Source: Chelatococcus reniformis (GTDB lineage Bacteria > Pseudomonadota > Alphaproteobacteria > Rhizobiales > Beijerinckiaceae). From it: a DNA stretch of 64,000 nucleotides. Positions 1-64,000 of this stretch are shown one piece after another (the stretch's first letter is position 1; each line of letters opens with the position of its first letter). The notes under the pieces were generated by a model, which saw nothing but the letters and a program-made list of their open reading frames with translations, was not told the DNA's origin and did not search any database. The position numbers and the translations under genes are program-made. The DNA lies in assembly GCF_014640075.1 (NCBI RefSeq), contig NZ_BMGG01000002.1, positions 558,001 through 622,000 on the forward strand, in the 5' to 3' direction.

Positions 1-633
1 GGCGCGGGCGAGATCGTAGGTCGCCTCCGGCGGCGTGAAGACCTCGTAGCCGTCGGCGCGGATGCGCTCACGCGCCAGGCCGAGCCGTCGTGCGGCGACC
101 CGGGTGGCGATTTCCAGGCTCTTCAGGTCGAATTCGTGCCCGAGGTCGGCAAGGCTCACCTCGTCGTAGAGCCACGGGGGAAAGCTGCGGAAGGTCAGCC
201 GGTTGTCGGCGGCGTCCGCCGCGCACCAACTGGGGTCCAGCCCGAATATCAGGACTTTCGGCTCCTTGACGGTGCGCACGAAGAGCGATGCCAGTTGCAT
301 CTGCTCCCAGGGTGTCGCCGCGTTCATGCCCAGGTTGGCGAAGCGGGCGCCGAGCAGCGATCCAAGCGCCGCAGGGTCCACGAGCCGCATGCTCGATGTG
401 CCGAAGATGGCGGCATCGTAGCGCCCGCTGCGAACGATCTGCGGATACATGAAGCGCTGATTGAGATCCATGATCGGGGCCGGCGCCCGGCGGGGCGAGG
501 CGAAGATCCCGTAGGGGTCGAGCGCCACGACGAAGCCGAACAGCGCGACGAGCGCGCAAATCCAGGCGGCGCCGAACCAGCGTAGAAAGCCGAGCCAGGA
601 TGGGGCGGCAGCCGGACTTGCGATGGACGTCAT
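1..633 (-). CDS. Membrane-anchored hypothetical protein, C-terminus outside window
   Basis: Reading from an ATG at 633, the frame stays open to the window edge, giving 211 residues with no stop, so the gene is cut at its 3' end. Residues about 15-40 form one hydrophobic segment followed by the motif LDPYGIF, which fits a signal anchor with the rest outside the cytoplasm. FGTSSMRLVDP and LGMNAATPWEQ resemble the first blocks of SGNH/GDSL-like proteins tied to polysaccharide modification, but no full catalytic triad can be seen in this part. That relation is inference. It could belong to a cell-envelope locus continuing to the left. Confidence 0.7.
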   Translation of the reverse strand, partial: MTSIASPAAAPSWLGFLRWFGAAWICALVALFGFVVALDPYGIFASPRRAPAPIMDLNQRFMYPQIVRSGRYDAAIFGTSSMRLVDPAALGSLLGARFANLGMNAATPWEQMQLASLFVRTVKEPKVLIFGLDPSWCAADAADNRLTFRSFPPWLYDEVSLADLGHEFDLKSLEIATRVAARRLGLARERIRADGYEVFTPPEATYDLARA

Positions 634-703
634 GATGCAGGGTTCGCGGCCAGCCCGACGGGCGCCGGGTCTGGAGCGTGCAGAACGGTCGGCCGCAGGA
701 TGA

Positions 704-1042
704 TCAGTACTTGATGATCTTGTTGTGGCGCGCCGGGCCTCTGCCGCAGCGGTACGCCACCCCGGTCACCGATGACCAATCGTGGCCGTTCTTGCGCAGG
801 TAGAGATCCGTGCCGCCGAGCGCCACGGTCCGGCCGATCATCGCGTCGAGCGCCTGGTCGAAGGCGGCATCGGTGTAGACGGGCTCGCTCACCACGCGGA
901 CCTTCCGGCAGTGCATGATGTCGTAGGAGTTGTCCCAAACCGGGATCGCCGGCCCCGGGTGGCCCGGCAGCAACGGCGTCCACGCCGAGAGGCCGACGAG
1001 CAGGCCGAGGGCGCCCAACGCCTTGATCGCTTTCAACGCCAT
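704..1042 (-). CDS. Small secreted hypothetical protein
   Basis: 112 residues from ATG at 1042. The N-terminus (MALKAIKALGALGLLVGL) is a basic residue followed by a hydrophobic stretch, typical of a Sec signal peptide, so the protein is probably exported. Two cysteines (in MHCRK and YRCGR) could form a disulfide. An upstream in-frame extension exists but starts inside non-conserved-looking sequence, so the ATG before the signal peptide was chosen. I do not recognise the family. It lies between the partial membrane protein and an MFS transporter, all on the minus strand, with about 160 bases before the next gene. Confidence 0.55.
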   Translation of the reverse strand: MALKAIKALGALGLLVGLSAWTPLLPGHPGPAIPVWDNSYDIMHCRKVRVVSEPVYTDAAFDQALDAMIGRTVALGGTDLYLRKNGHDWSSVTGVAYRCGRGPARHNKIIKY

Positions 1043-1200
1043 CGCCACCGGCTCCACTGCTGCTCCGATCCGAACTCCGGACTCGTCATGCTTCTGCCTA
1101 TCGCCCGGCCGCAGGCAAGTCGAGTGTCGGGATGTGACACTTGCGCAGTTTTGCAGGAGCCAGGTGCAGCCCACGTGTCGCTCCGCCCTGCCGGGTGACC

Positions 1201-2466
1201 TCATGGGGCCGGGGCATGCTCCTGTCGCCGGGGGCCGGGCAGCAAGGCGAAGGCGGCGGCCCCGGCGACCGCGATGGCCGCCAGCGAGAGATAGGCCGCG
1301 GTGACCGGGTCCGCCCCGTGGTTCGAGGCCAGCGCCGCGGCGAGGCCCGACAGCCATTGGACGATGGCCACGCCGGCGAACATCGACATGGTCAATGCCG
1401 ACAGGGCGCGCCCTTGCGACTGGGGTGGATAGGCGGTGCGCGTATCCGCGTATTGCAGGATGGTGAAACCGCCCTGAAGCGCCATCGTCACCGCGATGGC
1501 GATGGCGGCGACAGGGCTGGCCGCCGGGCAGAGCCCCAACGCGGCGATCAGCGCAGCCAGCAGCAGCGTGCAGGCGAAGATGACCCGGCGGCGCAGCCGG
1601 GGGCCCGGATCGAGCCGGCCGAACAGGGCCGGGCCGAGCATCATGGCGACCGACATGATCAGCACGACGTTGCCGGCGCTGACCAGGCTGAAGTCGTACC
1701 GCTCGGTGAACAGCGGCACCAGCCAGAGGCTCCGGATTGCCATGACGACCGCGTAGGTAATGCCGCCGAGGATCAGAATGGCCGGCGCCTGCCGCATGGT
1801 GATCACGGCAAACAACATGCGGAAGGAGGCACCCAGGCTTTCGGTGGCGTCAGCGCCCCGCTCGGGATCGCGCTCGACCAGCAGCCCACACGCGAGGACC
1901 GCCAACGCCGACAGCGCCGCGAGGACGAGGAAGCCCGCCCGCCACGACCACAGTTCGACCAGCCAGGCGAGAGGCGTCGCGGTCATCAGCGTGCCGATAC
2001 CGCCGACGGACATGACCAGCCCCGACACGGCCGACAGGCGATTGGCGCCGACGTGGCGGCCGATGAAGACCAGGCAGGCCAGCAGCGCGGGGGCACAGCC
2101 GAAGCCGATCAGCGCCTGGCCGAGGACGAGGACGGCATAGGTCGGTGCCAGCGCAGAGAGCAGGGCGCCCAGAACGGTGAGCGAGAACAGCCAGCAGGCG
2201 GTCCGCTTGGCCCCATAGCGGTCGAGCGATATGCCAACGCCGATCTGCATCACCGCGAAGGCCAGGTGGAAGGCGGCGGCGAACTGGGTAACCTGCTGCT
2301 GGCTGAGGCTGAACTCGGCGGCGATGGCGCCGGCGGTCACGCCGGGCACCGTGCGATAGGCCTGGCTCAGCGCAAAGCACGAGACGAGGGCCGCGAGCAT
2401 GACCGGAAAGCCGCGGCCGTGCGCCGGGACGCGCTGTAGACCTGAACCTGCGTTCGCCTGGAGCAT
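1201..2466 (-). CDS. MFS transporter
   Basis: 421 residues with about 12 hydrophobic segments and the usual major facilitator layout: the loop between helices 2 and 3 carries DRYGAKR, a version of the G-x-x-x-D-R/K-x-G-R-R signature, and a long polar loop splits the protein near residues 210-220. It would move a small solute across the inner membrane using the proton gradient; the substrate cannot be read from the sequence. No catabolic partner adjoins it: the next gene downstream on the same strand is the small secreted protein and upstream lies a dispersed repeat. Family assignment is firm, specificity unknown. Confidence 0.85.
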   Translation of the reverse strand: MLQANAGSGLQRVPAHGRGFPVMLAALVSCFALSQAYRTVPGVTAGAIAAEFSLSQQQVTQFAAAFHLAFAVMQIGVGISLDRYGAKRTACWLFSLTVLGALLSALAPTYAVLVLGQALIGFGCAPALLACLVFIGRHVGANRLSAVSGLVMSVGGIGTLMTATPLAWLVELWSWRAGFLVLAALSALAVLACGLLVERDPERGADATESLGASFRMLFAVITMRQAPAILILGGITYAVVMAIRSLWLVPLFTERYDFSLVSAGNVVLIMSVAMMLGPALFGRLDPGPRLRRRVIFACTLLLAALIAALGLCPAASPVAAIAIAVTMALQGGFTILQYADTRTAYPPQSQGRALSALTMSMFAGVAIVQWLSGLAAALASNHGADPVTAAYLSLAAIAVAGAAAFALLPGPRRQEHAPAP

Positions 2467-2657
2467 TCGCCCGACGCCAACCTTTTGCCCGTTGCCAGCC
2501 CGGACTTATGTCGCGGCCGGCGATACCCGCCAACCGCCGTCCGTGCACGCCCAGCATGCGCACGGAAGGAGCGCTCCCGATTCGACAGGTTGGAGCATTA
2601 CCCGGTCGGATGATGTCAGCCCGATCGCACAACCGCGGCCAGCGGCGCACCGATGCG

Positions 2658-2762
2658 AGAGCGTTTTCGAGCTAAGTGGACGCCGGTTCTCTTGAAGAAA
2701 ACGCGACAAATCAAATAGATAGAACATTTCGGCGATCCGAAGAAACGCGGAAATGCTCTCTA
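2658..2762 (-). repeat. Dispersed palindromic repeat, copy A (about 104 bp)
   Basis: Read on the minus strand it starts TAGAGAGCATTTCCGCG and ends near CTCGAAAACGCTCTC, and matches copies at 32945-33049 and 60152-60254 over its whole length. The first 40 bases form an imperfect hairpin (GAGCATTTC against GAAATGTTC). Its terminal TAG is the stop codon of the thioesterase gene ending at 2760. The copy fills most of the gap between that gene and the MFS gene. Confidence 0.85.
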
Positions 2763-3542
2763 GCCGCGCGGCTCGACGACGAGGCTCTGGACGGCGCGGC
2801 CGAAATAGCCTGTCACATCCCCTAGGCGGGCGGCGGCGATGCCGGCACCGTCCGGTCCGAGCCAGGTCTGCGCGTTGAGCAGGATCCAATCACCAACGGG
2901 CTCCCGGGCGAGGCTGACTGTGAGGTCGCCGTTGATGAACGTCCAGTGGCGGAAGTCGAGCACGGACGACACGCCGTTGGAGAAATCGCTCGCGATCGCC
3001 GCGCGCATGGCCTGCGAGACCGGGCTGCCCTCGACAATGGTGCGATCGACACGGAACCACACCGCGCCAGGCCCCGGCTGGCGGAAACCGCCCCGTGCGG
3101 TGCGCGCCGAGAGGCCGGTGATGAAGGGGTTGCCGATGCCGCCCTCCGGATCCATGGGCTCGCAGGCGTCCGGCAGCTGCAGATCGAGCGGCGGCACCGC
3201 GCCGGCATCACCGGGCAGAGGCGTCTCGGTCCGGCGGATCTTCAGCACAGAGGCGCGCACCACCTCGACGCCCTTGGCCAGCAGCCGCACGCCGCAGAGC
3301 TGAATCTTGCGGCCGGCTCTCAGCACCTCGGTCTTGAGCTCGAGCTCGCCGATCGGCACCGGACGCATGAGATCCACGGTCAGCCGCGCCACCTGCATCG
3401 GCACCGCCGTTTCCATGCGCTCAGCCGCCCAGATCGCCAGCGAGGAGGGCGCCGAGCCGTGCTGCATGGACAGGTCCCACGGACCAGCCGCCAGCGGGCT
3501 GGCCAGAACGGACTCGCCGTTGACGCGGAACACCGTATCCAT
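2760..3542 (-). CDS. Acyl-CoA thioesterase-like double-hotdog protein
   Basis: 260 residues from ATG at 3542. The first half (GPWDLSMQHGSAPSSLAIWAA, then LTVDLMRPVPIGELELKTEV and RAGRKIQLCGVRLLAKG) follows the TesB-like/4HBT_3 pattern: a helix with substrate-pocket residues and strands bearing the 'D-x-x-R-P-V-P' motif. The second half repeats the fold (RTIVEGSPVSQAMRAAIASD, DFRHWTFINGDLTV). Such proteins hydrolyse acyl-CoA thioesters or bind acyl groups. It lies 136 bases downstream of an SDR gene on the same strand and may share its transcript, suggesting acyl-CoA or steroid-like catabolism. The stop codon TAG belongs to repeat copy A, so the natural C-terminus may have been altered by its insertion. 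Confidence 0.8.
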   Translation of the reverse strand: MDTVFRVNGESVLASPLAAGPWDLSMQHGSAPSSLAIWAAERMETAVPMQVARLTVDLMRPVPIGELELKTEVLRAGRKIQLCGVRLLAKGVEVVRASVLKIRRTETPLPGDAGAVPPLDLQLPDACEPMDPEGGIGNPFITGLSARTARGGFRQPGPGAVWFRVDRTIVEGSPVSQAMRAAIASDFSNGVSSVLDFRHWTFINGDLTVSLAREPVGDWILLNAQTWLGPDGAGIAAARLGDVTGYFGRAVQSLVVEPRG

Positions 3543-3678
3543 GGCCTGCTGCCTCCTCGGGGGAATCGATGCGCCGCAATACGGCGCATCGATCCGATCG
3601 GCAACCGGCGCGGGCCGCGGGGCGGAGGCTGGCGGCCGCCCGCACCAGGCATGGCAGCGGCGATGGTGCCCCGCCGAC

Positions 3679-4419
3679 TCAGCCCATGCCGCCGTCGCAG
3701 CGCAGGATCGCCCCCGTGGTGAAGCTCGACGCGTCGCTCGCCAGGTAGAGCGCCGAGGTGACGATTTCCTCCGGCCGCCCCGGCCGTCCCAGCGAGTTGT
3801 CGGACGTGGTGCGCTTCTCCTCGGTCCAGGCCTTGGAGATGTCCGTGAGGAAGGGTCCCGCGGAGATGGCGTTGACCCGCACCTTCGGCCCGTATTCACG
3901 CGCCAGCGACACCGTCATGGCGTTGAGCGCGGCCTTGGCGCCGGAATACGGCACCACCGTCGGCAGCGGCACCAGCGCGCCGCTCGACGAGATGTTGATG
4001 ATGGAGCCGCCTTCGCCGTCGGCCATCCGCTTGGCCACCAGCGATGCGAGCCGGAACGGCCCTTTGAAGTTCAGCGAGACGATCTTGTCGAACATCGCTT
4101 CGTTCATCTCGTGCGAGGGGATGGCGGGCGACATGCCGGCATTGTTGACGAGGATGTCGATGCGGCCGAAGTGGGCGTAGCAGGCGTCGGCAAGCCGATC
4201 CATCTCGTCCCAACGGCTGGCGTTGACGGAAATCGCCAGGGCCCGCCGGCCGAGTTGCTCAACCTCCTTCGCGGCCGCCTCGCAAGCATCGAGCTTGCGG
4301 CTGGCGATGACCACGTCCGCCCCCCGCTGGGCAAAGGCGCGAACCATCTGCAGGCCCAAGCCCCGCGAGCCCCCCGTGACGACGGCGACCTTCCCCTTCA
4401 GGCTGAACAAATCGTCCAT
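3679..4419 (-). CDS. SDR family oxidoreductase
   Basis: 246 residues, usual length for a classical short-chain dehydrogenase. TGGSRGLG near residue 15 binds the dinucleotide, VNNAG is the structural motif near residue 90, NISSSGA supplies the catalytic serine and PYSGAK the Tyr-x-x-x-Lys pair. The end (GAILRCDGGMG) is typical of the family. Reaction: NAD(P)-dependent oxidation or reduction of an alcohol/ketone; the substrate is unknown. A good Shine-Dalgarno (GGAGGAAC) precedes the ATG at 4419. With the thioesterase downstream it may work on an acyl-CoA intermediate, which is inference. Confidence 0.93.
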   Translation of the reverse strand: MDDLFSLKGKVAVVTGGSRGLGLQMVRAFAQRGADVVIASRKLDACEAAAKEVEQLGRRALAISVNASRWDEMDRLADACYAHFGRIDILVNNAGMSPAIPSHEMNEAMFDKIVSLNFKGPFRLASLVAKRMADGEGGSIINISSSGALVPLPTVVPYSGAKAALNAMTVSLAREYGPKVRVNAISAGPFLTDISKAWTEEKRTTSDNSLGRPGRPEEIVTSALYLASDASSFTTGAILRCDGGMG

Positions 4420-4583
4420 GTGACGTTCCTCCGCGTTTGCGTTGTCGTAGCACTTGTTCCTTATCCCAAGGCGACGCGGGTCGGCCACTGTTCGCCGCCG
4501 ACGGCGGCGCAGTGCGAGCCCGGTCCGCGTGCATGGCGGCAGCCAAGGAAGCCCACCCGCGTCGCCGAAGGCCCGGGCTCGGT

Positions 4584-6236
4584 TCACACTCGACCGGAGG
4601 CGGGCCCGCGGAGCAGGAAATCCGTGACCTCGTCGGAGAAGCGCTTGCGGTACCCCTCAATGACGACGTCGGCCCCGCCGGCCGGATCGGGCTGCGCCAT
4701 GGGCATGCCGTGGGCGACGAGCGCTTCGGCGCAGCCGAGCCAGTCCCCGCCGTCGACGGGCTCGTTGCACGAGGCCCAGGAGAGCGTGCCGCAGGCGTTG
4801 TCGCCGAAACCATGCCGTTCCCGCCAGCTTGCCCCGTGCTCGAGCAAGAACCGCGTGAGCGCCGCATCGCCGCGGAACACCGCGTGGTTCAGTGCCGAGG
4901 CGTTCCAGTCACCGCCCGTCGTCGCGATCGGCCAGCCGAGCTCGACCATGAGCCGCACGGGCTCGCCGCAGCCCAGCGCGGCCAGCTCCGGCAGCACGCG
5001 CAGCTGACTGGCGGTGAACTCGGCCATGAGGCCGCCGCGCCGTGCCAGCAGCCGGCGGGCGCGGGCCCTGTCGCCACGTGCGCAGGCGGTGATGAACTGC
5101 TCGGTGTCGGAGATCGGTCCTCCGGCATCGGAAGGCAGGAGCTCCGCCACATCCGGCAACCCGAGCCGGAGTGCCAGCGTATGGGCGCTGGTGCCGTCCC
5201 GCGTGCGAGCTGCCGGGTCGGCGCCGGCCGCCAGCAGCGCGGCGATGTGTGCCGGTGACCGGCGTCGCCGGATCGCCCACAGCAGCGGCGAGCCGCTATG
5301 GGCGGTCGGCGCACCCGGGGCCGGCTCGTTGGGATTGGCGCCGTACGACAGCAGCAGCCGCAACCCGTCGATGCTGTCGAGATCGAGAATGCGATAGACG
5401 GCATTCGAGCCGGCGATACGCGCGCCCGCGGCCAGCAGGCGCCGCGTGCAGTCCAGGCTCTCCAGCGCGTGATAGAGCGACTCGCCGTCGTTCGGATTGG
5501 CCCCTGCCGTCAGCAGCAGGTCCGTCAGCTCGCCATCGTGGTTCTGCCCGGCCGCACCGTAGAGCGCCGACAGCCGGACCTCCTCCGCGGGCTGGCTCAG
5601 CGAGGCCGGCGGCGAGCGGCTGCCAGCCGACTGGTTTGGGTGCGCCCCCGCGTCCAGCAGCAGCCGGGCGCAGGCGTGCAGGCGTTCGCGGAAGGCGGGC
5701 AACCGCGCGAGGCTGGAATGCGTGACGGCGACCAGTGGCGGCAGGTCGAGCGCGCCGCCGGAGCGATTGACCCATTGCGGATCGTCTTCCGTTGCACGGC
5801 GCAGGACGGCTATGTCGCCGGCGGCGCATGCGAGATACGGGTCGTCACCGACGAAGCCGGGGGCCTCGTCCAAAACCATGGCCGCCACCCGCGGCCTGGC
5901 ACGGCTCGTTCCGCCGGCGAGATCGCCCGCATAGACGAGCCGCAGCCAGTCGAGAGGAGAGGGGACGCGGCCGGATGCCCGCGCGACGCGTGCCTCCACA
6001 TAGATCTTCAGATCCGTCCACGAGGGAAAGCCGTACTCACGCGCCACGCATGATTGCGCATCGTGGAGGCGTAGGCCGAGCTTCCTGACTGCGGCATCGT
6101 CCTTCCCCACCGCCGCGGGCAAGCCGTCGCGTATACGGGCAAGCGCGGCCGCGTCGCCGCTCCTGTAGCGCGCCAGCAGGTCCTTCGCCTGCTTCCTCAA
6201 ATGGTCGAGATTGGGCCTGTCGGTGAGCCGCTTCAT
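4584..6236 (-). CDS. Ankyrin-repeat protein
   Basis: 550 residues from ATG at 6236, preceded by GGAGGT. Residues 1-80 form a conserved-looking N-terminal helical module (KRLTDRPNLDHLRKQAKDLL, then VAREYGFPSWTDLKIYVEAR) found on several bacterial ankyrin proteins. From about residue 125 on there are repeated ankyrin units with motifs such as LLLDAGAHPN, LLLTAGANPN, LLLSYGANPN, ALLAAGADP and FLLEHGAS. No signal peptide or membrane segment is seen, so a cytoplasmic protein-binding role is likely. Nothing nearby reveals the partner. Ankyrin proteins in bacteria range from housekeeping scaffolds to effectors; the sequence does not decide between them. Confidence 0.88.
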   Translation of the reverse strand: MKRLTDRPNLDHLRKQAKDLLARYRSGDAAALARIRDGLPAAVGKDDAAVRKLGLRLHDAQSCVAREYGFPSWTDLKIYVEARVARASGRVPSPLDWLRLVYAGDLAGGTSRARPRVAAMVLDEAPGFVGDDPYLACAAGDIAVLRRATEDDPQWVNRSGGALDLPPLVAVTHSSLARLPAFRERLHACARLLLDAGAHPNQSAGSRSPPASLSQPAEEVRLSALYGAAGQNHDGELTDLLLTAGANPNDGESLYHALESLDCTRRLLAAGARIAGSNAVYRILDLDSIDGLRLLLSYGANPNEPAPGAPTAHSGSPLLWAIRRRRSPAHIAALLAAGADPAARTRDGTSAHTLALRLGLPDVAELLPSDAGGPISDTEQFITACARGDRARARRLLARRGGLMAEFTASQLRVLPELAALGCGEPVRLMVELGWPIATTGGDWNASALNHAVFRGDAALTRFLLEHGASWRERHGFGDNACGTLSWASCNEPVDGGDWLGCAEALVAHGMPMAQPDPAGGADVVIEGYRKRFSDEVTDFLLRGPASGRV

Positions 6237-6461
6237 GGCAACCTCCGTGCATGATCCGCCGACGACCCGCAAATCCGGCTGCACAAAGGCTTGATGGCCA
6301 GCTCAGTAAGGCAAGTGGGTTCAACCCTTCCCGCGGGTCCGGGTGCGGCTTGCTCCGCTGCGGTGCAGGCTACGGCACGGGGGATGGCACGGTCAATTCG
6401 GTGGGGGCAACCGGCGGGGCGGTGGCTCCGGCCGGCCGTCCAGCCGCAACGCTCTAGCCGA

Positions 6462-7508
6462 TCAATGGTTCGGTAAGAGACGCGACAGTGGCCCGCTCAC
6501 GATGCACTGAAGGCCAGCGGCATCAAACACAAGCTCGGGGGGGCGCCCGAAGAGGCCTGTCAAGGCAGCGCGTATATAGCGGGTTCCATATCCAGTTCGC
6601 GACGGTGCCACGACGGCGGGGCCTCCGGTTTCGATCCATCTGATCGTCAGATCCGGATCCGCGCCGGCGGACAGCTCCCAATTCAATAGAACATGTCCTT
6701 CCGGACTGGACAGGGCACCATATTTAATCGCGTTGGTAGCGAATTCGTGCAGACAAAGGGCCAGGGTTGTTGCTGGCTCGCGCGAAACCGAGAGGTGAGG
6801 GCCATCGATCAAGATTCGGGTCAGTTCTTCGGAGCGGTACGGCGCGAGAGTGGAATTCACGATATCCGCCAATGGCACCTCCTCCCCTCCAGCAAGAAAG
6901 ACCGCCGAGTGGACGTTGGACAGGGCCGTCAACCGGGCCCTAAAATCCTCCGACAATTCCTCAGTTGTCCCGCCCCTGCGCCGGGTCAACTCAAAAAGCG
7001 CCATTACGCTGGCGAGTATGTTTTTCACGCGGTGATTGAGTTCAAGCCGGAGTTCCGTCTCCCGCTCGAGATGGTCGCGAACCTCGCGCTGCCTGTACCG
7101 AGCCAGGAGGACCGACTGGATGCCGCTGACGAGTTCCAGGGCGGCGACGGGCCGCTGATAGAATAGCTGGCGCGAGCGCGGCCAAGCTGCGCCGAGCGTT
7201 GCCTGGATCCGAGCCTGCGAGGCGGCCCGGTCCACCAACACCACGATCGGGATCTCCGACCAGTTCGGCTGATCACCGAGGAACCGCGCGATCGTGGCGA
7301 TTGCGTCCTGATTGAGAGCCTCATGCGTGACGACCAACACGCCCGGAGATTCGGCCAGCAAATCGGCCAAGTCCTGTGCGCTTGTCGCTCGCGCCTTTAT
7401 CTTGTGTTCAAGAAGAAGTGTCTCCGTATAGGAAGCATCTTTTCGATATGGAGCCAGTATAAGAACCCAATCGAGGGTCCCTAAATCGTCCTGCTCGGCG
7501 TCGCTCAC
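6462..7508 (-). CDS. HWE-type histidine kinase with receiver-like N-terminus
   Basis: 348 residues. Residues about 12-130 look like a receiver-type alpha/beta fold (WVLILAPYRKD, VLVVTHEAL, IPIVVLVDRAA), but the usual phospho-acceptor Asp after strand 3 is not evident (VLVVTHEAL), so it is probably a pseudo-receiver. Residues about 140-345 are the HWE/HisKA_2 kinase: LNHRVKNILASV with H159, HEFATNAIKYG with N259, and WIETGG with W291 and E293. No membrane segment. Translation starts at GTG (7508) inside the stop of the KaiC-like gene (sequence GTGA), so the two are co-translated. It probably phosphorylates a response regulator that is not encoded in this window. Confidence 0.92.
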   Translation of the reverse strand: MSDAEQDDLGTLDWVLILAPYRKDASYTETLLLEHKIKARATSAQDLADLLAESPGVLVVTHEALNQDAIATIARFLGDQPNWSEIPIVVLVDRAASQARIQATLGAAWPRSRQLFYQRPVAALELVSGIQSVLLARYRQREVRDHLERETELRLELNHRVKNILASVMALFELTRRRGGTTEELSEDFRARLTALSNVHSAVFLAGGEEVPLADIVNSTLAPYRSEELTRILIDGPHLSVSREPATTLALCLHEFATNAIKYGALSSPEGHVLLNWELSAGADPDLTIRWIETGGPAVVAPSRTGYGTRYIRAALTGLFGRPPELVFDAAGLQCIVSGPLSRLLPNH

Positions 7509-8944
7509 GTGTCGGGCAAGGGATTGTAGGCAATGACCGAGACTCCGGAACTCGCTATCGAAAGCTCTCGGACGTCCAGGTCGTGCGGACCATGACGCTT
7601 TTTGACGACCGTGATGCTGCGCCGGAGCCGGCCCTCGTGCTCCATCATCCGAAGGAGGAGAACGGTATCGCCCAAGAAGCTGACATCGACATCGATCCCG
7701 ACATTCTGTCCGAGCAATCCGTGCTGCGCGACGATGAGCATCGTCAACACATCCGCGCGCGCGAGATGCTTCAGAAGCGACTGGATATCGAGCACCGCCT
7801 TTTCGCGATGGGGAAGTGAGTTCAGATAGCCGGTGAAGCTGTCGATGACCACGACTCGCGTCTTGTTGCGCTCGACGACCTGCTGGACGATCTGACCGAA
7901 CTCTCCTGGTGAGACTTGATTTGGGCTGAAATCATGGATGACGAGTTGACCATCCTCGTGAAACTTACGAAGGTTCATGCCCAAACCTTCGGACCGCCGA
8001 AAGAAGGTCTCGAGCCGTTCCTCAAAGAGGAATAGCGCGACGCCTTCGCCACGCTGCAGCGCGGCGGTCGCATAGAGCGATGACATCGTCGACTTGCCGG
8101 TGCCGGACTGACCGATGACAAGCGTTATGGTTCCGGATTCCTGCCCTCCCCCGAACATCTCGTCGAGGGCCTCAACCCCTGATTTGATCAGTTGCGGCTT
8201 GACGATCTCTCCGCTGGAGCCGGGCACGATCCTCGGGAACACGACGATGCCATCTCCTTCCCGAATGGCCATATCGTGGTAGCCGTCGACGACGGCGACG
8301 CCCCGCATTTTACTCACCTCGATGCGACGACGTACGGCGCCGTACTCTTCGAGCGCCTTGTCGAGGCGAATCACGCCATGGGCAATACCCTCAATTTCTT
8401 CGCCGTTGTGATCACCGCCGCTGGTTTGCGTGTCGAGCAGGAGCGCCACGATCCCGCGCCGGGCCAGGAAAGCCTTGAAGCCAATGAGCTCACGTCGGAA
8501 ACGAGGGGCATCGCCGGTGATCAATCGGATCTCCAGTAACGAATCGTAGACCAATCGATGCGGCCTATGTTCCTCGATCGCGCTCTCGATCGCCTTCCGG
8601 GTTTCGTCCAAGCGAAGTTCCGACGTCTGAAATATTGTTTGATCGGCGGCGCCATTCACCGGTTCCGACGCCGACAGTTCCTCAATGCGGATGCCCTCGA
8701 GCGTCCACCCGTGCGACGAAGCTATGGCTTGAAGTTCGGCCGCACTTTGCGAGAGGCTGACATAGATGCAACGCTCGCCTGCTTCTACGCCTGCGCGCAA
8801 GAACTGAAGCGCGGCTGTTGTCTTACCGGCCCCCGGATCGCCCTGCACAATGTAGAGATTTGCCGCCGGCAATCCGCCACGTAGTATGTCATCAAGTCCC
8901 GCGATGCCCGAACTCACCGTGGGTTGCTTCTTTCCTTCTGTCAT
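7505..8944 (-). CDS. KaiC-like double-domain RecA-fold ATPase
   Basis: 479 residues, close to cyanobacterial KaiC (about 520). Two RecA-like domains are present. Domain 1: Walker A GDPGAGKTT from residue 35, Walker B region LVYDS near 131-135. Domain 2: Walker A GQSGTGKST at 278-286, FEER with E308/E309, Walker B VVVIDSF at 364-370. In domain 1 the paired glutamates that activate water are replaced by LSQS (about 63-67). The stretch DVSFLGDTVLLL (420-431) aligns with the KaiC phosphorylation loop: S422 takes the place of Ser431 and F423 that of Thr432. No kaiA or kaiB is seen. Start ATG 8944 follows GAAGGCAGC. The stop overlaps the histidine kinase start. Likely role: ATP-driven timing or stress-state sensor feeding that kinase; this is inference. 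Confidence 0.92.
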   Translation of the reverse strand: MTEGKKQPTVSSGIAGLDDILRGGLPAANLYIVQGDPGAGKTTAALQFLRAGVEAGERCIYVSLSQSAAELQAIASSHGWTLEGIRIEELSASEPVNGAADQTIFQTSELRLDETRKAIESAIEEHRPHRLVYDSLLEIRLITGDAPRFRRELIGFKAFLARRGIVALLLDTQTSGGDHNGEEIEGIAHGVIRLDKALEEYGAVRRRIEVSKMRGVAVVDGYHDMAIREGDGIVVFPRIVPGSSGEIVKPQLIKSGVEALDEMFGGGQESGTITLVIGQSGTGKSTMSSLYATAALQRGEGVALFLFEERLETFFRRSEGLGMNLRKFHEDGQLVIHDFSPNQVSPGEFGQIVQQVVERNKTRVVVIDSFTGYLNSLPHREKAVLDIQSLLKHLARADVLTMLIVAQHGLLGQNVGIDVDVSFLGDTVLLLRMMEHEGRLRRSITVVKKRHGPHDLDVRELSIASSGVSVIAYNPLPDT

Positions 8945-9252
8945 GCTGCCTTCGCTCTCACAACGGGAAGCTGTAGGTCGGCTATGCGACTCACATCCGT
9001 GGATATACCCGGGGCTCACTTTGCGGTGAGGCGGCAGGAAAGGTACACGACCACTTGTCTAGGGGAAGCCCCAGTGTGAGGCAAGAGACAGACGAGGAGC
9101 CGAGGTGCCGGGCCATTCGTCCCGCTTCACCTCCGTGCCGGCGCGTCGAGGTCGTCGATCCGTGACCCGCGTCGTGGCTCGAAAACGAGCTGCAACGTAC
9201 ATTTGCGCTGCGGCGAAGGTAGAGTTCGGCAGCGGCCGGCATCGCAGCCTTT
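8945..9252. other. Non-coding stretch upstream of the kaiC-like gene
   Basis: About 308 bases between the KaiC-like start and the tRNA-Glu 3' end. No convincing gene is seen on either strand. It must hold the promoter of the kaiC-kinase pair. On the minus strand a TATA-containing stretch (GGGTATATCC, around 9004-9013) lies about 60 bases before the start codon and might be a -10 region, but no matching -35 stands out. I looked for the alphaproteobacterial general-stress pattern (GGAAC with CGTT about 16-17 bases later) and did not find it. Confidence 0.4.
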
Positions 9253-9327
9253 TGGCGCGCCCAAGGGGAGTCGAACCCCTCTCTCCAGCGTGAAAGGCTG
9301 GCGTCCTAACCGATAGACGATGGGCGC
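9253..9327 (-). tRNA. tRNA-Glu (anticodon UUC)
   Basis: Read on the minus strand: acceptor arm GCGCCCA pairs with TGGGCGC, discriminator G, then an encoded CCA (9253-9255). The anticodon stem CCAGC/GCTGG encloses the loop CTTTCAC with anticodon TTC. The T arm is GGGG-TTCGACT-CCCC. Length is 72 bases without CCA. It stands alone between the kaiC-like region and the sirtuin gene; no integrase or att-like duplicate was seen next to it. Confidence 0.97.
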
Positions 9328-9346
9328 GGTCAAGGAGGAAGCGGAC

Positions 9347-9374
9347 GTATAGGGGTGTCGCGCGTCATTCGCAA
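9347..9374 (-). promoter_or_regulatory. Putative promoter of tRNA-Glu
   Basis: On the minus strand TTGCGA (9374-9369) and CTATAC (9352-9347) are separated by 16 bases, a fair sigma-70-like pair placed about 20 bases upstream of the tRNA 5' end at 9327. The -35 box lies within a 13-base tandem repeat. Confidence 0.5.
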
Positions 9375-9395
9375 TATGCGTGCGCAATATGCGTG
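9370..9395. repeat. Tandem 13-bp repeat CGCAATATGCGTG x2
   Basis: Two perfect head-to-tail copies of CGCAATATGCGTG at 9370-9382 and 9383-9395, in the promoter area of the tRNA-Glu gene and just before the sirtuin gene on the other strand. It may be chance slippage or a binding site pair. Confidence 0.7.
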
Positions 9396-9494
9396 GTTCA
9401 AATTGCAGGTCGGCGACAGCCGGACGGCCGCGGCGCTCCGCCGTTGCGCGTGGCGGATCGGGGCCTATCTTAGGACAGCCACTGGGACGTCGCC

Positions 9495-10277
9495 GTGACC
9501 GCTGACCATCGCTCCACCGAGTTCGCCACCGAGACGGATATCCTTGCGCTGCAGCGGATGCTGGCAGCGGCCGACGCCATTGTTGCCTTCACCGGCGCCG
9601 GCATTTCCACGGAGTGCGGCGTCCCGGATTTCCGCTCGCCCGGAAGCCCCTGGCTCAAGAACCAGCCGATCGAGTTCGGCGAGTTCCTGGCCAGTCCGAC
9701 TGCGCGGATGGAAGCCTGGCGGCGCAAGTTCGCCATGGACGACATCTACAGCGGCGCGCAGCCGGGGCGCGGCCATCAGGCGCTTGCCCGGCTGGTGGCC
9801 CAGGGCCGCATGCCCGGCGTCATCACGCAGAACATTGATGGCCTGCACCAGGCATCGGGCGTGCCAAGCGGACAGATCGTCGAGCTGCACGGCAATGGCA
9901 CCTACGCCACGTGTCTCGACTGCGGTCTTCGACACGAATTGGTGGAGGTGCGCAGACGTTTTGAAGGCAGCAATCAGCCGCCGAGCTGTGTCAGCTGCGA
10001 CGGTGTCGTGAAATCGGCGACGATCTCGTTCGGCCAGGCCATGCCGGAGCGCGCGATGCTCAAGGCCCAGGCATTGACGCTCGCCTGCGACCTGTTCCTG
10101 GTCATCGGCTCGTCGCTGGTGGTGCAGCCGGCCGCCTCGTTTCCGGTGCTTGCGCGTCGGAACGGAGCCAAGCTGGTGATCATCAATCGTGACGAGACGC
10201 CGCTCGACACCATGGCCGATCTTGTCGTCAACGATGATATCGGCGACGTTCTGACGCGCGCTTCGCTGCCCGGATGA
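9495..10277 (+). CDS. cobB: Sir2-family NAD-dependent protein deacylase (sirtuin)
   Basis: 260 residues from a GTG start. The Rossmann part carries GAGIST (34-39), the active site QNIDGLH (112-118) and the general base H132 in LHGN. The small zinc domain has two Cys pairs, C140-x2-C143 and C165-x2-C168. GSSLVVQPA and the late VIINRDETPLD are typical NAD-binding strands. It removes acyl groups from lysines, consuming NAD+ and giving O-acyl-ADP-ribose and nicotinamide; targets in bacteria include acetyl-CoA synthetases. All key residues are present. It is followed after 136 bases by the double cold-shock gene; a functional link is not evident. Confidence 0.95.
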   Translation: MTADHRSTEFATETDILALQRMLAAADAIVAFTGAGISTECGVPDFRSPGSPWLKNQPIEFGEFLASPTARMEAWRRKFAMDDIYSGAQPGRGHQALARLVAQGRMPGVITQNIDGLHQASGVPSGQIVELHGNGTYATCLDCGLRHELVEVRRRFEGSNQPPSCVSCDGVVKSATISFGQAMPERAMLKAQALTLACDLFLVIGSSLVVQPAASFPVLARRNGAKLVIINRDETPLDTMADLVVNDDIGDVLTRASLPG

Positions 10278-10412
10278 TGAAAAAGGAGCCGCTCGTCAAA
10301 CCGGCGTTGTGATCAATCCCTATATGTCATGCCGACCTTTCGGGCTTTCTGTGCAGCGCCCTGATGATATCCTGAGCGCGTGAATCGCGCCGCGATTCGA
10401 CGGTGGTCGTGA

Positions 10413-11027
10413 ATGTCGGACGATTTCGGGGCGGACGGCGCAAGGCGGCGGGCCCCCACTGTGCTTGACGGGGATGCGGATGTCGGCCGCGCTGTCGATG
10501 CCGAAGGGCGACCGCTTGACCTGATCGAAGTCTCCGGCCGCATCAAATGGTTCGACGTCGCCAAGGGCTTCGGGTTCATCGCTGCCGACGACGGCCCCGA
10601 TGTGCTGCTTCATGTCACCTGTCTACGCCGGGACGGGTATCAGACCGCCAAAGAGGGGGCGCGGGTCGTTTGCGAAGCCGTCAGGCGTACCCGCGGGCTG
10701 CAGGCCTTCCGCATCATCTCCATGGACGAGGACGATGCGGTTCATCCCTATGAGCTGCCGGAGCCGCGCACCCACGTCACCATCGTGCCGACGAGCGGGC
10801 TGGAGCGTGCCGTCGTCAAGTGGTTCAATCGGCTGCGTGGCTTCGGCTTCGTGTCGCGCGGGGATGAGACGCCGGACATTTTCGTACATATGGAAACGCT
10901 GCGCCGCTATGGCCTGATGGAGCTGAAGCCCGGCCAGGTCGTCTTCGTGCGCTTTGGCGACGGACCCAAAGGGCTCATGGCCTCGGAGATCCATCCCATC
11001 GATCGTGTGGCGCCGACCTCCCATTGA
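10413..11027 (+). CDS. Two-domain cold-shock protein
   Basis: 204 residues holding two cold-shock domains, an arrangement frequent in alphaproteobacteria. Domain 1: RNP1 KGFGFI (51-56) and RNP2 VLLHV (64-68). Domain 2: RNP1 RGFGFV (142-147) and RNP2 IFVHM (156-160). Both begin with the G-x-x-K-W-F pattern ([15 protein letters not shown]). An acidic, low-complexity N-terminal extension of about 38 residues precedes domain 1. It should bind single-stranded RNA or DNA in the cytoplasm and act as an RNA chaperone. The DUF192 gene follows 34 bases downstream on the same strand, an order I have seen repeatedly in this class, and may be co-transcribed. Confidence 0.95.
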
Positions 11028-11061
11028 TTTCGCCCTGCTTGCCTGCTCCCTGATGGTGGCC

Positions 11062-11523
11062 ATGAAGACGATCTCCCTGCGACGGGCCCTCGCACTCGTC
11101 CTCGCATTGGGCGTCGTCGCCCTCGTCGGGGTTGCACGTGCCGCGGCGCTCGAGCCTTTGACGGTGATCACGGCGACGGGCCGCCACAGCTTCACCGTCG
11201 AGGTCATGCGCAGCGAGGACGAGCGCGAGCGCGGCCTGATGTTCCGCGGCTATCTGCCTGCGGACCGCGGCATGCTCTTCGACTTCAAGGCCACCGAGCC
11301 GGTGTCCATGTGGATGAAGGACACCTTCATTTCGCTCGACATGCTGTTCATCCGCAGGGACGGCACCATTGCCCGCATCGTCGAGAACACCGAACCGCAG
11401 TCGACACGGATCATTTCCTCGGGCGAGAACGTACTCAGCGTCCTCGAGGTGAATGCGGGCACGGCGGCGCGGATCGGCGCCAAGCCGGGAGACCGCGTCG
11501 TTCACGGGCTGTTCGAAAGATGA
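11062..11523 (+). CDS. DUF192 family exported protein
   Basis: 153 residues from ATG 11062; another ATG nine bases upstream is equally possible. Residues 1-29 form a clear signal peptide ending in GVARAAA. The mature part holds the DUF192 signature: RSEDERERGLMFR, MLFDF, MWMKDTFISLDMLFI and the C-terminal VLEVNAG with GAKPGDRV. The biochemical function of the family is not established. It is probably periplasmic. Its last 22 bases overlap, tail to tail, the end of the convergent histidine kinase gene, so little room is left for a terminator between them. Confidence 0.9.
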   Translation: MKTISLRRALALVLALGVVALVGVARAAALEPLTVITATGRHSFTVEVMRSEDERERGLMFRGYLPADRGMLFDFKATEPVSMWMKDTFISLDMLFIRRDGTIARIVENTEPQSTRIISSGENVLSVLEVNAGTAARIGAKPGDRVVHGLFER

Positions 11524-12482
11524 GAGGCGACGATCGCGTCGGGCTTGAGACGGATCGTGGCACGCACACCATCAGCCTCGAAGGCGAGACTGGCTTCGCC
11601 CAGGCGCCGCGGCAGCGCGTTCTGCAGCAGCCGTGAGCCAAAGCCGACGGCGACGGGGACGGCAACGGCCGGGCCTCCGCTCTCCTTCCATTCGATCGTG
11701 ACCCCGCGCCCGGCCCGCTCCCACTGGAGGCTGATCCGTCCGCAATGGGACCCCAGGGCGCCGTGCTTGATCGCGTTGGTGGCGAGTTCATGCAGGATCA
11801 GGGCGAGCGGCGTCGCCGCTTGATGATCGACGTTCAGCGCGGGGCCGGCGAGCCTGAACCGTCCGTCCGTCTCGAACGAAGCGACGACGCGCGCCAGCAA
11901 CTGCGGCAGGGGCACATTGCCGGCAGCCCGCTCACTGATGATCGCCTGCGCCTCGAGCAGGGCGCCGAGGCGAGGCGCGAAGGCGGCTTCGAAGGCTGCG
12001 ACGGTCTCGGTCCGGCGCGCCGTCTGTGCCACCAGGGCCTGCACTACGGCGAGAAGATTCTTGCTCCGGTGCTGCATTTCGGCGGCCAGGAGTTGCGCCT
12101 GCGCGTGGGCGGCCGCCAGATCGATGAGCGTGCGCCGGAACACGGCGCCGAGCCCCAGGAGCAAGCCGCCGAAGATCCAGTAGAGGCCGAGCAGGCCCCA
12201 TCCGATGAAGCTCCAGTCCGGTGCCACCAACTGGCGATAGAGGACGACCGCCGCCACCGTGCTGGCAAGAACCACCGTCACCCCGGCCGGCACGCCCCCC
12301 CAGATCGCCGCGATGATGACGGCGGGAAAGAAGGTCACGAACGGTCCGCTATTGGCCAGCGCGGAATGGAAGAGCAGGCGGAAGAGGATACCTGCGACGA
12401 CGCAGCCGACGGCCACGAGCCCGATCTCCCACCACCGCGGGCGGTCCCTCGCTATGAGGTCGATCCAGCCGCTGTATTTCAA
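11502..12482 (-). CDS. Membrane-bound HWE-type histidine kinase
   Basis: 326 residues. Residues about 18-118 contain roughly four hydrophobic segments (GLVAVGCVVAGILFRLLF; FVTFFPAVIIAAIWGG; GVTVVLASTVAAVVLY; GLLGLYWIFGGLLLGL), like the DUF4118 sensor module of KdpD-type kinases. The kinase part has MQHRSKNLLAVV (H138), HELATNAIKHG (N236) and WKESGGP, all HWE/HisKA_2 features. It would sense a membrane or internal signal and phosphorylate an unlinked regulator. No response regulator is adjacent. It is the second kinase of this family within 6 kb and shares the core motifs of the one at 6462-7508, but not its N-terminus. Confidence 0.9.
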   Translation of the reverse strand: MKYSGWIDLIARDRPRWWEIGLVAVGCVVAGILFRLLFHSALANSGPFVTFFPAVIIAAIWGGVPAGVTVVLASTVAAVVLYRQLVAPDWSFIGWGLLGLYWIFGGLLLGLGAVFRRTLIDLAAAHAQAQLLAAEMQHRSKNLLAVVQALVAQTARRTETVAAFEAAFAPRLGALLEAQAIISERAAGNVPLPQLLARVVASFETDGRFRLAGPALNVDHQAATPLALILHELATNAIKHGALGSHCGRISLQWERAGRGVTIEWKESGGPAVAVPVAVGFGSRLLQNALPRRLGEASLAFEADGVRATIRLKPDAIVASHLSNSP

Positions 12483-12765
12483 GTCCGGCTCCGAGCGGTC
12501 GGCGGCGAACTTGAAAGCCGCGGGAACGAGCCACCGCAGATAACCTCCCGATCGGCGGCAAATCTACGCATCTCGACGTGCGATGATCCCCACCCCGGCC
12601 CGTTCATCGCCTGCAAGTTGTCAGCGGTGGTAATTCCGCGGCGGACCGCGTGAGTGGCGGGCGCACGCAACCGCGAATTCTGCATGGGACAGCGGCGGCT
12701 GCGGCCGCTATGTACGCCCGCAGTCAGCAAAGGCGGCAACAGCTCGAATGCCTTGGGAGAGAGCG

Positions 12766-14310
12766 ATGAACGGAGCGGAAAGCCTCGCAAGGACCCTCGT
12801 GGCAGGCGGTGTCGAGGTGTGCTTCACCAACCCCGGCACCTCCGAGATGCATTTCGTCGCCGCCCTCGACCGCGTCGACGGCATCCGCTGCGTTCTGTGC
12901 CTGTTCGAAGGCGTGGCGACGGGGGCAGCGGACGGCTACGCGCGCATGGCCGACAAGCCCGCGTCGACGCTGCTGCACCTGGGACCGGGGCTGTCGAACG
13001 GCCTCGCCAACCTGCACAACGCCCGCCGTGCCCGCAGCCCGGTCGTCAACATCGTCGGCGAGCACGCCACATATCATCGGCGCTTCGACGCGCCGCTGAC
13101 CTCCGACATCGAGAGCTTGGCCCGCCCGGTGTCGGGCTGGGTCCGAACTTCGGTCGATTCCCGCGCCGTGGCCGCCGACGGGGCCGCGGCCATCGCCGCG
13201 GCGCGAAGCGCGCCGGGGCAGGTCGCCACGCTGATTCTGCCGGCCGACACCGCCTGGAATGAGGGAGCGGGCATCGCCCCGACTGGGGCCGCCGCGCCGG
13301 CACGGCCGGTCTCCGCTGCGACGGTCGAGGCCGTGGCAGCGCTGCTCCGCGGCGGCGGCCGCCGCATGCTGCTGCTGGGCGACAAGGCGTTGCGCGAGGC
13401 ACCGCTGGCGCTGGCCCGGCGCATCGCCGACGCGACCGGCGCCGCGCTTTTGGCAGAGACCTCGAACGCCCGCATGGCGCGCGGCGCGGGGAGGGTGCCC
13501 GTCGATCGCCTGCCCTACGTCGTGGACGCGGCCGTGAAGACTCTGGAAGCGGTCGACACGCTGGTGCTCGTGGGCGCCCGCGCGCCGGTCGGCTTTTTCG
13601 CCTACCCGAACAAGCCCAGCGAGCTGGCGCCCCCGGGGTGCCGGATCATCACCCTGGCGGGCGTCGATGAAGACCAGGGCGATGCGCTCGAGCAACTCGC
13701 GGATGGGCTCGGCGTGCGCACCGCGGCGCTGGATTTGCCGTCAATGGCGCAGGCGGCGCTGCCGACTGGCGCACTCGATGCCCGCGCGCTGGCGCAGGTC
13801 ATCGGTGCGCTCCTGCCGGAGCAGGCCATCGTCTGCGACGAGTCCGTCACCACCGGCCGCGGCTTCTTCCCGGCGACGGCGGCCGCGCCGCCGCACGATT
13901 GGCTGCAGCTCACCGGCGGCTCGATCGGGCTGGGCATCCCCATGGCGGTGGGCGCGGCCGTCGCTTGCCCCGACCGCAAGGTGGTGTCTTTGCAGGCTGA
14001 CGGCAGCGGCATGTACACGGTCCAGGGCCTGTGGACCCAGGCACGCGAGAACCTCGACGTGCTGACCGTGATCTGGTCCAACCGCTCCTATGCCATCCTA
14101 CGTGGCGAGCTCGCGGGCGTCGGTGCCGACAATCCGGGTCCAAAGGCCCTGGACATGCTGAGCCTCGCCAATCCGGACCTCGACTGGGTCAGCTTGGCCA
14201 AGGGCCTCGGCGTCGAGGGGCAGCGCGTCGACACCGCCGACGGGTTCGCGCGCGCCTTCCAGGCCGGCATCGCTCGCCGCGGCCCCTATCTCATCGAAGT
14301 CGAGCTGTAG
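12766..14310 (+). CDS. ThDP-dependent enzyme, acetolactate synthase large-subunit-like
   Basis: 514 residues from ATG 12766, preceded by GGGAGAG; an in-frame ATG 18 bases earlier is less well placed. The N-terminal PYR domain has FTNPGTSEMHF and LFEGVATGAADGYARMA with the activating glutamate. The central domain spans about 180-330. The C-terminal PP domain has GGSIGLGIPMAVGAAVA and ADGSGMYTVQGLWTQARE, with Asn in WSNRSY, forming the ThDP/Mg site. It decarboxylates a 2-keto acid and either releases or condenses the aldehyde. Length and motifs resemble the IlvB-like group related to benzoylformate decarboxylase more than true IlvB, and no small subunit gene is near. Substrate unknown. Confidence 0.9.
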   Translation: MNGAESLARTLVAGGVEVCFTNPGTSEMHFVAALDRVDGIRCVLCLFEGVATGAADGYARMADKPASTLLHLGPGLSNGLANLHNARRARSPVVNIVGEHATYHRRFDAPLTSDIESLARPVSGWVRTSVDSRAVAADGAAAIAAARSAPGQVATLILPADTAWNEGAGIAPTGAAAPARPVSAATVEAVAALLRGGGRRMLLLGDKALREAPLALARRIADATGAALLAETSNARMARGAGRVPVDRLPYVVDAAVKTLEAVDTLVLVGARAPVGFFAYPNKPSELAPPGCRIITLAGVDEDQGDALEQLADGLGVRTAALDLPSMAQAALPTGALDARALAQVIGALLPEQAIVCDESVTTGRGFFPATAAAPPHDWLQLTGGSIGLGIPMAVGAAVACPDRKVVSLQADGSGMYTVQGLWTQARENLDVLTVIWSNRSYAILRGELAGVGADNPGPKALDMLSLANPDLDWVSLAKGLGVEGQRVDTADGFARAFQAGIARRGPYLIEVEL

Positions 14311-14360
14311 CGGCCTTTGGTGCCATCGGCCCGGCCCCGGGGCCGCGTCGGCCCTGATCG

Positions 14361-16421
14361 TCAGGCGGCGCCGGCGAGGCTGGCGCCTCCGTCCAGGCCG
14401 CGCTTCACAAGCAGGTGAGCGGGGTCGGCGCCGCGGCCGCGGAAAGCCCGATAGGCTTCGTCGGCCGCCCTGCGGTTGCCCGCGCCATAGACCTCACGGC
14501 GCAGCCGCGCAGCCACGTCCGGGTCGAAGATGTCACCGCTTTCCGCGAAGGCGGCGAAGCCGTCCGCATCGAGCACCTCGGACCAGAGGTAGCTGTAATA
14601 GGCCGCCGAATAGCCGTCGCCGGAAAATACATGCAGGAAGTGCGGCAGGCGGTGGCGCATGACCATGGCATCCGGCATGCCGATCTCGGCCAGCAGCTCG
14701 CGCTCGAAGGCATCGGCATCGAAGGGCTCTTGCAGGGGCCGCCGGTGCAGCTCCAGGTCCGCCAGGGCAGAGGCCACATACTCGACGGTGGCAAAGCCCT
14801 GTCCGTAGGTGCGCGTGGCCAGCAGACGGGCGAGGAGGGCCTGCGGCATCGCCTCGCCGCTCAGGTAGTGGGTGGCGAAGCGGGCCAAGATCTCGGGCTG
14901 CTCCAGCCAGTGCTCGTAGAGCTGGGACGGGAACTCCACGAAATCACGCGCCACGTTGGTGCCGGCGATCATCGGATAGGTCACGTCGGACAGCAGTCCG
15001 TGCAGCGCGTGTCCGAATTCGTGGAAGAGCGTGTGCGCCTCATCGAACGACAGCAGCGCCGGCTCGCCGGATGCCGCCTTCGCGAAATTCATCACGTTGA
15101 CGACGATCGGACGCACGTCGCCGCGCAGGCGCTCCTGCGTGCGGAAGGCGTTCATCCAGGCGCCGCTGCGCTTGGAGGTCCGCGCGAAGTAGTCGCCGAG
15201 GAACACGCCGATGTGGCGGCCGTCGCTGTCGCACACCTCGAACGCCCGCACGTCCGGGTGGTAGACGGGCAGGTCGAACCGCTCGGTGAAGGTCAGGCCG
15301 AACAGGCGCGTGGCGGTGTAGAACGCCGCGGCAATGACCTTGTCGAGCTGCAGGTACGGCTTCAGCTCGCCCTCGTCCAGGTCGAACGCGGCCTTGCGCC
15401 GCCGCTCCGCGTAATAGCGCCAGTCCCACGGCGCGATGGTGAAGTTGTCGCCGTCGGCGGTGATCAGCTCCTGCAGCGCCGCCTCTTCACGCAGCGCCTG
15501 GGCGCGGGCCGGCGTCCAGACGGACGTCAGCAGGTCCATCGCCGCGGTGGGTGTCTTCGCCATGGAGTCGGAGAGCCGGAAATCGGCGAAGCTGGCATAG
15601 CCAAGCAAGGCGGCCTTCTCGGCCCGCAGGGCCACAAGTTCGGCCAGAATGGCCCTGTTGTCCGTCTCTCCTCCGGTCTGGCCGCGCGCCATCCAGGCCT
15701 TGAACGCTCGCTCGCGCAGATCCCGCCGGCTGGCGAACTGCAGAAACGGCTCGATCGACGAGCGCGCCAGGGTGACGACATAGCTGCCATCGAGCCCACG
15801 GTCGGTCGCGGTCTGGGCTGCGGCAGCCCGGACGACCGAGGGCAGGCCGGCCAGTTCGTGCTCGTCGAGAACGAGAGTCCACGAGACCTCGTCGGCGAGC
15901 ACGTTCTGACCGAACTGCGTACCGAGCGCTGCGCTACGCTCGGCGATCGCCGCCATGCGAGCCCTGGCGTCGGCGCCCAGGCCGGCACCAGCGCGCTCGA
16001 ACGCCAGCACATAGCGCTCCAGGACGCGCGCCTGCTCGTCCGCCAGCTTGGGTGCATCCGTCCGGCGCGCGAGTTCGGTCACGCGGCCGTAAAGCGCCTC
16101 GTTCAGGAAGATCGCGCTGCGGTGGCGAGCAAGCAGGGGCGCGACCTCCCGCTCGATCGCCTGCAGCGCCGGGCTGGTGTGAGCGCCCGTTAGATTGAAA
16201 AAGACGTTTGCCACACGCAGGAGCGTCGCGCCGGAGCGCTCGAGGGCGGCGACGGTGTTATCGAAGTCCGGAGCCTGGGGGCCAGCAGTGATCGCTGCTA
16301 CCTCGGCCAGATGCTCTTCCATGCCGCGCTGAAAGGCGGGGCCGAAATGCTCCGCGCCAATGTCGGCGAACGGCGGCATGCCGAGTGGGCTCGTCCAGGG
16401 ACGCAGCAAGGGATTTGACAT
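14361..16421 (-). CDS. M3-family zinc metallopeptidase (oligopeptidase / dipeptidyl carboxypeptidase type)
   Basis: 686 residues from ATG at 16421, the normal length for the thimet oligopeptidase family. The zinc site is HEFGH at 467-471, with the third ligand E496 in FVEFPSQ. HALHGLLSDVTYP and the later FSGDGYSAAYYSYLWSEVLD region hold the conserved Tyr/His residues that bind substrate. It lacks a signal peptide, so it cleaves short peptides in the cytoplasm. Closest by motif to bacterial Dcp/PrlC-type enzymes; which of the two cannot be settled here. It converges on the ThDP-enzyme gene and has no operon partner except the small membrane protein upstream. Confidence 0.93.
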   Translation of the reverse strand: MSNPLLRPWTSPLGMPPFADIGAEHFGPAFQRGMEEHLAEVAAITAGPQAPDFDNTVAALERSGATLLRVANVFFNLTGAHTSPALQAIEREVAPLLARHRSAIFLNEALYGRVTELARRTDAPKLADEQARVLERYVLAFERAGAGLGADARARMAAIAERSAALGTQFGQNVLADEVSWTLVLDEHELAGLPSVVRAAAAQTATDRGLDGSYVVTLARSSIEPFLQFASRRDLRERAFKAWMARGQTGGETDNRAILAELVALRAEKAALLGYASFADFRLSDSMAKTPTAAMDLLTSVWTPARAQALREEAALQELITADGDNFTIAPWDWRYYAERRRKAAFDLDEGELKPYLQLDKVIAAAFYTATRLFGLTFTERFDLPVYHPDVRAFEVCDSDGRHIGVFLGDYFARTSKRSGAWMNAFRTQERLRGDVRPIVVNVMNFAKAASGEPALLSFDEAHTLFHEFGHALHGLLSDVTYPMIAGTNVARDFVEFPSQLYEHWLEQPEILARFATHYLSGEAMPQALLARLLATRTYGQGFATVEYVASALADLELHRRPLQEPFDADAFERELLAEIGMPDAMVMRHRLPHFLHVFSGDGYSAAYYSYLWSEVLDADGFAAFAESGDIFDPDVAARLRREVYGAGNRRAADEAYRAFRGRGADPAHLLVKRGLDGGASLAGAA

Positions 16422-16461
16422 GGCTGGACAGAGCTCTGGACGCGGTGCCGACGAAGCGATC

Positions 16462-16779
16462 TCAGGGACGGGCGCGGCTCGCCGCGCGCGGCCAGGGGTC
16501 GACGCCGTACCGGCGCGCAATAACGCGCCGGCCGATCAGCGCACCGATCCAGATCATGCCCACGGTCAGCAGTGCGAGCGGGATCGTCACGGCCAGGACC
16601 GCCAGGGCGACCGCCGCGAACAGCAGCCGCTTGCCCCAACGGCCCACGCTCGGCCCCCAGAACGGCTCCTGCGGCTGGCCGTCCCGAATCATCACCTGCT
16701 CGCCGACGACGTCGGCCTCGAGAATGACCGGCTGGTCAGCGCGCTCCGCCTTGTAACGCTCCCGCCGAAAGTTCGTCAT
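16462..16779 (-). CDS. Small membrane protein of unknown function
   Basis: 105 residues from ATG 16779. The first 50 residues are polar and charged (RRERYKAERADQP, VLEADVVGEQVMIRDG not counted as a known domain); residues about 51-85 form one long or two short hydrophobic segments (LLFAAVALAVLAVTIPLALL, VGMIWIGALIGRRV). The C-terminus is basic. It lies just upstream of the M3 peptidase on the same strand, with 40 bases between them. I do not recognise the family. Confidence 0.6.
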   Translation of the reverse strand: MTNFRRERYKAERADQPVILEADVVGEQVMIRDGQPQEPFWGPSVGRWGKRLLFAAVALAVLAVTIPLALLTVGMIWIGALIGRRVIARRYGVDPWPRAASRARP

Positions 16780-16888
16780 CGTCCGTGATCCTTGCCGGTA
16801 CCGCAATTTGCGCGCGTACGCGCCGCAGGCCGCCGAGCCGACACGACCGCGCGCCAGTGTTCCACGACCACAGCGGCAAATATAAGGT

Positions 16889-17275
16889 CTAATCGGCTGG
16901 TTGCCATGGCCACTGGCTGCGCCGGTCACAAAGGCGGGGGAGCGCGGGCCGGCCGCTAGAACGCGAACAGGAAAGCGCCAAAGGCGATGGTCGCGCGCCC
17001 GCGGCCGCCAGGCCGAAGAGGATGCGATCATAGAGCGCAACCCGCTCCTTCAACTCGGGATCCTCGCGCCCGCCGAAGCCGAGGGGATCCATAGCCGCGC
17101 CTCCCTCCCGAGCCCCCGACGCATGCAGGCTCGCCACCACGACGGTGGCGATGGCCAGCGCGGCCCAGCCGATCGGCGCTGCAAACAGAATGGAACGTGC
17201 CGGAACGACCTGCAATCGTGACGGGCTCCTTGCCGTGGCCGCCGGCCCCGCTCGGTAGGTGTGAAGGCGCGCCAA
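16889..17275 (-). CDS. Possible small membrane protein, perhaps frameshifted at its end
   Basis: A 128-residue frame with one good membrane segment (LFAAPIGWAALAIATVVVAS) followed by a conserved-looking patch MDPLGFGGREDPELKERVAL and YDRILFGLAA. After that the frame turns into Arg/Ser/Pro-rich noise, whereas a shift within the GC-rich run around 16988-17010 gives ATIAFGAFLFAF and a stop at about 16958, a much more natural second membrane segment. So either the sequence carries a frameshift or the gene is decaying. The true start may be internal. Function unknown. Confidence 0.4.
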   Translation of the reverse strand: MARLHTYRAGPAATARSPSRLQVVPARSILFAAPIGWAALAIATVVVASLHASGAREGGAAMDPLGFGGREDPELKERVALYDRILFGLAAAGARPSPLALSCSRSSGRPALPRLCDRRSQWPWQPAD

Positions 17276-17484
17276 TCACTGGGCTCGTTCTGCGACGGAG
17301 AAATCAACAAACTCAAGGGTGTACCGCCAGGGCGTGGAGGCGGGCTTTGCAATTTGCAATGCGCGAACCGAGAATGCCGTTGCGTTCTGCAAAAGCCGCC
17401 GGGCATTCCGGCGGGCCTCGAAACCGCCCACAAGAGCTGGTCCAGGGAACGGCCAGCCACCCCAACCTTGCCGGAGAGAGTCCA

Positions 17485-17793
17485 ATGGGATCCCACGCCA
17501 TCCGCGCCGCGTTCATGGCCACCGCTCTCGCCGGCGTGACGTCGCCGCTGGCCGCCATGCCGGCCGCATTCATGCAGCGGGCAGAGACGCACCTTCCGCT
17601 GGAGCGTGCCGGAGTGGTCTGTGATGCCAACGGTTGCCGCGCCGGGTCGGCCAGTACGGACGGGCGCAGCCCCTATTACGGACGCTCATACCTGGGCGGA
17701 GACGGGGAGGTGAAGCGCGCCCTCGCCGACCGCGACCGTTTGCGCCGCGAGCGCCAGCAGAGGGACAGCGCCGCCCCCGCGCAAACGAGGTAG
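17485..17793 (+). CDS. Small exported hypothetical protein
   Basis: 102 residues from ATG 17485, chosen because CCGGAGAGAG stands just before it. The N-terminus (residues 1-28, AIRAAFMATALAGVTSPLAA) is a signal peptide. The mature protein has a Cys pair in VVCDANGCRAG and a charged, Arg-rich C-terminal helix (RALADRDRLRRERQQRD). No known family is recognised. It stands alone between the small membrane protein region and the palindrome-bearing gap at 17794-18058. Confidence 0.6.
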   Translation: MGSHAIRAAFMATALAGVTSPLAAMPAAFMQRAETHLPLERAGVVCDANGCRAGSASTDGRSPYYGRSYLGGDGEVKRALADRDRLRRERQQRDSAAPAQTR

Positions 17794-17835
17794 GGCGAGC
17801 GCGCGGGCGCCGGTACGCTGTCTTGGGATTTCGCA

Positions 17836-17855
17836 ATTGGATGAGTTCATCCAAT
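17836..17855. promoter_or_regulatory. Palindrome ATTGGATGA-GT-TCATCCAAT, putative operator
   Basis: Perfect 9-base arms around a 2-base centre. It lies in an unusually AT-rich stretch 204 bases upstream of the gene starting at 18059 and shares the half-site ATCCAATCGC with a second palindrome at 17899-17918. The spacing and symmetry suit a dimeric repressor such as a GntR-family protein; this is inference. Confidence 0.5.
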
Positions 17856-17898
17856 CGCACAGAAATGCTCATAATCTTAAATCCGAAGCTTTTCTTTT

Positions 17899-17918
17899 GC
17901 GATTGGGCATCCAATCGC
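17899..17918. promoter_or_regulatory. Palindrome GCGATTGG-GCAT-CCAATCGC, putative operator
   Basis: Perfect 8-base arms around GCAT. It is the second of two related inverted repeats in the gap 17794-18058; its centre lies 63 bases from that of the first, close to six helical turns. A promoter may lie between them, in the stretch containing CATAATCTTAAATCC. Confidence 0.5.
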
Positions 17919-18058
17919 GCCGCGCTTAGGACCGCGCAGCCGCGGCTTCGCCGTATTGCTATGCAAGGCACGTCCAGACGCCCGGCCATCACTCGCCGCC
18001 ATTGTGCACACGGGATTTCGGCGCCGGCGCGCGGCCGGGCACTTGCGGAGTGAGTGTG

Positions 18059-18334
18059 ATGTTTGAATTCGGGCAGAAGGTCGTCTGCGTCGACGATCGG
18101 CCGGCCGCCGACGGCTTTCCGCTGCCGATCGTCCGGGGCTCGATCTACACGGTCGCGCATTTCGAGACGTCCTTGTGCCTCGACGGGCACCAGAGCGTCG
18201 AGCTGGTCGAAACGACGCCTCCCATTCGCCCGTTCTTCACCCGGGCCTTCCGCGCGACCCGCTTCCGGCCCCTGAGAGAAGACAGGACCGACATCTCGGC
18301 GCTGCGTGCGCTGCTGGAGCCCCTCGACGCGTGA
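18059..18334 (+). CDS. Hypothetical protein, 91 residues
   Basis: Start at ATG 18059. The sequence begins FEFGQKVVCVDDRP and continues with GSIYTV, VELVETT and RATRFRPLRED, a pattern of short beta strands like a small SH3-type barrel seen in many uncharacterised rhizobial proteins. No signal peptide or membrane segment. The two palindromes upstream suggest that it is regulated. It is followed by about 250 bases with no gene I can support. Function unknown. Confidence 0.65.
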   Translation: MFEFGQKVVCVDDRPAADGFPLPIVRGSIYTVAHFETSLCLDGHQSVELVETTPPIRPFFTRAFRATRFRPLREDRTDISALRALLEPLDA

Positions 18335-18582
18335 CCCGGCTGGCCCGTGGTCAGGACGGGGTAATCGGACCCTGCTTGTACCGGCCGCGCCGCGACCGCG
18401 CGCTCCCGGTAGGTGACCAGGGCCCGGGCGGCATCGCCGTGCGTGAGCGCATTGCCGCTCAGCCCGAGAGGTGACGTGACGTCCCGGCCAAATTCCAGGC
18501 GTCCACGCCGAGCTTCGACGGAGGCCGCGCCGCCGACGAGGGGCAGCAGCGCATCTGTGACGAGCTGCCCGCAACGATCGGG

Positions 18583-19935
18583 TCAGCTGTGGATGTCCAT
18601 GTCCTTGGTTTCCGAGCCCGCAAGCAGCGCGATCAGGGTCAGCACACCCATCGCCGACAGATACACCCCGACCCAGAAGGGGCTGCCCTGGCCGGCGCTC
18701 CACAGCGCCACCGCGACGAAGGGCGCGACGGCAGCTCCCAGGATCGAGGAGACATTGTAGGAGATACCGGAGCCGGTATAGCGGACGTTGGCGGGAAACA
18801 ACTCGGGCAGCAGCGCGCCCATGGGGCCGAAGGTCATGCCCATGAGGGCAAAGCCGATGATCAGCCACGCCATGACGCCGGCCGGCCCGGCGGCGAGCAG
18901 CGGCACCCAGGTGAGGCCGAAAGCGATGATGGCGAGGGTGACGCAGATGAGCGTCCTGCGCCGGCCCCAGCGGTCAGCCCACGGCCCGGACAGGAGCGTG
19001 AAGATGCCGAAGAAGACGACGCCGACGATCATCATGAGCACGAACGTCCGGTAGTCATAGCCCAGGCCCGGCGTTGCGGCGCCGGTGGCGGCCCGCCCGT
19101 AGCTCAGCGAGAACGTGGTCATCAGATAGAAGAGCACGTAGGTCGCCAGCATGTAGAACGTGCCGAGCACCAGCGCCTTCCAATGGGTCCGGAACACCGA
19201 CACCAGCGGCAGCTTCTGCACGGCGCCTGCCTTGACCGTGTTCTCGAAGGCTCTGCTCTCGACCAGATTGAGGCGGACCCAGAGGCCGATGACGACCATC
19301 ACGGCCGAGAACAGAAACGGGATGCGCCAGCCCCATTGCAGGAACGCCGTCGACGGCCGTGACGGATCGTCGGAGGGCAGGACAGCGGCGATGATCAGAA
19401 ACAGGCCGTTGGCGATGATGAAGCCGATGGGCGCGCCGAGCTGCGGAAAGGTGCCGAAGACGGCTCGCTTGCCCGCGGGCGCGTTCTCGGTGGCCACGAG
19501 GGCCGCACCGCTCCACTCGCCGCCGAGGGCGAAGCCCTGGGCCAGGCGCAGCAGGACGAGCAGCGCAGGAGCCAGCCAGCCGACGCTGGGGTAAGTGGGC
19601 AGCAGACCGATCAGAAAGGTCGCGATGCCCATGGTCAGCAACGCGCCGACGAGGGTGATCTTGCGGCCGCGGCGGTCGCCCAGGTGGCCGAAGAAGATGG
19701 CTCCCAGGGGCCGCGCCACCATGGCAGCGCCAAATACCGCGAAGGAGGCGAGCAAGGCCGTCGTCTCGTTGCCCGCAGGGAAGAACAGGTGCGGAAAGAC
19801 CAGCACCGCCGCCGTGGCGTAGACGTAGAAATCGTAAAACTCGATCGTCGTCCCGACGAGGCTCGCCAGGATGACCCTGGCTCGGGAGTTGGCCGGCGCG
19901 GCGTCGAGCGTCGCGGTCGGAGCTGCATAGGACAT
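18583..19935 (-). CDS. MHS-type MFS transporter (metabolite:proton symporter)
   Basis: 450 residues from ATG 19935. It has about 12 membrane segments and the metabolite:H+ symporter hallmarks: IEFYDFYVYATAA in helix 1, GHLGDRRGRK after helix 2, and LRLAQGFALGGEWSGAAL in helix 4. Members (ShiA, KgtP, ProP types) carry shikimate, 2-oxoglutarate, osmolytes or aromatic acids with protons. The substrate cannot be read here and no catabolic genes adjoin. A GGGGGA stretch lies just upstream of the start codon. Confidence 0.92.
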   Translation of the reverse strand: MSYAAPTATLDAAPANSRARVILASLVGTTIEFYDFYVYATAAVLVFPHLFFPAGNETTALLASFAVFGAAMVARPLGAIFFGHLGDRRGRKITLVGALLTMGIATFLIGLLPTYPSVGWLAPALLVLLRLAQGFALGGEWSGAALVATENAPAGKRAVFGTFPQLGAPIGFIIANGLFLIIAAVLPSDDPSRPSTAFLQWGWRIPFLFSAVMVVIGLWVRLNLVESRAFENTVKAGAVQKLPLVSVFRTHWKALVLGTFYMLATYVLFYLMTTFSLSYGRAATGAATPGLGYDYRTFVLMMIVGVVFFGIFTLLSGPWADRWGRRRTLICVTLAIIAFGLTWVPLLAAGPAGVMAWLIIGFALMGMTFGPMGALLPELFPANVRYTGSGISYNVSSILGAAVAPFVAVALWSAGQGSPFWVGVYLSAMGVLTLIALLAGSETKDMDIHS

Positions 19936-20406
19936 AGGGGGAACTCCAGCGAGGCATACGGCTCGGCGCACCGGCGCGCGAGAGGCGAGGCCGCCCCGTC
20001 CGGGTGCGGCCCGGGGCCGATCCTCCTTCGGGAACGGGCGTCCATTTCCGGGAATCATGCTGCCGGCGCCTGGCCGGGGAAGGCTCGTCGCACAGGGCCG
20101 GTCGCTTGGACCTATCGACCGGACATTTCAAGGGCAATATGCGGGCAGGGCCTGCGGCATCGAGCCTTCGGCCAAGTTCTTTGGCCAAGTTCTTTGGCCA
20201 TGTTTTCTTCTTTGGCCATCTTTTGTCCGGCTGGCGTCGGCCCCGCGCTGTCCGATGCCCTGCCGGACGGTGCCCCCGCCGTTGCCGGGACCGGTGGAAC
20301 CGGCGAGGATATGTTCGGGGCCCCCACGCTGAGGTGGCCGACCGATGTCAGCAAATCGCATCAGTTTGCGCGTACCCGTCCGAAGGGCGACAGAAGGATT
20401 TGTCAG
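19936..20406. other. Divergent intergenic region with short repeats
   Basis: 471 bases between the MHS transporter (minus) and polyphosphate kinase (plus). I see no supported gene. It should contain both promoters. It carries an array of GGCCAA/GGCCAT units (20170-20229). An ACAGAAGGA Shine-Dalgarno stands before the kinase start. Confidence 0.4.
20170..20229. repeat. Short imperfect tandem repeat with GGCCAAGTTCTTT units
   Basis: Two perfect 13-base units GGCCAAGTTCTTT (20170-20182 and 20183-20195) followed by two diverged units beginning GGCCATG and GGCCATC (about 20196 and 20214). Read on the minus strand each unit contains ATGGCCAAAGA-like sequence, i.e. a repeated Met-Ala-Lys-Glu start, but no sensible gene follows. 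Lies 180-240 bases upstream of polyphosphate kinase 2. Confidence 0.6.
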
Positions 20407-21327
20407 ATGCGCAACGTCAGGAGCGACGGCGAGGCACGGCCCTGGCTGAAGCAGGAGCTTCAGGACGACATGGACGAAGAGCTCGAGCAGGAGATCGATG
20501 ACGCGCGCGTCCCGCCCGAGCTCAGGGCACTGCTCGACAAGCATGAGAAGAGCACGATCGACCGTCAGTTCTACTTCAGCGAGCTGCTGCGCCTTCAGGG
20601 CGAATTGGTGAAGCTGCAGGACTGGGTAGAATACCAGAAGCTCAAGGTCGTCGTGCTGTTCGAAGGCCGCGACAGCGCCGGCAAGGGCGGGGTGATCAAG
20701 CGCATCATGCAGCGCGTCAACCCGCGCACCTGCCGGGTGGTGGCGCTGCCCGCGCCGTCCGACCGCGAAAAAACCCAGTGGTACTTCCAGCGCTACGTCT
20801 CACACCTGCCTGCGGCCGGCGAGATCGTGCTGTTCGACCGCAGCTGGTACAACCGCGCCGGCGTCGAGCGCGTGATGGGCTTCGCCTCGGAAACGCAGGT
20901 CGAGGACTTCCTGCGCGACGTGCCGGAGTTCGAGCGGGCGCTGGCGCGCTCCGGCATCATCCTGGTGAAATACTGGTTCTCGATCACCGACGAGGAGCAG
21001 CAGCTGCGCTTTCTTATGCGCATCCACGATCCGCTCAAGCAGTGGAAGCTCTCGCCGATGGACCTCCAATCCCGCGTTCGCTGGGAGCAGTACACCAAGG
21101 CGAAGGAGGCGATGTTCGAGCGCACGAGCATTCCCGAGGCGCCGTGGTACATCGTGGAAGGCAACGACAAGAAGCGCGCGCGCCTCAACTGCATTTCGCA
21201 CCTGCTCTCGCTGGTCCCCTACGAGGAAGTGCCCCACGAGACGATCACGTTGCCGGATCGCGTCTTCGATCCGAACTATGAGCGCCGCACGCTTGCGCCG
21301 GAGCTCTACGTCCCCGAGTGCTATTGA
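20407..21327 (+). CDS. ppk2: Polyphosphate kinase 2 family protein
   Basis: 306 residues from ATG 20407 with AGAAGGA upstream; an open frame extends further 5' but without matching content. Walker A is GRDSAGKGG (87-95), Walker B-like FDRSWYNR (143-150), and the lid region contains RFLMRIHDPLKQWKLSPMD. KYWFSITDEEQ is also typical. It transfers phosphate between polyphosphate and nucleotides; single-domain enzymes of this length (class I) usually make GTP or ATP from polyphosphate. Cytoplasmic. The acidic N-terminal 30 residues are family-typical. A hairpin at 21365-21388 follows the stop codon and may end transcription. Confidence 0.94.
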   Translation: MRNVRSDGEARPWLKQELQDDMDEELEQEIDDARVPPELRALLDKHEKSTIDRQFYFSELLRLQGELVKLQDWVEYQKLKVVVLFEGRDSAGKGGVIKRIMQRVNPRTCRVVALPAPSDREKTQWYFQRYVSHLPAAGEIVLFDRSWYNRAGVERVMGFASETQVEDFLRDVPEFERALARSGIILVKYWFSITDEEQQLRFLMRIHDPLKQWKLSPMDLQSRVRWEQYTKAKEAMFERTSIPEAPWYIVEGNDKKRARLNCISHLLSLVPYEEVPHETITLPDRVFDPNYERRTLAPELYVPECY

Positions 21328-21364
21328 CAGGCGTCCGCGAGCTTCGGCTCTGAGGGGCACGTTT

Positions 21365-21388
21365 CGATCGGGTGGAAGCACCCGATCG
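21365..21388. repeat. Palindromic repeat, family 2 copy 1 (CGATCGGGTG core)
   Basis: Perfect 10-base arms CGATCGGGTG and CACCCGATCG around GAAG, 37 bases after the ppk2 stop. A related hairpin with the same core lies at 60307-60337. It could serve as a terminator for ppk2, but no T-run follows, so a dispersed palindromic element is the more likely reading. Confidence 0.6.
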
Positions 21389-21542
21389 TTGCGCGCAATG
21401 ACGGCGGGCGCGCCGCATCACCAATGTCTGTCGGACACCGACCAGAATCGTGTCATGAGCGGATAGATCGCGGCCGGATGCATCGCCACGATCGACGATA
21501 GTCGCGAGGCCGCAGCCGCGCGGCGGAGCGGGAGACAGCGCC

Positions 21543-21833
21543 ATGGTCTGGGAAATCGCCGAGCTCACGATCAAGCCGGGGCAAGAAGCCGGCTTCGAGG
21601 CTGCCGTCGCGCGGGCCAAGCCGTTGTTCGAGCGGGCGCGGGGCTGTACCGCCATGCAGATCCAGCGGTCGATCGAGAGGCCGAATGTCTATCGCCTCAT
21701 CGTCGAATGGGCGACCGTCGAGGACCATATGGTCCATTTCCGCGGCTCGCCGGACTTTCAGGAGTGGCGAAGCCTGGTCGGCGCCTATTTCGAGAGCCCA
21801 CCCGCTGTCGAGCATACCGAAAGGGTTCTCTGA
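21543..21833 (+). CDS. Antibiotic biosynthesis monooxygenase (ABM) fold protein
   Basis: 96 residues, the standard size of the dimeric ferredoxin-like ABM domain. Visible features: VWEIAELTIKPGQEAGFEAA at the first strand and helix, GCTAMQIQRSIERPNVYRLIV for strands 2-3, then W at WATVEDHMVHFRGSPDF and the closing helix with EHTERVL. Members include haem-degrading and quinol monooxygenases as well as proteins of no known activity. No metal or haem ligand can be assigned. It precedes and converges on the XRE regulator gene, with 50 bases between the two stops. Confidence 0.85.
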   Translation: MVWEIAELTIKPGQEAGFEAAVARAKPLFERARGCTAMQIQRSIERPNVYRLIVEWATVEDHMVHFRGSPDFQEWRSLVGAYFESPPAVEHTERVL

Positions 21834-21883
21834 GACAGGGGCGGCCGACAAGCCAGCGTGTGCCTCGTCTTGGCCGCGCCAGA

Positions 21884-22741
21884 TCAGGCCGGCGCGGCCC
21901 TATCCTGCTTCATGAGTGCGCCGATCCTGTCGGCGTCGGCCTGGTTCACTGGGTTGTAGACCACCATGCAGAGGTCGGGACGACCATCGACCGCGAAGGC
22001 CGAGTATTCAAAGGCGATCGGGCCGAGAACCGGGTGCTTGACGTGCTTGGTGCCCTCGCCGTGGCTGCGGACGTCGTTGTCGCGCCACATCGCCTGGAAT
22101 TCAGGGCTCAGGCGGCTGAGTTCATCGACAAGCGGCTCCGTTGCTGCCGCGGCCCCCGCACGCATCGCGTCGATCCTGAAGGCGCCCACGACGAAGCGCG
22201 CGACGCTGTCCCAGTCGTACTGCGCCGTGCGGGCGCGTGGATCGAGGAAGATGGAGCGCAGGATATTGCGCTGCTCCGGCGGCAGCGATCCGTAGTCGGT
22301 CAACATCACGGCCACGGCGCGGTTCCAGGCGACAACGTCCCACGCAGCGGTCCTGATGAGGGCAGGGCTCGGCTCCAACGCGTCGAGCACGCGCTGCAAT
22401 CGCGGCGATACGGCTTCGTCGGTCCTGTAGCGCACCTCGGGCGGCCGCCCGAGTCCGAGCAGGAAGAGGTGCTCGCGCTCGACATCCGTCAGCATGAGGG
22501 CGCGGGCGATCCGGTCGAGCACATCGGCCGAGGGCGCGCCACCGCGCCCCTGCTCGAGCCATGTGTACCAGGTCGGACTGATGTTGGCGCGTTGCGCGAC
22601 CTCCTCGCGGCGCAGGCCCGGCGTGCGGCGCCGTTCCGGCGAGAAGCCGAAAGCGGCCGGATCGAGCTTTGCGCGCCGGTCCTTCAGATAGGCCCCAAGC
22701 GGGCTCTCGTTGGCGAAGCGCTCGGTCATCCTGTTATGCAT
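21884..22741 (-). CDS. XRE-type transcriptional regulator with MmyB-like ligand domain
   Basis: 285 residues if translation starts at 22741; a second ATG at 22729 (MTERF) is also possible. Residues about 15-85 are a helix-turn-helix (GLRREEVAQRANISPTWYTW, LEQGRG), and the rest matches the MmyB-like ligand-binding domain of the family (AAWDVVAWNRA, RNILRSIFLDP, GTKHVKHPVLGPIAFEYSAF). Such regulators usually control a divergent oxidoreductase gene. Here the epimerase-like gene at 22825 is divergent across an 83-base gap holding an inverted repeat at 22741-22754, so repression of that gene and of itself is likely. Confidence 0.92.
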   Translation of the reverse strand: MHNRMTERFANESPLGAYLKDRRAKLDPAAFGFSPERRRTPGLRREEVAQRANISPTWYTWLEQGRGGAPSADVLDRIARALMLTDVEREHLFLLGLGRPPEVRYRTDEAVSPRLQRVLDALEPSPALIRTAAWDVVAWNRAVAVMLTDYGSLPPEQRNILRSIFLDPRARTAQYDWDSVARFVVGAFRIDAMRAGAAAATEPLVDELSRLSPEFQAMWRDNDVRSHGEGTKHVKHPVLGPIAFEYSAFAVDGRPDLCMVVYNPVNQADADRIGALMKQDRAAPA

Positions 22742-22754
22742 TATCCCATGATAA
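22741..22754. promoter_or_regulatory. Inverted repeat TTATC-CCAT-GATAA, putative operator
   Basis: Five-base perfect arms at the 5' end of the regulator gene and within the short divergent gap to the epimerase-like gene (start 22825). Position and symmetry suit the binding site of the adjacent MmyB-like regulator. If the regulator starts at 22729, the site lies 12 bases upstream of its start codon. Confidence 0.5.
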
Positions 22755-22824
22755 CGTCACTACTTTACCAGGATAGCCCGGCGGCTCACATCCGTCTCCC
22801 TTGCAACAGCGGAGACGTTTGCTC

Positions 22825-23715
22825 ATGCGTGTGTTTGTCACCGGCGCGACCGGATTCATCGGTTCCGCCGTCGTTCAGGACCTGATCGCGGCCGGCCATC
22901 ACGTGCTCGGCCTCGCCCGCTCGGACGAGAAGGCCGCGGCTCTGGCCGCCACCGGCGCGCAGGTCCATCGAGGATCGCTTGATGATCTGGAAAGCCTGAA
23001 AGCCGGCGCCGCCGGATCGGATGGCGTCATCCATCTGGCCTTCAACCACGACTTCTCGAAATATGCGGCGAATTGCGAGGATGATCGCCACGTCGTCGAG
23101 ACGCTCGGCACCGTGCTTGCCGGATCCGACAGACCGTTGATCGTCACCTCCGGAACCGGCATGACGAATGCCGTGCCGGGTCAGCCTGCGACGGAGGACG
23201 ATGCGGCGGGTGGTTCCGCCGTGGTGCCTCGCGCGGCCTCCGAGGAGGCGGCGGCATCCGTCGCCGCCAAGGGAGTCAACGTGTCGGTGGTGCGCCTGCC
23301 GCAGGTTCACGATACGACCAGGCAGGGCCTCATCACCTACGCGGTTGCGGTGGCACGCGAAAAGGGCTTGTCGGCCTATGTCGGCGACGGGCTCAATCGC
23401 TGGCCGGCGGCCCACGTGCGCGACACCGCCCGTCTCTACAGGCTGGCGCTCGAGGCGGCGGAACGCAGCGCAACCTACCACGCCGTCGCGGAAGAAGGCG
23501 TGCCGCTCCGCGACATCGCCGAGGTCATCGGCAGGGCCCTGCGCGTTCCCGTCGCGTCCATCGCGGCCGACGCGGCTGAAGCCCACTTCGGCTGGCTCGC
23601 GGCATTTGCCGGCCGCGATGTGCCGGCGTCCAGCACGCTGACGCGGAAGCGCCTGGGATGGCGGCCGACGGGGCCCGGGTTGATTGCCGATCTCCAACTG
23701 TTGCACGGCGCCTGA
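22825..23715 (+). CDS. NAD(P)-dependent epimerase/dehydratase-like protein (extended SDR)
   Basis: 296 residues from ATG 22825, with GGAGA eleven bases upstream; a TTG further 5' is unlikely. Residues 1-12 (RVFVTGATGFIG) bind the dinucleotide, and HLAF near 70 and SGTGMTN near 111 correspond to later core motifs. The canonical Tyr-x-x-x-Lys pair is not obvious where expected, which is usual for the NmrA/atypical branch of the family. The C-terminal part has WPAAHVRDTARLYRLALE and TRKRLGWRPTGPGLIADL, typical of this subgroup. Function is probably redox chemistry on a small molecule under control of the divergent regulator. Confidence 0.88.
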   Translation: MRVFVTGATGFIGSAVVQDLIAAGHHVLGLARSDEKAAALAATGAQVHRGSLDDLESLKAGAAGSDGVIHLAFNHDFSKYAANCEDDRHVVETLGTVLAGSDRPLIVTSGTGMTNAVPGQPATEDDAAGGSAVVPRAASEEAAASVAAKGVNVSVVRLPQVHDTTRQGLITYAVAVAREKGLSAYVGDGLNRWPAAHVRDTARLYRLALEAAERSATYHAVAEEGVPLRDIAEVIGRALRVPVASIAADAAEAHFGWLAAFAGRDVPASSTLTRKRLGWRPTGPGLIADLQLLHGA

Positions 23716-23803
23716 CGCTCGCACGGGCTTCGCCAGGGAGCGGCCGATTCGACCGGCAAACCGACAAGGCCCTGTCCGCCGTGCCGGCGGCCCAGGACCT
23801 TGT

Positions 23804-23819
23804 CGATCCGATCGGATCG
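23804..23819. repeat. 16-bp perfect palindrome CGATCCGATCGGATCG
   Basis: Located 89 bases after the epimerase-like stop and 155 bases before the stop of the convergent CynX-like transporter. It could be a bidirectional terminator stem without a T-run, or a binding site. Nothing else is seen in this 260-base gap. Confidence 0.4.
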
Positions 23820-23974
23820 GCGGGAGACGACACCAACGCGGTCACGCGCGCAACGCCAAGTCTATGGTTACACATAATCGTGCCATTGGAGGCAAGGATT
23901 GCAGCCCTTCCGAAAGCCTCCTTCCAGCCGCCCATCGGATAACCTGTGTCCGAGCCCGGCGATCAGATGGATTG

Positions 23975-25207
23975 CTACGCGGCCCGTGGCCGGCCGTCCG
24001 GCCGGCGGGGATCGTGACGGGCGGCAATGGTGCGGCTGCGCCCCGCCAGCACGCCGGCGACAACCATGACGCCCGACAGCGCGACGCACAGGCCGAGCGG
24101 CACGTGCCAGCCGCCGGAGGCATCGTGCAGCAAGCCCGCCAAGGGTGGCCCGACGGCAGCCAGCCCGTAGCCGACGCTCTGCGCCATGCCCGACAGCGCG
24201 GCCGCCTGATGCGGGCTGGTGGCGCGCAAGCTCATGAACATGAGACTGAGGATGAGCGTGCTGCCGTTGCCGATGCCAAAGCAGACGGACCACAGCACGG
24301 CCCAACCCGGCAGCAGCAGCAGTCCCAACAGAGCGGCCACGGTGGCAAGCGAGACGATGCAGGCGACGAGCCGCTGGTCCCTCATGCGTGCCACGATCGG
24401 ACCGAGCAGAAGGCCCGGCGCAGCGCCAGAGATCTGCATCAGCCCATGGAGGGCGCCGGCATCGGTCGCCGAAAACCCCGCGTCGGCGAGGATCGACGGG
24501 AACCAGCCGACGAGAACGTAGAACAGGAACGAGTTCAGCCCCATGAAGGCCGTCACCTGCCACGCCAGAGCCGAGCGCCAGACGCGGCCGTCCCGCGGCG
24601 GCGGCGAGCCATCCACTGTTGTGGTGTGGCCGCCGAGCTGTGGCAGCCAGACGGCGAGCGCCGCCGCCGGAAACAAGATGGCCGTCGCAAGCGGCAGCCG
24701 CCAGCCCGATCCTGTGGCATGGGCGAGGGGGATCATGAGGGCCGACATGCCGGCCGCCGCGATGCCCATGGTGACCGCGTAGGCCGCGGTCATGGTGGCG
24801 ATGCGGTCCGGGAAGTCGCGCTTCAGCAGGCCGGGCAGCAACACGTTGGCGATGGCGATGCCTGTCCCGAGGATCATGGTGCCGGCGAAGAGACACCAGG
24901 CCGGGCCGAACGAGCGCACGGCGATGCCCCCACCGACGAGGGCGATGGCCGCAAAGAGCGTTCGCTCCAGGCCGCATCCGCGCGCCAGCAGCGTCGAGAT
25001 CGGCGACAACAGTGCGAACGTGAGCAGCGGCAGCGTCGTCAGCAAGCCGGCCTGCGCCGTGCCCAGGGCGAAATCAGCACGGATCGCCGGTAGCACCGGC
25101 GCGATCGCGGTGATCGGGGCGCGCAAGGCCGCAGCGACCAACAGAATGCCGAGGACGAGCAGGGTGCGCCCCGCCGGCGGCGCGTGGGGCGGAGACGGGC
25201 CTGTCAT
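23975..25207 (-). CDS. CynX/NimT-type MFS transporter
   Basis: 410 residues with about 12 membrane segments. The N-terminal block LRAPITAIAPVLPAIRADF with the following GLLTTLPLLTFALLSPI is diagnostic of the cyanate/2-nitroimidazole (CynX/NimT) subfamily. It is a secondary transporter in the inner membrane; whether it moves cyanate, another organic anion or a drug is not decidable. It begins 55 bases after the amidohydrolase gene on the same strand and may be co-transcribed, which would make the amidohydrolase substrate or product its cargo (inference). Confidence 0.9.
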   Translation of the reverse strand: MTGPSPPHAPPAGRTLLVLGILLVAAALRAPITAIAPVLPAIRADFALGTAQAGLLTTLPLLTFALLSPISTLLARGCGLERTLFAAIALVGGGIAVRSFGPAWCLFAGTMILGTGIAIANVLLPGLLKRDFPDRIATMTAAYAVTMGIAAAGMSALMIPLAHATGSGWRLPLATAILFPAAALAVWLPQLGGHTTTVDGSPPPRDGRVWRSALAWQVTAFMGLNSFLFYVLVGWFPSILADAGFSATDAGALHGLMQISGAAPGLLLGPIVARMRDQRLVACIVSLATVAALLGLLLLPGWAVLWSVCFGIGNGSTLILSLMFMSLRATSPHQAAALSGMAQSVGYGLAAVGPPLAGLLHDASGGWHVPLGLCVALSGVMVVAGVLAGRSRTIAARHDPRRPDGRPRAA

Positions 25208-25262
25208 CGCGGCGGGTTCCTTCTCCGTCCCTGCCGCGGCCGCTGCGGACCGGCGGGAATTG

Positions 25263-26297
25263 CTACGTCAGTCCACCGGGCAGACGATAGACGCGGGCCG
25301 CCGTGCCTGTGAACAGAGCGGCCTTCTCGTCGACTGAAGCGCCGGCGGCCAGCCGCTTGCAGGCGTTCCACAACGCCGCGTAGCTGCACCAGCGCTTCTG
25401 GACCGGGAAATTGCTCTCGAACATGCAGCGTCCGGGCCCGAACCACTCGAGGCACACGTCGACGAACGGCCGCCAAGCGACAGCGATATCGGTGGAGCTC
25501 AGCGGCGGGCCGCCGGCCTCGCGGCCCGGGCCTTTTCGGCGCACGGGCAGGGCGCCGAGCTTGACGTTTACGTTGTCGTGGCGGGCGAGAGCGACCATCG
25601 CCTCGCGCCACTCCTCAAACACCTCAGGCTGGCGCTGCGCGTTCGGGCCGCCAAGAATCGGACTGCCGAAGTGGCACAGCACGATCGGCATGGACGGGAA
25701 GGCAGCCGCCAGCGCGCCGACCTCGCCGATCTGATGGTGGTAGACCCAGGCGTCGAAAGTCAGACCGCGCCGTGCCAGGCAGGCCATGCCCGCACGCACC
25801 CGCGTGTCGGCGAGGAGGTGCGGCCCGGGCGCCGGCTTGGGCACGAGGTCGCTCGGGTGCCACGCCGTGGAATAGCGGACGGCGGAGAAGCGGCCGCCGC
25901 TCGCCGCCAGGTGCAGGTCGAGCAAGCCGTCCACCGCCTCGCCGAGCTGGAGATCGATGTTGCCAACCATGGCCGCGCAGGTCCGCGCCGCCCCGAATTC
26001 GCCGCTGGCGCTCATCGCGGCGACCCCGGTGACGAACTCCGTTTCGCCAAGCGAACGCAGCTCCGACGGACCGTCGGCCCGGTACATCGAGCCGCACTCC
26101 TCGTACACCGTCGCCCGCACATTGTGACCTGAGGCCAAGTCGGCGAGCAGCTCCGGGAACATGTAGTTGCTGCCGGGCCGCCGCCAGAGGTGATGATGCG
26201 GATCGATGATCGGCAGGGCCGGCTCGAGGATCTCCTCGGTGTAGCCGGCGAGCCAGGCCTCATCGACGGTTCCGGAGAAGTGATCGCGGTCGGCCAT
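25263..26297 (-). CDS. Amidohydrolase family 2 protein (TIM-barrel)
   Basis: 344 residues, ATG at 26297. IIDPHHHLWRR near residue 30 carries the metal-binding His pair on strand 1; later motifs are FDAWVYHHQ, IVLCHFGSP (metal-site His near 210) and FESNFPVQK (Asp/Asn position near the C-terminus), as in the PF04909 group of lactone hydrolases and 2-pyrone-4,6-dicarboxylate-like enzymes. It should hydrolyse a ring or decarboxylate an aromatic acid in the cytoplasm. The usual 'D' of the S-D/N-x-P motif appears as ESNFP. The neighbouring transporter suggests a small uptake-and-degradation unit. Confidence 0.9.
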   Translation of the reverse strand: MADRDHFSGTVDEAWLAGYTEEILEPALPIIDPHHHLWRRPGSNYMFPELLADLASGHNVRATVYEECGSMYRADGPSELRSLGETEFVTGVAAMSASGEFGAARTCAAMVGNIDLQLGEAVDGLLDLHLAASGGRFSAVRYSTAWHPSDLVPKPAPGPHLLADTRVRAGMACLARRGLTFDAWVYHHQIGEVGALAAAFPSMPIVLCHFGSPILGGPNAQRQPEVFEEWREAMVALARHDNVNVKLGALPVRRKGPGREAGGPPLSSTDIAVAWRPFVDVCLEWFGPGRCMFESNFPVQKRWCSYAALWNACKRLAAGASVDEKAALFTGTAARVYRLPGGLT

Positions 26298-26499
26298 GAG
26301 CGTTTCGCATCCCTGTCGTTGCGATCAGCATATGCTGAGGCGGGGTGGCGAAGCCACGGGCCGGTGGCTTGGCAGCCATGACATGGCGGCGGTGCGGCGG
26401 CTCGGACCGCCTGCCCCGGCAGCTGATCCCAGGCAGCCGCCTGAGCATTCTGGCGTTCAATTCAGCCGCTTATCGACCTCGGTTGTGCAGGCCCGTTCG

Positions 26500-27630
26500 T
26501 CATTTCATCAACCCCGCCGACCTCAGGGCGTTCTCGATAATTTCGCCGATGCGCCCGCCCGCAAGCGCTGCCGGCGCGGTGGGGTGCAGCAAAGGCCGGT
26601 CCGACACATGAGCCGTCAACATGGATGGCGACGCTGCGGCAGGCATCCGCCGGCGCCCATCGGCCACGGTCTCAGGGGCAATCCCCCAGAATCCGGCCGT
26701 GTGTCGCGTGGATGAAACCCCCACGTCAATCATGTAGGGCCCGCTTGCGCCGCACGATCCCGGTCCGACCGTGTTCAGCGCCAGGCCGTGCGCCATGCCC
26801 GGCACGATCATCGCTTCGATGACCTCCCTGCCGTTGACGTCGACCCACGAGCGACGCACGCAACCATCGATCATGCCCGGATTGGGCGAAGGAGACGCCG
26901 CATGCAGCCCACGCCATTGCTCGATAATCGCTTCGGCGTTTGACGGGGAGACCGTCTGGTCACCGCTACCCTGCCAGATCGAGAGCTTCGGCCAAGGTCC
27001 CCGGTGACTGGACGCCTTGCGGACGTATTGCGTTAGGGCCGCGGCGTCCGGCAACCCGTGCCCACGCATTCGGTCGAAGGCCTCTGGCATTGTTGAAGCG
27101 GCTCCGTACGGAAGGCCGGCGCAGGTGGCGCCGCCTGCGAACCGTTCGGGGTAGGTGGCTAGCATGACCATGGCCATGGCGCCGCCGGCCGACAGCCCCG
27201 TGACGAAGGTTCGGTTCGGATCCAAGCCGTAGCGGGCGGTGAACGCGTCGATCATCTTCAAGATCGACTCGGCCTCTCCACCCTGGCGGCGAATGTGGGT
27301 CGGTGAGAACCAGTTGAAGCACAGGTTCGGGTTGTTGGAGCGCTGCTGCTCGGGATAGAGCAGCGCGAACTGGCCCTCATCGGCAACCTGCGACCATCCC
27401 GAGCAGTTGTCGAATGTGGCCGGATCCTGAGTGCAACCATGGAGCACGACAACGAGAGGCGCGCCCGGCGGGAGCCCCGGAGGCACATAGAACTTCGCCC
27501 CAAGACAACCCGGATTTGGACCGAACTGACCAAGGTCCCCCAGACGGCTGGCGCGTTGCTGGATTGGCGCTCCGATCGCGGGCCGATTGAACGCCGACAG
27601 GCGAGCGACGGTATCTGACAGGTATCTCAC
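26500..27630 (-). CDS. PHB depolymerase family esterase (alpha/beta hydrolase)
   Basis: 376 residues from a GTG start at 27630, with AGGAAAAG upstream. Key motifs: PLVVVLHGCTQDPATF (oxyanion region), NLCFNWF, FVTGLSAGGAMA with the nucleophile serine in G-x-S-x-G, IWQGSGDQTVSP with a candidate acid, and VPGMAHGLAL with the histidine. This is the short-chain-length poly(3-hydroxybutyrate) depolymerase/feruloyl esterase-like family often named LpqC. No clear Sec signal is present at the N-terminus (SDTVARLSAFNRP), so it may be intracellular or use another route. It stands alone and might act on PHB granules or unrelated esters. Confidence 0.88.
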   Translation of the reverse strand: MRYLSDTVARLSAFNRPAIGAPIQQRASRLGDLGQFGPNPGCLGAKFYVPPGLPPGAPLVVVLHGCTQDPATFDNCSGWSQVADEGQFALLYPEQQRSNNPNLCFNWFSPTHIRRQGGEAESILKMIDAFTARYGLDPNRTFVTGLSAGGAMAMVMLATYPERFAGGATCAGLPYGAASTMPEAFDRMRGHGLPDAAALTQYVRKASSHRGPWPKLSIWQGSGDQTVSPSNAEAIIEQWRGLHAASPSPNPGMIDGCVRRSWVDVNGREVIEAMIVPGMAHGLALNTVGPGSCGASGPYMIDVGVSSTRHTAGFWGIAPETVADGRRRMPAAASPSMLTAHVSDRPLLHPTAPAALAGGRIGEIIENALRSAGLMK

Positions 27631-27816
27631 TACTTTTCCTCTGGCCCACGCGAGCGGTGGGCAGACGTCAAGTCGCCGAGCAACGGAATTGTTGCACCGC
27701 AGCGCAAGACTTCATCGGCAGGCGATCGGACGACGGGGGGCGACAGCCGCATGTCCCCCCGAATGGCGCTGGTGATTGGCTGGCGCATCGCCTTACTCCG
27801 AACCGCCACTAAATCG

Positions 27817-27876
27817 TTGACGTCGCTACATCTGGATGGATCGAGGAAACGTAAACATTTTTAGTTGACGTTGCTA
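27817..27876. promoter_or_regulatory. Direct repeats TTGACGTCGCTA / TTGACGTTGCTA upstream of an XRE gene
   Basis: Two 12-base near-identical boxes at 27817-27828 and 27865-27876, 48 bases apart start to start, lying 20-79 bases upstream of the XRE regulator gene. Both resemble a -35 TTGACG, but no good -10 follows either at 16-18 bases. They are better read as an operator pair, probably for the regulator itself. Confidence 0.4.
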
Positions 27877-27887
27877 TTCTTAGCTGA

Positions 27888-27903
27888 CCTCCCATATGGG
27901 AGG
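27888..27903. promoter_or_regulatory. 16-bp perfect palindrome CCTCCCATATGGGAGG over the XRE gene start
   Basis: The palindrome covers the first ATG (27896) and contains GGGAGG, which would be the Shine-Dalgarno for the second ATG (27905). As RNA it could fold and hide both, giving translational control; as DNA it could be an operator. Both readings are inference from symmetry and position. Confidence 0.5.
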
Positions 27904-28300
27904 GATGCTGACCCCCGCTCAATCTCGCGCTGCGCGCGGCCTTCTCGACTGGTCCCAAGCCGATCTCGCCGTCGCCGCTCGCGTGAGCCTGTCGACCGTG
28001 CGGGATTTCGAAAAGGGCCGTCGAACACCGATCGGCAACAACATGTCCGCCATCCGCACCGCACTCGAGGCGGCAGGCGTCCAGTTCATCCCCGAAAATG
28101 GTGCGGGGGCCGGCGTGAGGATGGAGCGGCGCGACGCGCAAGCTAAAGGCTCAGCAGCGGAACGGATGCAGAAGCAGGCGGCGAGCCGAGATGCCGCTTA
28201 TTCGGCTATGGACAAGGAGCTCGCAGGCTCGCCGGCTTCGGCTGACGATAAGGCCGCACGTAAGCGGAAGCTCACCGAGCCGCCGAAGGGCGCCAAATAG
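27896..28300 (+). CDS. XRE-family helix-turn-helix protein
   Basis: 134 residues from ATG 27896, or 131 from ATG 27905. Residues 5-70 form a Cro/C1-type helix-turn-helix: LTPAQSRAARGLLDWSQADLA, then VSLSTVRDFEKGRRTP and LEAAGVQFIPENGAG, the last being a standard ending of the short rhizobial XRE proteins. The remaining 55 residues are charged and low in complexity (KGSAAERMQKQAASRD, AARKRKLTEPPKGAK), probably a flexible tail. It is likely a DNA-binding regulator; nothing adjacent is an obvious toxin or target. The palindrome and direct repeats upstream point to autoregulation. Confidence 0.88.
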   Translation: MGGMLTPAQSRAARGLLDWSQADLAVAARVSLSTVRDFEKGRRTPIGNNMSAIRTALEAAGVQFIPENGAGAGVRMERRDAQAKGSAAERMQKQAASRDAAYSAMDKELAGSPASADDKAARKRKLTEPPKGAK

Positions 28301-28529
28301 GATCAGCGCTCCTCGACCGGAACGATCGTCGCAGCGATACCCAGGCAACGCGTGCCGACGCCCGAGGGAAGATCCCTCTACCCCGTAAGCAGATGAGAGC
28401 GTGGCGAGAAGCGCCCCGATGGCGCTTCCCCCAAGCTGCTGAGCCTCGTGAAGGCGAAAGGGCTTGCCGCAATCAGGCGGGAGCCGGTTAGAGCCGATAC
28501 GTTGGCGGATGGAGCGAGGCACCCGCAGC

Positions 28530-29783
28530 CTATGACCGACGCAGCACGTCCTGCCATTCCGGATGACGGTCGATCTGCGCTTTTGCGAACGGACAAAGCG
28601 GAATGATAGCGACCCCTTCGCGTCGGGCATCCTCGACCGCCTGGCGCACCAGTCGCTCGCCGACCTTGCGGCCACGCAATGCTCCTGGAACGTCTGTATG
28701 GTCGATGATGATCAACCCTTCGCCGGCCCGGCTATAGGTCATCTCGGCTTCGACGCCGTCGAGGACGATCCGGTAGCGCCCCTTCGATGCGCCATCCTCC
28801 CGCTCAACCGCTTCGTCGGTCGATGAATGGGCATTCTTCGGTAGCTCGGCGTCCGGCGGCCGCACCTGCGCCGGCCGTCCCTGCGCACCCTCCAACAAAT
28901 CGCGGTCCCATCCTCCTAGCTCGGCCGTGGCCTCGTAGGTCGAGACGAGAAACGCCAAAAGGGCCTCGTCGCCGTCGGCTGCCGCCCGCACGGCATCGTA
29001 GGGCAGAATGAACTCCGACAGGCCGTCATGCCAGAATGCGGCATCAGGCCGGACCGACGCGCCTCGAAAGCCGTTCGGCGCCGGATAGGCGTAGGCGTAG
29101 AAGGCGGGATAGTCGATGCCACCGCCGCCCGGCCAGAAGCCTGCCGACGAGACCTCGCGGTCGTAGGCTTCCTGCGCCACATCGTCCGGCAATGCCGGAA
29201 TGCCGCCGCCATGGAGAGGCGCTCGCCGCCCCGAAAAGCGGGTGACGGCCAGATCGAAACTGCCCCAGAACAGGTGAACGGGGCTGGATTTGCCGAGAAA
29301 GGAGGTCCGGAACGTCTTGAACACCCTGTCGACCGCCATCAAGGCGTGATGGAAGCGTTGAACGGCATCGCGGTCGTAGGGCCGTTCGCGATGATCCTCG
29401 CTGAACGGCACGGGGTGGGGCACTTCGTTCGGCTGGCCGTTGAAGGTCGGCGTGCCGCCGAGTTCGGAAACCAAGCGGACGAAATTGGCGTGGAACGCTG
29501 CGACCGTGGACGGCCCGAGCGCAAACGACGCTTTGCGGCCGTCGCCGCTCGTGCCCACGACCAGGTGGTCTTGAAAGTCGAACAGGATTTCGATGCCAGG
29601 GCCGTCGGGGATTGGTGAGGATGTCAGGCCGCTAGGCGTGACATAGAAGGTCGCATTCCAGGAATGATTGAGCCACGGGGTATGAGCTAGCCGATACTTG
29701 CCGGCGATCTGCAAGTAGAGGTGCAGGGCCGAACACGTCTCGCGCCAGCTGAGGTAGTCCAATTGGGGCCACTTGTTGCTCAT
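28530..29783 (-). CDS. DUF5996 - GNAT (Acetyltransf_CG) fusion protein
   Basis: 417 residues from ATG 29783. Residues 1-300 match the DUF5996 type: WRETCSALHLYLQIAGKYRL, LFDFQDHLVVGTSGDG, VHLFWGSFDLAVTRFSGR and WHDGLSEFILPYDAVR. A linker of about 35 charged residues follows. Residues 337-415 are a small acetyltransferase of the YjdJ type: GLIIIDHTDVPGALRGRKVG is the acetyl-CoA loop, then AVEDARREG and IIPLCPFAKAQIDRHPEW. The role of DUF5996 is unknown; the GNAT part is expected to bind acetyl-CoA. Both are usually separate genes, so the fusion is notable. Pirin lies 94 bases upstream on the same strand and may be co-transcribed. Confidence 0.88.
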   Translation of the reverse strand: MSNKWPQLDYLSWRETCSALHLYLQIAGKYRLAHTPWLNHSWNATFYVTPSGLTSSPIPDGPGIEILFDFQDHLVVGTSGDGRKASFALGPSTVAAFHANFVRLVSELGGTPTFNGQPNEVPHPVPFSEDHRERPYDRDAVQRFHHALMAVDRVFKTFRTSFLGKSSPVHLFWGSFDLAVTRFSGRRAPLHGGGIPALPDDVAQEAYDREVSSAGFWPGGGGIDYPAFYAYAYPAPNGFRGASVRPDAAFWHDGLSEFILPYDAVRAAADGDEALLAFLVSTYEATAELGGWDRDLLEGAQGRPAQVRPPDAELPKNAHSSTDEAVEREDGASKGRYRIVLDGVEAEMTYSRAGEGLIIIDHTDVPGALRGRKVGERLVRQAVEDARREGVAIIPLCPFAKAQIDRHPEWQDVLRRS

Positions 29784-29877
29784 TGCGCTTGCTCCATACT
29801 GCATCACAGGCAGGCAACGCTGATCATGTCGTCCGGACGCCCAAGTCGCGTCAAGGCGGTCTCCCGATGCGTGCCGC

Positions 29878-30813
29878 TCAACCCGGGAGGGGGATGTGCT
29901 CATCCCGGTCGTTAGCCGGGAGATCGAAGCGTCCCTTGCCCCAGTTCTGCGCGCGCCAATCGGCCTTGGCTGCTTCGATGCGCTCCTTGGATGAGGCGAC
30001 GAAGTTCCACCAGATATAGCGTGGTCCAGCGAGCGTCGCGCCGCCGAGGATCATCAGCCGCGCGCCTCTGCCGCCGGCCGCGACGGTGATCCTGTCGCCA
30101 GGGCGGAAGACCATCATCTGAGGCGCCTCGTAGTCCTGGCCGGCGATCGAGATCGAGCCTTCCACGATGTAGATGCCTCTGTCCTCGTGATCGTCCGGCA
30201 TGGGCAGCCGGCTTCCTGGCTCGAGCTTCACATCGGCGTAGAATGTGTCGGAGAACATCGACGCGGGAGCGACTTTGCCGTAGGCGTTCCCGAGGATCAG
30301 CCGAAGCGAGACGCCGCGGTCCTCGATCATCGGCAGCGCCTCCTTGCCGTGATGTTCGAACATGGGCGCGATGTCCTCATGGCTTTCGGGCAGAGCGAGC
30401 CAAGTCTGAATCCCCAGCACGCTGTGCGGACCGCTTCGGCCCGCTGCGGACGTGCGCTCCGAATGAGAAACACCGCGACCGGCGACCATCCAGTTCAGCG
30501 CGCCGGGACGGATGATCTGGTCGGAGCCGATGCTGTCCCGGTGGTGGAAGTCGCCTCGATACAGGTAGGTGACGGTGCCGAGACCGATATGCGGGTGCGG
30601 CCTCACGTCGATGCCCTGGCCGGTGAGGAACTCGGCCGGCCCGGCTTGGTCGAAGAAGATGAACGGCCCGACCATCTGCCGTTTCGGCGCCGGCAAGGCG
30701 CGCCGAACCTCGAAGCCGCCGATGTCTCGGGCACGCGGAACGATGAGGGTTTCGATCGCGTCGATGCCCACCTCGTCGGGACAGCCCGGTTCAACCGCTG
30801 GGTTCCAGCTCAT
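29878..30813 (-). CDS. Pirin family protein
   Basis: 311 residues from ATG 30813; an in-frame ATG nine bases earlier is also possible. The N-terminal cupin carries the metal ligands in DVRPHPHIGLGTVTYL and FHHRDSIGS and in WMVAGRGVSHSER, as in pirin and YhaK. The C-terminal cupin has FRPGDRITVAAGG and GARLMILGGATL. The family includes quercetin 2,3-dioxygenases and redox-sensing regulators, with a non-haem iron. The His/His/His/Glu set appears complete in the first cupin. It is transcribed together with the downstream fusion gene if no terminator lies in the 94-base gap. Confidence 0.92.
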   Translation of the reverse strand: MSWNPAVEPGCPDEVGIDAIETLIVPRARDIGGFEVRRALPAPKRQMVGPFIFFDQAGPAEFLTGQGIDVRPHPHIGLGTVTYLYRGDFHHRDSIGSDQIIRPGALNWMVAGRGVSHSERTSAAGRSGPHSVLGIQTWLALPESHEDIAPMFEHHGKEALPMIEDRGVSLRLILGNAYGKVAPASMFSDTFYADVKLEPGSRLPMPDDHEDRGIYIVEGSISIAGQDYEAPQMMVFRPGDRITVAAGGRGARLMILGGATLAGPRYIWWNFVASSKERIEAAKADWRAQNWGKGRFDLPANDRDEHIPLPG

Positions 30814-31324
30814 GCGTGTCATTCTCTTCTGAGTTGTCGGACTGCCTCGCCCTCGCCAGGGCAAATAGCGAGCGACGGCTTCCGCAACTAGTCGCGAAAC
30901 GTGCCACGCCGTGTCGCGGAAAGCGGAACGCGCAATCTGCAGCGCGGCGTCGCTCCCGCGAACAACTCGATCAGTCGTTCGGTGAGGACCCGTATCGTCC
31001 GCGCGGGATGCTGATCTGCCGGGCGGATGACATATGCACCGGCGGCATAGGAACCAACCGTTGCCTATGTCTCCGGACTGGACAGGCGGCCAATGGCGGA
31101 CGGAGAACGGTGAAGGAGGGCAACGTCACCCTTGAGGGGGCCGAGGGTTCGGCTTCGGAGATCCGCGACGTCAAGGACGGCCCGCAACTCAAGTCGCGAG
31201 CCGTTTATTGCGGGCCACGTCATCGGCTTGATATTGGTCGTACGGCGCCGTGGTCAATCGTCACGATGACCGGCCTTTAAAATTTGCAGCGCTTAGAGGG
31301 CGAAGCGGACGGCAGAAATGCCCG
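30814..31324. other. Gap without a supported gene
   Basis: About 510 bases between pirin and the MFS transporter. A plus-strand frame (30816-31280) is open but its beginning is rich in Arg/Ala/Ser and has no Shine-Dalgarno; only its end (TVKEGNVTLEGAEG, IRDVKDGPQL) looks protein-like. It could be a remnant of an older gene. The composition is visibly less GC-rich than the core regions. Confidence 0.3.
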
Positions 31325-32578
31325 TCAGCGTGCGCCTGCAACGCCGGAGGGGTTCGGAAGCGTCATCAGAAGCCCTGACGCTGTGAGCGCACAAAGCGCA
31401 GCTACGACGATTGGCAGGGTGTAGCTCCCGGTGGTGTCGAACGCGTATCCCGCCAGAGGCGGGCCTAGCAGACTTCCGATCCCGGCGCCAGTATAACTCA
31501 AGCCTATAATTGCGCTCGAGTTACGAGGGCCGAAATAGTCGACTAGCAGCGACGCTGATAGTGCAATATAGCCACCGAAGAACGCTCCAAACATCAGAGC
31601 AAAGAAGCTCAATTCGTAGAAACTATTGGCGAAAATCCACCAAATCAGCATTACGCCGATGCCAGAAAACATAATTGCTTGTCCACGTTTACGACCCATG
31701 CGATCAGCGATACTGCCGATAAAAAAGCGACCGACTATCGACCCGACGCCTATCAGCGACACTAAAGTCAGCGCGGCGGAGCGATCGAAGCCGATGTCTT
31801 GCGCCGAATTTGCCAGATGCACAAAGGGGACAAAGAGGCCGAGGCAGATCAAGACAGTGGCGACATACAAGACAAAAAACGGTCGAGAGAGCAACGCGTT
31901 GCGGATCGTCCATCCTGGAAGTTCCGCGTGTGAAGCTCTGGAGAGACCTGCGTCTCCACCGTCCGGAAGGAAGCCCCTCTTCTCGGGCGAGTTGTCGACG
32001 AAGCACGCGGCCACTAGTCCGATTGCCCCCGTTGCAAGAGCGAGAGTTAGATACGCGCCGCGCCATCCGAGGTCCTCGATAAGCGCTTCCGCGATCTTCG
32101 GGTGCACGAGCGAGCCTAGCGCTGGACCCGTTGCGGCAATGCCTGATGCGAGACCGCGCTTCAAGACGAACCAACGCTGAACAGCTCCTATCGCGGGGAC
32201 ATATGAGAATCCAACCCCAGCGCCAAAGACAATCCCGAAGCCAAGATAAACGGCAGAGAGGCTCTCTGCCCGCGCGACCACCAGGAGCCCAGCGACCAAC
32301 AGCGCAACGCCTGCCATAATGACGGGTCGAGCACCATGCTTATCGGCCAGCATTCCGCTCAAAGCACCCAGAGAAAAGTAAATCGCCCCGCATATTCCAA
32401 AAGCCCATGACACCGCTGCGCGTGGAGCCCCGAACTCTCGCTGGAATTCCTGAAAGAAGGAGGGAAAGCTGTATGTTTGACCTAGGCCGACAAACATCAT
32501 GGTGAATGCGGCGGCTACAACCACCCAGCCGCTCCGGGTCGAAATCCGCTGGCGCTCCGAACGAATCAAATCGGTCAA
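31325..32578 (-). CDS. MFS transporter, oxalate/formate-monocarboxylate-like, atypical composition
   Basis: 417 residues with about 12 membrane segments and the signature GMLADKHGARP after helix 2 and IADRMGRKRG after helix 8. The architecture (SGWVVVAAAFTMMFVGLGQT, FFQEFQREFGAPRAAVSWAF) resembles monocarboxylate/OFA antiporters. The start is TTG at 32578 following a GGGGGGG run; no ATG fits better. The gene uses many A/T-ending codons (ATA, TTA, AAT, CTC less) compared with neighbours, suggesting recent transfer. No enzyme gene adjoins, so the substrate is open. Confidence 0.87.
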   Translation of the reverse strand: MTDLIRSERQRISTRSGWVVVAAAFTMMFVGLGQTYSFPSFFQEFQREFGAPRAAVSWAFGICGAIYFSLGALSGMLADKHGARPVIMAGVALLVAGLLVVARAESLSAVYLGFGIVFGAGVGFSYVPAIGAVQRWFVLKRGLASGIAATGPALGSLVHPKIAEALIEDLGWRGAYLTLALATGAIGLVAACFVDNSPEKRGFLPDGGDAGLSRASHAELPGWTIRNALLSRPFFVLYVATVLICLGLFVPFVHLANSAQDIGFDRSAALTLVSLIGVGSIVGRFFIGSIADRMGRKRGQAIMFSGIGVMLIWWIFANSFYELSFFALMFGAFFGGYIALSASLLVDYFGPRNSSAIIGLSYTGAGIGSLLGPPLAGYAFDTTGSYTLPIVVAALCALTASGLLMTLPNPSGVAGAR

Positions 32579-33611
32579 TCGTCGTCCCCCCCTTTACACT
32601 TCGGCCCTTTGGGTAAGCGCATGAAACGCTAACACTCGATGTCATCCCGTGACCATCAATCGTTCCGGCAGCAGCTTCGGCGAGCGCCGGCGCTCTCGAC
32701 CGGCAGCCGGGCTAACTCAGCGCCGATTCCAGGGAAGCGCGTGTCCAGGCCAGGCCGGACTTGGTGCAAATAAAGACGTGACCATCGCGGATTGTGCAGG
32801 ACAAGCTGTACCCGTCCCATTTGGTCTTGCTCCCATTAGTTGCGATCCGGCGCCTTGAGCATAGGGCTCAGTTCGCTGCCGGAGCCAAGTCAGGGAGGGG
32901 GCCTCGACGAGCTCGCCTCGGCCAACCTGCCGACGGCGGCCGGCTAGAGCATCTCCGCGTTTCTTCGAATCGCCGAAATGCTCTATCTGATTGTTTTGTC
33001 GCGTTTTCTTCACGCGAATCGGCGTCCACTTCGCTCGAAAACGCTCTAGAGGCCAGCTGCTCGATATGGCAGGCGGCGGCCGTGGGCTCGATGCTGATGC
33101 CGTTGCCATCCGGACGGTGATGCGCGGCAACGAAGACGTCCTCCACCAGTTCCCCGCCGTGCGCGAACGGCTCCAGGCCGTCGCCGCGGCGCGTGAAGGG
33201 CTACGGCAGGTATCCGCGACGCCGGCGGGGACGCGACAGGGTGGGTGCTCGACGTCAACGACGACCAGCAGATCAAAGAGGTCATGGTCCCATCAGTGGG
33301 TGCCACCCGCGCTCCCCTTCCTGCGGGGAATAGCTCGACCCTCGAATGAATTTGATGGCGGGGACGTCCGGAGCCCAACATCAATGCGGTCTGTCCGGAG
33401 CAGACGTGCAAGTCGGGGCGCTGAAGCTGGCGGGGCGGGCGCGGCAGCGGTCCGGCCGGGCTGGCGGAGGCGGCGAGGGAAGAGCCGGCTTCGCGTCTCC
33501 GGATGTCGATGGATGGCGCGCCGGCCGCGTGATCCTCTCGAAGCCGACGGCGTTGTTTGCGCTGCAATCAAAGACGGTAGACCGTCGACAGACAAAACAG
33601 GGGAGGAACAC
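32579..33611. other. Long gap with repeat copy B and possible gene remnants
   Basis: About 1 kb. It contains the 105-base dispersed repeat (32945-33049). On the plus strand after the repeat, short protein-like patches occur in different frames (MRGNEDVLHQFPAVRERLQAV near 33118-33180; GWVLDVNDDQQIKEVMVPSV near 33240-33300), separated by stops or shifts. They look like a decayed gene I cannot name. The last 150 bases form the leader of the binding-protein gene at 33612. Confidence 0.35.
32945..33049 (+). repeat. Dispersed palindromic repeat, copy B (about 105 bp)
   Basis: Starts TAGAGCATCTCCGCGTTTC and ends AAAACGCTCTAGA. Its left 40 bases form a hairpin with arms AGAGCATCTC/GAAATGCTCT (one mismatch); the right part has GTCCACTTCGCTCGAAAACG. 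It matches copies A and C. This copy lies in a gap with decayed sequence rather than at a stop codon of an intact gene. Confidence 0.85.
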
Positions 33612-34838
33612 ATGTTCAATCGATTGCGGGTCACATCGGTCGCCATCGCGCTCGCGGGCCTCGGTTGTGCCGCCGGCCCGGGCCTCGCTCAGCAAAAGTA
33701 CGATCCGGGGGTCAGCGACACCGAGATCAAGATCGGCAACATCATGCCTTATAGCGGGCCGGCGTCCGCCTTCGGCGCGATCGGAGCGACCTACGAGGCC
33801 TATCTCAGGATGATCAACGATCAGGGCGGCATCAACGGCCGCAAGATCAACTTCCTCTCCTACGATGACAGCTATAGCCCGCCCAAGGCCGTGGAGCAGA
33901 CGCGCAAGCTCGTGGAGGGCGACAATGTCCTCCTGATGTTCGGCGCCGCGGGAACGCCGTCGAACACGGCCATCCAGAAGTACCTGAACGCCAAGCGCGT
34001 GCCGCAGCTGTTCGTCACCAGCGGCGCGACGAAGTGGGGCGATCCGAAGAACTACCCGTGGACCATCGGCTGGCAGCCGACCTACCAGGTGGAAAGCGAG
34101 GTCTATGCGAAGTACATCCAGGAAAACCATCCCGCGGCCAAGATCGGCATCCTCTTTCAGAACGACGACTTCGGAAAGGACTATCTTCAGGCTTTCAAGA
34201 CTGCACTGGGCGACAAAGCCAAGGGCCTGATCGTCACGGAAATACCTTATGAAATCACGTCACCGACCATCGATGCAGAAATTCTCAAGTTGAAGGCGAG
34301 CGGCGCCGACGTCTTCTTCAATGTGTCGACGCCGAAATTCGCAGCCCAGGCCATCCGCAAGATGGCTGAGATCCAGTGGAAGCCCGTGCACATGCTCTCT
34401 ATCGTGTCCGTGTCGGTGAGCTCGGTGCTGAAGCCGGCGGGGCTCGAGAACGCCCAGGGCATTCTGAGCGTGAACTACAGCAAGGATCCGACCGACCCAA
34501 GATGGAAGGATGATGCCGGCGTCAAGGAATGGAACGCGTTCATGGACAAGTACATGCCGCGCGCCGACAAGGATAACTGGCTTCACGTCCCCAGTTACAG
34601 CATCGTGCAGACGCTCGTCCAGGTGCTGAGGCAGGCGGGCGACGACCTGACGCGCGAGAACGTCATGCGACAGGCGGCAAACCTGAAAGATTTCACGACC
34701 GGCATGCTGCTGCCCGGCATAACGATCAATACCAGCCCGACCAACTTCTATCCGATCAGGCAGATGCAGATGATGCGGTTCAAGGATGACCGCTGGGAGA
34801 TGTTCGGGCCGGTCGTCAGCAGCGACGCCAAGGGCTGA
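33612..34838 (+). CDS. ABC transporter substrate-binding protein (branched-chain amino acid type)
   Basis: 408 residues from ATG 33612, with GGGAGGA just upstream. Residues 1-26 are a signal peptide ending GPGLAQQ. The mature protein follows the periplasmic binding fold type I: IKIGNIMPYSGPASAFGAIG, RMINDQGGINGRKINFLSYD, YSPPKAVEQTRKLVEGD and the C-terminal FYPIRQMQMMRFKDDRWEMF. It binds a small ligand in the periplasm and delivers it to a LivHMGF-type permease. No permease or ATPase gene is adjacent, so it is an orphan; it might work with the system at 51734-55127, which has its own binding protein. The ligand is unknown. Confidence 0.93.
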   Translation: MFNRLRVTSVAIALAGLGCAAGPGLAQQKYDPGVSDTEIKIGNIMPYSGPASAFGAIGATYEAYLRMINDQGGINGRKINFLSYDDSYSPPKAVEQTRKLVEGDNVLLMFGAAGTPSNTAIQKYLNAKRVPQLFVTSGATKWGDPKNYPWTIGWQPTYQVESEVYAKYIQENHPAAKIGILFQNDDFGKDYLQAFKTALGDKAKGLIVTEIPYEITSPTIDAEILKLKASGADVFFNVSTPKFAAQAIRKMAEIQWKPVHMLSIVSVSVSSVLKPAGLENAQGILSVNYSKDPTDPRWKDDAGVKEWNAFMDKYMPRADKDNWLHVPSYSIVQTLVQVLRQAGDDLTRENVMRQAANLKDFTTGMLLPGITINTSPTNFYPIRQMQMMRFKDDRWEMFGPVVSSDAKG

Positions 34839-34951
34839 CGAACGCGACAGGCTCAGGCGACCTTCGGCAGCGGGCGGCGAATCGGCTCCGCGATGTGCGG
34901 CAGCCTCCTCGCCAATGACGGCGTCCCGGACCTTCTGAAGCCCGCTCCAGC

Positions 34952-35158
34952 TCAGGCTGGGCGGTCCGGGCCAGCTGGCGTACGAGCTGGGCCTCGGATG
35001 CGCGTGCCGTGGATCTCGATCGTGTCGCCGTCGATGACCGATGCCAGGCCGATGATGGGGCCATCTGTCCCTGGCGTTCCCGAGGCGGCCCCGTGCGCCG
35101 GCAGGACGAGCAAAGCCGTAAGGGCCGCGAGAACGGCGTATCGCGCGGCTAATCGCAT
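34952..35158 (-). pseudogene. Thermonuclease (SNase-like) N-terminal fragment
   Basis: 68 residues from ATG 35158. A signal peptide (RYAVLAALTALLVLPAHGAAS) is followed by IIGLASVIDGDTIEIHGTRI, the first strand and the D-x-D-T motif of staphylococcal nuclease-like proteins (DGDTIE). The family's next motif, expected as R-x-x-G-I-D-A-P-E, is absent: the frame changes to RGPARTPAGP and ends. Full-length proteins need about 100-150 further residues. This is therefore a truncated remnant. Its ATG overlaps the end of the short ORF 35149-35301. Confidence 0.7.
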
Positions 35159-35301
35159 TGCCGCAGATCGTCTAGGAAGGAGCGTATCAGTCCAATTGTG
35201 AGGCGGTCGAGGTGCGGCCCGGTGGCGACACGGCCAAAGGTGACACTTGGATGGTCTTGCTCCAGCTGCCACCATTTTCGGCCCCGCTTCAAGATGATCA
35301 T
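35149..35301 (-). CDS. Short ORF, possible C-terminal piece of the upstream gene
   Basis: 50 codons from ATG 35301 to TAG, ending within the ATG region of the thermonuclease fragment. The peptide includes KRGRKWWQLEQDHPSVTFG and LDRLTIGLIRSFLDDL, which looks like genuine protein. It could be a small gene, or the frameshifted C-terminus of the gene at 35327-35782: an intervening patch in the third frame reads AHRRWLREELIPAPRRANE, so two single-base losses would join all three parts into one protein. Confidence 0.4.
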   Translation of the reverse strand: MIILKRGRKWWQLEQDHPSVTFGRVATGPHLDRLTIGLIRSFLDDLRQCD

Positions 35302-35326
35302 TCGTTTGCCCGCCTGGGCGCTGGAA

Positions 35327-35782
35327 TCAGTTCCTCCCGCAACCAGCGGCGATGCGCTCGACGGAGAGGAGTGTTTCGAGGAGCCGCTGATTGGACGGCT
35401 CCCTGCTCAAGCTTGCTGACCTATAGGCGACAGCGTTGACGATAGAGCCCTCTTCCGATTGCAGAAGCCTCCCGATGCTGGTTCGCGAGTAGTAGGGAGC
35501 TGCAACGGCAGGGTCGGCGGCGACCGGTCGAAACAGGCGCTCTCGATGCGCCTCGGCCGCGCCCGGGTCTTCAAACTCCCGCGGCGTGACCAGCCGGTTG
35601 AAGCCGCCATTCGACATGAGAACGATGACGGGGGCAGTGTCGACCGCGCCGATGTAGGCCGGCGGCGGGAATCTCAGATCGAAGGTATGGTCGCTGGTTT
35701 CCGCAAAGACCGGCGCATCCGCGGGATGGACCGAGCCCCTGAGGCCGCGCCAGAAATTCACGAGGGTGGATGGGCTGGCCAT
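35327..35782 (-). CDS. Hypothetical protein, probably truncated by frameshift
   Basis: 151 residues. The body looks like real protein (FDLRFPPPAYIGAVDTAPVIVLMSNGG, SIVNAVAYRSASLSREPSNQR) with strand-helix alternation, but it ends abruptly in ERIAAGCGRN. In the next frame the same DNA gives AHRRWLREELIPAP and then, after another shift, the 50-codon ORF at 35149-35301. I cannot name the family. It lies 76 bases from tRNA-Ser in a patch with other decayed sequence. Confidence 0.5.
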   Translation of the reverse strand: MASPSTLVNFWRGLRGSVHPADAPVFAETSDHTFDLRFPPPAYIGAVDTAPVIVLMSNGGFNRLVTPREFEDPGAAEAHRERLFRPVAADPAVAAPYYSRTSIGRLLQSEEGSIVNAVAYRSASLSREPSNQRLLETLLSVERIAAGCGRN

Positions 35783-35858
35783 TCGTGGCCCGGGATTAGG
35801 GTAGGTGCCGGATCGAATTCGAAAAGATTATCGTTCGTCGCTACTTAGACGGAAAGAA

Positions 35859-35948
35859 TGGCGGATGGGGTGGGATTCGAACCCACGGTGGGCTTGCACC
35901 CACGGCGGTTTTCAAGACCGCTGCCTTCAACCACTCGGCCACCCATCC
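35859..35948 (-). tRNA. tRNA-Ser (anticodon UGA)
   Basis: On the minus strand: acceptor GGATGGG pairs with CCCATCC, discriminator G, encoded CCA (35859-35861). The anticodon stem GCGGT/ACCGC encloses CTTGAAA with anticodon TGA. A long variable arm (GTGGGTGCAAGCCCAC) identifies the serine class II tRNA. T arm GTGGG-TTCGAAT-CCCAC. Length 90 with CCA. Confidence 0.97.
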
Positions 35949-36072
35949 GACGGGCACTGCGGCCGCGTCCCGAGCACTCTGCCGCGCTCGGTTCGGCGCT
36001 TGTAGCAGACCAGAACGCGCCGGAGAATGGCCTGCAGGCTGGAGCCGATCGGCCCCTGCGGTGCGCGGCCCG

Positions 36073-37917
36073 TCAGCCCGAGGCGGCGGCCCCGTGCGCC
36101 GCCACCGCTTGCAGGAACACCTCGCCGAACTCCTTGAGCTTGGCGGCGCCGACGCCGTTGACGGTGGCGAAGGCGTCGAGGTCTCGCGGGCGACGCAGCG
36201 CCATGTCGATGAGCGTGCGGTCGGAGAAGATCACATAGGCCGGCACCTGGCGTTCGCGGGCGAGCTGGAGCCGCAGCGCCTTGAGCGCGGCCAGCAGCCC
36301 GGAATCGACGTCGTCCGCGCCGGCGCTCGCGCCGGGCGCGGGACGTGCCTTGCCCCGTTCGCCGCGGCGCGGCGCGTCGATGCGATACTGGAACGCGCCC
36401 TCGCCGCGACCGAGCCGTTGCCCCTTCTCGGTGATCGCAAGCCCGCCGTAGCCCTCCAGGTCGAGCCGCAGGAAGCCGGCGGCGACGAGCTGGCGGATCA
36501 GCGACTGCCACACGTCCTTCTTGTGCGCCGTGCCGGAGCCGAAGGCGGCGAGCCGTTCATGCCCCCTGTCCCGCACCTTCTGCGTGTCGTGGCCGAGCAG
36601 CACGTCGACCACGTGGGCGCTGCCGAAGCGCTGACCGGTCTGCGCGACCGCGGCCAGGATGAGGCGCGCCTCCGCCGCGCCGTCGGCGTGGGCGGCCTGG
36701 TCGAGGCAGTTGTCGCAATTGCCGCAGGGCGAGGCCTGTTCGCCGAAATAGCTCAGCAGGGCCTGGCGGCGGCACTGCGCCGTCTCACAGAAGCCGATCA
36801 GGGTATCGAGGCGCCCGTGCGCGCGCCGCTTGTGCTCGGGGGAGGTGTCCTCGCCCTCGATGAACTGGCGGCGCATGCGGATGTCGTCGAGCCCGTACAG
36901 CATGTGCGCTTCGACCGGCCGCCCGTCCCGCCCGGCGCGCCCGATCTCCTGATAGTAGGCTTCCAGGCTGCCCGGCAGATCGGTGTGGAAGACGTAGGCG
37001 ACGTCGGGCTTGTCTATGCCCATGCCGAAGGCGATGGTCGCCACCATCACCACGCCCGCCTCACTCATGAAGCGGTTCTGGTTGGCGTCCCGATCCTCCT
37101 TGGCCATGCCGGCATGGTAGGGCAGGGCGCGGACCCCGTGCTCGACGAGGAAGGCCGCCGTCTCTTCGGTCTTCTTGCGCGACAGGCAGTAGACGATGCC
37201 GCTGCGGCCGGCCTGGCCTTCGACGAAGCGCAGCAACTGGCGCCGGCCCTCCCGCCGAGGTTCGACGATGAGCTTGATGTTGGGTCGATCGAAACCCAGC
37301 ACCAGGGTCTCGACGCGGTCGGCGAACAGCCGTGCCGCGATGTCGGCGCGCGTGGCTTCGTCCGCCGTGGCCGTCAGCGCGATGATCGGCACAACTGGAA
37401 AGAGTTCACGCAGCCGGGCGAGGTCCTCGTATTCCGGCCGGAAGGCCGGGCCCCATTGCGAGATGCAGTGGGCCTCGTCGATGGCGATCAGGCGGACGTC
37501 GAGCCTGGCGAGCGCCGCCAGCATCCGCCCGGTCATGAGCCGCTCGGGCGCCAGGTAGAGCAGGCGCGTCTGGCCGGCCGCGACGCGCCGCCAGGCGGCG
37601 ACGTTGGCCTCGCGGTCGAGCGAGGAGTTGATGGTGTCGGCGGCAACGCCGGCGAGCCGCAACGCTGCGACCTGATCCTGCATCAGGGCCACGAGCGGCG
37701 ACACGACGACGGTGAGCCCGCCCAGAACCAGGGCGGGCACCTGGTAGCAGAGCGACTTGCCGGCGCCGGTCGGCATCACCGTGAGCACGTGGCGCCCGCC
37801 CAGCAGCGCGTCCATGGCGCCGGCCTGGCCGGGACGGAAATCGTCGAAGCCGAACACGTCCTTGAGAACGCGTCGCTTGGGGTCCTCCAGGCCTGAAGGG
37901 ACGTCGGCCACGGTCAA
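36073..37917 (-). CDS. recQ: ATP-dependent DNA helicase RecQ
   Basis: 614 residues. Helicase core: PTGAGKS (Walker A, K54), SPLVALMQDQ, DEAH at 147-150, ALTATAD, then VATIAFGMGIDKPDV and QEIGRAGRDG. The RQC zinc site is C-(x16)-C-x2-C-x2-C in the region CRRQALLSYFGEQASPCGNC. A C-terminal HRDC domain (LKALRLQLARERQVPAYVIF, LDAFATVNGVG) is present. It unwinds DNA 3'-5' in recombination repair. It starts with TTG at 37917 in the overlap TTGA with the rmd stop, so its translation is probably coupled to the sugar genes upstream; an internal GTG two codons later is an alternative start. Confidence 0.96.
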   Translation of the reverse strand: MTVADVPSGLEDPKRRVLKDVFGFDDFRPGQAGAMDALLGGRHVLTVMPTGAGKSLCYQVPALVLGGLTVVVSPLVALMQDQVAALRLAGVAADTINSSLDREANVAAWRRVAAGQTRLLYLAPERLMTGRMLAALARLDVRLIAIDEAHCISQWGPAFRPEYEDLARLRELFPVVPIIALTATADEATRADIAARLFADRVETLVLGFDRPNIKLIVEPRREGRRQLLRFVEGQAGRSGIVYCLSRKKTEETAAFLVEHGVRALPYHAGMAKEDRDANQNRFMSEAGVVMVATIAFGMGIDKPDVAYVFHTDLPGSLEAYYQEIGRAGRDGRPVEAHMLYGLDDIRMRRQFIEGEDTSPEHKRRAHGRLDTLIGFCETAQCRRQALLSYFGEQASPCGNCDNCLDQAAHADGAAEARLILAAVAQTGQRFGSAHVVDVLLGHDTQKVRDRGHERLAAFGSGTAHKKDVWQSLIRQLVAAGFLRLDLEGYGGLAITEKGQRLGRGEGAFQYRIDAPRRGERGKARPAPGASAGADDVDSGLLAALKALRLQLARERQVPAYVIFSDRTLIDMALRRPRDLDAFATVNGVGAAKLKEFGEVFLQAVAAHGAAASG

Positions 37918-38918
37918 GCCCCCCTCGCCGGAGCGGCGGGCGGTCCGGTCCCGTCGGCCGCCCGCTCATGTGCGAGTCGACGGGTCCAATCGTCCAGGAT
38001 CGCCCCGACCGTATCGCGCCAGTCGATCTGCGGCCGCCAGCCCAGGGCCCGGCTCAGGGCAGCGCCGTCGCCCGCCATGCGGGGGATCTCGCTCGGCCGC
38101 TGCCGCTCCGGGTCATGTCGCACCTCGAACGCGCATCCCGCCGCGTCGCGCAGGTCATCGAGGATCGAGCCGATCCGGCGCAACTGGCCGGAGGCCACGT
38201 TGAAGGTGGCGACGGCAGGCAGGGCGTCACTGCCCAGGATGATCTCGCCGTAGGCGCGCACGACGTCGCGCACGTCCAGGAAATCGCGCTCCGCCGACAG
38301 GTTGCCGACATTCAGCACCGGCGTGGCGAGGCCCAGGCGGATGCGCGCCACCTGGGCGGCGAAGGCGGGAACGACAAAGCGCTCGTCTTGGCCGGGGCCG
38401 GTGTGGTTGAACGGCCGCACGATCACCAGCCGGCCGTGTTCGGCGAGAATGTCGCGCGCCGCGGCCTCGGCCGCGGCTTTGCTGCGGGCATAGACCGTGG
38501 CCGGATCGAGCAGCGCCGCCTCGTCGAGGGGGCGGCCGGCAAGAAACGATCGGCCATAGACTTCGGCCGTGGAGACGCACAGCAGCATGCCGCCGGGCGC
38601 CTCCGCGGCGACGCTCTCGGCCACGTTGATGGTGCCGGCCACGTTGACCTGCCAGGCGGCGCCCGGCCGGCGCGCCGCTTCGGGGGGCGAGGCAAGGCCG
38701 GCCAGATGCACGGTGTGCGTCGGCCTGAGCTCGCGCAGCGCGGCGCGCACTGCCGCCGCATCGCCGACATCGAGCTGACGGCACGGCAGGTCCGGGGGCA
38801 GGGGCGCAAGCGCGGTGGCGATCACCTCGTCGCCCGGCGGCAGCATGGCACTGAGCGCGCGCAGCAGATGCCGGCCGACGAAGCCCACGCTTCCGGTGAT
38901 GAGGATCCGCCGCGCCAT
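37914..38918 (-). CDS. rmd: GDP-6-deoxy-4-keto-D-mannose reductase-like protein (Rmd type)
   Basis: 334 residues, extended SDR. LITGSVGFVGRHLL binds NAD(P)H, HLAGLASP and VSTAEVYG follow, and YARSKAAAE supplies the Tyr-x-x-x-Lys pair. PFNHTGPGQDERFVVPAFA is the motif I associate with the GDP-D-rhamnose branch (Rmd). It would reduce the 4-keto group of the Gmd product to give GDP-D-rhamnose. It follows gmd by 3 bases and overlaps recQ by 4. The symbol is assigned from this context and motifs; an epimerizing homologue (fucose synthase) is less likely, since motifs of WcaG are missing. Confidence 0.82.
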   Translation of the reverse strand: MARRILITGSVGFVGRHLLRALSAMLPPGDEVIATALAPLPPDLPCRQLDVGDAAAVRAALRELRPTHTVHLAGLASPPEAARRPGAAWQVNVAGTINVAESVAAEAPGGMLLCVSTAEVYGRSFLAGRPLDEAALLDPATVYARSKAAAEAAARDILAEHGRLVIVRPFNHTGPGQDERFVVPAFAAQVARIRLGLATPVLNVGNLSAERDFLDVRDVVRAYGEIILGSDALPAVATFNVASGQLRRIGSILDDLRDAAGCAFEVRHDPERQRPSEIPRMAGDGAALSRALGWRPQIDWRDTVGAILDDWTRRLAHERAADGTGPPAAPARGA

Positions 38919-38921
38919 GAC

Positions 38922-39902
<981 letters not shown>

Positions 39903-40048
39903 TCACGAATGTCCTTCTGGTCTGCACGGCCACGAACGAGGCAGCGGCGGCATGGCGCGTGCCGCGCCCGAGTGCGTCCTCGGCTGTTTGTCGCCCAGGT
40001 GACGTCGCGGAATTGATGCGGCCTCGCGGCCGGCGCATGGGTGGTCCA

Positions 40049-41251
40049 TCACAAGGCCTTCCCCGTGCCCGGCCCCGGGCGGAACCGGCCCCCGATCTCC
40101 GCTGCCCGCGGGCCGGAGGCGGCGAACACGGCAAGGCCGCCGTCCGGCGTGCCCCCCAACCGCAACTCGGTATCGCCCGGGCGGCGAACCCCGGCGCCCG
40201 CCCGCTCCACCGAGAACGCGTCCAGGGCGGCTCCGGCCCGCTGCGCCAGGGTGAGAATACGGCACCGGCTGCAGGCTTCGTCGGCGACCACGATCACGTG
40301 GTCCTCTCGACTGATCTCCCCCGCGAGGCGAAGGATCGCCCGCCACTCCGGGGTGTCGGCGACGAGGCCGGGACCGTGCAACGCGACGCGCGGACGGTCG
40401 CGGCGCGGGGGCGCCTCCGCCGTCCAGCGCACCGGCTCGATCGCCGGGATGGCGACGTCGTCGAAGAGCCGACGCGCGACATAGGAGCCCCATCGGTCGA
40501 CGAACCTGGCGTGGTTGCGGGCGATCAGCGCCGTCAGCCGCTCCTCGTCCCAGAGCGAGCGCGAGGTGGAGTTCTCGTCATGTATCACGGTCACGTCGGC
40601 GCACAGGTAGGTGTAGTAGCCCAGCGCCCGTATGCGCAACATGAGGTCGACGTCCTCATAATAGGCCGGATCGAACAGCGGATCGAAGCCGCCGGCCGCC
40701 AGGAACAGCTCACGTCGCAGCAGCAGGCACGCGGCCGAGCAATAGTCGACGATATGAGCGCCGCGTGCCGAAATCCGCTCCACCGCGACGCCGGCCTTGC
40801 CGTGCTGGATCGTCCAGCCGTCCGGGTCGACATAGCCCCCCGCCTCCTGCAGGCGGCCGTCGGGATAGACGAACTTGGGGCCGACGGCGCCAGCCGCATG
40901 CGCCTCGTCGAGCAGGCGGACCAGCGGTCCGAGATAGCCCGCCGTCAGCTCGATGTCGTTGTTGATCAGGACGATGCGGTCGCCATGCGCCGCCTCGACG
41001 CCGATGTTGTTGGCTTCGCCGAAGAACAGGTTGGCATTGAGCTCGATGAGCCGCACGCCCTCGCGGGCGCCGAGCGCCCGCAGGGAGGGGAGGTGTTCCG
41101 GCGCGCTGCCGTTGTCGACGACGATGATCTCGAACGGAATGTCGCGCGTGTGCGCGACGATGGAATCGAGGCACTGCCGCGTGAGCTCCGGCTTGTTCCA
41201 GTTCACGACGATGAAGGAGAGCTGCACCGCGGCCGGATCGACGCCGTTCAT
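40049..41251 (-). CDS. Glycosyltransferase family 2
   Basis: 400 residues. The N-terminal 260 residues form a GT-A fold: LSFIVVNWNKPELTRQCLDS, EIIVVDNGSAPE, NLFFGEANNIG, the metal-binding VLINNDIEL (D-x-D position), FDPLFDPAYYEDVDLMLRIR and VTVIHDENSTSR. These are the marks of rhamnosyl-type GT2 enzymes (WbbL-like). Residues 270-400 form an extension without a recognised family. With gmd and rmd it probably transfers a GDP-derived deoxysugar onto a surface glycan. The ATG overlaps the upstream small ORF's stop (ATGA). Confidence 0.92.
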   Translation of the reverse strand: MNGVDPAAVQLSFIVVNWNKPELTRQCLDSIVAHTRDIPFEIIVVDNGSAPEHLPSLRALGAREGVRLIELNANLFFGEANNIGVEAAHGDRIVLINNDIELTAGYLGPLVRLLDEAHAAGAVGPKFVYPDGRLQEAGGYVDPDGWTIQHGKAGVAVERISARGAHIVDYCSAACLLLRRELFLAAGGFDPLFDPAYYEDVDLMLRIRALGYYTYLCADVTVIHDENSTSRSLWDEERLTALIARNHARFVDRWGSYVARRLFDDVAIPAIEPVRWTAEAPPRRDRPRVALHGPGLVADTPEWRAILRLAGEISREDHVIVVADEACSRCRILTLAQRAGAALDAFSVERAGAGVRRPGDTELRLGGTPDGGLAVFAASGPRAAEIGGRFRPGPGTGKAL

Positions 41252-41568
41252 GACGGCTCTCCGCGCGCGGCCGGGCGCTGCATCCCCGCCTTCGATTCGG
41301 CGCCCCCGGTGCGCGCCGGGGGCCGGTGAAGGCGTGCCGGGAGCGTGCGCAGCCGATCGACGACGCGGCGAGCCCAGGCAGTCGCCTGTTCGCAGCGCGA
41401 CAGCCTCGTGGGCGCGGCCGCCTGCCGTTGCGCCACGAGCGCAATGGCCAGATTGGCCAGCGCCTCGGCCCGCGCCAGACGCTCCCGGGGGTCGTCGGCC
41501 GTCGCAGCCGAGCGGAGCGGCACCGGCTTGGCGGCCGATGCAGCCTGCTTGCCGCTGCCTACATGCAC
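41248..41568 (-). CDS. Small ORF overlapping the glycosyltransferase start
   Basis: 106 residues from GTG at 41568. It ends in the ATGA overlap with the glycosyltransferase gene, which argues that it is translated. The composition is Ala/Arg-rich with one helix-like stretch (RLARAEALANLAIALVAQRQ) and nothing matching a known domain. It could equally be a fortuitous open frame in GC-rich DNA. Confidence 0.4.
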   Translation of the reverse strand: MHVGSGKQAASAAKPVPLRSAATADDPRERLARAEALANLAIALVAQRQAAAPTRLSRCEQATAWARRVVDRLRTLPARLHRPPARTGGAESKAGMQRPAARGEPS

Positions 41569-41642
41569 CGCAAACTCCTCATGGTCGAAGGCTCCCGCCT
41601 CTACCTGCGAGGCTAGAATGGGTCAAACCGAATCGGCCGGCC

Positions 41643-41666
41643 CGCGGCCGGCGCGCGCCGGCCGCG
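41643..41666. repeat. 24-bp perfect palindrome (arms CGCGGCCGGCGC / GCGCCGGCCGCG)
   Basis: Two 12-base arms meet without a loop in the divergent gap between the small ORF (minus) and rlpA (plus). A cruciform or hairpin could form. No T-run follows, so a terminator is unlikely; since both neighbours are divergent, no terminator is needed here either. Confidence 0.5.
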
Positions 41667-41807
41667 CCTGGGATGGTCGCAATTCTGCCACAAAAGAGCC
41701 TTGCCTTGCAGGCCCAGCGCGAGCGGTACGGGCCCTGTTCGGACGGTCCGGCCATTGCACGGCGCAACTGCGCCAACGATGTGCCGAAACAGGGATTGAA
41801 CGAACCT

Positions 41808-42842
41808 ATGCGATCGAAACGGCTTGCGTTCCAACCGAAGCGATCGATTCCAGCCGTCTCTCTCCATCCTTCGTCGACCACTGCAAAGCTGCTCGGGGCC
41901 GTGGCCCTCGGGCTGCTAACGGCCAATTGCGCGAACCAGCTGGAGCGGCAGGTCAAGCTTCAGGCGGAGCGCGGCCAGGCCAAATATGGCGTGGCACCGG
42001 GCTATCGGGGCGCGGGCATACCCAAGGGCGGCGGCCGCTCCATGGTCGGCAACAGCTACCGGGTCGGCGGCAGGACCTATACGCCGACGGTCGACCCGGA
42101 CTACACCGCCGTGGGCCTCGCGTCGTGGTACGGCCCCGGCTTCCACGGCCGACGGACCGCCAACGGCGAAATCTTCGATCGCCACTCCTTCGCCGCTGCC
42201 CATCCGACCCTGCCGTTGCCCAGTTACGTGCGGGTCACCAATCTGGCCAACAACCACTCGATGGTCGTCCGCGTCAACGATCGCGGCCCGTTTCATGGCA
42301 GGCGCATCATCGACGTCTCGCAGCGTACGGCGGAGGTGCTCGCGTTTCGCCACGTCGGCACCGCGCGGGTCAAGGTCGAATACCTCAGCCCGGCGGACGT
42401 CGACGGCAGCGACGACGCCAAGCTGTTGGCCACCCTCGATGACGGTTCCGGTTCGGGCACAGATGCGGCGCCGGCCCCCGTGCTGGTGGCGGCTGCGCCG
42501 GCCAGTCCCGAGCTGGCGGGCGGCCAGGCGTCGCCCGCCGCCGTGCCGCCCGTCGAGGCGACCGGCACGGCGCTCGTGCCCCTGACGGCTGCGGCGGATG
42601 TCGATGCGGCCGGTGAGGACGAAGAGGGACAGGCCGCCCTGCCACAGGCCAACGCCCCCTTGCCGCCGCGACGGCCGACAGATGTGGACTCGGCAGCCGC
42701 GGACGAGGACAGCGGGCAAAGCTCGGTGGCGAAGGCTGGTCCGACTGCCGTCGAGGCGCCCGGTCGCAGTGATCGCAACGCATTCGCCGCGCTGCTCAAG
42801 CGGGCCGCCGCCGGACCCACCGCCCCCACGCACGGGCGTTGA
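41808..42842 (+). CDS. rlpA: Septal ring lytic transglycosylase RlpA family protein
   Basis: 344 residues from ATG 41808. The N-terminal 45 residues include a hydrophobic signal (LLGAVALGLLTANC) with a possible, imperfect lipobox cysteine. The double-psi beta-barrel follows: VGLASWYGPGFHGRRTANGE, HPTLPLPSYVRVTNLAN and VVRVNDRGPFHGRRIIDVS. The last 130 residues are Ala/Pro/acidic, low in complexity, and I see no SPOR domain. RlpA cleaves peptidoglycan strands lacking stem peptides at the septum in some bacteria. It precedes the carboxypeptidase gene by 43 bases, as in many alphaproteobacteria. Confidence 0.93.
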   Translation: MRSKRLAFQPKRSIPAVSLHPSSTTAKLLGAVALGLLTANCANQLERQVKLQAERGQAKYGVAPGYRGAGIPKGGGRSMVGNSYRVGGRTYTPTVDPDYTAVGLASWYGPGFHGRRTANGEIFDRHSFAAAHPTLPLPSYVRVTNLANNHSMVVRVNDRGPFHGRRIIDVSQRTAEVLAFRHVGTARVKVEYLSPADVDGSDDAKLLATLDDGSGSGTDAAPAPVLVAAAPASPELAGGQASPAAVPPVEATGTALVPLTAAADVDAAGEDEEGQAALPQANAPLPPRRPTDVDSAAADEDSGQSSVAKAGPTAVEAPGRSDRNAFAALLKRAAAGPTAPTHGR

Positions 42843-42885
42843 CGCGGCTGTTGCCATCGCCGAGCGTCAGCCACACATTGGCGCT

Positions 42886-44118
42886 ATGACGGGACCTCGC
42901 ATATCCGGCCCGAGCGCCGGGCAGCGGCGGCGCGGCGCGGTGGCGGCGGCGCTCGCGGGGCTTTGTCTGCTCGGGCTAACGGCGATAGCGACGGCCGCCG
43001 CGCAGCCGAAGGAGACCAACTTTCAGTCTGCCGCCCAAAACGCCCTGTTGGTCGACGACGCGACCGGGGTCGTCCTCTACGAGAAGGCGGCCGACGAGCC
43101 CTTCGCACCCGCCAGCATGACCAAGATCATGACCGCGGCGGTGGTGTTCGAGGAGTTGCGCGCGGGCCGCCTCAACCCCGACACCGAGTTCCGCGTTTCC
43201 GAGAATGCCTGGCGCAAAGGCGGCGCGCCGTCAGGCGGCTCGGCCATGTTCGCGGCGCTCGGCAGCCGTGTCCGGGTCGATGACCTGCTGCGCGGATTGC
43301 TGGTGCAGGCCGGCAACGACGCCGCCATCGTGCTCGCCGAAGGGATTGCCGGCAGCGAGGCGAACTTCGCCGGATTGATGAACAAGCGGGCACAGGAGAT
43401 CGGGCTCACAAAGTCGTTCTTCGTCAACGCGACGGGGCTGCCGGATCCCGCCCAGCGCATGTCGGCGCGCGATCTGGCGCGGCTGGCCAAGCACGTGATC
43501 CACGATTACCCGCGGGAGTATGCCTATTTCGGCGAGCGGGAGTTCACCTGGAACAAGATCCGCCAGCTCAATCGCAACCCGCTCATCACCCTCGAAATCG
43601 GTGCCGACGGCCTATCGACGGGCTATACGGAGGAGGGGGGGTACGCCCTCGCCGGCTCGGCCGTGCAGAACGACCAGCGGTTGATCGCGATACTCGGAGG
43701 CCTCAAGTCGGCGAAGGATCGGGCCACCGAAAGCCGCAAGCTGCTCGACTGGGGCTTCCGCTTCTTCGAGTCGCGGGATCTGTTCGCGGCCACCGCGCCG
43801 GTCGGCGAGGCGGAGGTGTTCGGCGGGGCCAGTGGCGCCGTCCCCCTGATCGCCAAGCAGCCCGTCAAGCTGCTGGCTCCGCGAGGCAGCACCGAGAAGG
43901 TCGTTGTGCGAATCATCTATAAGGGCCCGCTCGCGGCGCCCGTTGCCGCAGACAAGGAGGTCGCGCGCTTGATCGTCATGCGGGGCGATATCCAGGCCCT
44001 GGAGCTGCCGCTGTACACGCAGACGGCGGTGCCGAAGGGCAGCCTGCCGGCCCGTGCCGTCGACGCCGCGGTCGAGCTGAGCACCGGTTTCATCCGGCGC
44101 GCGTTCAAGAAGATATGA
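42886..44118 (+). CDS. D-alanyl-D-alanine carboxypeptidase-like protein with altered active-site motifs
   Basis: 410 residues. Residues 1-39 are a signal peptide. S77-x-x-K80 (SMTK) holds the nucleophile of a penicillin-binding DD-peptidase. The second motif, usually Ser-x-Asn, reads Q-A-G-N at 141-144, and the third, usually Lys-Thr-Gly, reads D-G-L-S-T-G at 241-246. So both the second-motif serine and the third-motif lysine are replaced, while the rest (TWNKIRQLNRNPL, STGLPDPAQ-like FVNATGLPDPAQ) fits S11 family carboxypeptidases. The C-terminal domain (LAPRGSTEKVVVRIIYKGPL) is the normal DacA/DacC beta domain. Activity could be reduced or modified. Its stop overlaps tmk (ATGA). Confidence 0.93.
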   Translation: MTGPRISGPSAGQRRRGAVAAALAGLCLLGLTAIATAAAQPKETNFQSAAQNALLVDDATGVVLYEKAADEPFAPASMTKIMTAAVVFEELRAGRLNPDTEFRVSENAWRKGGAPSGGSAMFAALGSRVRVDDLLRGLLVQAGNDAAIVLAEGIAGSEANFAGLMNKRAQEIGLTKSFFVNATGLPDPAQRMSARDLARLAKHVIHDYPREYAYFGEREFTWNKIRQLNRNPLITLEIGADGLSTGYTEEGGYALAGSAVQNDQRLIAILGGLKSAKDRATESRKLLDWGFRFFESRDLFAATAPVGEAEVFGGASGAVPLIAKQPVKLLAPRGSTEKVVVRIIYKGPLAAPVAADKEVARLIVMRGDIQALELPLYTQTAVPKGSLPARAVDAAVELSTGFIRRAFKKI

Positions 44119-44807
44119 ACAGATCGGGCCGAGGCCGATTCATTACGTTCGAGGGCGGTGAGGGCGCCGGCAAGTCGACGCAGCTGCGCCAGCTGGCGGC
44201 GGCCCTGCGCGCACGCGGCATCGACGTCGTGATCACGCGGGAGCCGGGGGGATCGCCGCGCGCCGAGGAGATTCGCACCTACCTGCTGGCCGGCCACGCC
44301 CGCGATCTCGGTGCCACAGCCGAAGCTGTGCTGTTTTCCGCCGCGCGCCTCGACCATATCGACCGCCTGATTCGGCCGGCGCTCGAACGTGGTGCCTGGG
44401 TTCTGTGCGATCGATTCGCCGATTCCACCCGCGCCTACCAGGGGGCCCTCGGTGATGTCGACACGGGCCTGATCGACGCCCTCGAACGGGTCGTGGTCGG
44501 CGACATGCGGCCCGATCTCACCATCGTCCTCGACATCGCCGCCCCGGTCGGTCTGGCACGCGCCGCCGCGCGCCGCGGCGCAGACGCCGCGCCCGATCGC
44601 TTCGAGGCCGAGGACGTCGGCTTCCACACCCGGTTGCGAAGCGCATTCCAGGCGATCGCCGAGCAGCATGCGGATCGCTGCGTCGTCGTCGATGCCGACC
44701 AGGAGGAGACGGCCGTGGCGGCGGCCATCGCCGCCATCGTCGAGCAGCGTTTCGAGGAGCTCGTTCACCCCCACGAACCCGTCATAGGGCTCCGCCGCAA
44801 TGGCTGA
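44115..44807 (+). CDS. tmk: Thymidylate kinase
   Basis: 230 residues. FEGGEGAGKST (Walker A, 14-22), TREPGGSPRAEEIR, LCDRFADSTRAYQG (DRF/DRY motif with the substrate-binding residues) and RFEAEDVGFHTRLR in the lid are all present. It phosphorylates dTMP to dTDP with ATP in the cytoplasm. The ATG overlaps the carboxypeptidase stop (ATGA) and its own end overlaps holB by 8 bases, so the run is tightly coupled. The C-terminal tail after about residue 210 is longer than usual. Confidence 0.96.
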   Translation: MNRSGRGRFITFEGGEGAGKSTQLRQLAAALRARGIDVVITREPGGSPRAEEIRTYLLAGHARDLGATAEAVLFSAARLDHIDRLIRPALERGAWVLCDRFADSTRAYQGALGDVDTGLIDALERVVVGDMRPDLTIVLDIAAPVGLARAAARRGADAAPDRFEAEDVGFHTRLRSAFQAIAEQHADRCVVVDADQEETAVAAAIAAIVEQRFEELVHPHEPVIGLRRNG

Positions 44808-45864
44808 AACCGACGATGCGCCCGGGCCCGATCAGGTCCTGGGGGCGCCCCATCCGCGCGAGCAGACGTCGTTGTTCGGCCATGCCGAGGCCGAGGCCGA
44901 CTTTCTGCGCGCCTACCGCGCCGGTCAGCTGCATCATGCCTGGCTGGTCGGCGGCCCTGCCGGTATCGGCAAGGCCACTTTCGCGTATCGGGCCGCCCGC
45001 TTCCTGCTGACGCATCCGGACCCCGGCACGACCGCGGCGGCCGTCGGTCTCGGTGTGCCGCGGGACCATGCGATCGCTCGCCAAGTGGCGGCACTGTCGC
45101 ATCCGGACCTCGCGGTGGTGCGCCGCGGTCCCCGCAAGGACGGCAAGGGCTTCTCCGCCGAGATCGCCGTCGCCGACGTGCGGCGTGCACTCGATCTGTT
45201 CGGCAGCACGGCCGGTGGCTACCGCATCTGCATCGTCGATGCCGCGGACGATCTCAATGCCTCCAGCGCCAACGCGCTGCTCAAGGCCGTCGAGGAGCCG
45301 CCGCCGCGCTCGGTGATCTTCATCATCGCCCATGCCCCCGCGCGCGTGCTGCCGACCCTGCGTTCGCGCTGCCGCCGGCTCCTGCTGCGGCCGCTCGGGA
45401 CCAACGACGTCGCGCTGGCGGTCCGCAGCCTGGGCGAGCCGTGGGCGGGCGCGGCGGACGCGGTGGTGAGCGAGGCGGCCACGCTGTCGGGCGGCTCCGT
45501 CGGACGCGCGCTGTCGCTGCTCGATGCCGACCGCATCGCGCTGATCCACCGCGTGCAGGGGCTGCTGGAGCGCTTGCCGGAACTGGAGCTCGATACGCTC
45601 TACCGTCTGGCGGAGGACGTTTCGCGGCGCGACAGCACGCCGGAGTTCGAGGCCATGCGCGAGACCCTGGCGGACTGGCTGGCCGATCGCATCCGCGCCC
45701 AGGCGGGCGAAGGGGCTCGCCGGCTCGCCCCTCTAGTGGAGGCATGGGAGAAAAACGCCGGCGCGGCGCGCGAGGCCGAGGCCCTCAACCTCGATCGCCG
45801 GCCGGTGGTGATCTCGCTGTTCTGCGATCTCGCGGACGCCATGCGGCAGCCGCGAGCCGTCTGA
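44800..45864 (+). CDS. holB: DNA polymerase III delta' subunit
   Basis: 354 residues. HAEAEADFLRAYRAGQLHHAWL, LVGGPAGIGKATFAYRAAR (a P-loop), VDAADDLNASSANALLKAVEEPP and RVLPTLRSRCRRLLLRPL (SRC motif) are the clamp-loader delta' marks. A cysteine zinc module is missing: the region after the P-loop shows no C-x-x-C, which is usual for alphaproteobacterial HolB. It helps load the sliding clamp. Start ATG 44800 lies within the end of tmk. Confidence 0.95.
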   Translation: MAETDDAPGPDQVLGAPHPREQTSLFGHAEAEADFLRAYRAGQLHHAWLVGGPAGIGKATFAYRAARFLLTHPDPGTTAAAVGLGVPRDHAIARQVAALSHPDLAVVRRGPRKDGKGFSAEIAVADVRRALDLFGSTAGGYRICIVDAADDLNASSANALLKAVEEPPPRSVIFIIAHAPARVLPTLRSRCRRLLLRPLGTNDVALAVRSLGEPWAGAADAVVSEAATLSGGSVGRALSLLDADRIALIHRVQGLLERLPELELDTLYRLAEDVSRRDSTPEFEAMRETLADWLADRIRAQAGEGARRLAPLVEAWEKNAGAAREAEALNLDRRPVVISLFCDLADAMRQPRAV

Positions 45865-46038
45865 CGCAGGGCCGGCGGCGCCCGCAAATCGCGGATGCGC
45901 GCCGGGCCCGGAGGACACGTCGCCCGATCAAGCCGCTATACGGGGCGATCAAGGAGCGATATCGGTAGGTCCGTCGACGCCCAAGCCGCGCCGTTCCGGC
46001 CCGTCTGTCCCGAAATCGTCCCCAACACCGCATCATCC

Positions 46039-47598
46039 ATGGCCGCCCGTCCGACCTTCTACATCACCACCGCGATCTCTTACCCGAATGGCGCTCCGCA
46101 CATCGGCCACGCTTACGAGGCGGTCGCCACGGACGCGATCGCCCGGTTCAAGCGGCTCGACGGCTACGACGTCTTCTTCATGACCGGCGTCGACGAGCAC
46201 GGGCTCAAGATGACGCAGACAGCGGCGAAGCTCGGCCTGACGCCCAAGGAGCTGTCCGACCGCAATACCGAACTGTTCGTCGCGATGTGCGACAGCCTCG
46301 GCGTATCCTACGACCGCTTCATCCGCACCACCGAGCCAGCGCATTTTGCGTCGAGCCAGGAGCTCTGGCGGCGGATGGAAGAGGCAGGCGACATCTACCT
46401 CGACACCTATGCCGGCTGGTATTCGGTTCGCGACGAGGCGTTCTACGACGAGAGCGAGACGACGCTCGCCGATGGGGGCCAGCGGCTCGGGCCTCAGGGC
46501 ACGCCGGTCGAATGGACCGAGGAGAACACCTATTTCTTCCGCCTGGCCAAGTATCAGGATCGGCTGCTCGAACTCTACGAGCGCGTGCCCGACTTCGTCG
46601 GCCCGGAATCGCGCCGCAACGAGGTGATCAGCTTCGTCCGCGGCGGCCTGCAGGATCTGTCGATCTCGCGCACCACCCTCACCTGGGGCATCCCCGTGCC
46701 GCAGGCACCCGGCCATGTCATGTACGTGTGGGTTGACGCGCTGACCAACTACATCACGGGGCTGGGCTTTCCCGATGAGGCCGCGCCGCGCTGGCGCTAC
46801 TGGCCGGCGGATGTGCACATCATCGGGAAGGACATCACGCGCTTTCACACCGTGTACTGGCCGGCCTTCCTCATGTCGGCGGGCATCGAGGTGCCGCGGC
46901 GGGTCTACGGCCATGGCTTCCTGCTGTCGCGCGGCGAGAAGATGTCGAAGTCGGCAGGCAACGTCGTCGGGCCGCAGGATCTGGTCGCCGCATACGGGAC
47001 CGACCAACTGCGCTACTTTTTCCTGCGCGAGGTGCCGTTTGGCCAGGATGGCAACTACAGCCACGAGACGATCGTCGGCCGCATCAACGCAGATCTGGCC
47101 AACGACCTCGGCAATCTGGCGCAGCGCTCGCTGTCGATGGTCGCCCGCAATTGCGCTGGCCGCGTGCCGGCGCGGGGCGCCGATGGCGCGGCCGAGCGGG
47201 CCCTGCTGGAGGCGGCCGACGGCCTGCTGTCGAAGGCAAGGGCGGCGCTCCAGAATTTTGCGATTCACACGATCCTGGCGGACATCTGGGCCGTGGTGGC
47301 CGACGCCAATCGCTATTTCGCCGCGCAGGAGCCGTGGACCCTGCGCAAGACCGATCCGTCCCGCATGGAGACGGTGCTGTATGTGACGGCCGAGGTGTTG
47401 CGCAACGTGGCCATCCTGGCCCAGCCGGTGACGCCCGAGGCGGCCGGCAAGCTGCTCGACCTGCTGGCCGTGCCGGCCGAGGCGCGCGATTTCGCGCACC
47501 TGGGCGAGGCCGGCCGCCTCGTGCCCGGGACCGAGTTGCCACCGCCGCAGCCCATCTTCCCGCGCTATGTGGAACCGGAAGCGGAAACGGCGCCGTGA
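46039..47598 (+). CDS. metG: Methionyl-tRNA synthetase
   Basis: 519 residues from ATG 46039. The signature HIGH is at residues 21-24 (HIGH-like HIGHAYE) and KMSKS at 301-305. [44 protein letters not shown] and [14 protein letters not shown] are family hallmarks. No zinc-knuckle cysteines appear in the connective peptide and there is no C-terminal tRNA-binding domain, which matches the short alphaproteobacterial form. It charges tRNA-Met. Its stop overlaps the tatD start (TGATG). Confidence 0.97.
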
Positions 47599-48404
47599 TG
47601 CTCGTCGACAGCCATTGTCACCTCGACTATTTTACTAACGAACTCGCGCAAATTATTGCTCGCGCTGAGCAATCCGGCATTGGACGGATGGTGTCGATCT
47701 CGACGCACGTGCGCAAGGCCGCGACCTACCGCGCCCTGGCCGAAAGTGATCCGCGGATCTTCTTCACGGTCGGCACCCATCCCCACCACGCCGGGGAGGA
47801 GGCCGACGTCACCACGGCCGAGATCGTGGCGCTGGCGGAGCATCCGCGTTGCGTCGGCATCGGCGAGGCTGGTCTGGACTATTTCTATGATCGCAGCCCC
47901 CGCGACGTGCAGGCCAAGGTGTTCCGCACAAACATCGCCGCCGCCCGCCAGAGCGGGCTGCCGCTGGTTATCCACGCGCGCGACGCCGATGCCGACATGA
48001 TCGCCATCCTGGAGGATGAGATGGGGAAGGGCGCCTTCAAGGCGCTCTTGCATTGCTTCTCGTCCGGAGCGGCGCTCGCGGAGGCGGGCGTCGCCCTCGG
48101 GTTGTACGTCTCGTTCTCCGGCATCCTGACGTTCCGGCGGTCCGAGGAGATCCGCCGCATCGCCGCAGAGGTCCCGCTCGACCGCCTGCTGGTGGAGACC
48201 GACGCGCCTTACCTTGCGCCGGAGCCGTACCGCGGCAAGCGCAACGAGCCGGCCTATACGGCACTGACAGCGAAGGTCCTCGCCGACGTTCGCGCCGTCG
48301 ACGAGGAGGAGATCGCGCGTGTGACGACGGCGAACTTCTACCGATTGTTCGCCAAGGCCGCCGAGGCGGACCGGGCCGCGGGCATGGGGCGGCCGGCGGC
48401 ATGA
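47598..48404 (+). CDS. tatD: TatD family metal-dependent hydrolase
   Basis: 268 residues from ATG 47598. LVDSHCHLDY (H6, H8), GIGEAGLDYFYD (Glu metal ligand), LPLVIHARDAD (His), LHCFSS (His) and LLVETDAPYLAP (Asp) provide all metal ligands of the TatD DNase barrel. The enzyme is a 3'-5' exonuclease or related hydrolase. A short AT-richer patch occurs at 47625-47665 (TTTTACTAACG), otherwise codon use fits neighbours. It overlaps metG by one base and the next gene by four. Confidence 0.94.
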   Translation: MLVDSHCHLDYFTNELAQIIARAEQSGIGRMVSISTHVRKAATYRALAESDPRIFFTVGTHPHHAGEEADVTTAEIVALAEHPRCVGIGEAGLDYFYDRSPRDVQAKVFRTNIAAARQSGLPLVIHARDADADMIAILEDEMGKGAFKALLHCFSSGAALAEAGVALGLYVSFSGILTFRRSEEIRRIAAEVPLDRLLVETDAPYLAPEPYRGKRNEPAYTALTAKVLADVRAVDEEEIARVTTANFYRLFAKAAEADRAAGMGRPAA

Positions 48405-49204
48405 GCCTGGTCGCCACCATACTGGGCTGCGGCTCGTCGGCCGGCGTGCCACGGGTGGGGCAGGGCTGGGGCGCCTGCAACCCCGACAACCCCAAGAACC
48501 GGCGGCGGCGCTGCTCGATCCTGCTCGAGCGCACGGGTGCCGCGGGACGCACCACGGTGCTCGTCGACATGTCGCCGGACCTGCGCGAGCAGCTGCTGGG
48601 GGAACGCGTCACCCGCATCGACGGCGTGCTCGTGACCCATGAGCACGCCGACCACATCCACGGGATCGACGACCTTCGGCCGCTCGCCCTGGTGATGCGC
48701 CGCAAGCTCGATGTGTGGGCCGACGACAAGACGGCGGGCTACCTGAACGATCGCTTCGGCTATTGCTTCGAGACGCCGCCCGGCAGCTCCTACCCGCCGA
48801 TCCTGATCCGGCGCCCCATGCAGATCGGCGTTCCCGTCAGCATCGACGGTGCCGGCGGATCCATCGAGGCGCTCCCCTTCGATATGCTGCACGGCGACAC
48901 CACCGCGCTCGGCTTCCGCATCGGCGACCTGGCCTACGCCAGCGACGTGCACGCCATGCCGCAGGAGAGCGTCGCCGTGCTCCATGATCTCGACGTGCTG
49001 ATCATCGACGCGCTGCGCTACACGCGCCATCCGACGCATTTCAATCTGGACCAGGCGCTGGCGCTGATCGCCGAGGTCAAGCCTCGGCGCGCCGTGCTGA
49101 CCAATCTGCATACGGACCTGGACTACGACGTCCTCGCCGCCGAGACGCCGGCCCACGTCGTTCCGGCCTACGATGGCCTGCGCATCGAGGTGGCCTATCC
49201 CTGA
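48401..49204 (+). CDS. Metallo-beta-lactamase fold hydrolase (PhnP-like)
   Basis: 267 residues. LGCGSSAGVPRVG at the start and LVTHEHADHIHG (H80-x-H82-x-D84-H85) are typical of the PhnP/RNase Z-related group, with further ligands in MLHGDT, YASDVH and RHPTHF. Cys26 and Cys38 (WGACNPDNPKNRRRRCS) look like the structural zinc site seen in PhnP. It probably cleaves a phosphodiester such as a cyclic phosphate. The start overlaps the tatD stop (ATGA), and metG-tatD-MBL is a common order in this class. Confidence 0.93.
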   Translation: MSLVATILGCGSSAGVPRVGQGWGACNPDNPKNRRRRCSILLERTGAAGRTTVLVDMSPDLREQLLGERVTRIDGVLVTHEHADHIHGIDDLRPLALVMRRKLDVWADDKTAGYLNDRFGYCFETPPGSSYPPILIRRPMQIGVPVSIDGAGGSIEALPFDMLHGDTTALGFRIGDLAYASDVHAMPQESVAVLHDLDVLIIDALRYTRHPTHFNLDQALALIAEVKPRRAVLTNLHTDLDYDVLAAETPAHVVPAYDGLRIEVAYP

Positions 49205-49258
49205 GGCCGGACGATCTCTCTTCGCGCCTTGAAGACAATGGACATACGGGAGGAGAGC

Positions 49259-50212
49259 ATGGACCGCGCATTCAGCACGGAGATCAGTGAGGTCGGTGAC
49301 GCGATTGCGGGTCCGCTGCGGGGGCCCCGCCAGATGCTGGCGACCCAGGAATACGATGACCACGCGTCGATCCACGATGATGCGACGGCACAGAAGCTCG
49401 GCTTCAAGGGCGGCACGATCGAGGGCCCCACGCATTTCAGCCAGTTCGCGCCCCTGGGCGAGGCAATCTGGGGCCGCCGCTGGCTCGAGGAGGGCTGCCT
49501 GTCGGCCCACTACCGCAACCCGTGCTTCGAAGGCGAGCAGGTGCGGGCCTTCATGCGCAGGCCGGCGGCCGGGGCCACCCACACCACCGTCTGGATGGAG
49601 AAGGAGGACGGCACCGAGGTGCTTCGCGGCTCGGCCTCGGTCGGCGCCGGCAACCCTCCGACCGCCCTGGAGGAGCGCCTGAAAACCCTGGCGGCGCCCG
49701 AGCTGCTGGTTATCCTGCGGGACGTGAAGGTGGGTTGGACGAGCGGCCGCGTGCCGGTGACGATGGGCCCGACCCAGAACATGGGCGCGCTCTATCCCTT
49801 CTCCTTGGCCGACAAGCTCAAGGTCATCACCGAGCCGTCATCGTGGTACCAGTCGGAGTCGGATTCGCCGTGGCAGCAGCCGATCATCCCCATGGAGATG
49901 ATCAGCGTGCTGCTGTCGGCACCGCTCGAGGGGCGCATCCCCGCCCGCGGGCCGGCGGTCGGCCTCTTCGCCGACCAGGAGATTCGTCTGGTCAAGGGGC
50001 CGTTGTTCGTCGGCGCGCCTTACGAGATGGAGCGAGAAGTCGTGGCGCTCAGCGGCAGCCGCCGCACCGAGAGTGCGTGGCTGATCACCCGCGTCTACCA
50101 GCCGGGCGGCCGCGACGTGATCGCGACGATGCTGCTCAATACCGCCACGCTCAAGGATTCCTACGAATCCTATGAGGTCGAGCGGCAGGCGCTCGAAGGC
50201 GCGAAGGCCTGA
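49259..50212 (+). CDS. MaoC-like double-hotdog protein, unknown substrate
   Basis: 317 residues from ATG 49259, selected because GGGAGGAGAGC stands just before it. The middle of the N-terminal half reads DDHASIHDDATAQKLGFKGG, GPTHFSQFAPLGEAIWGRRW and LSAHYRNPCFEGEQVRAF, the pattern of enoyl-CoA hydratase 2/MaoC domains, with His/Asp at the active-site position. A second, weaker repeat covers 170-300. It may hydrate an unsaturated acyl-CoA. It opens the run that continues with a binding protein and a Liv-type transporter, so a role in degrading the imported compound is plausible. Confidence 0.75.
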   Translation: MDRAFSTEISEVGDAIAGPLRGPRQMLATQEYDDHASIHDDATAQKLGFKGGTIEGPTHFSQFAPLGEAIWGRRWLEEGCLSAHYRNPCFEGEQVRAFMRRPAAGATHTTVWMEKEDGTEVLRGSASVGAGNPPTALEERLKTLAAPELLVILRDVKVGWTSGRVPVTMGPTQNMGALYPFSLADKLKVITEPSSWYQSESDSPWQQPIIPMEMISVLLSAPLEGRIPARGPAVGLFADQEIRLVKGPLFVGAPYEMEREVVALSGSRRTESAWLITRVYQPGGRDVIATMLLNTATLKDSYESYEVERQALEGAKA

Positions 50213-50397
50213 TTCTGCACCTGACGCGCAGATGGTCACCGATTCGTTCCAATTGACCTGGCTCGGATCGGCTGGCCGGTGAGGCGCAGCCGGTCCGAGA
50301 TCGATGTCGCTTCGTACACGTGGCCCCGCCAGCGCGAGGCGGCTTTCGTTCGCCGTCGAGGCATGGTTTAGGTGATGCCGTCCGCCAGAGGTCTCCG

Positions 50398-51621
50398 ATG
50401 TCATCATTCCGAACGGCTTTCGCTCTCGCCCTGCTTTGCTGCGTGCCGGTGCTTTGCATCGCCGGTGGGGCGCGGGCTCAAGGTGCAGCGACGATCAAGA
50501 TCGGCGAGCTGAACAGTTACAAGGCCCAGCCGGCCTTCCTGGAGCCCTACAGGAAGGGCATGGAGCTCGCCGTCGAGGAGATCAACGGCGCCGGCGGCGT
50601 CGCCGGCCGCAAGCTGGAACTGGTCGTGCGCGACGACGGGGGCAACCCGGGGGACGCGGTGCGTGTCGCGGAGGAGCTCGTCACGCGCGAGAAGGTGGAT
50701 CTCCTCGCCGGCACCTTCCTGTCCCACATCGGTTTGGCCGTCACCGAATTCGCCGGCAGGCGCAAGGTTTTCTTCCTCGCCGCCGAACCGCTGACCGACA
50801 AGATCACCTGGCAGAACGGCAACGCGTATACCTATCGCCTGCGCACCTCCACCTACATGCAGGTCGCCATGCTGCTGCCCGCGGCCATCGCCGCAAAGAA
50901 GAAGCGCTGGGCCCTGGTCTACCCGAACTTCGAGTACGGCCAGGCCGCGGCGGCGATCTTCAAGGAGCAACTGCGGGCGGCACAGCCGGACGTGGAGTTC
51001 GTGACCGAGCAGGCGCCGCCGCTCGGGCGAATCGATGCGGGCGCGGTGGCGCAGGCCGTCGACGATGCCAAGCCGGACGCCATCTTCAACGCCCTGTTCA
51101 GCGCCGATCTGGCGAAGTTCGCCCGGGAGGGCAACACGCGCGGCACCTTCAACGGCCGCTTCGCCGTCAGCCTTCTGTCGGGCGAGCCTGAGTATCTGGA
51201 TCCACTGCGCGACGAGGTGCCGGTGGGTTGGATCGTGACCGGATATCCCTGGTACGCGATCGAAACGCCCGAGCATAAGGCATTCATCGAAGCCTATCGC
51301 CGCAAGTTCAACGACTATCCGCGGTTCGGTTCGGTCATCGGCTACTCCACCATCAAGTCGATCGCGGCGGGCATCGCCAAGGCCGGATCGTCGGATACGG
51401 ACAAGCTGCTCAAGGCGTTCGAGAACCTCAAGGTCGTTGGCCCATTCGGACCGTTCGAATATAGGGCCTGCGATCACCAGGCGACGATGGGCGCCTATGT
51501 CGGCGAGTTGGCCCTGCGGGACGGCAAGGGCGTGATGGTCGATGCCAAGTTCGTCGACGGCAACACCGTGCTGCCATCCTGCGCGGAAGTGGCGAGCCGC
51601 CGACTCCGGCCGCAGAACTGA
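50398..51621 (+). CDS. ABC transporter substrate-binding protein (Liv-type)
   Basis: 407 residues from ATG 50398. Signal peptide ends around GGARAQG. The mature part follows periplasmic binding fold I: IKIGELNSYKAQPAFLEPYR, LAVEEINGAGGVAGRKLELV, VRDDGGNPGDAVRVAEELV, and later WIVTGYPWYAIETPEHKAFI. The cysteine near the end (YRACDHQATM, SCAEVASR) may form a disulfide. It captures the ligand for the fused permease that starts 112 bases downstream. The family includes amino-acid, amide, urea and aromatic-acid binders, so the ligand is open. Confidence 0.94.
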   Translation: MSSFRTAFALALLCCVPVLCIAGGARAQGAATIKIGELNSYKAQPAFLEPYRKGMELAVEEINGAGGVAGRKLELVVRDDGGNPGDAVRVAEELVTREKVDLLAGTFLSHIGLAVTEFAGRRKVFFLAAEPLTDKITWQNGNAYTYRLRTSTYMQVAMLLPAAIAAKKKRWALVYPNFEYGQAAAAIFKEQLRAAQPDVEFVTEQAPPLGRIDAGAVAQAVDDAKPDAIFNALFSADLAKFAREGNTRGTFNGRFAVSLLSGEPEYLDPLRDEVPVGWIVTGYPWYAIETPEHKAFIEAYRRKFNDYPRFGSVIGYSTIKSIAAGIAKAGSSDTDKLLKAFENLKVVGPFGPFEYRACDHQATMGAYVGELALRDGKGVMVDAKFVDGNTVLPSCAEVASRRLRPQN

Positions 51622-51733
51622 GCCCGTGCCGGTGCGGCGTCGTTAGCCGGGCGCGCACGCCGTCAAGGCATGTCCCGATCAAATGGGAATGACCTGGTCG
51701 GACAGGCGCGCTCCAACGGATGACAGCCCAGCG

Positions 51734-53620
51734 ATGGACGCCTTTCTGTTCCAAGCGCTCAACGGCTTCGCCTCGGCGTCCGGCCTGTTCTTCGTCGGGG
51801 CGGGGCTGTCGCTGATCTTCGGCGTGTCGCGCATCGTCAACAGCGCCCACGGCTCGCTCTACATGCTGGGGCTGTATTTCGCGTGGACCATTTCCCAGTA
51901 CATGGGCGGCGCCCTCGGCTTCTGGGGCGGCATCGTGCTGGCCGCCATGGCCGTGGCCGGGCTGGGCGCCCTGATAGAGGTCAGCCTGCTGCGGCGCATC
52001 TATCATGTTCCCCAGCTGTTCCAGCTGCTGGCGACGTTTGGGCTCATGCTGGTCATCAACGACGTCGCCCTCGGGCTGTGGGGCGCGGAGGACCTGCTCG
52101 GGCCGCGGGCGCCCGGCCTCTCCGGCTTTGTCACCATCTTCGGTCGCCGTCTGCCTCAATACGACCTCTTCCTCATCGTCGTCGGCCCGCTCGTGCTCGT
52201 CGCCCTGCATCTGCTGTTGGCCCGCTCGCGCTTCGGCCGGCTGATCCGTGCGGCGACCCAGGACCGCGAGATGCTCGGCGCCCTCGGCGTCAATCAGGCG
52301 CTGTTGTTCACCGCGGTATTCGCGCTCGGCAGCTTCCTGGCCGGGCTCGGCGGCGCCCTCCAGCTGGCCAGGGAGCCGGCGAGCCTCTCCCTCGACCTGG
52401 CGGTCATCAGCGAGGCCTTCGTGGTGGTGGTCATCGGCGGCATGGGCTCGATCACCGGCGCCTTCGTCGCGGCGGTCCTCATCGCCCAGATCAAGGCCCT
52501 GTGCATCGCCATCGGCGTCGTGTCCATCGGCGAGCTGACCATCAACTTCTCCCAGCTGACGCTCGTTGCGGAGTTCGTGGTTATGGCCGCGGTGTTGGTC
52601 GTGCGTCCCTACGGCCTGTTCGGCCGGCCGCAGGGCGCGGTCCGCAGCGCCGGCGACGCAGCCGACATGCCGCTGCGGCCTGCGGGGCGGCCGCTTCTCG
52701 TCGCTGCGACGGCGCTGGCGCTCGCCCTGTTGTCCCTGCCACTCCTCGAGGCCCGCTTTCCCTACGCCCTGATCGTCGGCACGGACGTGCTGATCGCGGT
52801 CGTGTTCGCTACGTCGCTGCATTTCATCATGGGGCCTGGCGGCATGCACTCGTTCGGCCATGCCGCATACTTCGGGCTGGGCGCCTATGGCGCGGCGCTG
52901 GCCGTCAAGTGGCTGGCGCTGCCTCTAGGCGCGGCGCTCCTCTGCGCCCCGCTCGCTGCGCTGGCCGGGGCCCTGCTGTTCGGTTGGTTCGCCGTCCGCC
53001 TGTCCGGGATCTACCTCGCCATGCTGACGCTGGCCTTCGCGCAAATAGTCTGGTCGATCGCCTTCCAATGGGAGGAGGTGACCGGCGGCTCCAACGGGCT
53101 GCTCGGAATCTGGCCACCGTCGCCGTTCGACAACCGTGCGGCCTACTATCTGCTGACCCTGGCTGTCGCGGTCGTCGCAGTGATCGTCCTGCGCCGGCTG
53201 CTGTTCGCCCCGTTCGGCTATGCCCTGCGGGCCGGGCGCGACTCGCCGCTGCGCGCCGGCGCCATCGGCATCGACGTCAGACGCATGCAGTGGCTCGGCT
53301 TTGCATTGAGCGGCCTTGTCTGCGGGCTCGCCGGCGGCCTGTTCGTCTTTGCCAAGGGCTCGATCTCGCCGGAAGCCATCGGCGTCGGGCGCTCCATCGA
53401 CGGCATCGTGATGGTCCTGCTCGGCGGTATTCAATCGCTGATCGGGCCGATCGTCGGGGCAGGGGTGTACAGCCTGCTGCAGGACATGGTCATGCGCCAG
53501 ACCGACTATTGGCGCGCGCTGCTCGGCGGCGTGATCCTGCTCATCGTCCTGCTGTTCCCGGGCGGCATCGCCGGGGCGCTGGCGCGATGGACCCAGACAC
53601 CAGCGGGAGCGAGCCGGTGA
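51734..53620 (+). CDS. Fused LivH-LivM type ABC permease
   Basis: 628 residues from ATG 51734 (an earlier ATG at 51683 is possible). Residues 1-300 are LivH-like ([40 protein letters not shown] in the cytoplasmic coupling loop), and 320-610 are LivM-like ([40 protein letters not shown]). Both halves have a coupling helix for the ATPases. Most systems encode the two as separate genes; the fused form gives the pseudo-dimer in one chain. It forms the channel of the uptake system with LivG and LivF that follow. Confidence 0.95.
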
Positions 53621-54432
53621 CCACCCTCAAGATCCGCCACCTGACGAAGCTGTTCGGCGGCGTGCGCGCGGTCGACGACGTGAGCTTCTCGGTTCGCTCG
53701 GGCGAGTTTCTCGCCCTGATCGGGCCGAACGGGGCAGGGAAGTCGACCTGCTTCAACATGATCAACGGTCAGCTCGCGCCAAACGCTGGTGACATCCGCT
53801 TCTCCGGGCGATCGATCGTCGGCCTTCCTCCGCGGGCCATCTTCCGGATGGGCGTCGGGCGGACATTCCAGATCGCGGCGACCTTCGCGTCGATGACCGT
53901 CCTGGAGAACGTGCAGATGGGCTTGATCTCGCACGCCGCGCAATTGTTCGGCCTGTGGCGCCCGGCCCGCGTGCTGCACCGGGAGCCGGCGATCGAGCTG
54001 CTGCGCCAGGTCGGCATGGCCGATGCGGCAGACCGGGCCTGCCGCGAGCTCGCCTATGGTGACGTCAAGCGCGTCGAGCTCGCCATCGCGCTCGCCAACG
54101 CGCCGCGGCTGCTGCTGATGGACGAGCCGACGGCAGGCATGGCACCGCGCGAGCGCAACGACCTCATCGCTTTGGTCAAGCAGCTGGTGGTGGAGCGGAA
54201 CATGGCGGTGTTGTTCACCGAGCATTCGATGGACGTCGTCTTTGCCCACGCCGACCGTGTCATCGTGCTGGCGCGGGGCAAATTGATCGCCGATGGAGCC
54301 GTCGCCGCCATTCGCGACGACCCGCAGGTCCAGGAGGTCTACTTCGGAACCGGGAAGACGTTCAGCCGCCGAACCGCTGGCCATCAGGCACCACGCCCAT
54401 GCACAGACCAATCCTCGCCGTCTCCGCCTTGA
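53617..54432 (+). CDS. livG: ABC transporter ATP-binding protein, LivG type
   Basis: 271 residues from GTG 53617, in the overlap GTGA with the permease stop and with GGGAG eight bases before it; an ATG at 53587 is possible but would overlap far more. Walker [10 protein letters not shown] (36-44), signature region [16 protein letters not shown], Walker [11 protein letters not shown]. It powers uptake through the fused permease. The signature loop reads YGDVKR where LSYGEQR would be the textbook form, still acceptable. Its last 34 bases overlap livF, giving an unusual C-terminal tail ([14 protein letters not shown]). Confidence 0.95.
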
Positions 54433-55127
54433 ATGCCTGGTATGGGGGGGCGCGCATCCTGTACGACCTCGACTTCCACATCGGGCACGGCGAGGTGGTC
54501 GCCCTCATGGGCCGCAACGGCGCCGGCAAATCGACCACGATGGAGGCGGTCATGGGCATGGTGTCGCGGCGATCCGGCTCGGTCGTGTTCCGCGACCGCG
54601 ACGTGTCGAAGCTCGCCCCGTTCCAGATCGCGCGCCTGGGGCTCGGCTTCGTTCCCGGGGATCGCCGTATCTTCACGGAACTGACGGTGCTGGAGAACCT
54701 CGACGCCGGTCGTCAGCCGGTTCGCCGGGTGGCGGACGGGCCAGCACTACGGGAATGGACGCCGGAGCGCCTGTTCCGCCTGTTTCCCAATCTCGGCGCC
54801 ATGCCGGACCGCCGGGGGGACCTCATGTCCGGCGGCGAGCAGCAGATGCTGACCGTGGCAAGGACGCTGATGGGCAACCCGCTGGCGCTGCTGCTGGACG
54901 AGCCGTCCGAGGGGCTCGCCCCGGTGATCGTGGAGCAGATGGCGGACACCATCCTCGAGCTGAAGGGGCAGGGCCTCTCGATCCTGCTGTCGGAACAGAA
55001 CCTCCATTTCGCCGAATTGGTGTCGGACCGGGTCTACGTGCTCGAAAAAGGCCAGATCCGCTGGACCGGCAGCATTGCCGAGCTCGCGGCCGACCGCGAC
55101 GTGCAGCGGACCTACCTGACGCTATAG
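54399..55127 (+). CDS. livF: ABC transporter ATP-binding protein, LivF type
   Basis: 242 residues. Walker A GRNGAGKST (38-46), signature LMSGGEQQMLTVARTLM, Walker B LLLDEPSEGLAPV. GFVPGDRRIFTELTVLENL is a LivF-specific motif. It forms the heterodimer with LivG. Start at ATG 54399 inside the end of livG. It is the last gene of the transporter unit; the divergently oriented alcohol dehydrogenase follows with convergent ends. Confidence 0.95.
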   Translation: MHRPILAVSALNAWYGGARILYDLDFHIGHGEVVALMGRNGAGKSTTMEAVMGMVSRRSGSVVFRDRDVSKLAPFQIARLGLGFVPGDRRIFTELTVLENLDAGRQPVRRVADGPALREWTPERLFRLFPNLGAMPDRRGDLMSGGEQQMLTVARTLMGNPLALLLDEPSEGLAPVIVEQMADTILELKGQGLSILLSEQNLHFAELVSDRVYVLEKGQIRWTGSIAELAADRDVQRTYLTL

Positions 55128-55162
55128 CCGCAGCCGCGCGGAGCGCCGCCGCCCGCCGGCTC

Positions 55163-56254
55163 TCACGCGTCGAACATGATCACCGAACGCAGCACCTTGC
55201 CGGACTTCATGTTGGCAAAGCCCTCGTTGATCTCGGCGAGCTTGATCCGGGCCGAGATCCACTGGTCGAGGTGCAGCCGGCCCTTGAGATAGTGGTCGAT
55301 CAGGCGCGGCATGTCGGTGCGGAAGCGGTTGGAGCCCATGGTCGAGCCCTGAATCCGCTTCTCGCCACGCAGGAACTCGAAGCCGTGGAGCTCGATGTTG
55401 GTGCCGAACGGGATCATGCCGATGATCGTCGCGGTGCCGGCCGGGCCAAGCATCTGGAACGACTGCTCGGCCGTCCGTTTCGAGCCGACCGCCTCGAAGG
55501 CGTGATGGACCTGGCCCTTGGTCAGCTCCTTCACCTGGGCGACCGGATCGCCGTCGGCGGCGTTGACCATGTCCGTCGCCCCCAGCTCCTGCGCCAGCGC
55601 GAGCTTCTGCGCATTGGTGTCGACGGCGATGATGCGACCGGCCCCCGCGATGGCCGCTCCGTTGATGGCGGCCATGCCGATGCCGCCGCAGCCGATCACG
55701 ACGACCGTTTCGCCCGGCGCCACGCGGGCCGTGTTGAAGACCGCGCCCGTGCCGGTGATGACCCCGCAGCCGATCAGCGCCGCGCGATCGAGCGGCATGT
55801 CCTCGCGGATTTTCACCAGCGCGTTCTCGTGCACGAGCATCTGCTCGGCAAAGGAGGACATGTTGAGGAATTGGTGCAGCGGGCCTCCGCGATCCCACGT
55901 CAGGCGCTTGGATACGCCCGGCGGCAGCCTCACGTCGGTGCCGGTGCAGATGGCGGGGCGGCCGGAGGTGCATTGCTCGCAGGTGCCGCAAAAGACGGAC
56001 AGACAGGTAATGACGTGGTCGCCCTTGCGCGCGTAGGTCACGTCGGAGCCGACCTCCTCCACGATGCCCGCCGACTCGTGGCCGAGCACTGCCGGCAGCG
56101 GGTGCGGATAGAGACCCTCCATGAAGTGCAGGTCGGAATGGCACAGGCCCGCGCAGGACGTCCGGATCAGCACCTCGCGGGGACCGGGCTTCTGCACCTT
56201 GACGTCCTCGATCACCAGCGGCTGATTGGCCTCGTGCAGCACGGCTGCCTTCAT
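55163..56254 (-). CDS. Zinc-dependent alcohol dehydrogenase
   Basis: 363 residues from ATG 56254, after GGGAGGA. Catalytic zinc ligands: C38 in CAGLCHSD, H59-E60 in GHE. Structural zinc: C89, C92, C95 and C103 (CGTCEQCTSGRPAIC). NAD site: VIGCGGIGMAAI. The motif pattern and length match the medium-chain family near class III and aryl/benzyl alcohol enzymes. It oxidises an alcohol, probably an intermediate of the compound brought in by the neighbouring transporter. It faces livF with 35 bases between the two stops. Confidence 0.94.
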   Translation of the reverse strand: MKAAVLHEANQPLVIEDVKVQKPGPREVLIRTSCAGLCHSDLHFMEGLYPHPLPAVLGHESAGIVEEVGSDVTYARKGDHVITCLSVFCGTCEQCTSGRPAICTGTDVRLPPGVSKRLTWDRGGPLHQFLNMSSFAEQMLVHENALVKIREDMPLDRAALIGCGVITGTGAVFNTARVAPGETVVVIGCGGIGMAAINGAAIAGAGRIIAVDTNAQKLALAQELGATDMVNAADGDPVAQVKELTKGQVHHAFEAVGSKRTAEQSFQMLGPAGTATIIGMIPFGTNIELHGFEFLRGEKRIQGSTMGSNRFRTDMPRLIDHYLKGRLHLDQWISARIKLAEINEGFANMKSGKVLRSVIMFDA

Positions 56255-56383
56255 GTCCGCATCCTCCCGTCTTCTCTTGCTGGCGCTGCCGACGCAGTTG
56301 CCTTGGGACGAGCCTAGGCCGCGCTCCGGCACGGCACAAGCCGCCGGCTCGGCTCGATGCACGGGGGTGATCCGGCCGCCGCC

Positions 56384-57046
56384 TCAGCGATAGACGGCGC
56401 AGCCTTTCGCCTCGAGCTCAGCGAACCAGGCCGGGGCCGTCAGCGTCGTCACCCAGCGCAGATCGACCTTCTCCAGGCGCGGGAGGTCCAGCAGCGTTGC
56501 GGGCAGGCTGGAAATCGGGTTGCCCCGCAGGTCGACCTGGCGGAGCTCACCCAGGGCGCCGATCGCTACGGGCAAGGTGGTGAGGCCGTTGTTGCGCAGA
56601 TGCAGCTCGCGTAGCCGCGTCAGCTTCGAGATGGCGTCCGGTAGCGCGGCCAGGCGGTTGTCCGTGACGCGCAATTCGATGAGGCCGGACATGTTGGTGA
56701 CGGCATCGGGCAGGGTCTGGAACGCGTTGTTGCTGATGTTCAGGTAGCGCAATTTGACAAGCCGCCCGAGGGAGTGCGGAAGTTCGGTCAGCGCGTTGTC
56801 GTGCAGGTAGAGGAAATCGCTCAGGTCGATCAGGTCGCCCAGGCCGTCCGGAACGCGCCTCAGCCTGTTGTGACCCAGGTCGAGCATCCGAAGTGCCCGC
56901 AGCTCGCGCACGCGTTCCGAGAGCTCCGTCAGGCCGTTGTCTGCGAGCACGAGCGTCCGGATTTCGGTCCTGTCCCACACCTCGTCGGGCACGGCGCCGA
57001 GCCCTTGCTTCCAGAGCGACAGATCAAAATCCGAGCCATATCCCAC
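56384..57046 (-). CDS. Leucine-rich-repeat protein
   Basis: 220 residues. From about residue 26 to 190 there are seven units of about 23 residues following L-x-x-L-x-L-x-x-N-x-L-x-x-L-P (LVLADNGLTELS, MLDLGHNRLRRVPDG, FLYLHDNALTELP, YLNISNNAFQTLP, ELRVTDNRLAALP, ELHLRNNGLTTLP, QVDLRGNPISSLP). No signal peptide or membrane segment, so it is cytoplasmic as far as seen. Such scaffolds bind proteins; some bacterial ones are secreted effectors or E3-like, but no catalytic domain exists here. A hairpin (GCCAAGCC/GGCTTGGC) lies directly upstream. Confidence 0.9.
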   Translation of the reverse strand: MGYGSDFDLSLWKQGLGAVPDEVWDRTEIRTLVLADNGLTELSERVRELRALRMLDLGHNRLRRVPDGLGDLIDLSDFLYLHDNALTELPHSLGRLVKLRYLNISNNAFQTLPDAVTNMSGLIELRVTDNRLAALPDAISKLTRLRELHLRNNGLTTLPVAIGALGELRQVDLRGNPISSLPATLLDLPRLEKVDLRWVTTLTAPAWFAELEAKGCAVYR

Positions 57047-57182
57047 ACGCCAAGCCTACCGTTTGGCTTGGCTGGAGCCAAGGTCGGCCGATGGGTGCGC
57101 CTCCCATGCGACGGCCAGGTGATAGTTCCATAATATATCTTATGCGAATTAGTGGCCGGAAGCTCCCCTCCTGTCCGGCCCG

Positions 57183-57941
57183 TCAGATCGGGTCGTCGTC
57201 AGCCGCCGCATGAATTGGCCGGGCCGGTCTGGGCGGAACCGGCCGGCTATCGCGGGCCGAACCCATCGACGCCTCCGGGTCGCTGATCGCCTCGCGGCCA
57301 TAGAGCGACACCAGCCGCGCGATGACGACGGCGTTGTAGAACAGCCCGGTGACGGCCTCGAAGACGGCCATCATCCGCGCCAGCGGATGCAGCGGAAGCA
57401 CGTCGCCGTAGCCGATGGTGGCGAGCGTCGAGAAGCTGAAATAGACGAGCACGCCCACATCGTCGTGGCTTATGTCCGGATGCAGCGCTTTGGGGCCCAG
57501 GAGCGTCACGCAGAGGCCGTAGAGCTGGGACCAGAAGATTCCGAGCATGAGAAAGCCGCTGAGCGCACTCGCCAGCGTGGTGAGGTCGGCGGCGCGGGCC
57601 CGCAACAGGTCGTTCGCCAGGCGAATGAAGATGCCACCGGTCAGGATCGCGAACACCAGCTGAGGCGCGGCGGCGCCGATGAGGGAGCTCAGCTCGAGGA
57701 ACCGCAGCAGCAGCCAGAGCGTCGCGACCGCCACGATCGTCAGGAACCGCCACCCCGACAGCGACAAGCTCATCGACGCGGTGATGATGGCGACGGCCAG
57801 CAGAGCGACCTCCGCCATCGCCACACTCTCGCGGCGGACGGCGAAAGGCGACAGCAGGATCAGAACGACGCTCGCGCCGAGAAAGGCGAATGCGTGGTTG
57901 CGGCGCAACCAGTGGGCAAAGGGATTTGCAAGCGGCGACAA
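57183..57941 (-). CDS. Ion channel protein with potassium selectivity filter
   Basis: 252 residues from a TTG start at 57941 preceded by GGAGAG. About five or six membrane segments fill residues 15-215. The pore region YFSFSTLATIGYGDVLPLHPLA contains the TIGYGD selectivity filter. The N-terminal four helices look like a voltage-sensor-like or simple membrane scaffold without the regular arginines. The C-terminus is a short polar tail with no RCK domain. It would let potassium cross the inner membrane. Not to be confused with Trk systems. No neighbouring regulator. Confidence 0.9.
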   Translation of the reverse strand: MSPLANPFAHWLRRNHAFAFLGASVVLILLSPFAVRRESVAMAEVALLAVAIITASMSLSLSGWRFLTIVAVATLWLLLRFLELSSLIGAAAPQLVFAILTGGIFIRLANDLLRARAADLTTLASALSGFLMLGIFWSQLYGLCVTLLGPKALHPDISHDDVGVLVYFSFSTLATIGYGDVLPLHPLARMMAVFEAVTGLFYNAVVIARLVSLYGREAISDPEASMGSARDSRPVPPRPARPIHAAADDDPI

Positions 57942-58152
57942 CGGGCTCTCCGCAAAGACGTGGCTTGACGCGTATCGAAAGGTCCGGCTCGGAGGGCATC
58001 GGCCGCGTATCTCTACCCATCATGAGGGCCGCGCGATACCGCCGGCCACGCTCGCGGCGGGCAGGCGTTGCGCGCCGGCCTTGCCGTGCGCCCGTTTCCG
58101 GGGCACGACAGGTTGCCATCGACCGTCCGCCCGCACTTGCCGAGTCCCGCGC

Positions 58153-58989
58153 ATGGATGACGTTCATTATCGCGAATACAAGATCCTGCTGCGACCGGAG
58201 CAGTTCTACGCCGCGTCGCGTTTCGAGGACTATTGGAACGTTCTGACCGGCATCGCCGACGCGCTCGGCGTCGGCGTCACCACGAACAAGAACGCGTTCC
58301 ACCGGGCGATCCGGGAGGTGCTGTTCTACGATACGCTGCGCCACGACCTGTATGCGAATTCGTTCATCCTGCGGAAGCGGACGTTCTACACCAACGGGTG
58401 GCCCGACACGGAGCACGAGCTGACCGTCAAGTTCCGTAGCCCCGACTATGATGTCGCCCGCGCCGTCGACATCACACCGCACCTCACCGGCGAAGCCGAC
58501 ATCAAGTTCAAGGAGGAGCTGCTGCCGCTGAAGAACGAGCTGGGCGGCATGCGCAGCCTATACTCCCACAATTGCGTGCTGCGGTCGCCCAGCATCGTCC
58601 TCGACAAGGGGCTGGAGCACATCACCGAGGTGTTTCCCGTGATGAAGCGGATCGACATCAAGCCCAAGACGCGGATCGAGCTCGTCAACGACGTCGCCGT
58701 CGAGGAACTGCTCGTGGACGCCGGGAATTTCGACTTCGGCCATGGCTATCAAGCCAAGGCGACGATCTCCTTGTGGCGCAACCGCGCCTCGGAACGCTCG
58801 CTGATCGGCGAGTTCGCCTTTCAGGCGAAGTTCGCCTCGGCCGACGAGATCCACCGCAAGGCCAAGCGCCTCTCCGAGGACTTCTTTCTTGCGGTGCAGA
58901 GGAAGGCCCCCGACTGGGTCGCGCTGGGCACCACGAAGACGGCGCTGGTCTACGGGATCGCCGGCAAGCCCGCGGCCCGGGAGGAGTAG
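58153..58989 (+). CDS. Uncharacterised protein, possibly CYTH-like
   Basis: 278 residues from ATG 58153. Its start REYKILLRPEQF and repeated strand patterns with alternate charged residues (HELTVKFRSPD, DIKFKEELLPL, RIELVNDVAVEELLVD, LIGEFAFQAKF) recall the antiparallel tunnel of CYTH/triphosphate tunnel enzymes, where acidic and basic residues point into the tunnel. This is my inference from the pattern only. No membrane segment or signal. It lies 7 bases upstream of the split chromate transporter pair and may share its transcript. Confidence 0.7.
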   Translation: MDDVHYREYKILLRPEQFYAASRFEDYWNVLTGIADALGVGVTTNKNAFHRAIREVLFYDTLRHDLYANSFILRKRTFYTNGWPDTEHELTVKFRSPDYDVARAVDITPHLTGEADIKFKEELLPLKNELGGMRSLYSHNCVLRSPSIVLDKGLEHITEVFPVMKRIDIKPKTRIELVNDVAVEELLVDAGNFDFGHGYQAKATISLWRNRASERSLIGEFAFQAKFASADEIHRKAKRLSEDFFLAVQRKAPDWVALGTTKTALVYGIAGKPAAREE

Positions 58990-58996
58990 GGCTCCC

Positions 58997-59626
58997 ATGG
59001 GCACGGACCCCGGCGAGCAGGCTGGCAGCCCGTCTGTGCAGGGCGACCGGGTCCCCCTCGCCCGCCTGTTCGGCGTCTTCCTGATGATCGGTGCGACCAG
59101 CTTCGGCGGAGGCGTGGTGGCCTATCTGCGGTCGAGCCTGGTGACGCGGCAGCGATGGCTCGACGACGAGGAGTTCCTGACGGCGCTCGAGATTTCGCAG
59201 GCGCTGCCGGGCCTCAACGCGACCAACATGAGCATCATCGTGGGCGACCGGCTGCGCGGCGTGATCGGCGCCGCGGTCGCCTTCGCCGGGATGACGCTGC
59301 CCGGCGCCTCGCTCGTGTTCGCCCTCGGGGTTCTCTACGCCGCCAACCGCCACGATCCGACGGTCAACGCGGCCCTGATCGGTGTCGGCGCCGCGGCAGT
59401 CGGCCTGCTCGTCTCGGTGACGCTGCAATTGGGGCGCAAGCAGCTCGGCCATGCGCTCGACATCGCCATCGTCGTGGTGGTGGTGGCGTTGATCAGCGTC
59501 TTCCACGTGTCTCTGGTGGTCGTGCTCGTGACCGTGACGCCGGTTGCGATCTACCTCTATCGGCCGCGCGCCCTGGTCCCTGCCCCGGCGGTGCCCTCCG
59601 GTCTCGACAAGAAGCCGGCGGACTAG
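58997..59626 (+). CDS. Chromate transporter, first half (short ChrA-type)
   Basis: 209 residues with about six hydrophobic segments. FLMIGATSFGGGVVAYL, LDDEEFLTALEISQALPGLNA are the CHR domain marks (F-x-x-I-G-x-x-S-F-G-G and the acidic loop). Short CHR proteins come in tandem pairs, and this is the first of one. Probably moves chromate or a similar oxyanion across the membrane; many such pairs have not been tested. Start ATG 58997. Confidence 0.88.
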   Translation: MGTDPGEQAGSPSVQGDRVPLARLFGVFLMIGATSFGGGVVAYLRSSLVTRQRWLDDEEFLTALEISQALPGLNATNMSIIVGDRLRGVIGAAVAFAGMTLPGASLVFALGVLYAANRHDPTVNAALIGVGAAAVGLLVSVTLQLGRKQLGHALDIAIVVVVVALISVFHVSLVVVLVTVTPVAIYLYRPRALVPAPAVPSGLDKKPAD

Positions 59627-59629
59627 CGC

Positions 59630-60154
59630 ATGCACGACAGTATCCGCATCTTCTCGGTCTTCGCGCTGCTCTCGGTCCTGGCCATCGGCGGCGGAACGGC
59701 GGTGCTTCCCGAAATGAAGCATCTGACCATCGACACCTACCATTGGCTCGACGACGATCAGTTCCGTGACATCTACGGCCTCGGCCAATTGGCGCCGGGG
59801 CCCAACCTGCTGATGGTCGTCGTCATCGGCTACCACGTGGCCGGCAGCGCAGGTGCGCTGCTCGCATTCGTCGGTTTCTTTCTGCCTGCTTCGGTCATTG
59901 CGCTGACGGCATCACGCGTTTGGAATCGCTTTGCCGGTTCGCCCTGGCGTCTGTCCGTGCAACGTGCCCTCGGGCCGATCTCGATCGGGCTGATGATCGC
60001 CGGGATCGTGTCGGTGGCCCGCACCGCGATCAGCGGTGTCCCAACGGCGCTCCTCGCCGTGGCGGTGTTCGCGGTGCTCAGCCTGTTCCGTCGGCTCAAC
60101 CCGGCCTGGATGATCCTCGCGGCCGGGCTCGTCGGCGCGGCGGCATTCCGGTAG
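59630..60154 (+). CDS. Chromate transporter, second half (short ChrA-type)
   Basis: 174 residues with five or so hydrophobic segments. FALLSVLAIGGGTAVLPEM, WLDDDQFRDIYGLGQLAPGPN are the second CHR-domain motif. It follows the first half by 3 bases, so both are probably co-translated and work as a complex with opposite membrane orientation. Its stop codon TAG is the first base triplet of repeat copy C; the natural C-terminus may be shortened (ends VGAAAFR). Confidence 0.88.
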   Translation: MHDSIRIFSVFALLSVLAIGGGTAVLPEMKHLTIDTYHWLDDDQFRDIYGLGQLAPGPNLLMVVVIGYHVAGSAGALLAFVGFFLPASVIALTASRVWNRFAGSPWRLSVQRALGPISIGLMIAGIVSVARTAISGVPTALLAVAVFAVLSLFRRLNPAWMILAAGLVGAAAFR

Positions 60155-60254
60155 AGCATTTCCGCGTTTCTCTGAATCGCGGAAATGCTCTACTTATCTG
60201 TTTTGTCGCATTTTTCACGCGAACCGGCGTCCACTTCGCTCAAAAATCCTCTAG
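60152..60254 (+). repeat. Dispersed palindromic repeat, copy C (about 103 bp)
   Basis: Starts TAGAGCATTTCCGCG, ends near CTCAAAAATCCTCTAG. The left part is a perfect 14-base hairpin: AGAGCATTTCCGCG against CGCGGAAATGCTCT with an 11-base loop. It begins with the TAG stop codon of the chromate transporter gene. It matches copies A and B over its whole length. Confidence 0.87.
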
Positions 60255-60306
60255 AGCCCCTTGCGCCTGGGCAAAATCGAGTTGTTGAACCGGGAGCGCT
60301 TGTCAC

Positions 60307-60337
60307 CGATCGGGTGATTTTGGATTTCACCCGATCG
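60307..60337. repeat. Palindromic repeat, family 2 copy 2 (CGATCGGGTGA core)
   Basis: Arms CGATCGGGTGA and TCACCCGATCG (11 bases) around a 9-base loop. It lies 52 bases after repeat copy C and shares its core with the hairpin at 21365-21388. The surrounding 118-base gap has no gene. Confidence 0.6.
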
Positions 60338-60372
60338 ATGGGGCATTGCGCCGCTCGCCGCGGTCGCTCGCC

Positions 60373-60669
60373 TCAGCCGCGCGAGCCGCTGAACGGCCAA
60401 CTGCCGACGAACCCGGCCGAGACGGTGCCGTTGATCGTATCGCCCTCGACGTTGCCCTTGAACTCGAGTGTCAGCGGCATCGGATTGTCGATCTTGATCT
60501 TCCAGCTGGCTTCGTCGCCGGCAACCGCGCCGTCGAAGATCTCGGTCGAATTGCCCTCGGCCGCCTGCGTGCCGGTCAGCGCGCCGCCGTCGCTCGCCAG
60601 CGTGATCGACGAGCTGCGCTCGCCCATCGGCGTCTGCATGGTGATGTTCCAGGTTCCGTCCACAGCCAT
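60373..60669 (-). CDS. Small beta-rich protein of unknown function
   Basis: 98 residues from ATG 60669, preceded by AAGGGAG. The protein reads as alternating beta strands: GTWNITMQTPMGERSSSITL, ALTGTQAAEGNSTEIF, ASWKIKIDNPMPLTLEFKG and GTVSAGFVGSWPFSG, a pattern seen in a family of short alphaproteobacterial proteins. It has no cysteine, signal or membrane segment. I know of no established function. Confidence 0.75.
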   Translation of the reverse strand: MAVDGTWNITMQTPMGERSSSITLASDGGALTGTQAAEGNSTEIFDGAVAGDEASWKIKIDNPMPLTLEFKGNVEGDTINGTVSAGFVGSWPFSGSRG

Positions 60670-60759
60670 CGAAAGCTCCCTTTGGATCCGGCCGGATGCG
60701 GCCCGGCGCTCCTTAGGTAGAGCTTTCCGGCGCGAATGGGAACGCCGCGCCTGCGCCCG

Positions 60760-61188
60760 TCAGCCGCCAGGGATGTTCCACAGCCCGGGCGTCGCCAGCT
60801 CGAGCAGATGGCCGTCCGGATCGCGGAAATAAATGCTCTTGCCGCCCCGCGGCCAGTCGGTCCGGCCTTCGATCTCGACGCCATGACCGGTGAGCGCCCT
60901 CTCCCACTGCGCCAGATCGTCGGCCGCGATGGCAAACGCCACATGCAGCGGCCCGTGGCCGTCGTGGGGAGGAATGGTGCCGCCCGGCAGATGCACGGTC
61001 TCGAGCGTCGCGCCGCGCTGGAAGAGCAGCAGCACGGTGGTGTCGCCGACCCCATAGGCGCGGAAGCGCTGGTCGGCCACGAGCGGCTTCAGGCCGAGGA
61101 CGTCCTCGTAGAAGCGCTCCGCGCGTTCGAGGTCGTCCACGTAGAGGGCGGTTTCCAGAACACGGCGCAGCGGTGGCGGCGGGGGCAT
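60760..61188 (-). CDS. VOC-fold (glyoxalase/bleomycin resistance) family protein
   Basis: 142 residues, the length of a single paired beta-alpha-beta-beta-beta unit. ETALYVDDLERAERFYEDVL opens the domain; metal-position residues appear as H (GPLHVAFAI) and E (GHLLELATP), the latter in the pattern D-P-D-G-x-x-x-E-L. It may bind a metal and act on a small molecule. It lies 7 bases downstream of sufT on the same strand and is likely co-transcribed with the SUF genes, which does not explain its job. Confidence 0.9.
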   Translation of the reverse strand: MPPPPPLRRVLETALYVDDLERAERFYEDVLGLKPLVADQRFRAYGVGDTTVLLLFQRGATLETVHLPGGTIPPHDGHGPLHVAFAIAADDLAQWERALTGHGVEIEGRTDWPRGGKSIYFRDPDGHLLELATPGLWNIPGG

Positions 61189-61195
61189 GTTGGCC

Positions 61196-61582
61196 TCACC
61201 ACATATCGAGGGCGACGCGGGCTTCCTCCGACATGCGGCTCTGGTCCCACGGTGGATCGAAGACCATGTTGACCTTCACCCCCGACGTGCCCGGTACGGA
61301 CGCCACGGCGTTTTCCACCCAGCCGGGCATTTCGCCGGCCACGGGGCAGGCCGGCGCGGTGAGCGTCATGTCGATCGTCACGTGCCGGTCGTCGCCGATC
61401 TCGACGCGGTAGATCAGGCCGAGCTCGTAGATGTCGGCCGGGATCTCCGGGTCGTAGACGGTCTTGAGCGCGGCGACGATGTCGTCGGTCAGCCGGTCGA
61501 TCTCCTCGGGCGCGAGCGTCGAGGGGGGCGCCACGTCGGGCGCGTTCGGCGGCGGACTGTCGACCGGGGCATGGTTGTTCAC
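61196..61582 (-). CDS. sufT: SUF system protein SufT (MIP18/DUF59 type)
   Basis: 128 residues from GTG at 61582, following GAGGAGAG. The MIP18 fold shows KTVYDPEIPADIYELGLIY and TLTAPACPVAGEMPGWVE with the key cysteine in T-A-P-A-C-P, and GTSGVKVNMVFDPPW at the end. It assists iron-sulfur cluster maturation of target proteins. The N-terminal 30 residues are Pro-rich and disordered. It lies 37 bases downstream of sufS. Confidence 0.93.
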   Translation of the reverse strand: MNNHAPVDSPPPNAPDVAPPSTLAPEEIDRLTDDIVAALKTVYDPEIPADIYELGLIYRVEIGDDRHVTIDMTLTAPACPVAGEMPGWVENAVASVPGTSGVKVNMVFDPPWDQSRMSEEARVALDMW

Positions 61583-61619
61583 GGATTCTCTCCTCGGGGC
61601 GCCGGACCGATGCGAAGCG

Positions 61620-62870
61620 TCAGGCAAACATCTGCTCCGCCTTGATCAGCGCCTCCGCCAATTTATCCACTTCCTCGATGGTATTGTAGAGGCCGAACGA
61701 GGCGCGGCATGTCGACGTGGTGCCGAACCGCTCCAGGAGCGGCATGGCGCAATGGGTTCCGGCGCGGACCGCGACGCCGGCGCGGTCGATGATGGTGGCC
61801 ACATCATGGGCGTGGGCACCCTTCATCTCGAACGAGAGGATGGCGCCCTTGCCCCTGGCCCGGCCGATGATGCGGATCGAGTTCATGGCGCCGAGCCGGT
61901 CGTGGGCGTAGGCCGACAGCCGCTCCTCGTGCGCACGGATCGCCTCGCGCCCGAGGCCGTGCATGTAGCGCAGCGCGGCCCCCAGCCCAACCGCCTCGAC
62001 GATCGGCGGCGTGCCTGCCTCGAAGCGGTGCGGCGGAGCATTGTAGGTCACCCGGTCTCGGGTCACCGTCTCGATCATCTCGCCGCCGCCATTGAAGGGC
62101 GGCATGACCTCGAGCCACTGCTTCTTGCCATACAGCACGCCGATGCCCGTGGGACCGTACACCTTGTGGCCGGTGAAGACGTAGAAGTCGGCGTCGATGT
62201 CCCGCACGTCGGGCGCCAGGTGGACAGCGCCCTGGCTGCCGTCGACGAGCACCGGGATGCCGCGCGCGTGCGCGATGCGCACGATGTCCTTCACCGGCGA
62301 GACCGTGCCCAGAACGTTCGACATGTGGGTGAGCGCCACGATCTTGGTGCGCTCCGTGAGCAGCGCCTCGAAGGCGTCGATTAGCAGGTTGCCTTCATCG
62401 TCCACCGGAATCCACTTGATCACCGCGCCCTTGCGCTCGCGGTGGAAGTGCCACGGCACGATGTTGGAGTGATGCTCCATGATCGAGACGACGATCTCGT
62501 CCCCCTCGCCGATCGCCATGCGGCCGAACGAGTCGGCCACCAGGTTGATGGCCTCGGTGGCCGAGCGGGTGAAGATGATCTCGTCGGTCGAGGCAGCATT
62601 GAGGAACGCACGGACCGCTTCGCGGCCGTCCTCGTAGGCCTCGGTCGCGGCATTGGCCATGTAATGCAGGCCGCGATGGACGTTGGAGTAGCCGGTCTCC
62701 ATCGTCCGCACCATGGCGTCGATGACGGCGCGCGGCTTTTGCGCCGACGCGGCGTTGTCGAGATAGACCAGTGGTTTGCCATAGACCGTCTGCGACAGGA
62801 TGGGAAAATCCCGGCGCACGGCGTCCAGGTCATAGGCGCCGGCGGGCGGCACACGGCTCAGTTCGTTCAT
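61620..62870 (-). CDS. sufS: Cysteine desulfurase SufS
   Basis: 416 residues from ATG 62870; longer open frames upstream lack content. VYLDNAASAQKP, HRGLHYMAN, TRSATEAINLVA, PLP lysine K236 in FTGHKVYGP, and the catalytic Cys374 in RAGTHCAMPLLERF are all seen. Type II (SufS) by the short loop around the cysteine. It mobilises sulfur from cysteine for cluster building and passes it to SufE/SufU, not present here. It stands between sufD (141 bases upstream) and sufT. Confidence 0.97.
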   Translation of the reverse strand: MNELSRVPPAGAYDLDAVRRDFPILSQTVYGKPLVYLDNAASAQKPRAVIDAMVRTMETGYSNVHRGLHYMANAATEAYEDGREAVRAFLNAASTDEIIFTRSATEAINLVADSFGRMAIGEGDEIVVSIMEHHSNIVPWHFHRERKGAVIKWIPVDDEGNLLIDAFEALLTERTKIVALTHMSNVLGTVSPVKDIVRIAHARGIPVLVDGSQGAVHLAPDVRDIDADFYVFTGHKVYGPTGIGVLYGKKQWLEVMPPFNGGGEMIETVTRDRVTYNAPPHRFEAGTPPIVEAVGLGAALRYMHGLGREAIRAHEERLSAYAHDRLGAMNSIRIIGRARGKGAILSFEMKGAHAHDVATIIDRAGVAVRAGTHCAMPLLERFGTTSTCRASFGLYNTIEEVDKLAEALIKAEQMFA

Positions 62871-63011
62871 GGCTCGATGGAGCGGCTTGCCGCCGCCCTC
62901 CCTGGAGCATACCCGGTCCAACCGGATCGCCATGCTCCGCTTCGCGTTGATCGGGCGCCGTCTCGCCAATCGGCCTGGTCCGCCCGATGAAGGGAACGCA
63001 CTCTCGCCGGC

Positions 63012-64000
63012 TCAGCGGCGCTCGCTCAGCCAGGTTGCGGCAAGGCCCGCCAGCGCGTCGCGCACATCGTCGCGCACCACGAACTCCAGCGGCTCGCCCA
63101 GGAACGCCTCGACCATCAGCGCCTCCGCTTCCGGACGCGGCAGGCCGCGCGCCATGAGGTAGAACAGCAGGTCATCGTCGAGCGCACCGCAGGTGGCGCC
63201 GTGCGCGCACTGGACGTCGTCGGCAAAGATCTCCAGCTCGGGCTTGTTGTTCATGGTGCCGCCCTCGGAGAGCAGCAGCGCGGCCGACATCATGCGCCCA
63301 TCCGATTTCTGGGCATGCGGGCGCACGATGATCTTGCCCTGAAAAACCCCGACCGCCTCGTCGTCAACGACGGTCTTGAACAGCTCGCGGCTGGTACAAT
63401 GGGGCACTGCGTGATCGAGCAGCAGCGTGGTATCGGCGTGCTGGCGGCCGCGGAGCATGGTGGCACCGCCGAGCGCAATGGTCGCGTTCTCGCCGGCGCA
63501 GCCCAGGAAGATCTGGTGGCGGGCCACGCTCGCGCCTTTGGTCAGCGCGAACGACTTGAAGTCGGTGCCGGCGCCCAGCGCCACGGTCAGAGTCGAGACG
63601 GCGAGCGCCCCAAGCCCTTCGTCGTTGACGCGCACGTGCGAAACGCGGGCCGCGGCGCCGGCAACGATCTCGACCGCGCTATTGACCTGGTAGGCGAGCC
63701 CGTCCGGCCCCTGGTGCGTCTCGACGAGGTCGAGCTCCGCCCCGTCGTCCACCACGATGAACAGGCGCGGCGACGTCGCGAACGACTGGGCGGCGCCGTT
63801 GACGAAGCGCAGCTCCAGGCGCGCGGCACCGGCCTCACGCCGCACGTGAACGATAGCGCCGTCGGCCATGAACGCCGTGTTGAGCGCCAGCGCCGTGTTG
63901 CCGCGGGCGATCTCCAGGCCGGCCATTCTGGCGGTCAGCGGATGGCCGCTCGCCAGCGCATCGGCCAGCGGCACGATCTCGATGCCGGCGAGGTCGGAGG
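63012..64000 (-). CDS. sufD: Fe-S cluster assembly protein SufD (N-terminus outside window)
   Basis: The frame is open to the right edge of the window (SDLAGIEIVPLADALASG before the first GTG), so the gene is cut at its 5' end; 329 codons are visible. GCAGENATIALGG, MLRGRQHADTTLLLDH, CTSRELFKTVVDDEAVGVF, QKSDGRMMSAALLLS, NNKPELEIFADDVQCAHGA and GLPRPEAEALMVEAFL are the SufB/SufD beta-helix and C-terminal motifs. It forms the scaffold complex with SufB and SufC, whose genes probably lie beyond the edge. Confidence 0.95.
   Translation of the reverse strand, partial: SDLAGIEIVPLADALASGHPLTARMAGLEIARGNTALALNTAFMADGAIVHVRREAGAARLELRFVNGAAQSFATSPRLFIVVDDGAELDLVETHQGPDGLAYQVNSAVEIVAGAAARVSHVRVNDEGLGALAVSTLTVALGAGTDFKSFALTKGASVARHQIFLGCAGENATIALGGATMLRGRQHADTTLLLDHAVPHCTSRELFKTVVDDEAVGVFQGKIIVRPHAQKSDGRMMSAALLLSEGGTMNNKPELEIFADDVQCAHGATCGALDDDLLFYLMARGLPRPEAEALMVEAFLGEPLEFVVRDDVRDALAGLAATWLSERR

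Follow-up and report, generated by a model that had tools for sequence, protein, structure and literature searches.

A KaiC-like ATPase and its partner kinase with a predicted pseudoreceiver domain in the KaiB-free genome of Chelatococcus reniformis

Introduction

What do KaiC homologues do outside clocks? This open question is raised by two genes in the window, the whole 64,000-nucleotide stretch of Chelatococcus reniformis DNA analysed here (contig NZ_BMGG01000002.1, positions 558,001 to 622,000), in which a KaiC-like ATPase is directly followed by a histidine kinase of the HWE type. The pairing as such is not new: De Luca et al. described in 2011 a group in which kaiC, in the absence of KaiB, precedes a kinase gene with a characteristic N-terminal domain ('Nt_HK'), and their text also reports co-transcription of the Ramlibacter pair by RT-PCR and proposes an hourglass (PMC3164672). 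The module is thus known in outline since 2011. Added here are the fold of the kinase N-terminal domain, the exchange of the transmitter behind it and the loss of both CI glutamates in the window's clade, together with EcfG-like promoters in some alphaproteobacteria, stand-alone regulators in rhizobia, and spread on plasmids and at a tRNA gene. The literature that we searched gave no account of a receiver fold without catalytic residues, of transmitter exchange, of the CI change or of EcfG-like sites; work on Pseudomonas (Terrettaz 2023) may overlap.

Results

A gene pair sharing four nucleotides

The KaiC-like protein contains two stretches matching PF06745 (Pfam; whole-protein E 5.5e-75), aligns with the PDB KaiC 8zn5 at E 1.6e-50, and is encoded by the only gene in the genome with two near-full-length KaiC-domain matches. 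It scores 141.2 bits against the circ_KaiC equivalog model, the cut-off of which is 546.25. The kinase matches HWE_HK (Pfam; E 5.1e-22, 78.9 bits against a cut-off of 22.8) and the PDB entries 5epv (E 8.4e-28) and 6ph4 (E 3.3e-27); it carries the motifs HRVKN, HEFATNAIKYGA and RWIETGGP, which we take to be its HWE phosphoacceptor and ATPase region. Its GTG is the sole in-frame ATG, GTG or TTG from 60 nt ahead of the KaiC stop up to where the conserved N-terminal domain starts. Open reading frames, Pfam matches and the sequence itself therefore confirm what had been proposed for the pair, a double KaiC-domain ATPase and an HWE kinase whose ends share GTGA (Table 1). Of 117 KaiC/kinase pairs, 52 allow an xTGA overlap. 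A fusion of KaiC with the pseudoreceiver was not seen: a shared open frame was found in none of 87 loci, and elsewhere inspection was by eye alone.

Table 1. Positions, in window coordinates, of the gene pair, its functional sites and the adjacent tRNA gene.
Feature	Position	Strand	Basis and remarks
KaiC-like double RecA-fold ATPase (CI + CII)	7505-8944	(-)	ATG start, 479 aa
CI catalytic Glu pair site, codons S65-Q66-S67	8744-8752	(-)	First Glu = Ser, second = Gln; coordinates computed from ORF
CII catalytic pair F307-E308-E309, kept	8018-8026	(-)	Column counts
Positions of the cyanobacterial S431/T432 phosphosites, here S422-F423	7676-7681	(-)	Column counts
GTGA overlap (KaiC stop TGA, kinase start GTG)	7505-7508	(-)	From sequence
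HWE histidine kinase with predicted N-terminal pseudoreceiver	6462-7508	(-)	GTG start, 348 aa
Predicted pseudoreceiver (PsR) domain, about residues 15-140	7089-7466	(-)	AlphaFold2 and Foldseek
HWE phosphoacceptor and ATPase region	6462-7043	(-)	Pfam match 156-238, PDB alignment 153-342
tRNA-Glu(ttc)	9253-9327	(-)	ARAGORN; KaiC/kinase pair on its 3' side

KaiC and the N-terminal domain of the kinase form a widespread module

Is the pairing peculiar to this genome? A close KaiC orthologue (40-46% identity) occurs in 7 of 59 other relatives and was not found in two congeners. The N-terminal domain of the kinase, hereafter PsR, was detected at six of the seven orthologue loci by tblastn and at the seventh (L043) by translation of the partner and alignment. 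From a scan of GTDB genomes by KaiC similarity we took the best 80 of at least 568 relatives, and a PsR HMM matched directly downstream of KaiC in all 80 of them (worst E 1.8e-25). Because these loci were retrieved through KaiC similarity only, the recurrence of the pair lies beyond chance, and the conservation that had been in question holds among relatives. The 80 loci were ranked by likeness to the window and are therefore not a random sample, so we used two further genome sets that were blind to the genes. In the class set of 289 genomes, PsR matches at E 0.001 turned up in 134, most of them with scores typical of ordinary receivers. Set apart from these were 19 places, spread over 18 genomes (at least 112 bits; next 44.6), and all 19 adjoin a high-scoring KaiC, as judged by eye and with one KaiC split over two contigs. 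In the phylum set of 398 Pseudomonadota genomes, each of the 38 KaiCs scoring at least 631 bits adjoins a PsR, and 38 of the 40 PsR places adjoin such a KaiC; the two exceptions (L201, 4916-5293; L202, 4989-5393) are PsR kinases without an adjoining KaiC in genomes that also hold the full module. These KaiC counts leave out KaiCs at or below 256 bits, as well as a sister group scoring 404-418 bits, with one member in the class set and two in the phylum set, that pairs with another protein; since not every candidate in a genome is scored in these searches, misses are possible. The linkage holds where KaiC identity has fallen to about 40-45%, in rows that come from Pseudomonadota, Acidobacteriota, Planctomycetota, Verrucomicrobiota and Myxococcota. 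KaiC with a PsR kinase is a real and widespread module, of which the window carries the HWE variant.

At the sister KaiC loci (L174, 3061-6827; L203, 3943-7703; L204, 2235-5983), the N-terminal domain of the next protein belongs to no assigned family; inspection by eye showed GAF- and GGDEF-like regions in L174 and L203, and an EAL-like region in L174. This group possibly has the same layout with a cyclic-di-GMP output. Homology of PsR with the N-terminus of these GGDEF-EAL-type partners was considered and dropped (hhalign probability 1.8), and the PsR HMM gave no match in L174 (at E 0.1) or in L203 and L204 (at E 0.01). Nor was PsR found beside five distant KaiCs (L044-L048). One cyanobacterial MAG contig (Kaiparowitsia, L050) carries a KaiC 88% identical to that of the window; it is probably an alphaproteobacterial contaminant. 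KaiC relatives were not found among viral contigs.

The kinase N-terminus is modelled as a pseudoreceiver

The N-terminus of the kinase had been read as receiver-like, and structure prediction supports this. The AlphaFold2 model of the domain (pLDDT 90.7, pTM 0.86) has five alternating strands and helices, and the 50 PDB matches listed by Foldseek are without exception receivers or proteins that include one (TM to query 0.58-0.72), with neither KaiB nor SasA among them. At E 0.01, Pfam Response_reg matches none of the 88 PsR domains compared, two of which each match one unrelated Pfam family. Read from strand ends and not by superposition, the places of the acidic pair, the phospho-Asp and the Lys are taken by A19-P20, T61/H62 and R119. 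The modelled domain would accordingly be a receiver fold without phosphotransfer residues, that is, a pseudoreceiver. Residues D24, W83, P87, P120, R137 and Q140 are invariant in all 88, and R119 is nearly so. In the model of the full kinase, a single helix (123-176) links PsR to the dimerisation region.

The transmitter behind the pseudoreceiver is exchangeable

Transmitters of the 88 PsR kinases are of the HisKA (58) or HWE_HK (29) type, and 50 of the 88 contain a recognised receiver. On the KaiC tree, a quick tree with some long branches, transmitter type changes at least six times, and HWE versus other at least three. The HWE kinases of the window's clade (29 rows) belong to a single clade (SH-aLRT 99), while the remaining eight HWE rows entail three changes, which would fit three gains as well as a single gain with two losses. 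PsR stays with KaiC, whereas the transmitter behind it, HWE or HisKA, can be exchanged. Evolutionary distances of KaiC and PsR correlate across 106 pairs (r 0.88). Within the HDFNN rows (61/63) the correlation is 0.82 for KaiC-PsR, 0.66 for KaiC-transmitter and 0.59 for PsR-transmitter; within 32 HWE rows all three are about 0.95, and KaiC-PsR is not singled out. The window also encodes a second HWE kinase (11502-12482, minus strand) with hydrophobic, membrane-like N-terminal segments, which is 38.5% identical to the transmitter of the paired kinase over 192 residues.

Catalytic positions and clock features of KaiC

Residues were counted by alignment column in 88 KaiCs, that of the window and 87 aligned relatives. 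The Walker A lysines of both KaiC domains are invariant. Cyanobacterial KaiC has a pair of glutamates (EE) as the catalytic pair of CI (PMC5520375). At the first of these positions the glutamate is gone in 88 of 88 (S85/G2/A1), and at the second the residue is Glu in 61 and Gln in 27. Across 116 readable rows, the second-position Gln occurs in 30, namely 29 of the window's clade and one from Xanthomonas (L111). In CII, E309 is kept in all 88, and position 308 is Asp in 57 and Glu in 31. The glutamate pair that circadian KaiCs have in both domains is therefore present in the window protein as E-E in CII, CI reading S-Q. Having lost both CI glutamates, the KaiCs of the window's HWE clade are predicted to bind ATP in CI and to hydrolyse it poorly there; from the residue changes we infer that hydrolysis by CI may have been lost in this clade. 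The S431 position holds Ser in 72 and Thr in 16, and the T432 position Tyr in 63 and Phe in 25.

The absence of KaiB, noted before for the window, extends to the whole genome, since PF07689 has no match in an assembly of 6.81 Mb rated 100% complete. Of the 18 module genomes in the class set, 15 likewise lack KaiB; the KaiB matches of the remaining three are on contigs that carry another KaiC, one of lower score. The window KaiC ends 8-10 residues past the last position aligned to PDB KaiCs and hence has no C-terminal tail. The known oscillator thus has several features that this KaiC system lacks: KaiB, the Thr at position 432, the catalytic glutamates of CI and the C-terminal tail. We consider an energy-state or stress switch more likely than a clock.

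Candidate output regulators and EcfG-like promoters

Where might the phosphoryl group go? In the window's clade, ten rhizobial loci (L054, L055, L058, L062-L068) have a stand-alone receiver that starts 137-190 nt after the kinase, that of L067 being a fragment only. A second type of stand-alone receiver starts 26-80 nt after the kinase in L057, L061, L069 and L071, and in L059 and L072 a stand-alone receiver lies upstream. The retrieved stretch held no receiver gene at 11 of 28 HWE loci, including Bosea L049 and L052. In the window, Response_reg matches none of the 10 neighbouring open reading frames scanned, in keeping with the earlier suggestion that no output regulator sits beside the pair. 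Orthologues of the rhizobial stand-alone regulators were sought in the window genome and rejected: the best matches are just 38% and 34% identical and stand among many receivers, and we therefore name no cognate regulator.

The EcfG consensus GGAAC-N16/17-CGTT lies within 250 bp upstream of kaiC at nine sites across 117 loci, where 0.47 would be expected from its frequency in the remainder of these loci. Among the 68 rows labelled alphaproteobacterial there are eight, against 0.58 expected from just four background sites in stretches without open reading frames of at least 150 aa; L052 (Bosea) was counted as non-alphaproteobacterial because its class label is missing. Such a site is present upstream of kaiC neither in the window nor, overall, in 108 of the 117 loci.

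The pair lies beside a tRNA gene in a segment not found there in two congeners

The GC content of the KaiC/kinase pair (0.594) is below that of all 246 sliding windows of the same size (mean 0.672), and its GC3, at 0.68-0.70, is lower than the 0.78-0.89 of seven other genes. In two congeners (G001, G002), the match to window positions 2766-3542 sits 0.2 and 0.4 kb from tRNA-Glu, and positions 3543-9252 have no match in the 11.5 kb retrieved from them. The segment 3' of the tRNA gene, about 3543-9252, comprises an SDR, an ankyrin-repeat protein, the kinase and KaiC; the ankyrin-repeat gene (4584-6284, minus strand) lies directly downstream of the kinase and has no match in the two congeners. 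Since the GC-poor part is the KaiC/kinase pair alone, the pair may have arrived separately from the rest of the segment. A tRNA-derived repeat was not found at the far end of this islet. At E 1e-60, 224 plasmid records contain relatives, pSymA of S. meliloti 1021 among them.

Discussion

How might a KaiC homologue signal where KaiB is absent? We think it probable that KaiC and the kinase constitute a KaiB-less signalling module in which PsR docks the kinase on a KaiC ring, the nucleotide state of which sets kinase output. In this reading, the KaiC-like ATPase would assemble into a hexameric ring, onto which PsR would dock the kinase dimer; contact of kinase residues 1-130 with the ATPase is likely, judging from linkage and co-divergence. 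The nucleotide state of the ring, perhaps including phosphorylation of S422 by CII, would pass through the helix between PsR and the dimerisation region, and this signal would set autokinase activity. In the window's clade, CI would serve as an ATP-locked platform, with CII as the active site. A stand-alone response regulator would then receive the phosphoryl group; in many rhizobia its gene adjoins that of the kinase, and in the window genome it presumably lies elsewhere. The kinase would read the KaiC ring in the manner of SasA, but through a receiver fold, and the module would most likely report energy or stress state and not time of day.

A more far-reaching proposal, which we offer tentatively, is that PsR is an adaptor that plugs a KaiC ring into interchangeable kinases. 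CI of the clade would be ATP-locked and non-hydrolysing, a naturally occurring equivalent of the Glu-to-Gln mutants made in the laboratory; the ring would accordingly sense ATP/ADP through CII alone and feed the alphaproteobacterial stress network, as a KaiB-free KaiC that is not part of a clock.

Could the module nevertheless keep time? An hourglass or circadian timer, in which a KaiC-like self-phosphorylation cycle runs without KaiA and KaiB and the kinase reports its phase, was proposed for Ramlibacter in 2011 (PMC3164672), and it would fit the homology to KaiC, the catalytic residues kept in CII and the Ser or Thr at the 431 position. Against these stand the Tyr or Phe at the 432 position and the missing first CI glutamate, each in 88 of 88, together with the lack of a C-terminal tail and of KaiB in the window genome and most module genomes of the class set, and we regard such a timer as distinctly unlikely. 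Alternatively, the flow of information may be reversed, the kinase or its regulator being the input that controls assembly or ATPase activity of KaiC as the output, with PsR serving as a tether. The same KaiC/PsR linkage data would be expected, archaeal KaiC-like proteins have been proposed to be signalling hubs, and KaiC-REC fusions exist (PMC5847659); neighbouring genes were searched for receivers only, a search that could miss a KaiC effector. The receivers within 50 of 88 kinases and the stand-alone regulators behind HWE kinases fit an output by phosphotransfer, and we consider the reversed order unlikely.

Two further explanations concern the N-terminal domain and the linkage itself. The 2011 description would make the domain a KaiB/SasA-like KaiC-binding domain, given identities of 16% to SasA and 10% to KaiB; the same text gives 19% to a receiver (PMC3164672), and with a confident five-strand/helix model, and receivers or receiver-containing proteins, none of them KaiB or SasA, as the 50 PDB matches listed, this assignment is very unlikely. 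That the genes are chance neighbours, or travel jointly without functional contact, would suit a mobile pair found in plasmid records, an outlier in GC beside a tRNA gene and not found in congeners. A linkage that persists at such low KaiC identity across five phyla while transmitters are exchanged leaves this explanation scarcely credible. With a likely docking domain, a likely hydrolysing site, natural CI variants and an adjacent rhizobial regulator identified, the idea that the state of a KaiC ring controls a kinase becomes testable in vitro. The module also suggests how one sensor can move between kinases and genomes.

How does the pair compare with known systems? It is closest in layout to the 'dark-blue group' of De Luca et al. 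(Ramlibacter Rta_04330/Rta_04340), which likewise combines a KaiC with an SY, TY or SF phosphosite, a kinase with a specific N-domain and the lack of KaiB (PMC3164672). The S422-F423 of the window is a phosphosite of this kind, KaiC is directly followed by a kinase with the conserved N-domain in the window and in 87 further loci, and kaiB is absent elsewhere in the window genome, although not universally, as KaiB is present in three of the 18 class-set genomes with the module. The layout and the phosphosite type lead us to infer that the conserved domain is the RtaNt of that study. The legend there gives the kinases as HisKA plus HATPase_c, and the likeness to KaiB and SasA is stressed (PMC3164672), whereas the window pair has an HWE transmitter, a modelled pseudoreceiver and a CI that lost both glutamates. 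In the cyanobacterial SasA-KaiC system, a kinase is similarly thought to read the KaiC ring via its N-domain, a likeness that for the window pair would lie in the proposed mechanism; the SasA N-domain is KaiB-like (PMC3164672), and the window kinase has a predicted receiver fold in a KaiB-less genome. CikA and KaiA, both linked to KaiC, likewise carry pseudoreceivers, domains of receiver fold that take no part in phosphotransfer (PMC12632262). That of CikA binds KaiB, and the likeness of the window domain to them is one of predicted fold. In the Bradyrhizobium kaiC-kaiB-HK-CheY operon, too, a kinase and a stand-alone regulator are encoded close to KaiC, but this operon contains KaiB and a PAS/PAC kinase (PMC3899966). 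Finally, HWE kinases of the Brucella LOV-HK type share the transmitter, as the best PDB matches 5epv and 6ph4 indicate; there the sensor is a LOV domain, whereas in the window kinase its place is taken by a predicted pseudoreceiver beside KaiC.
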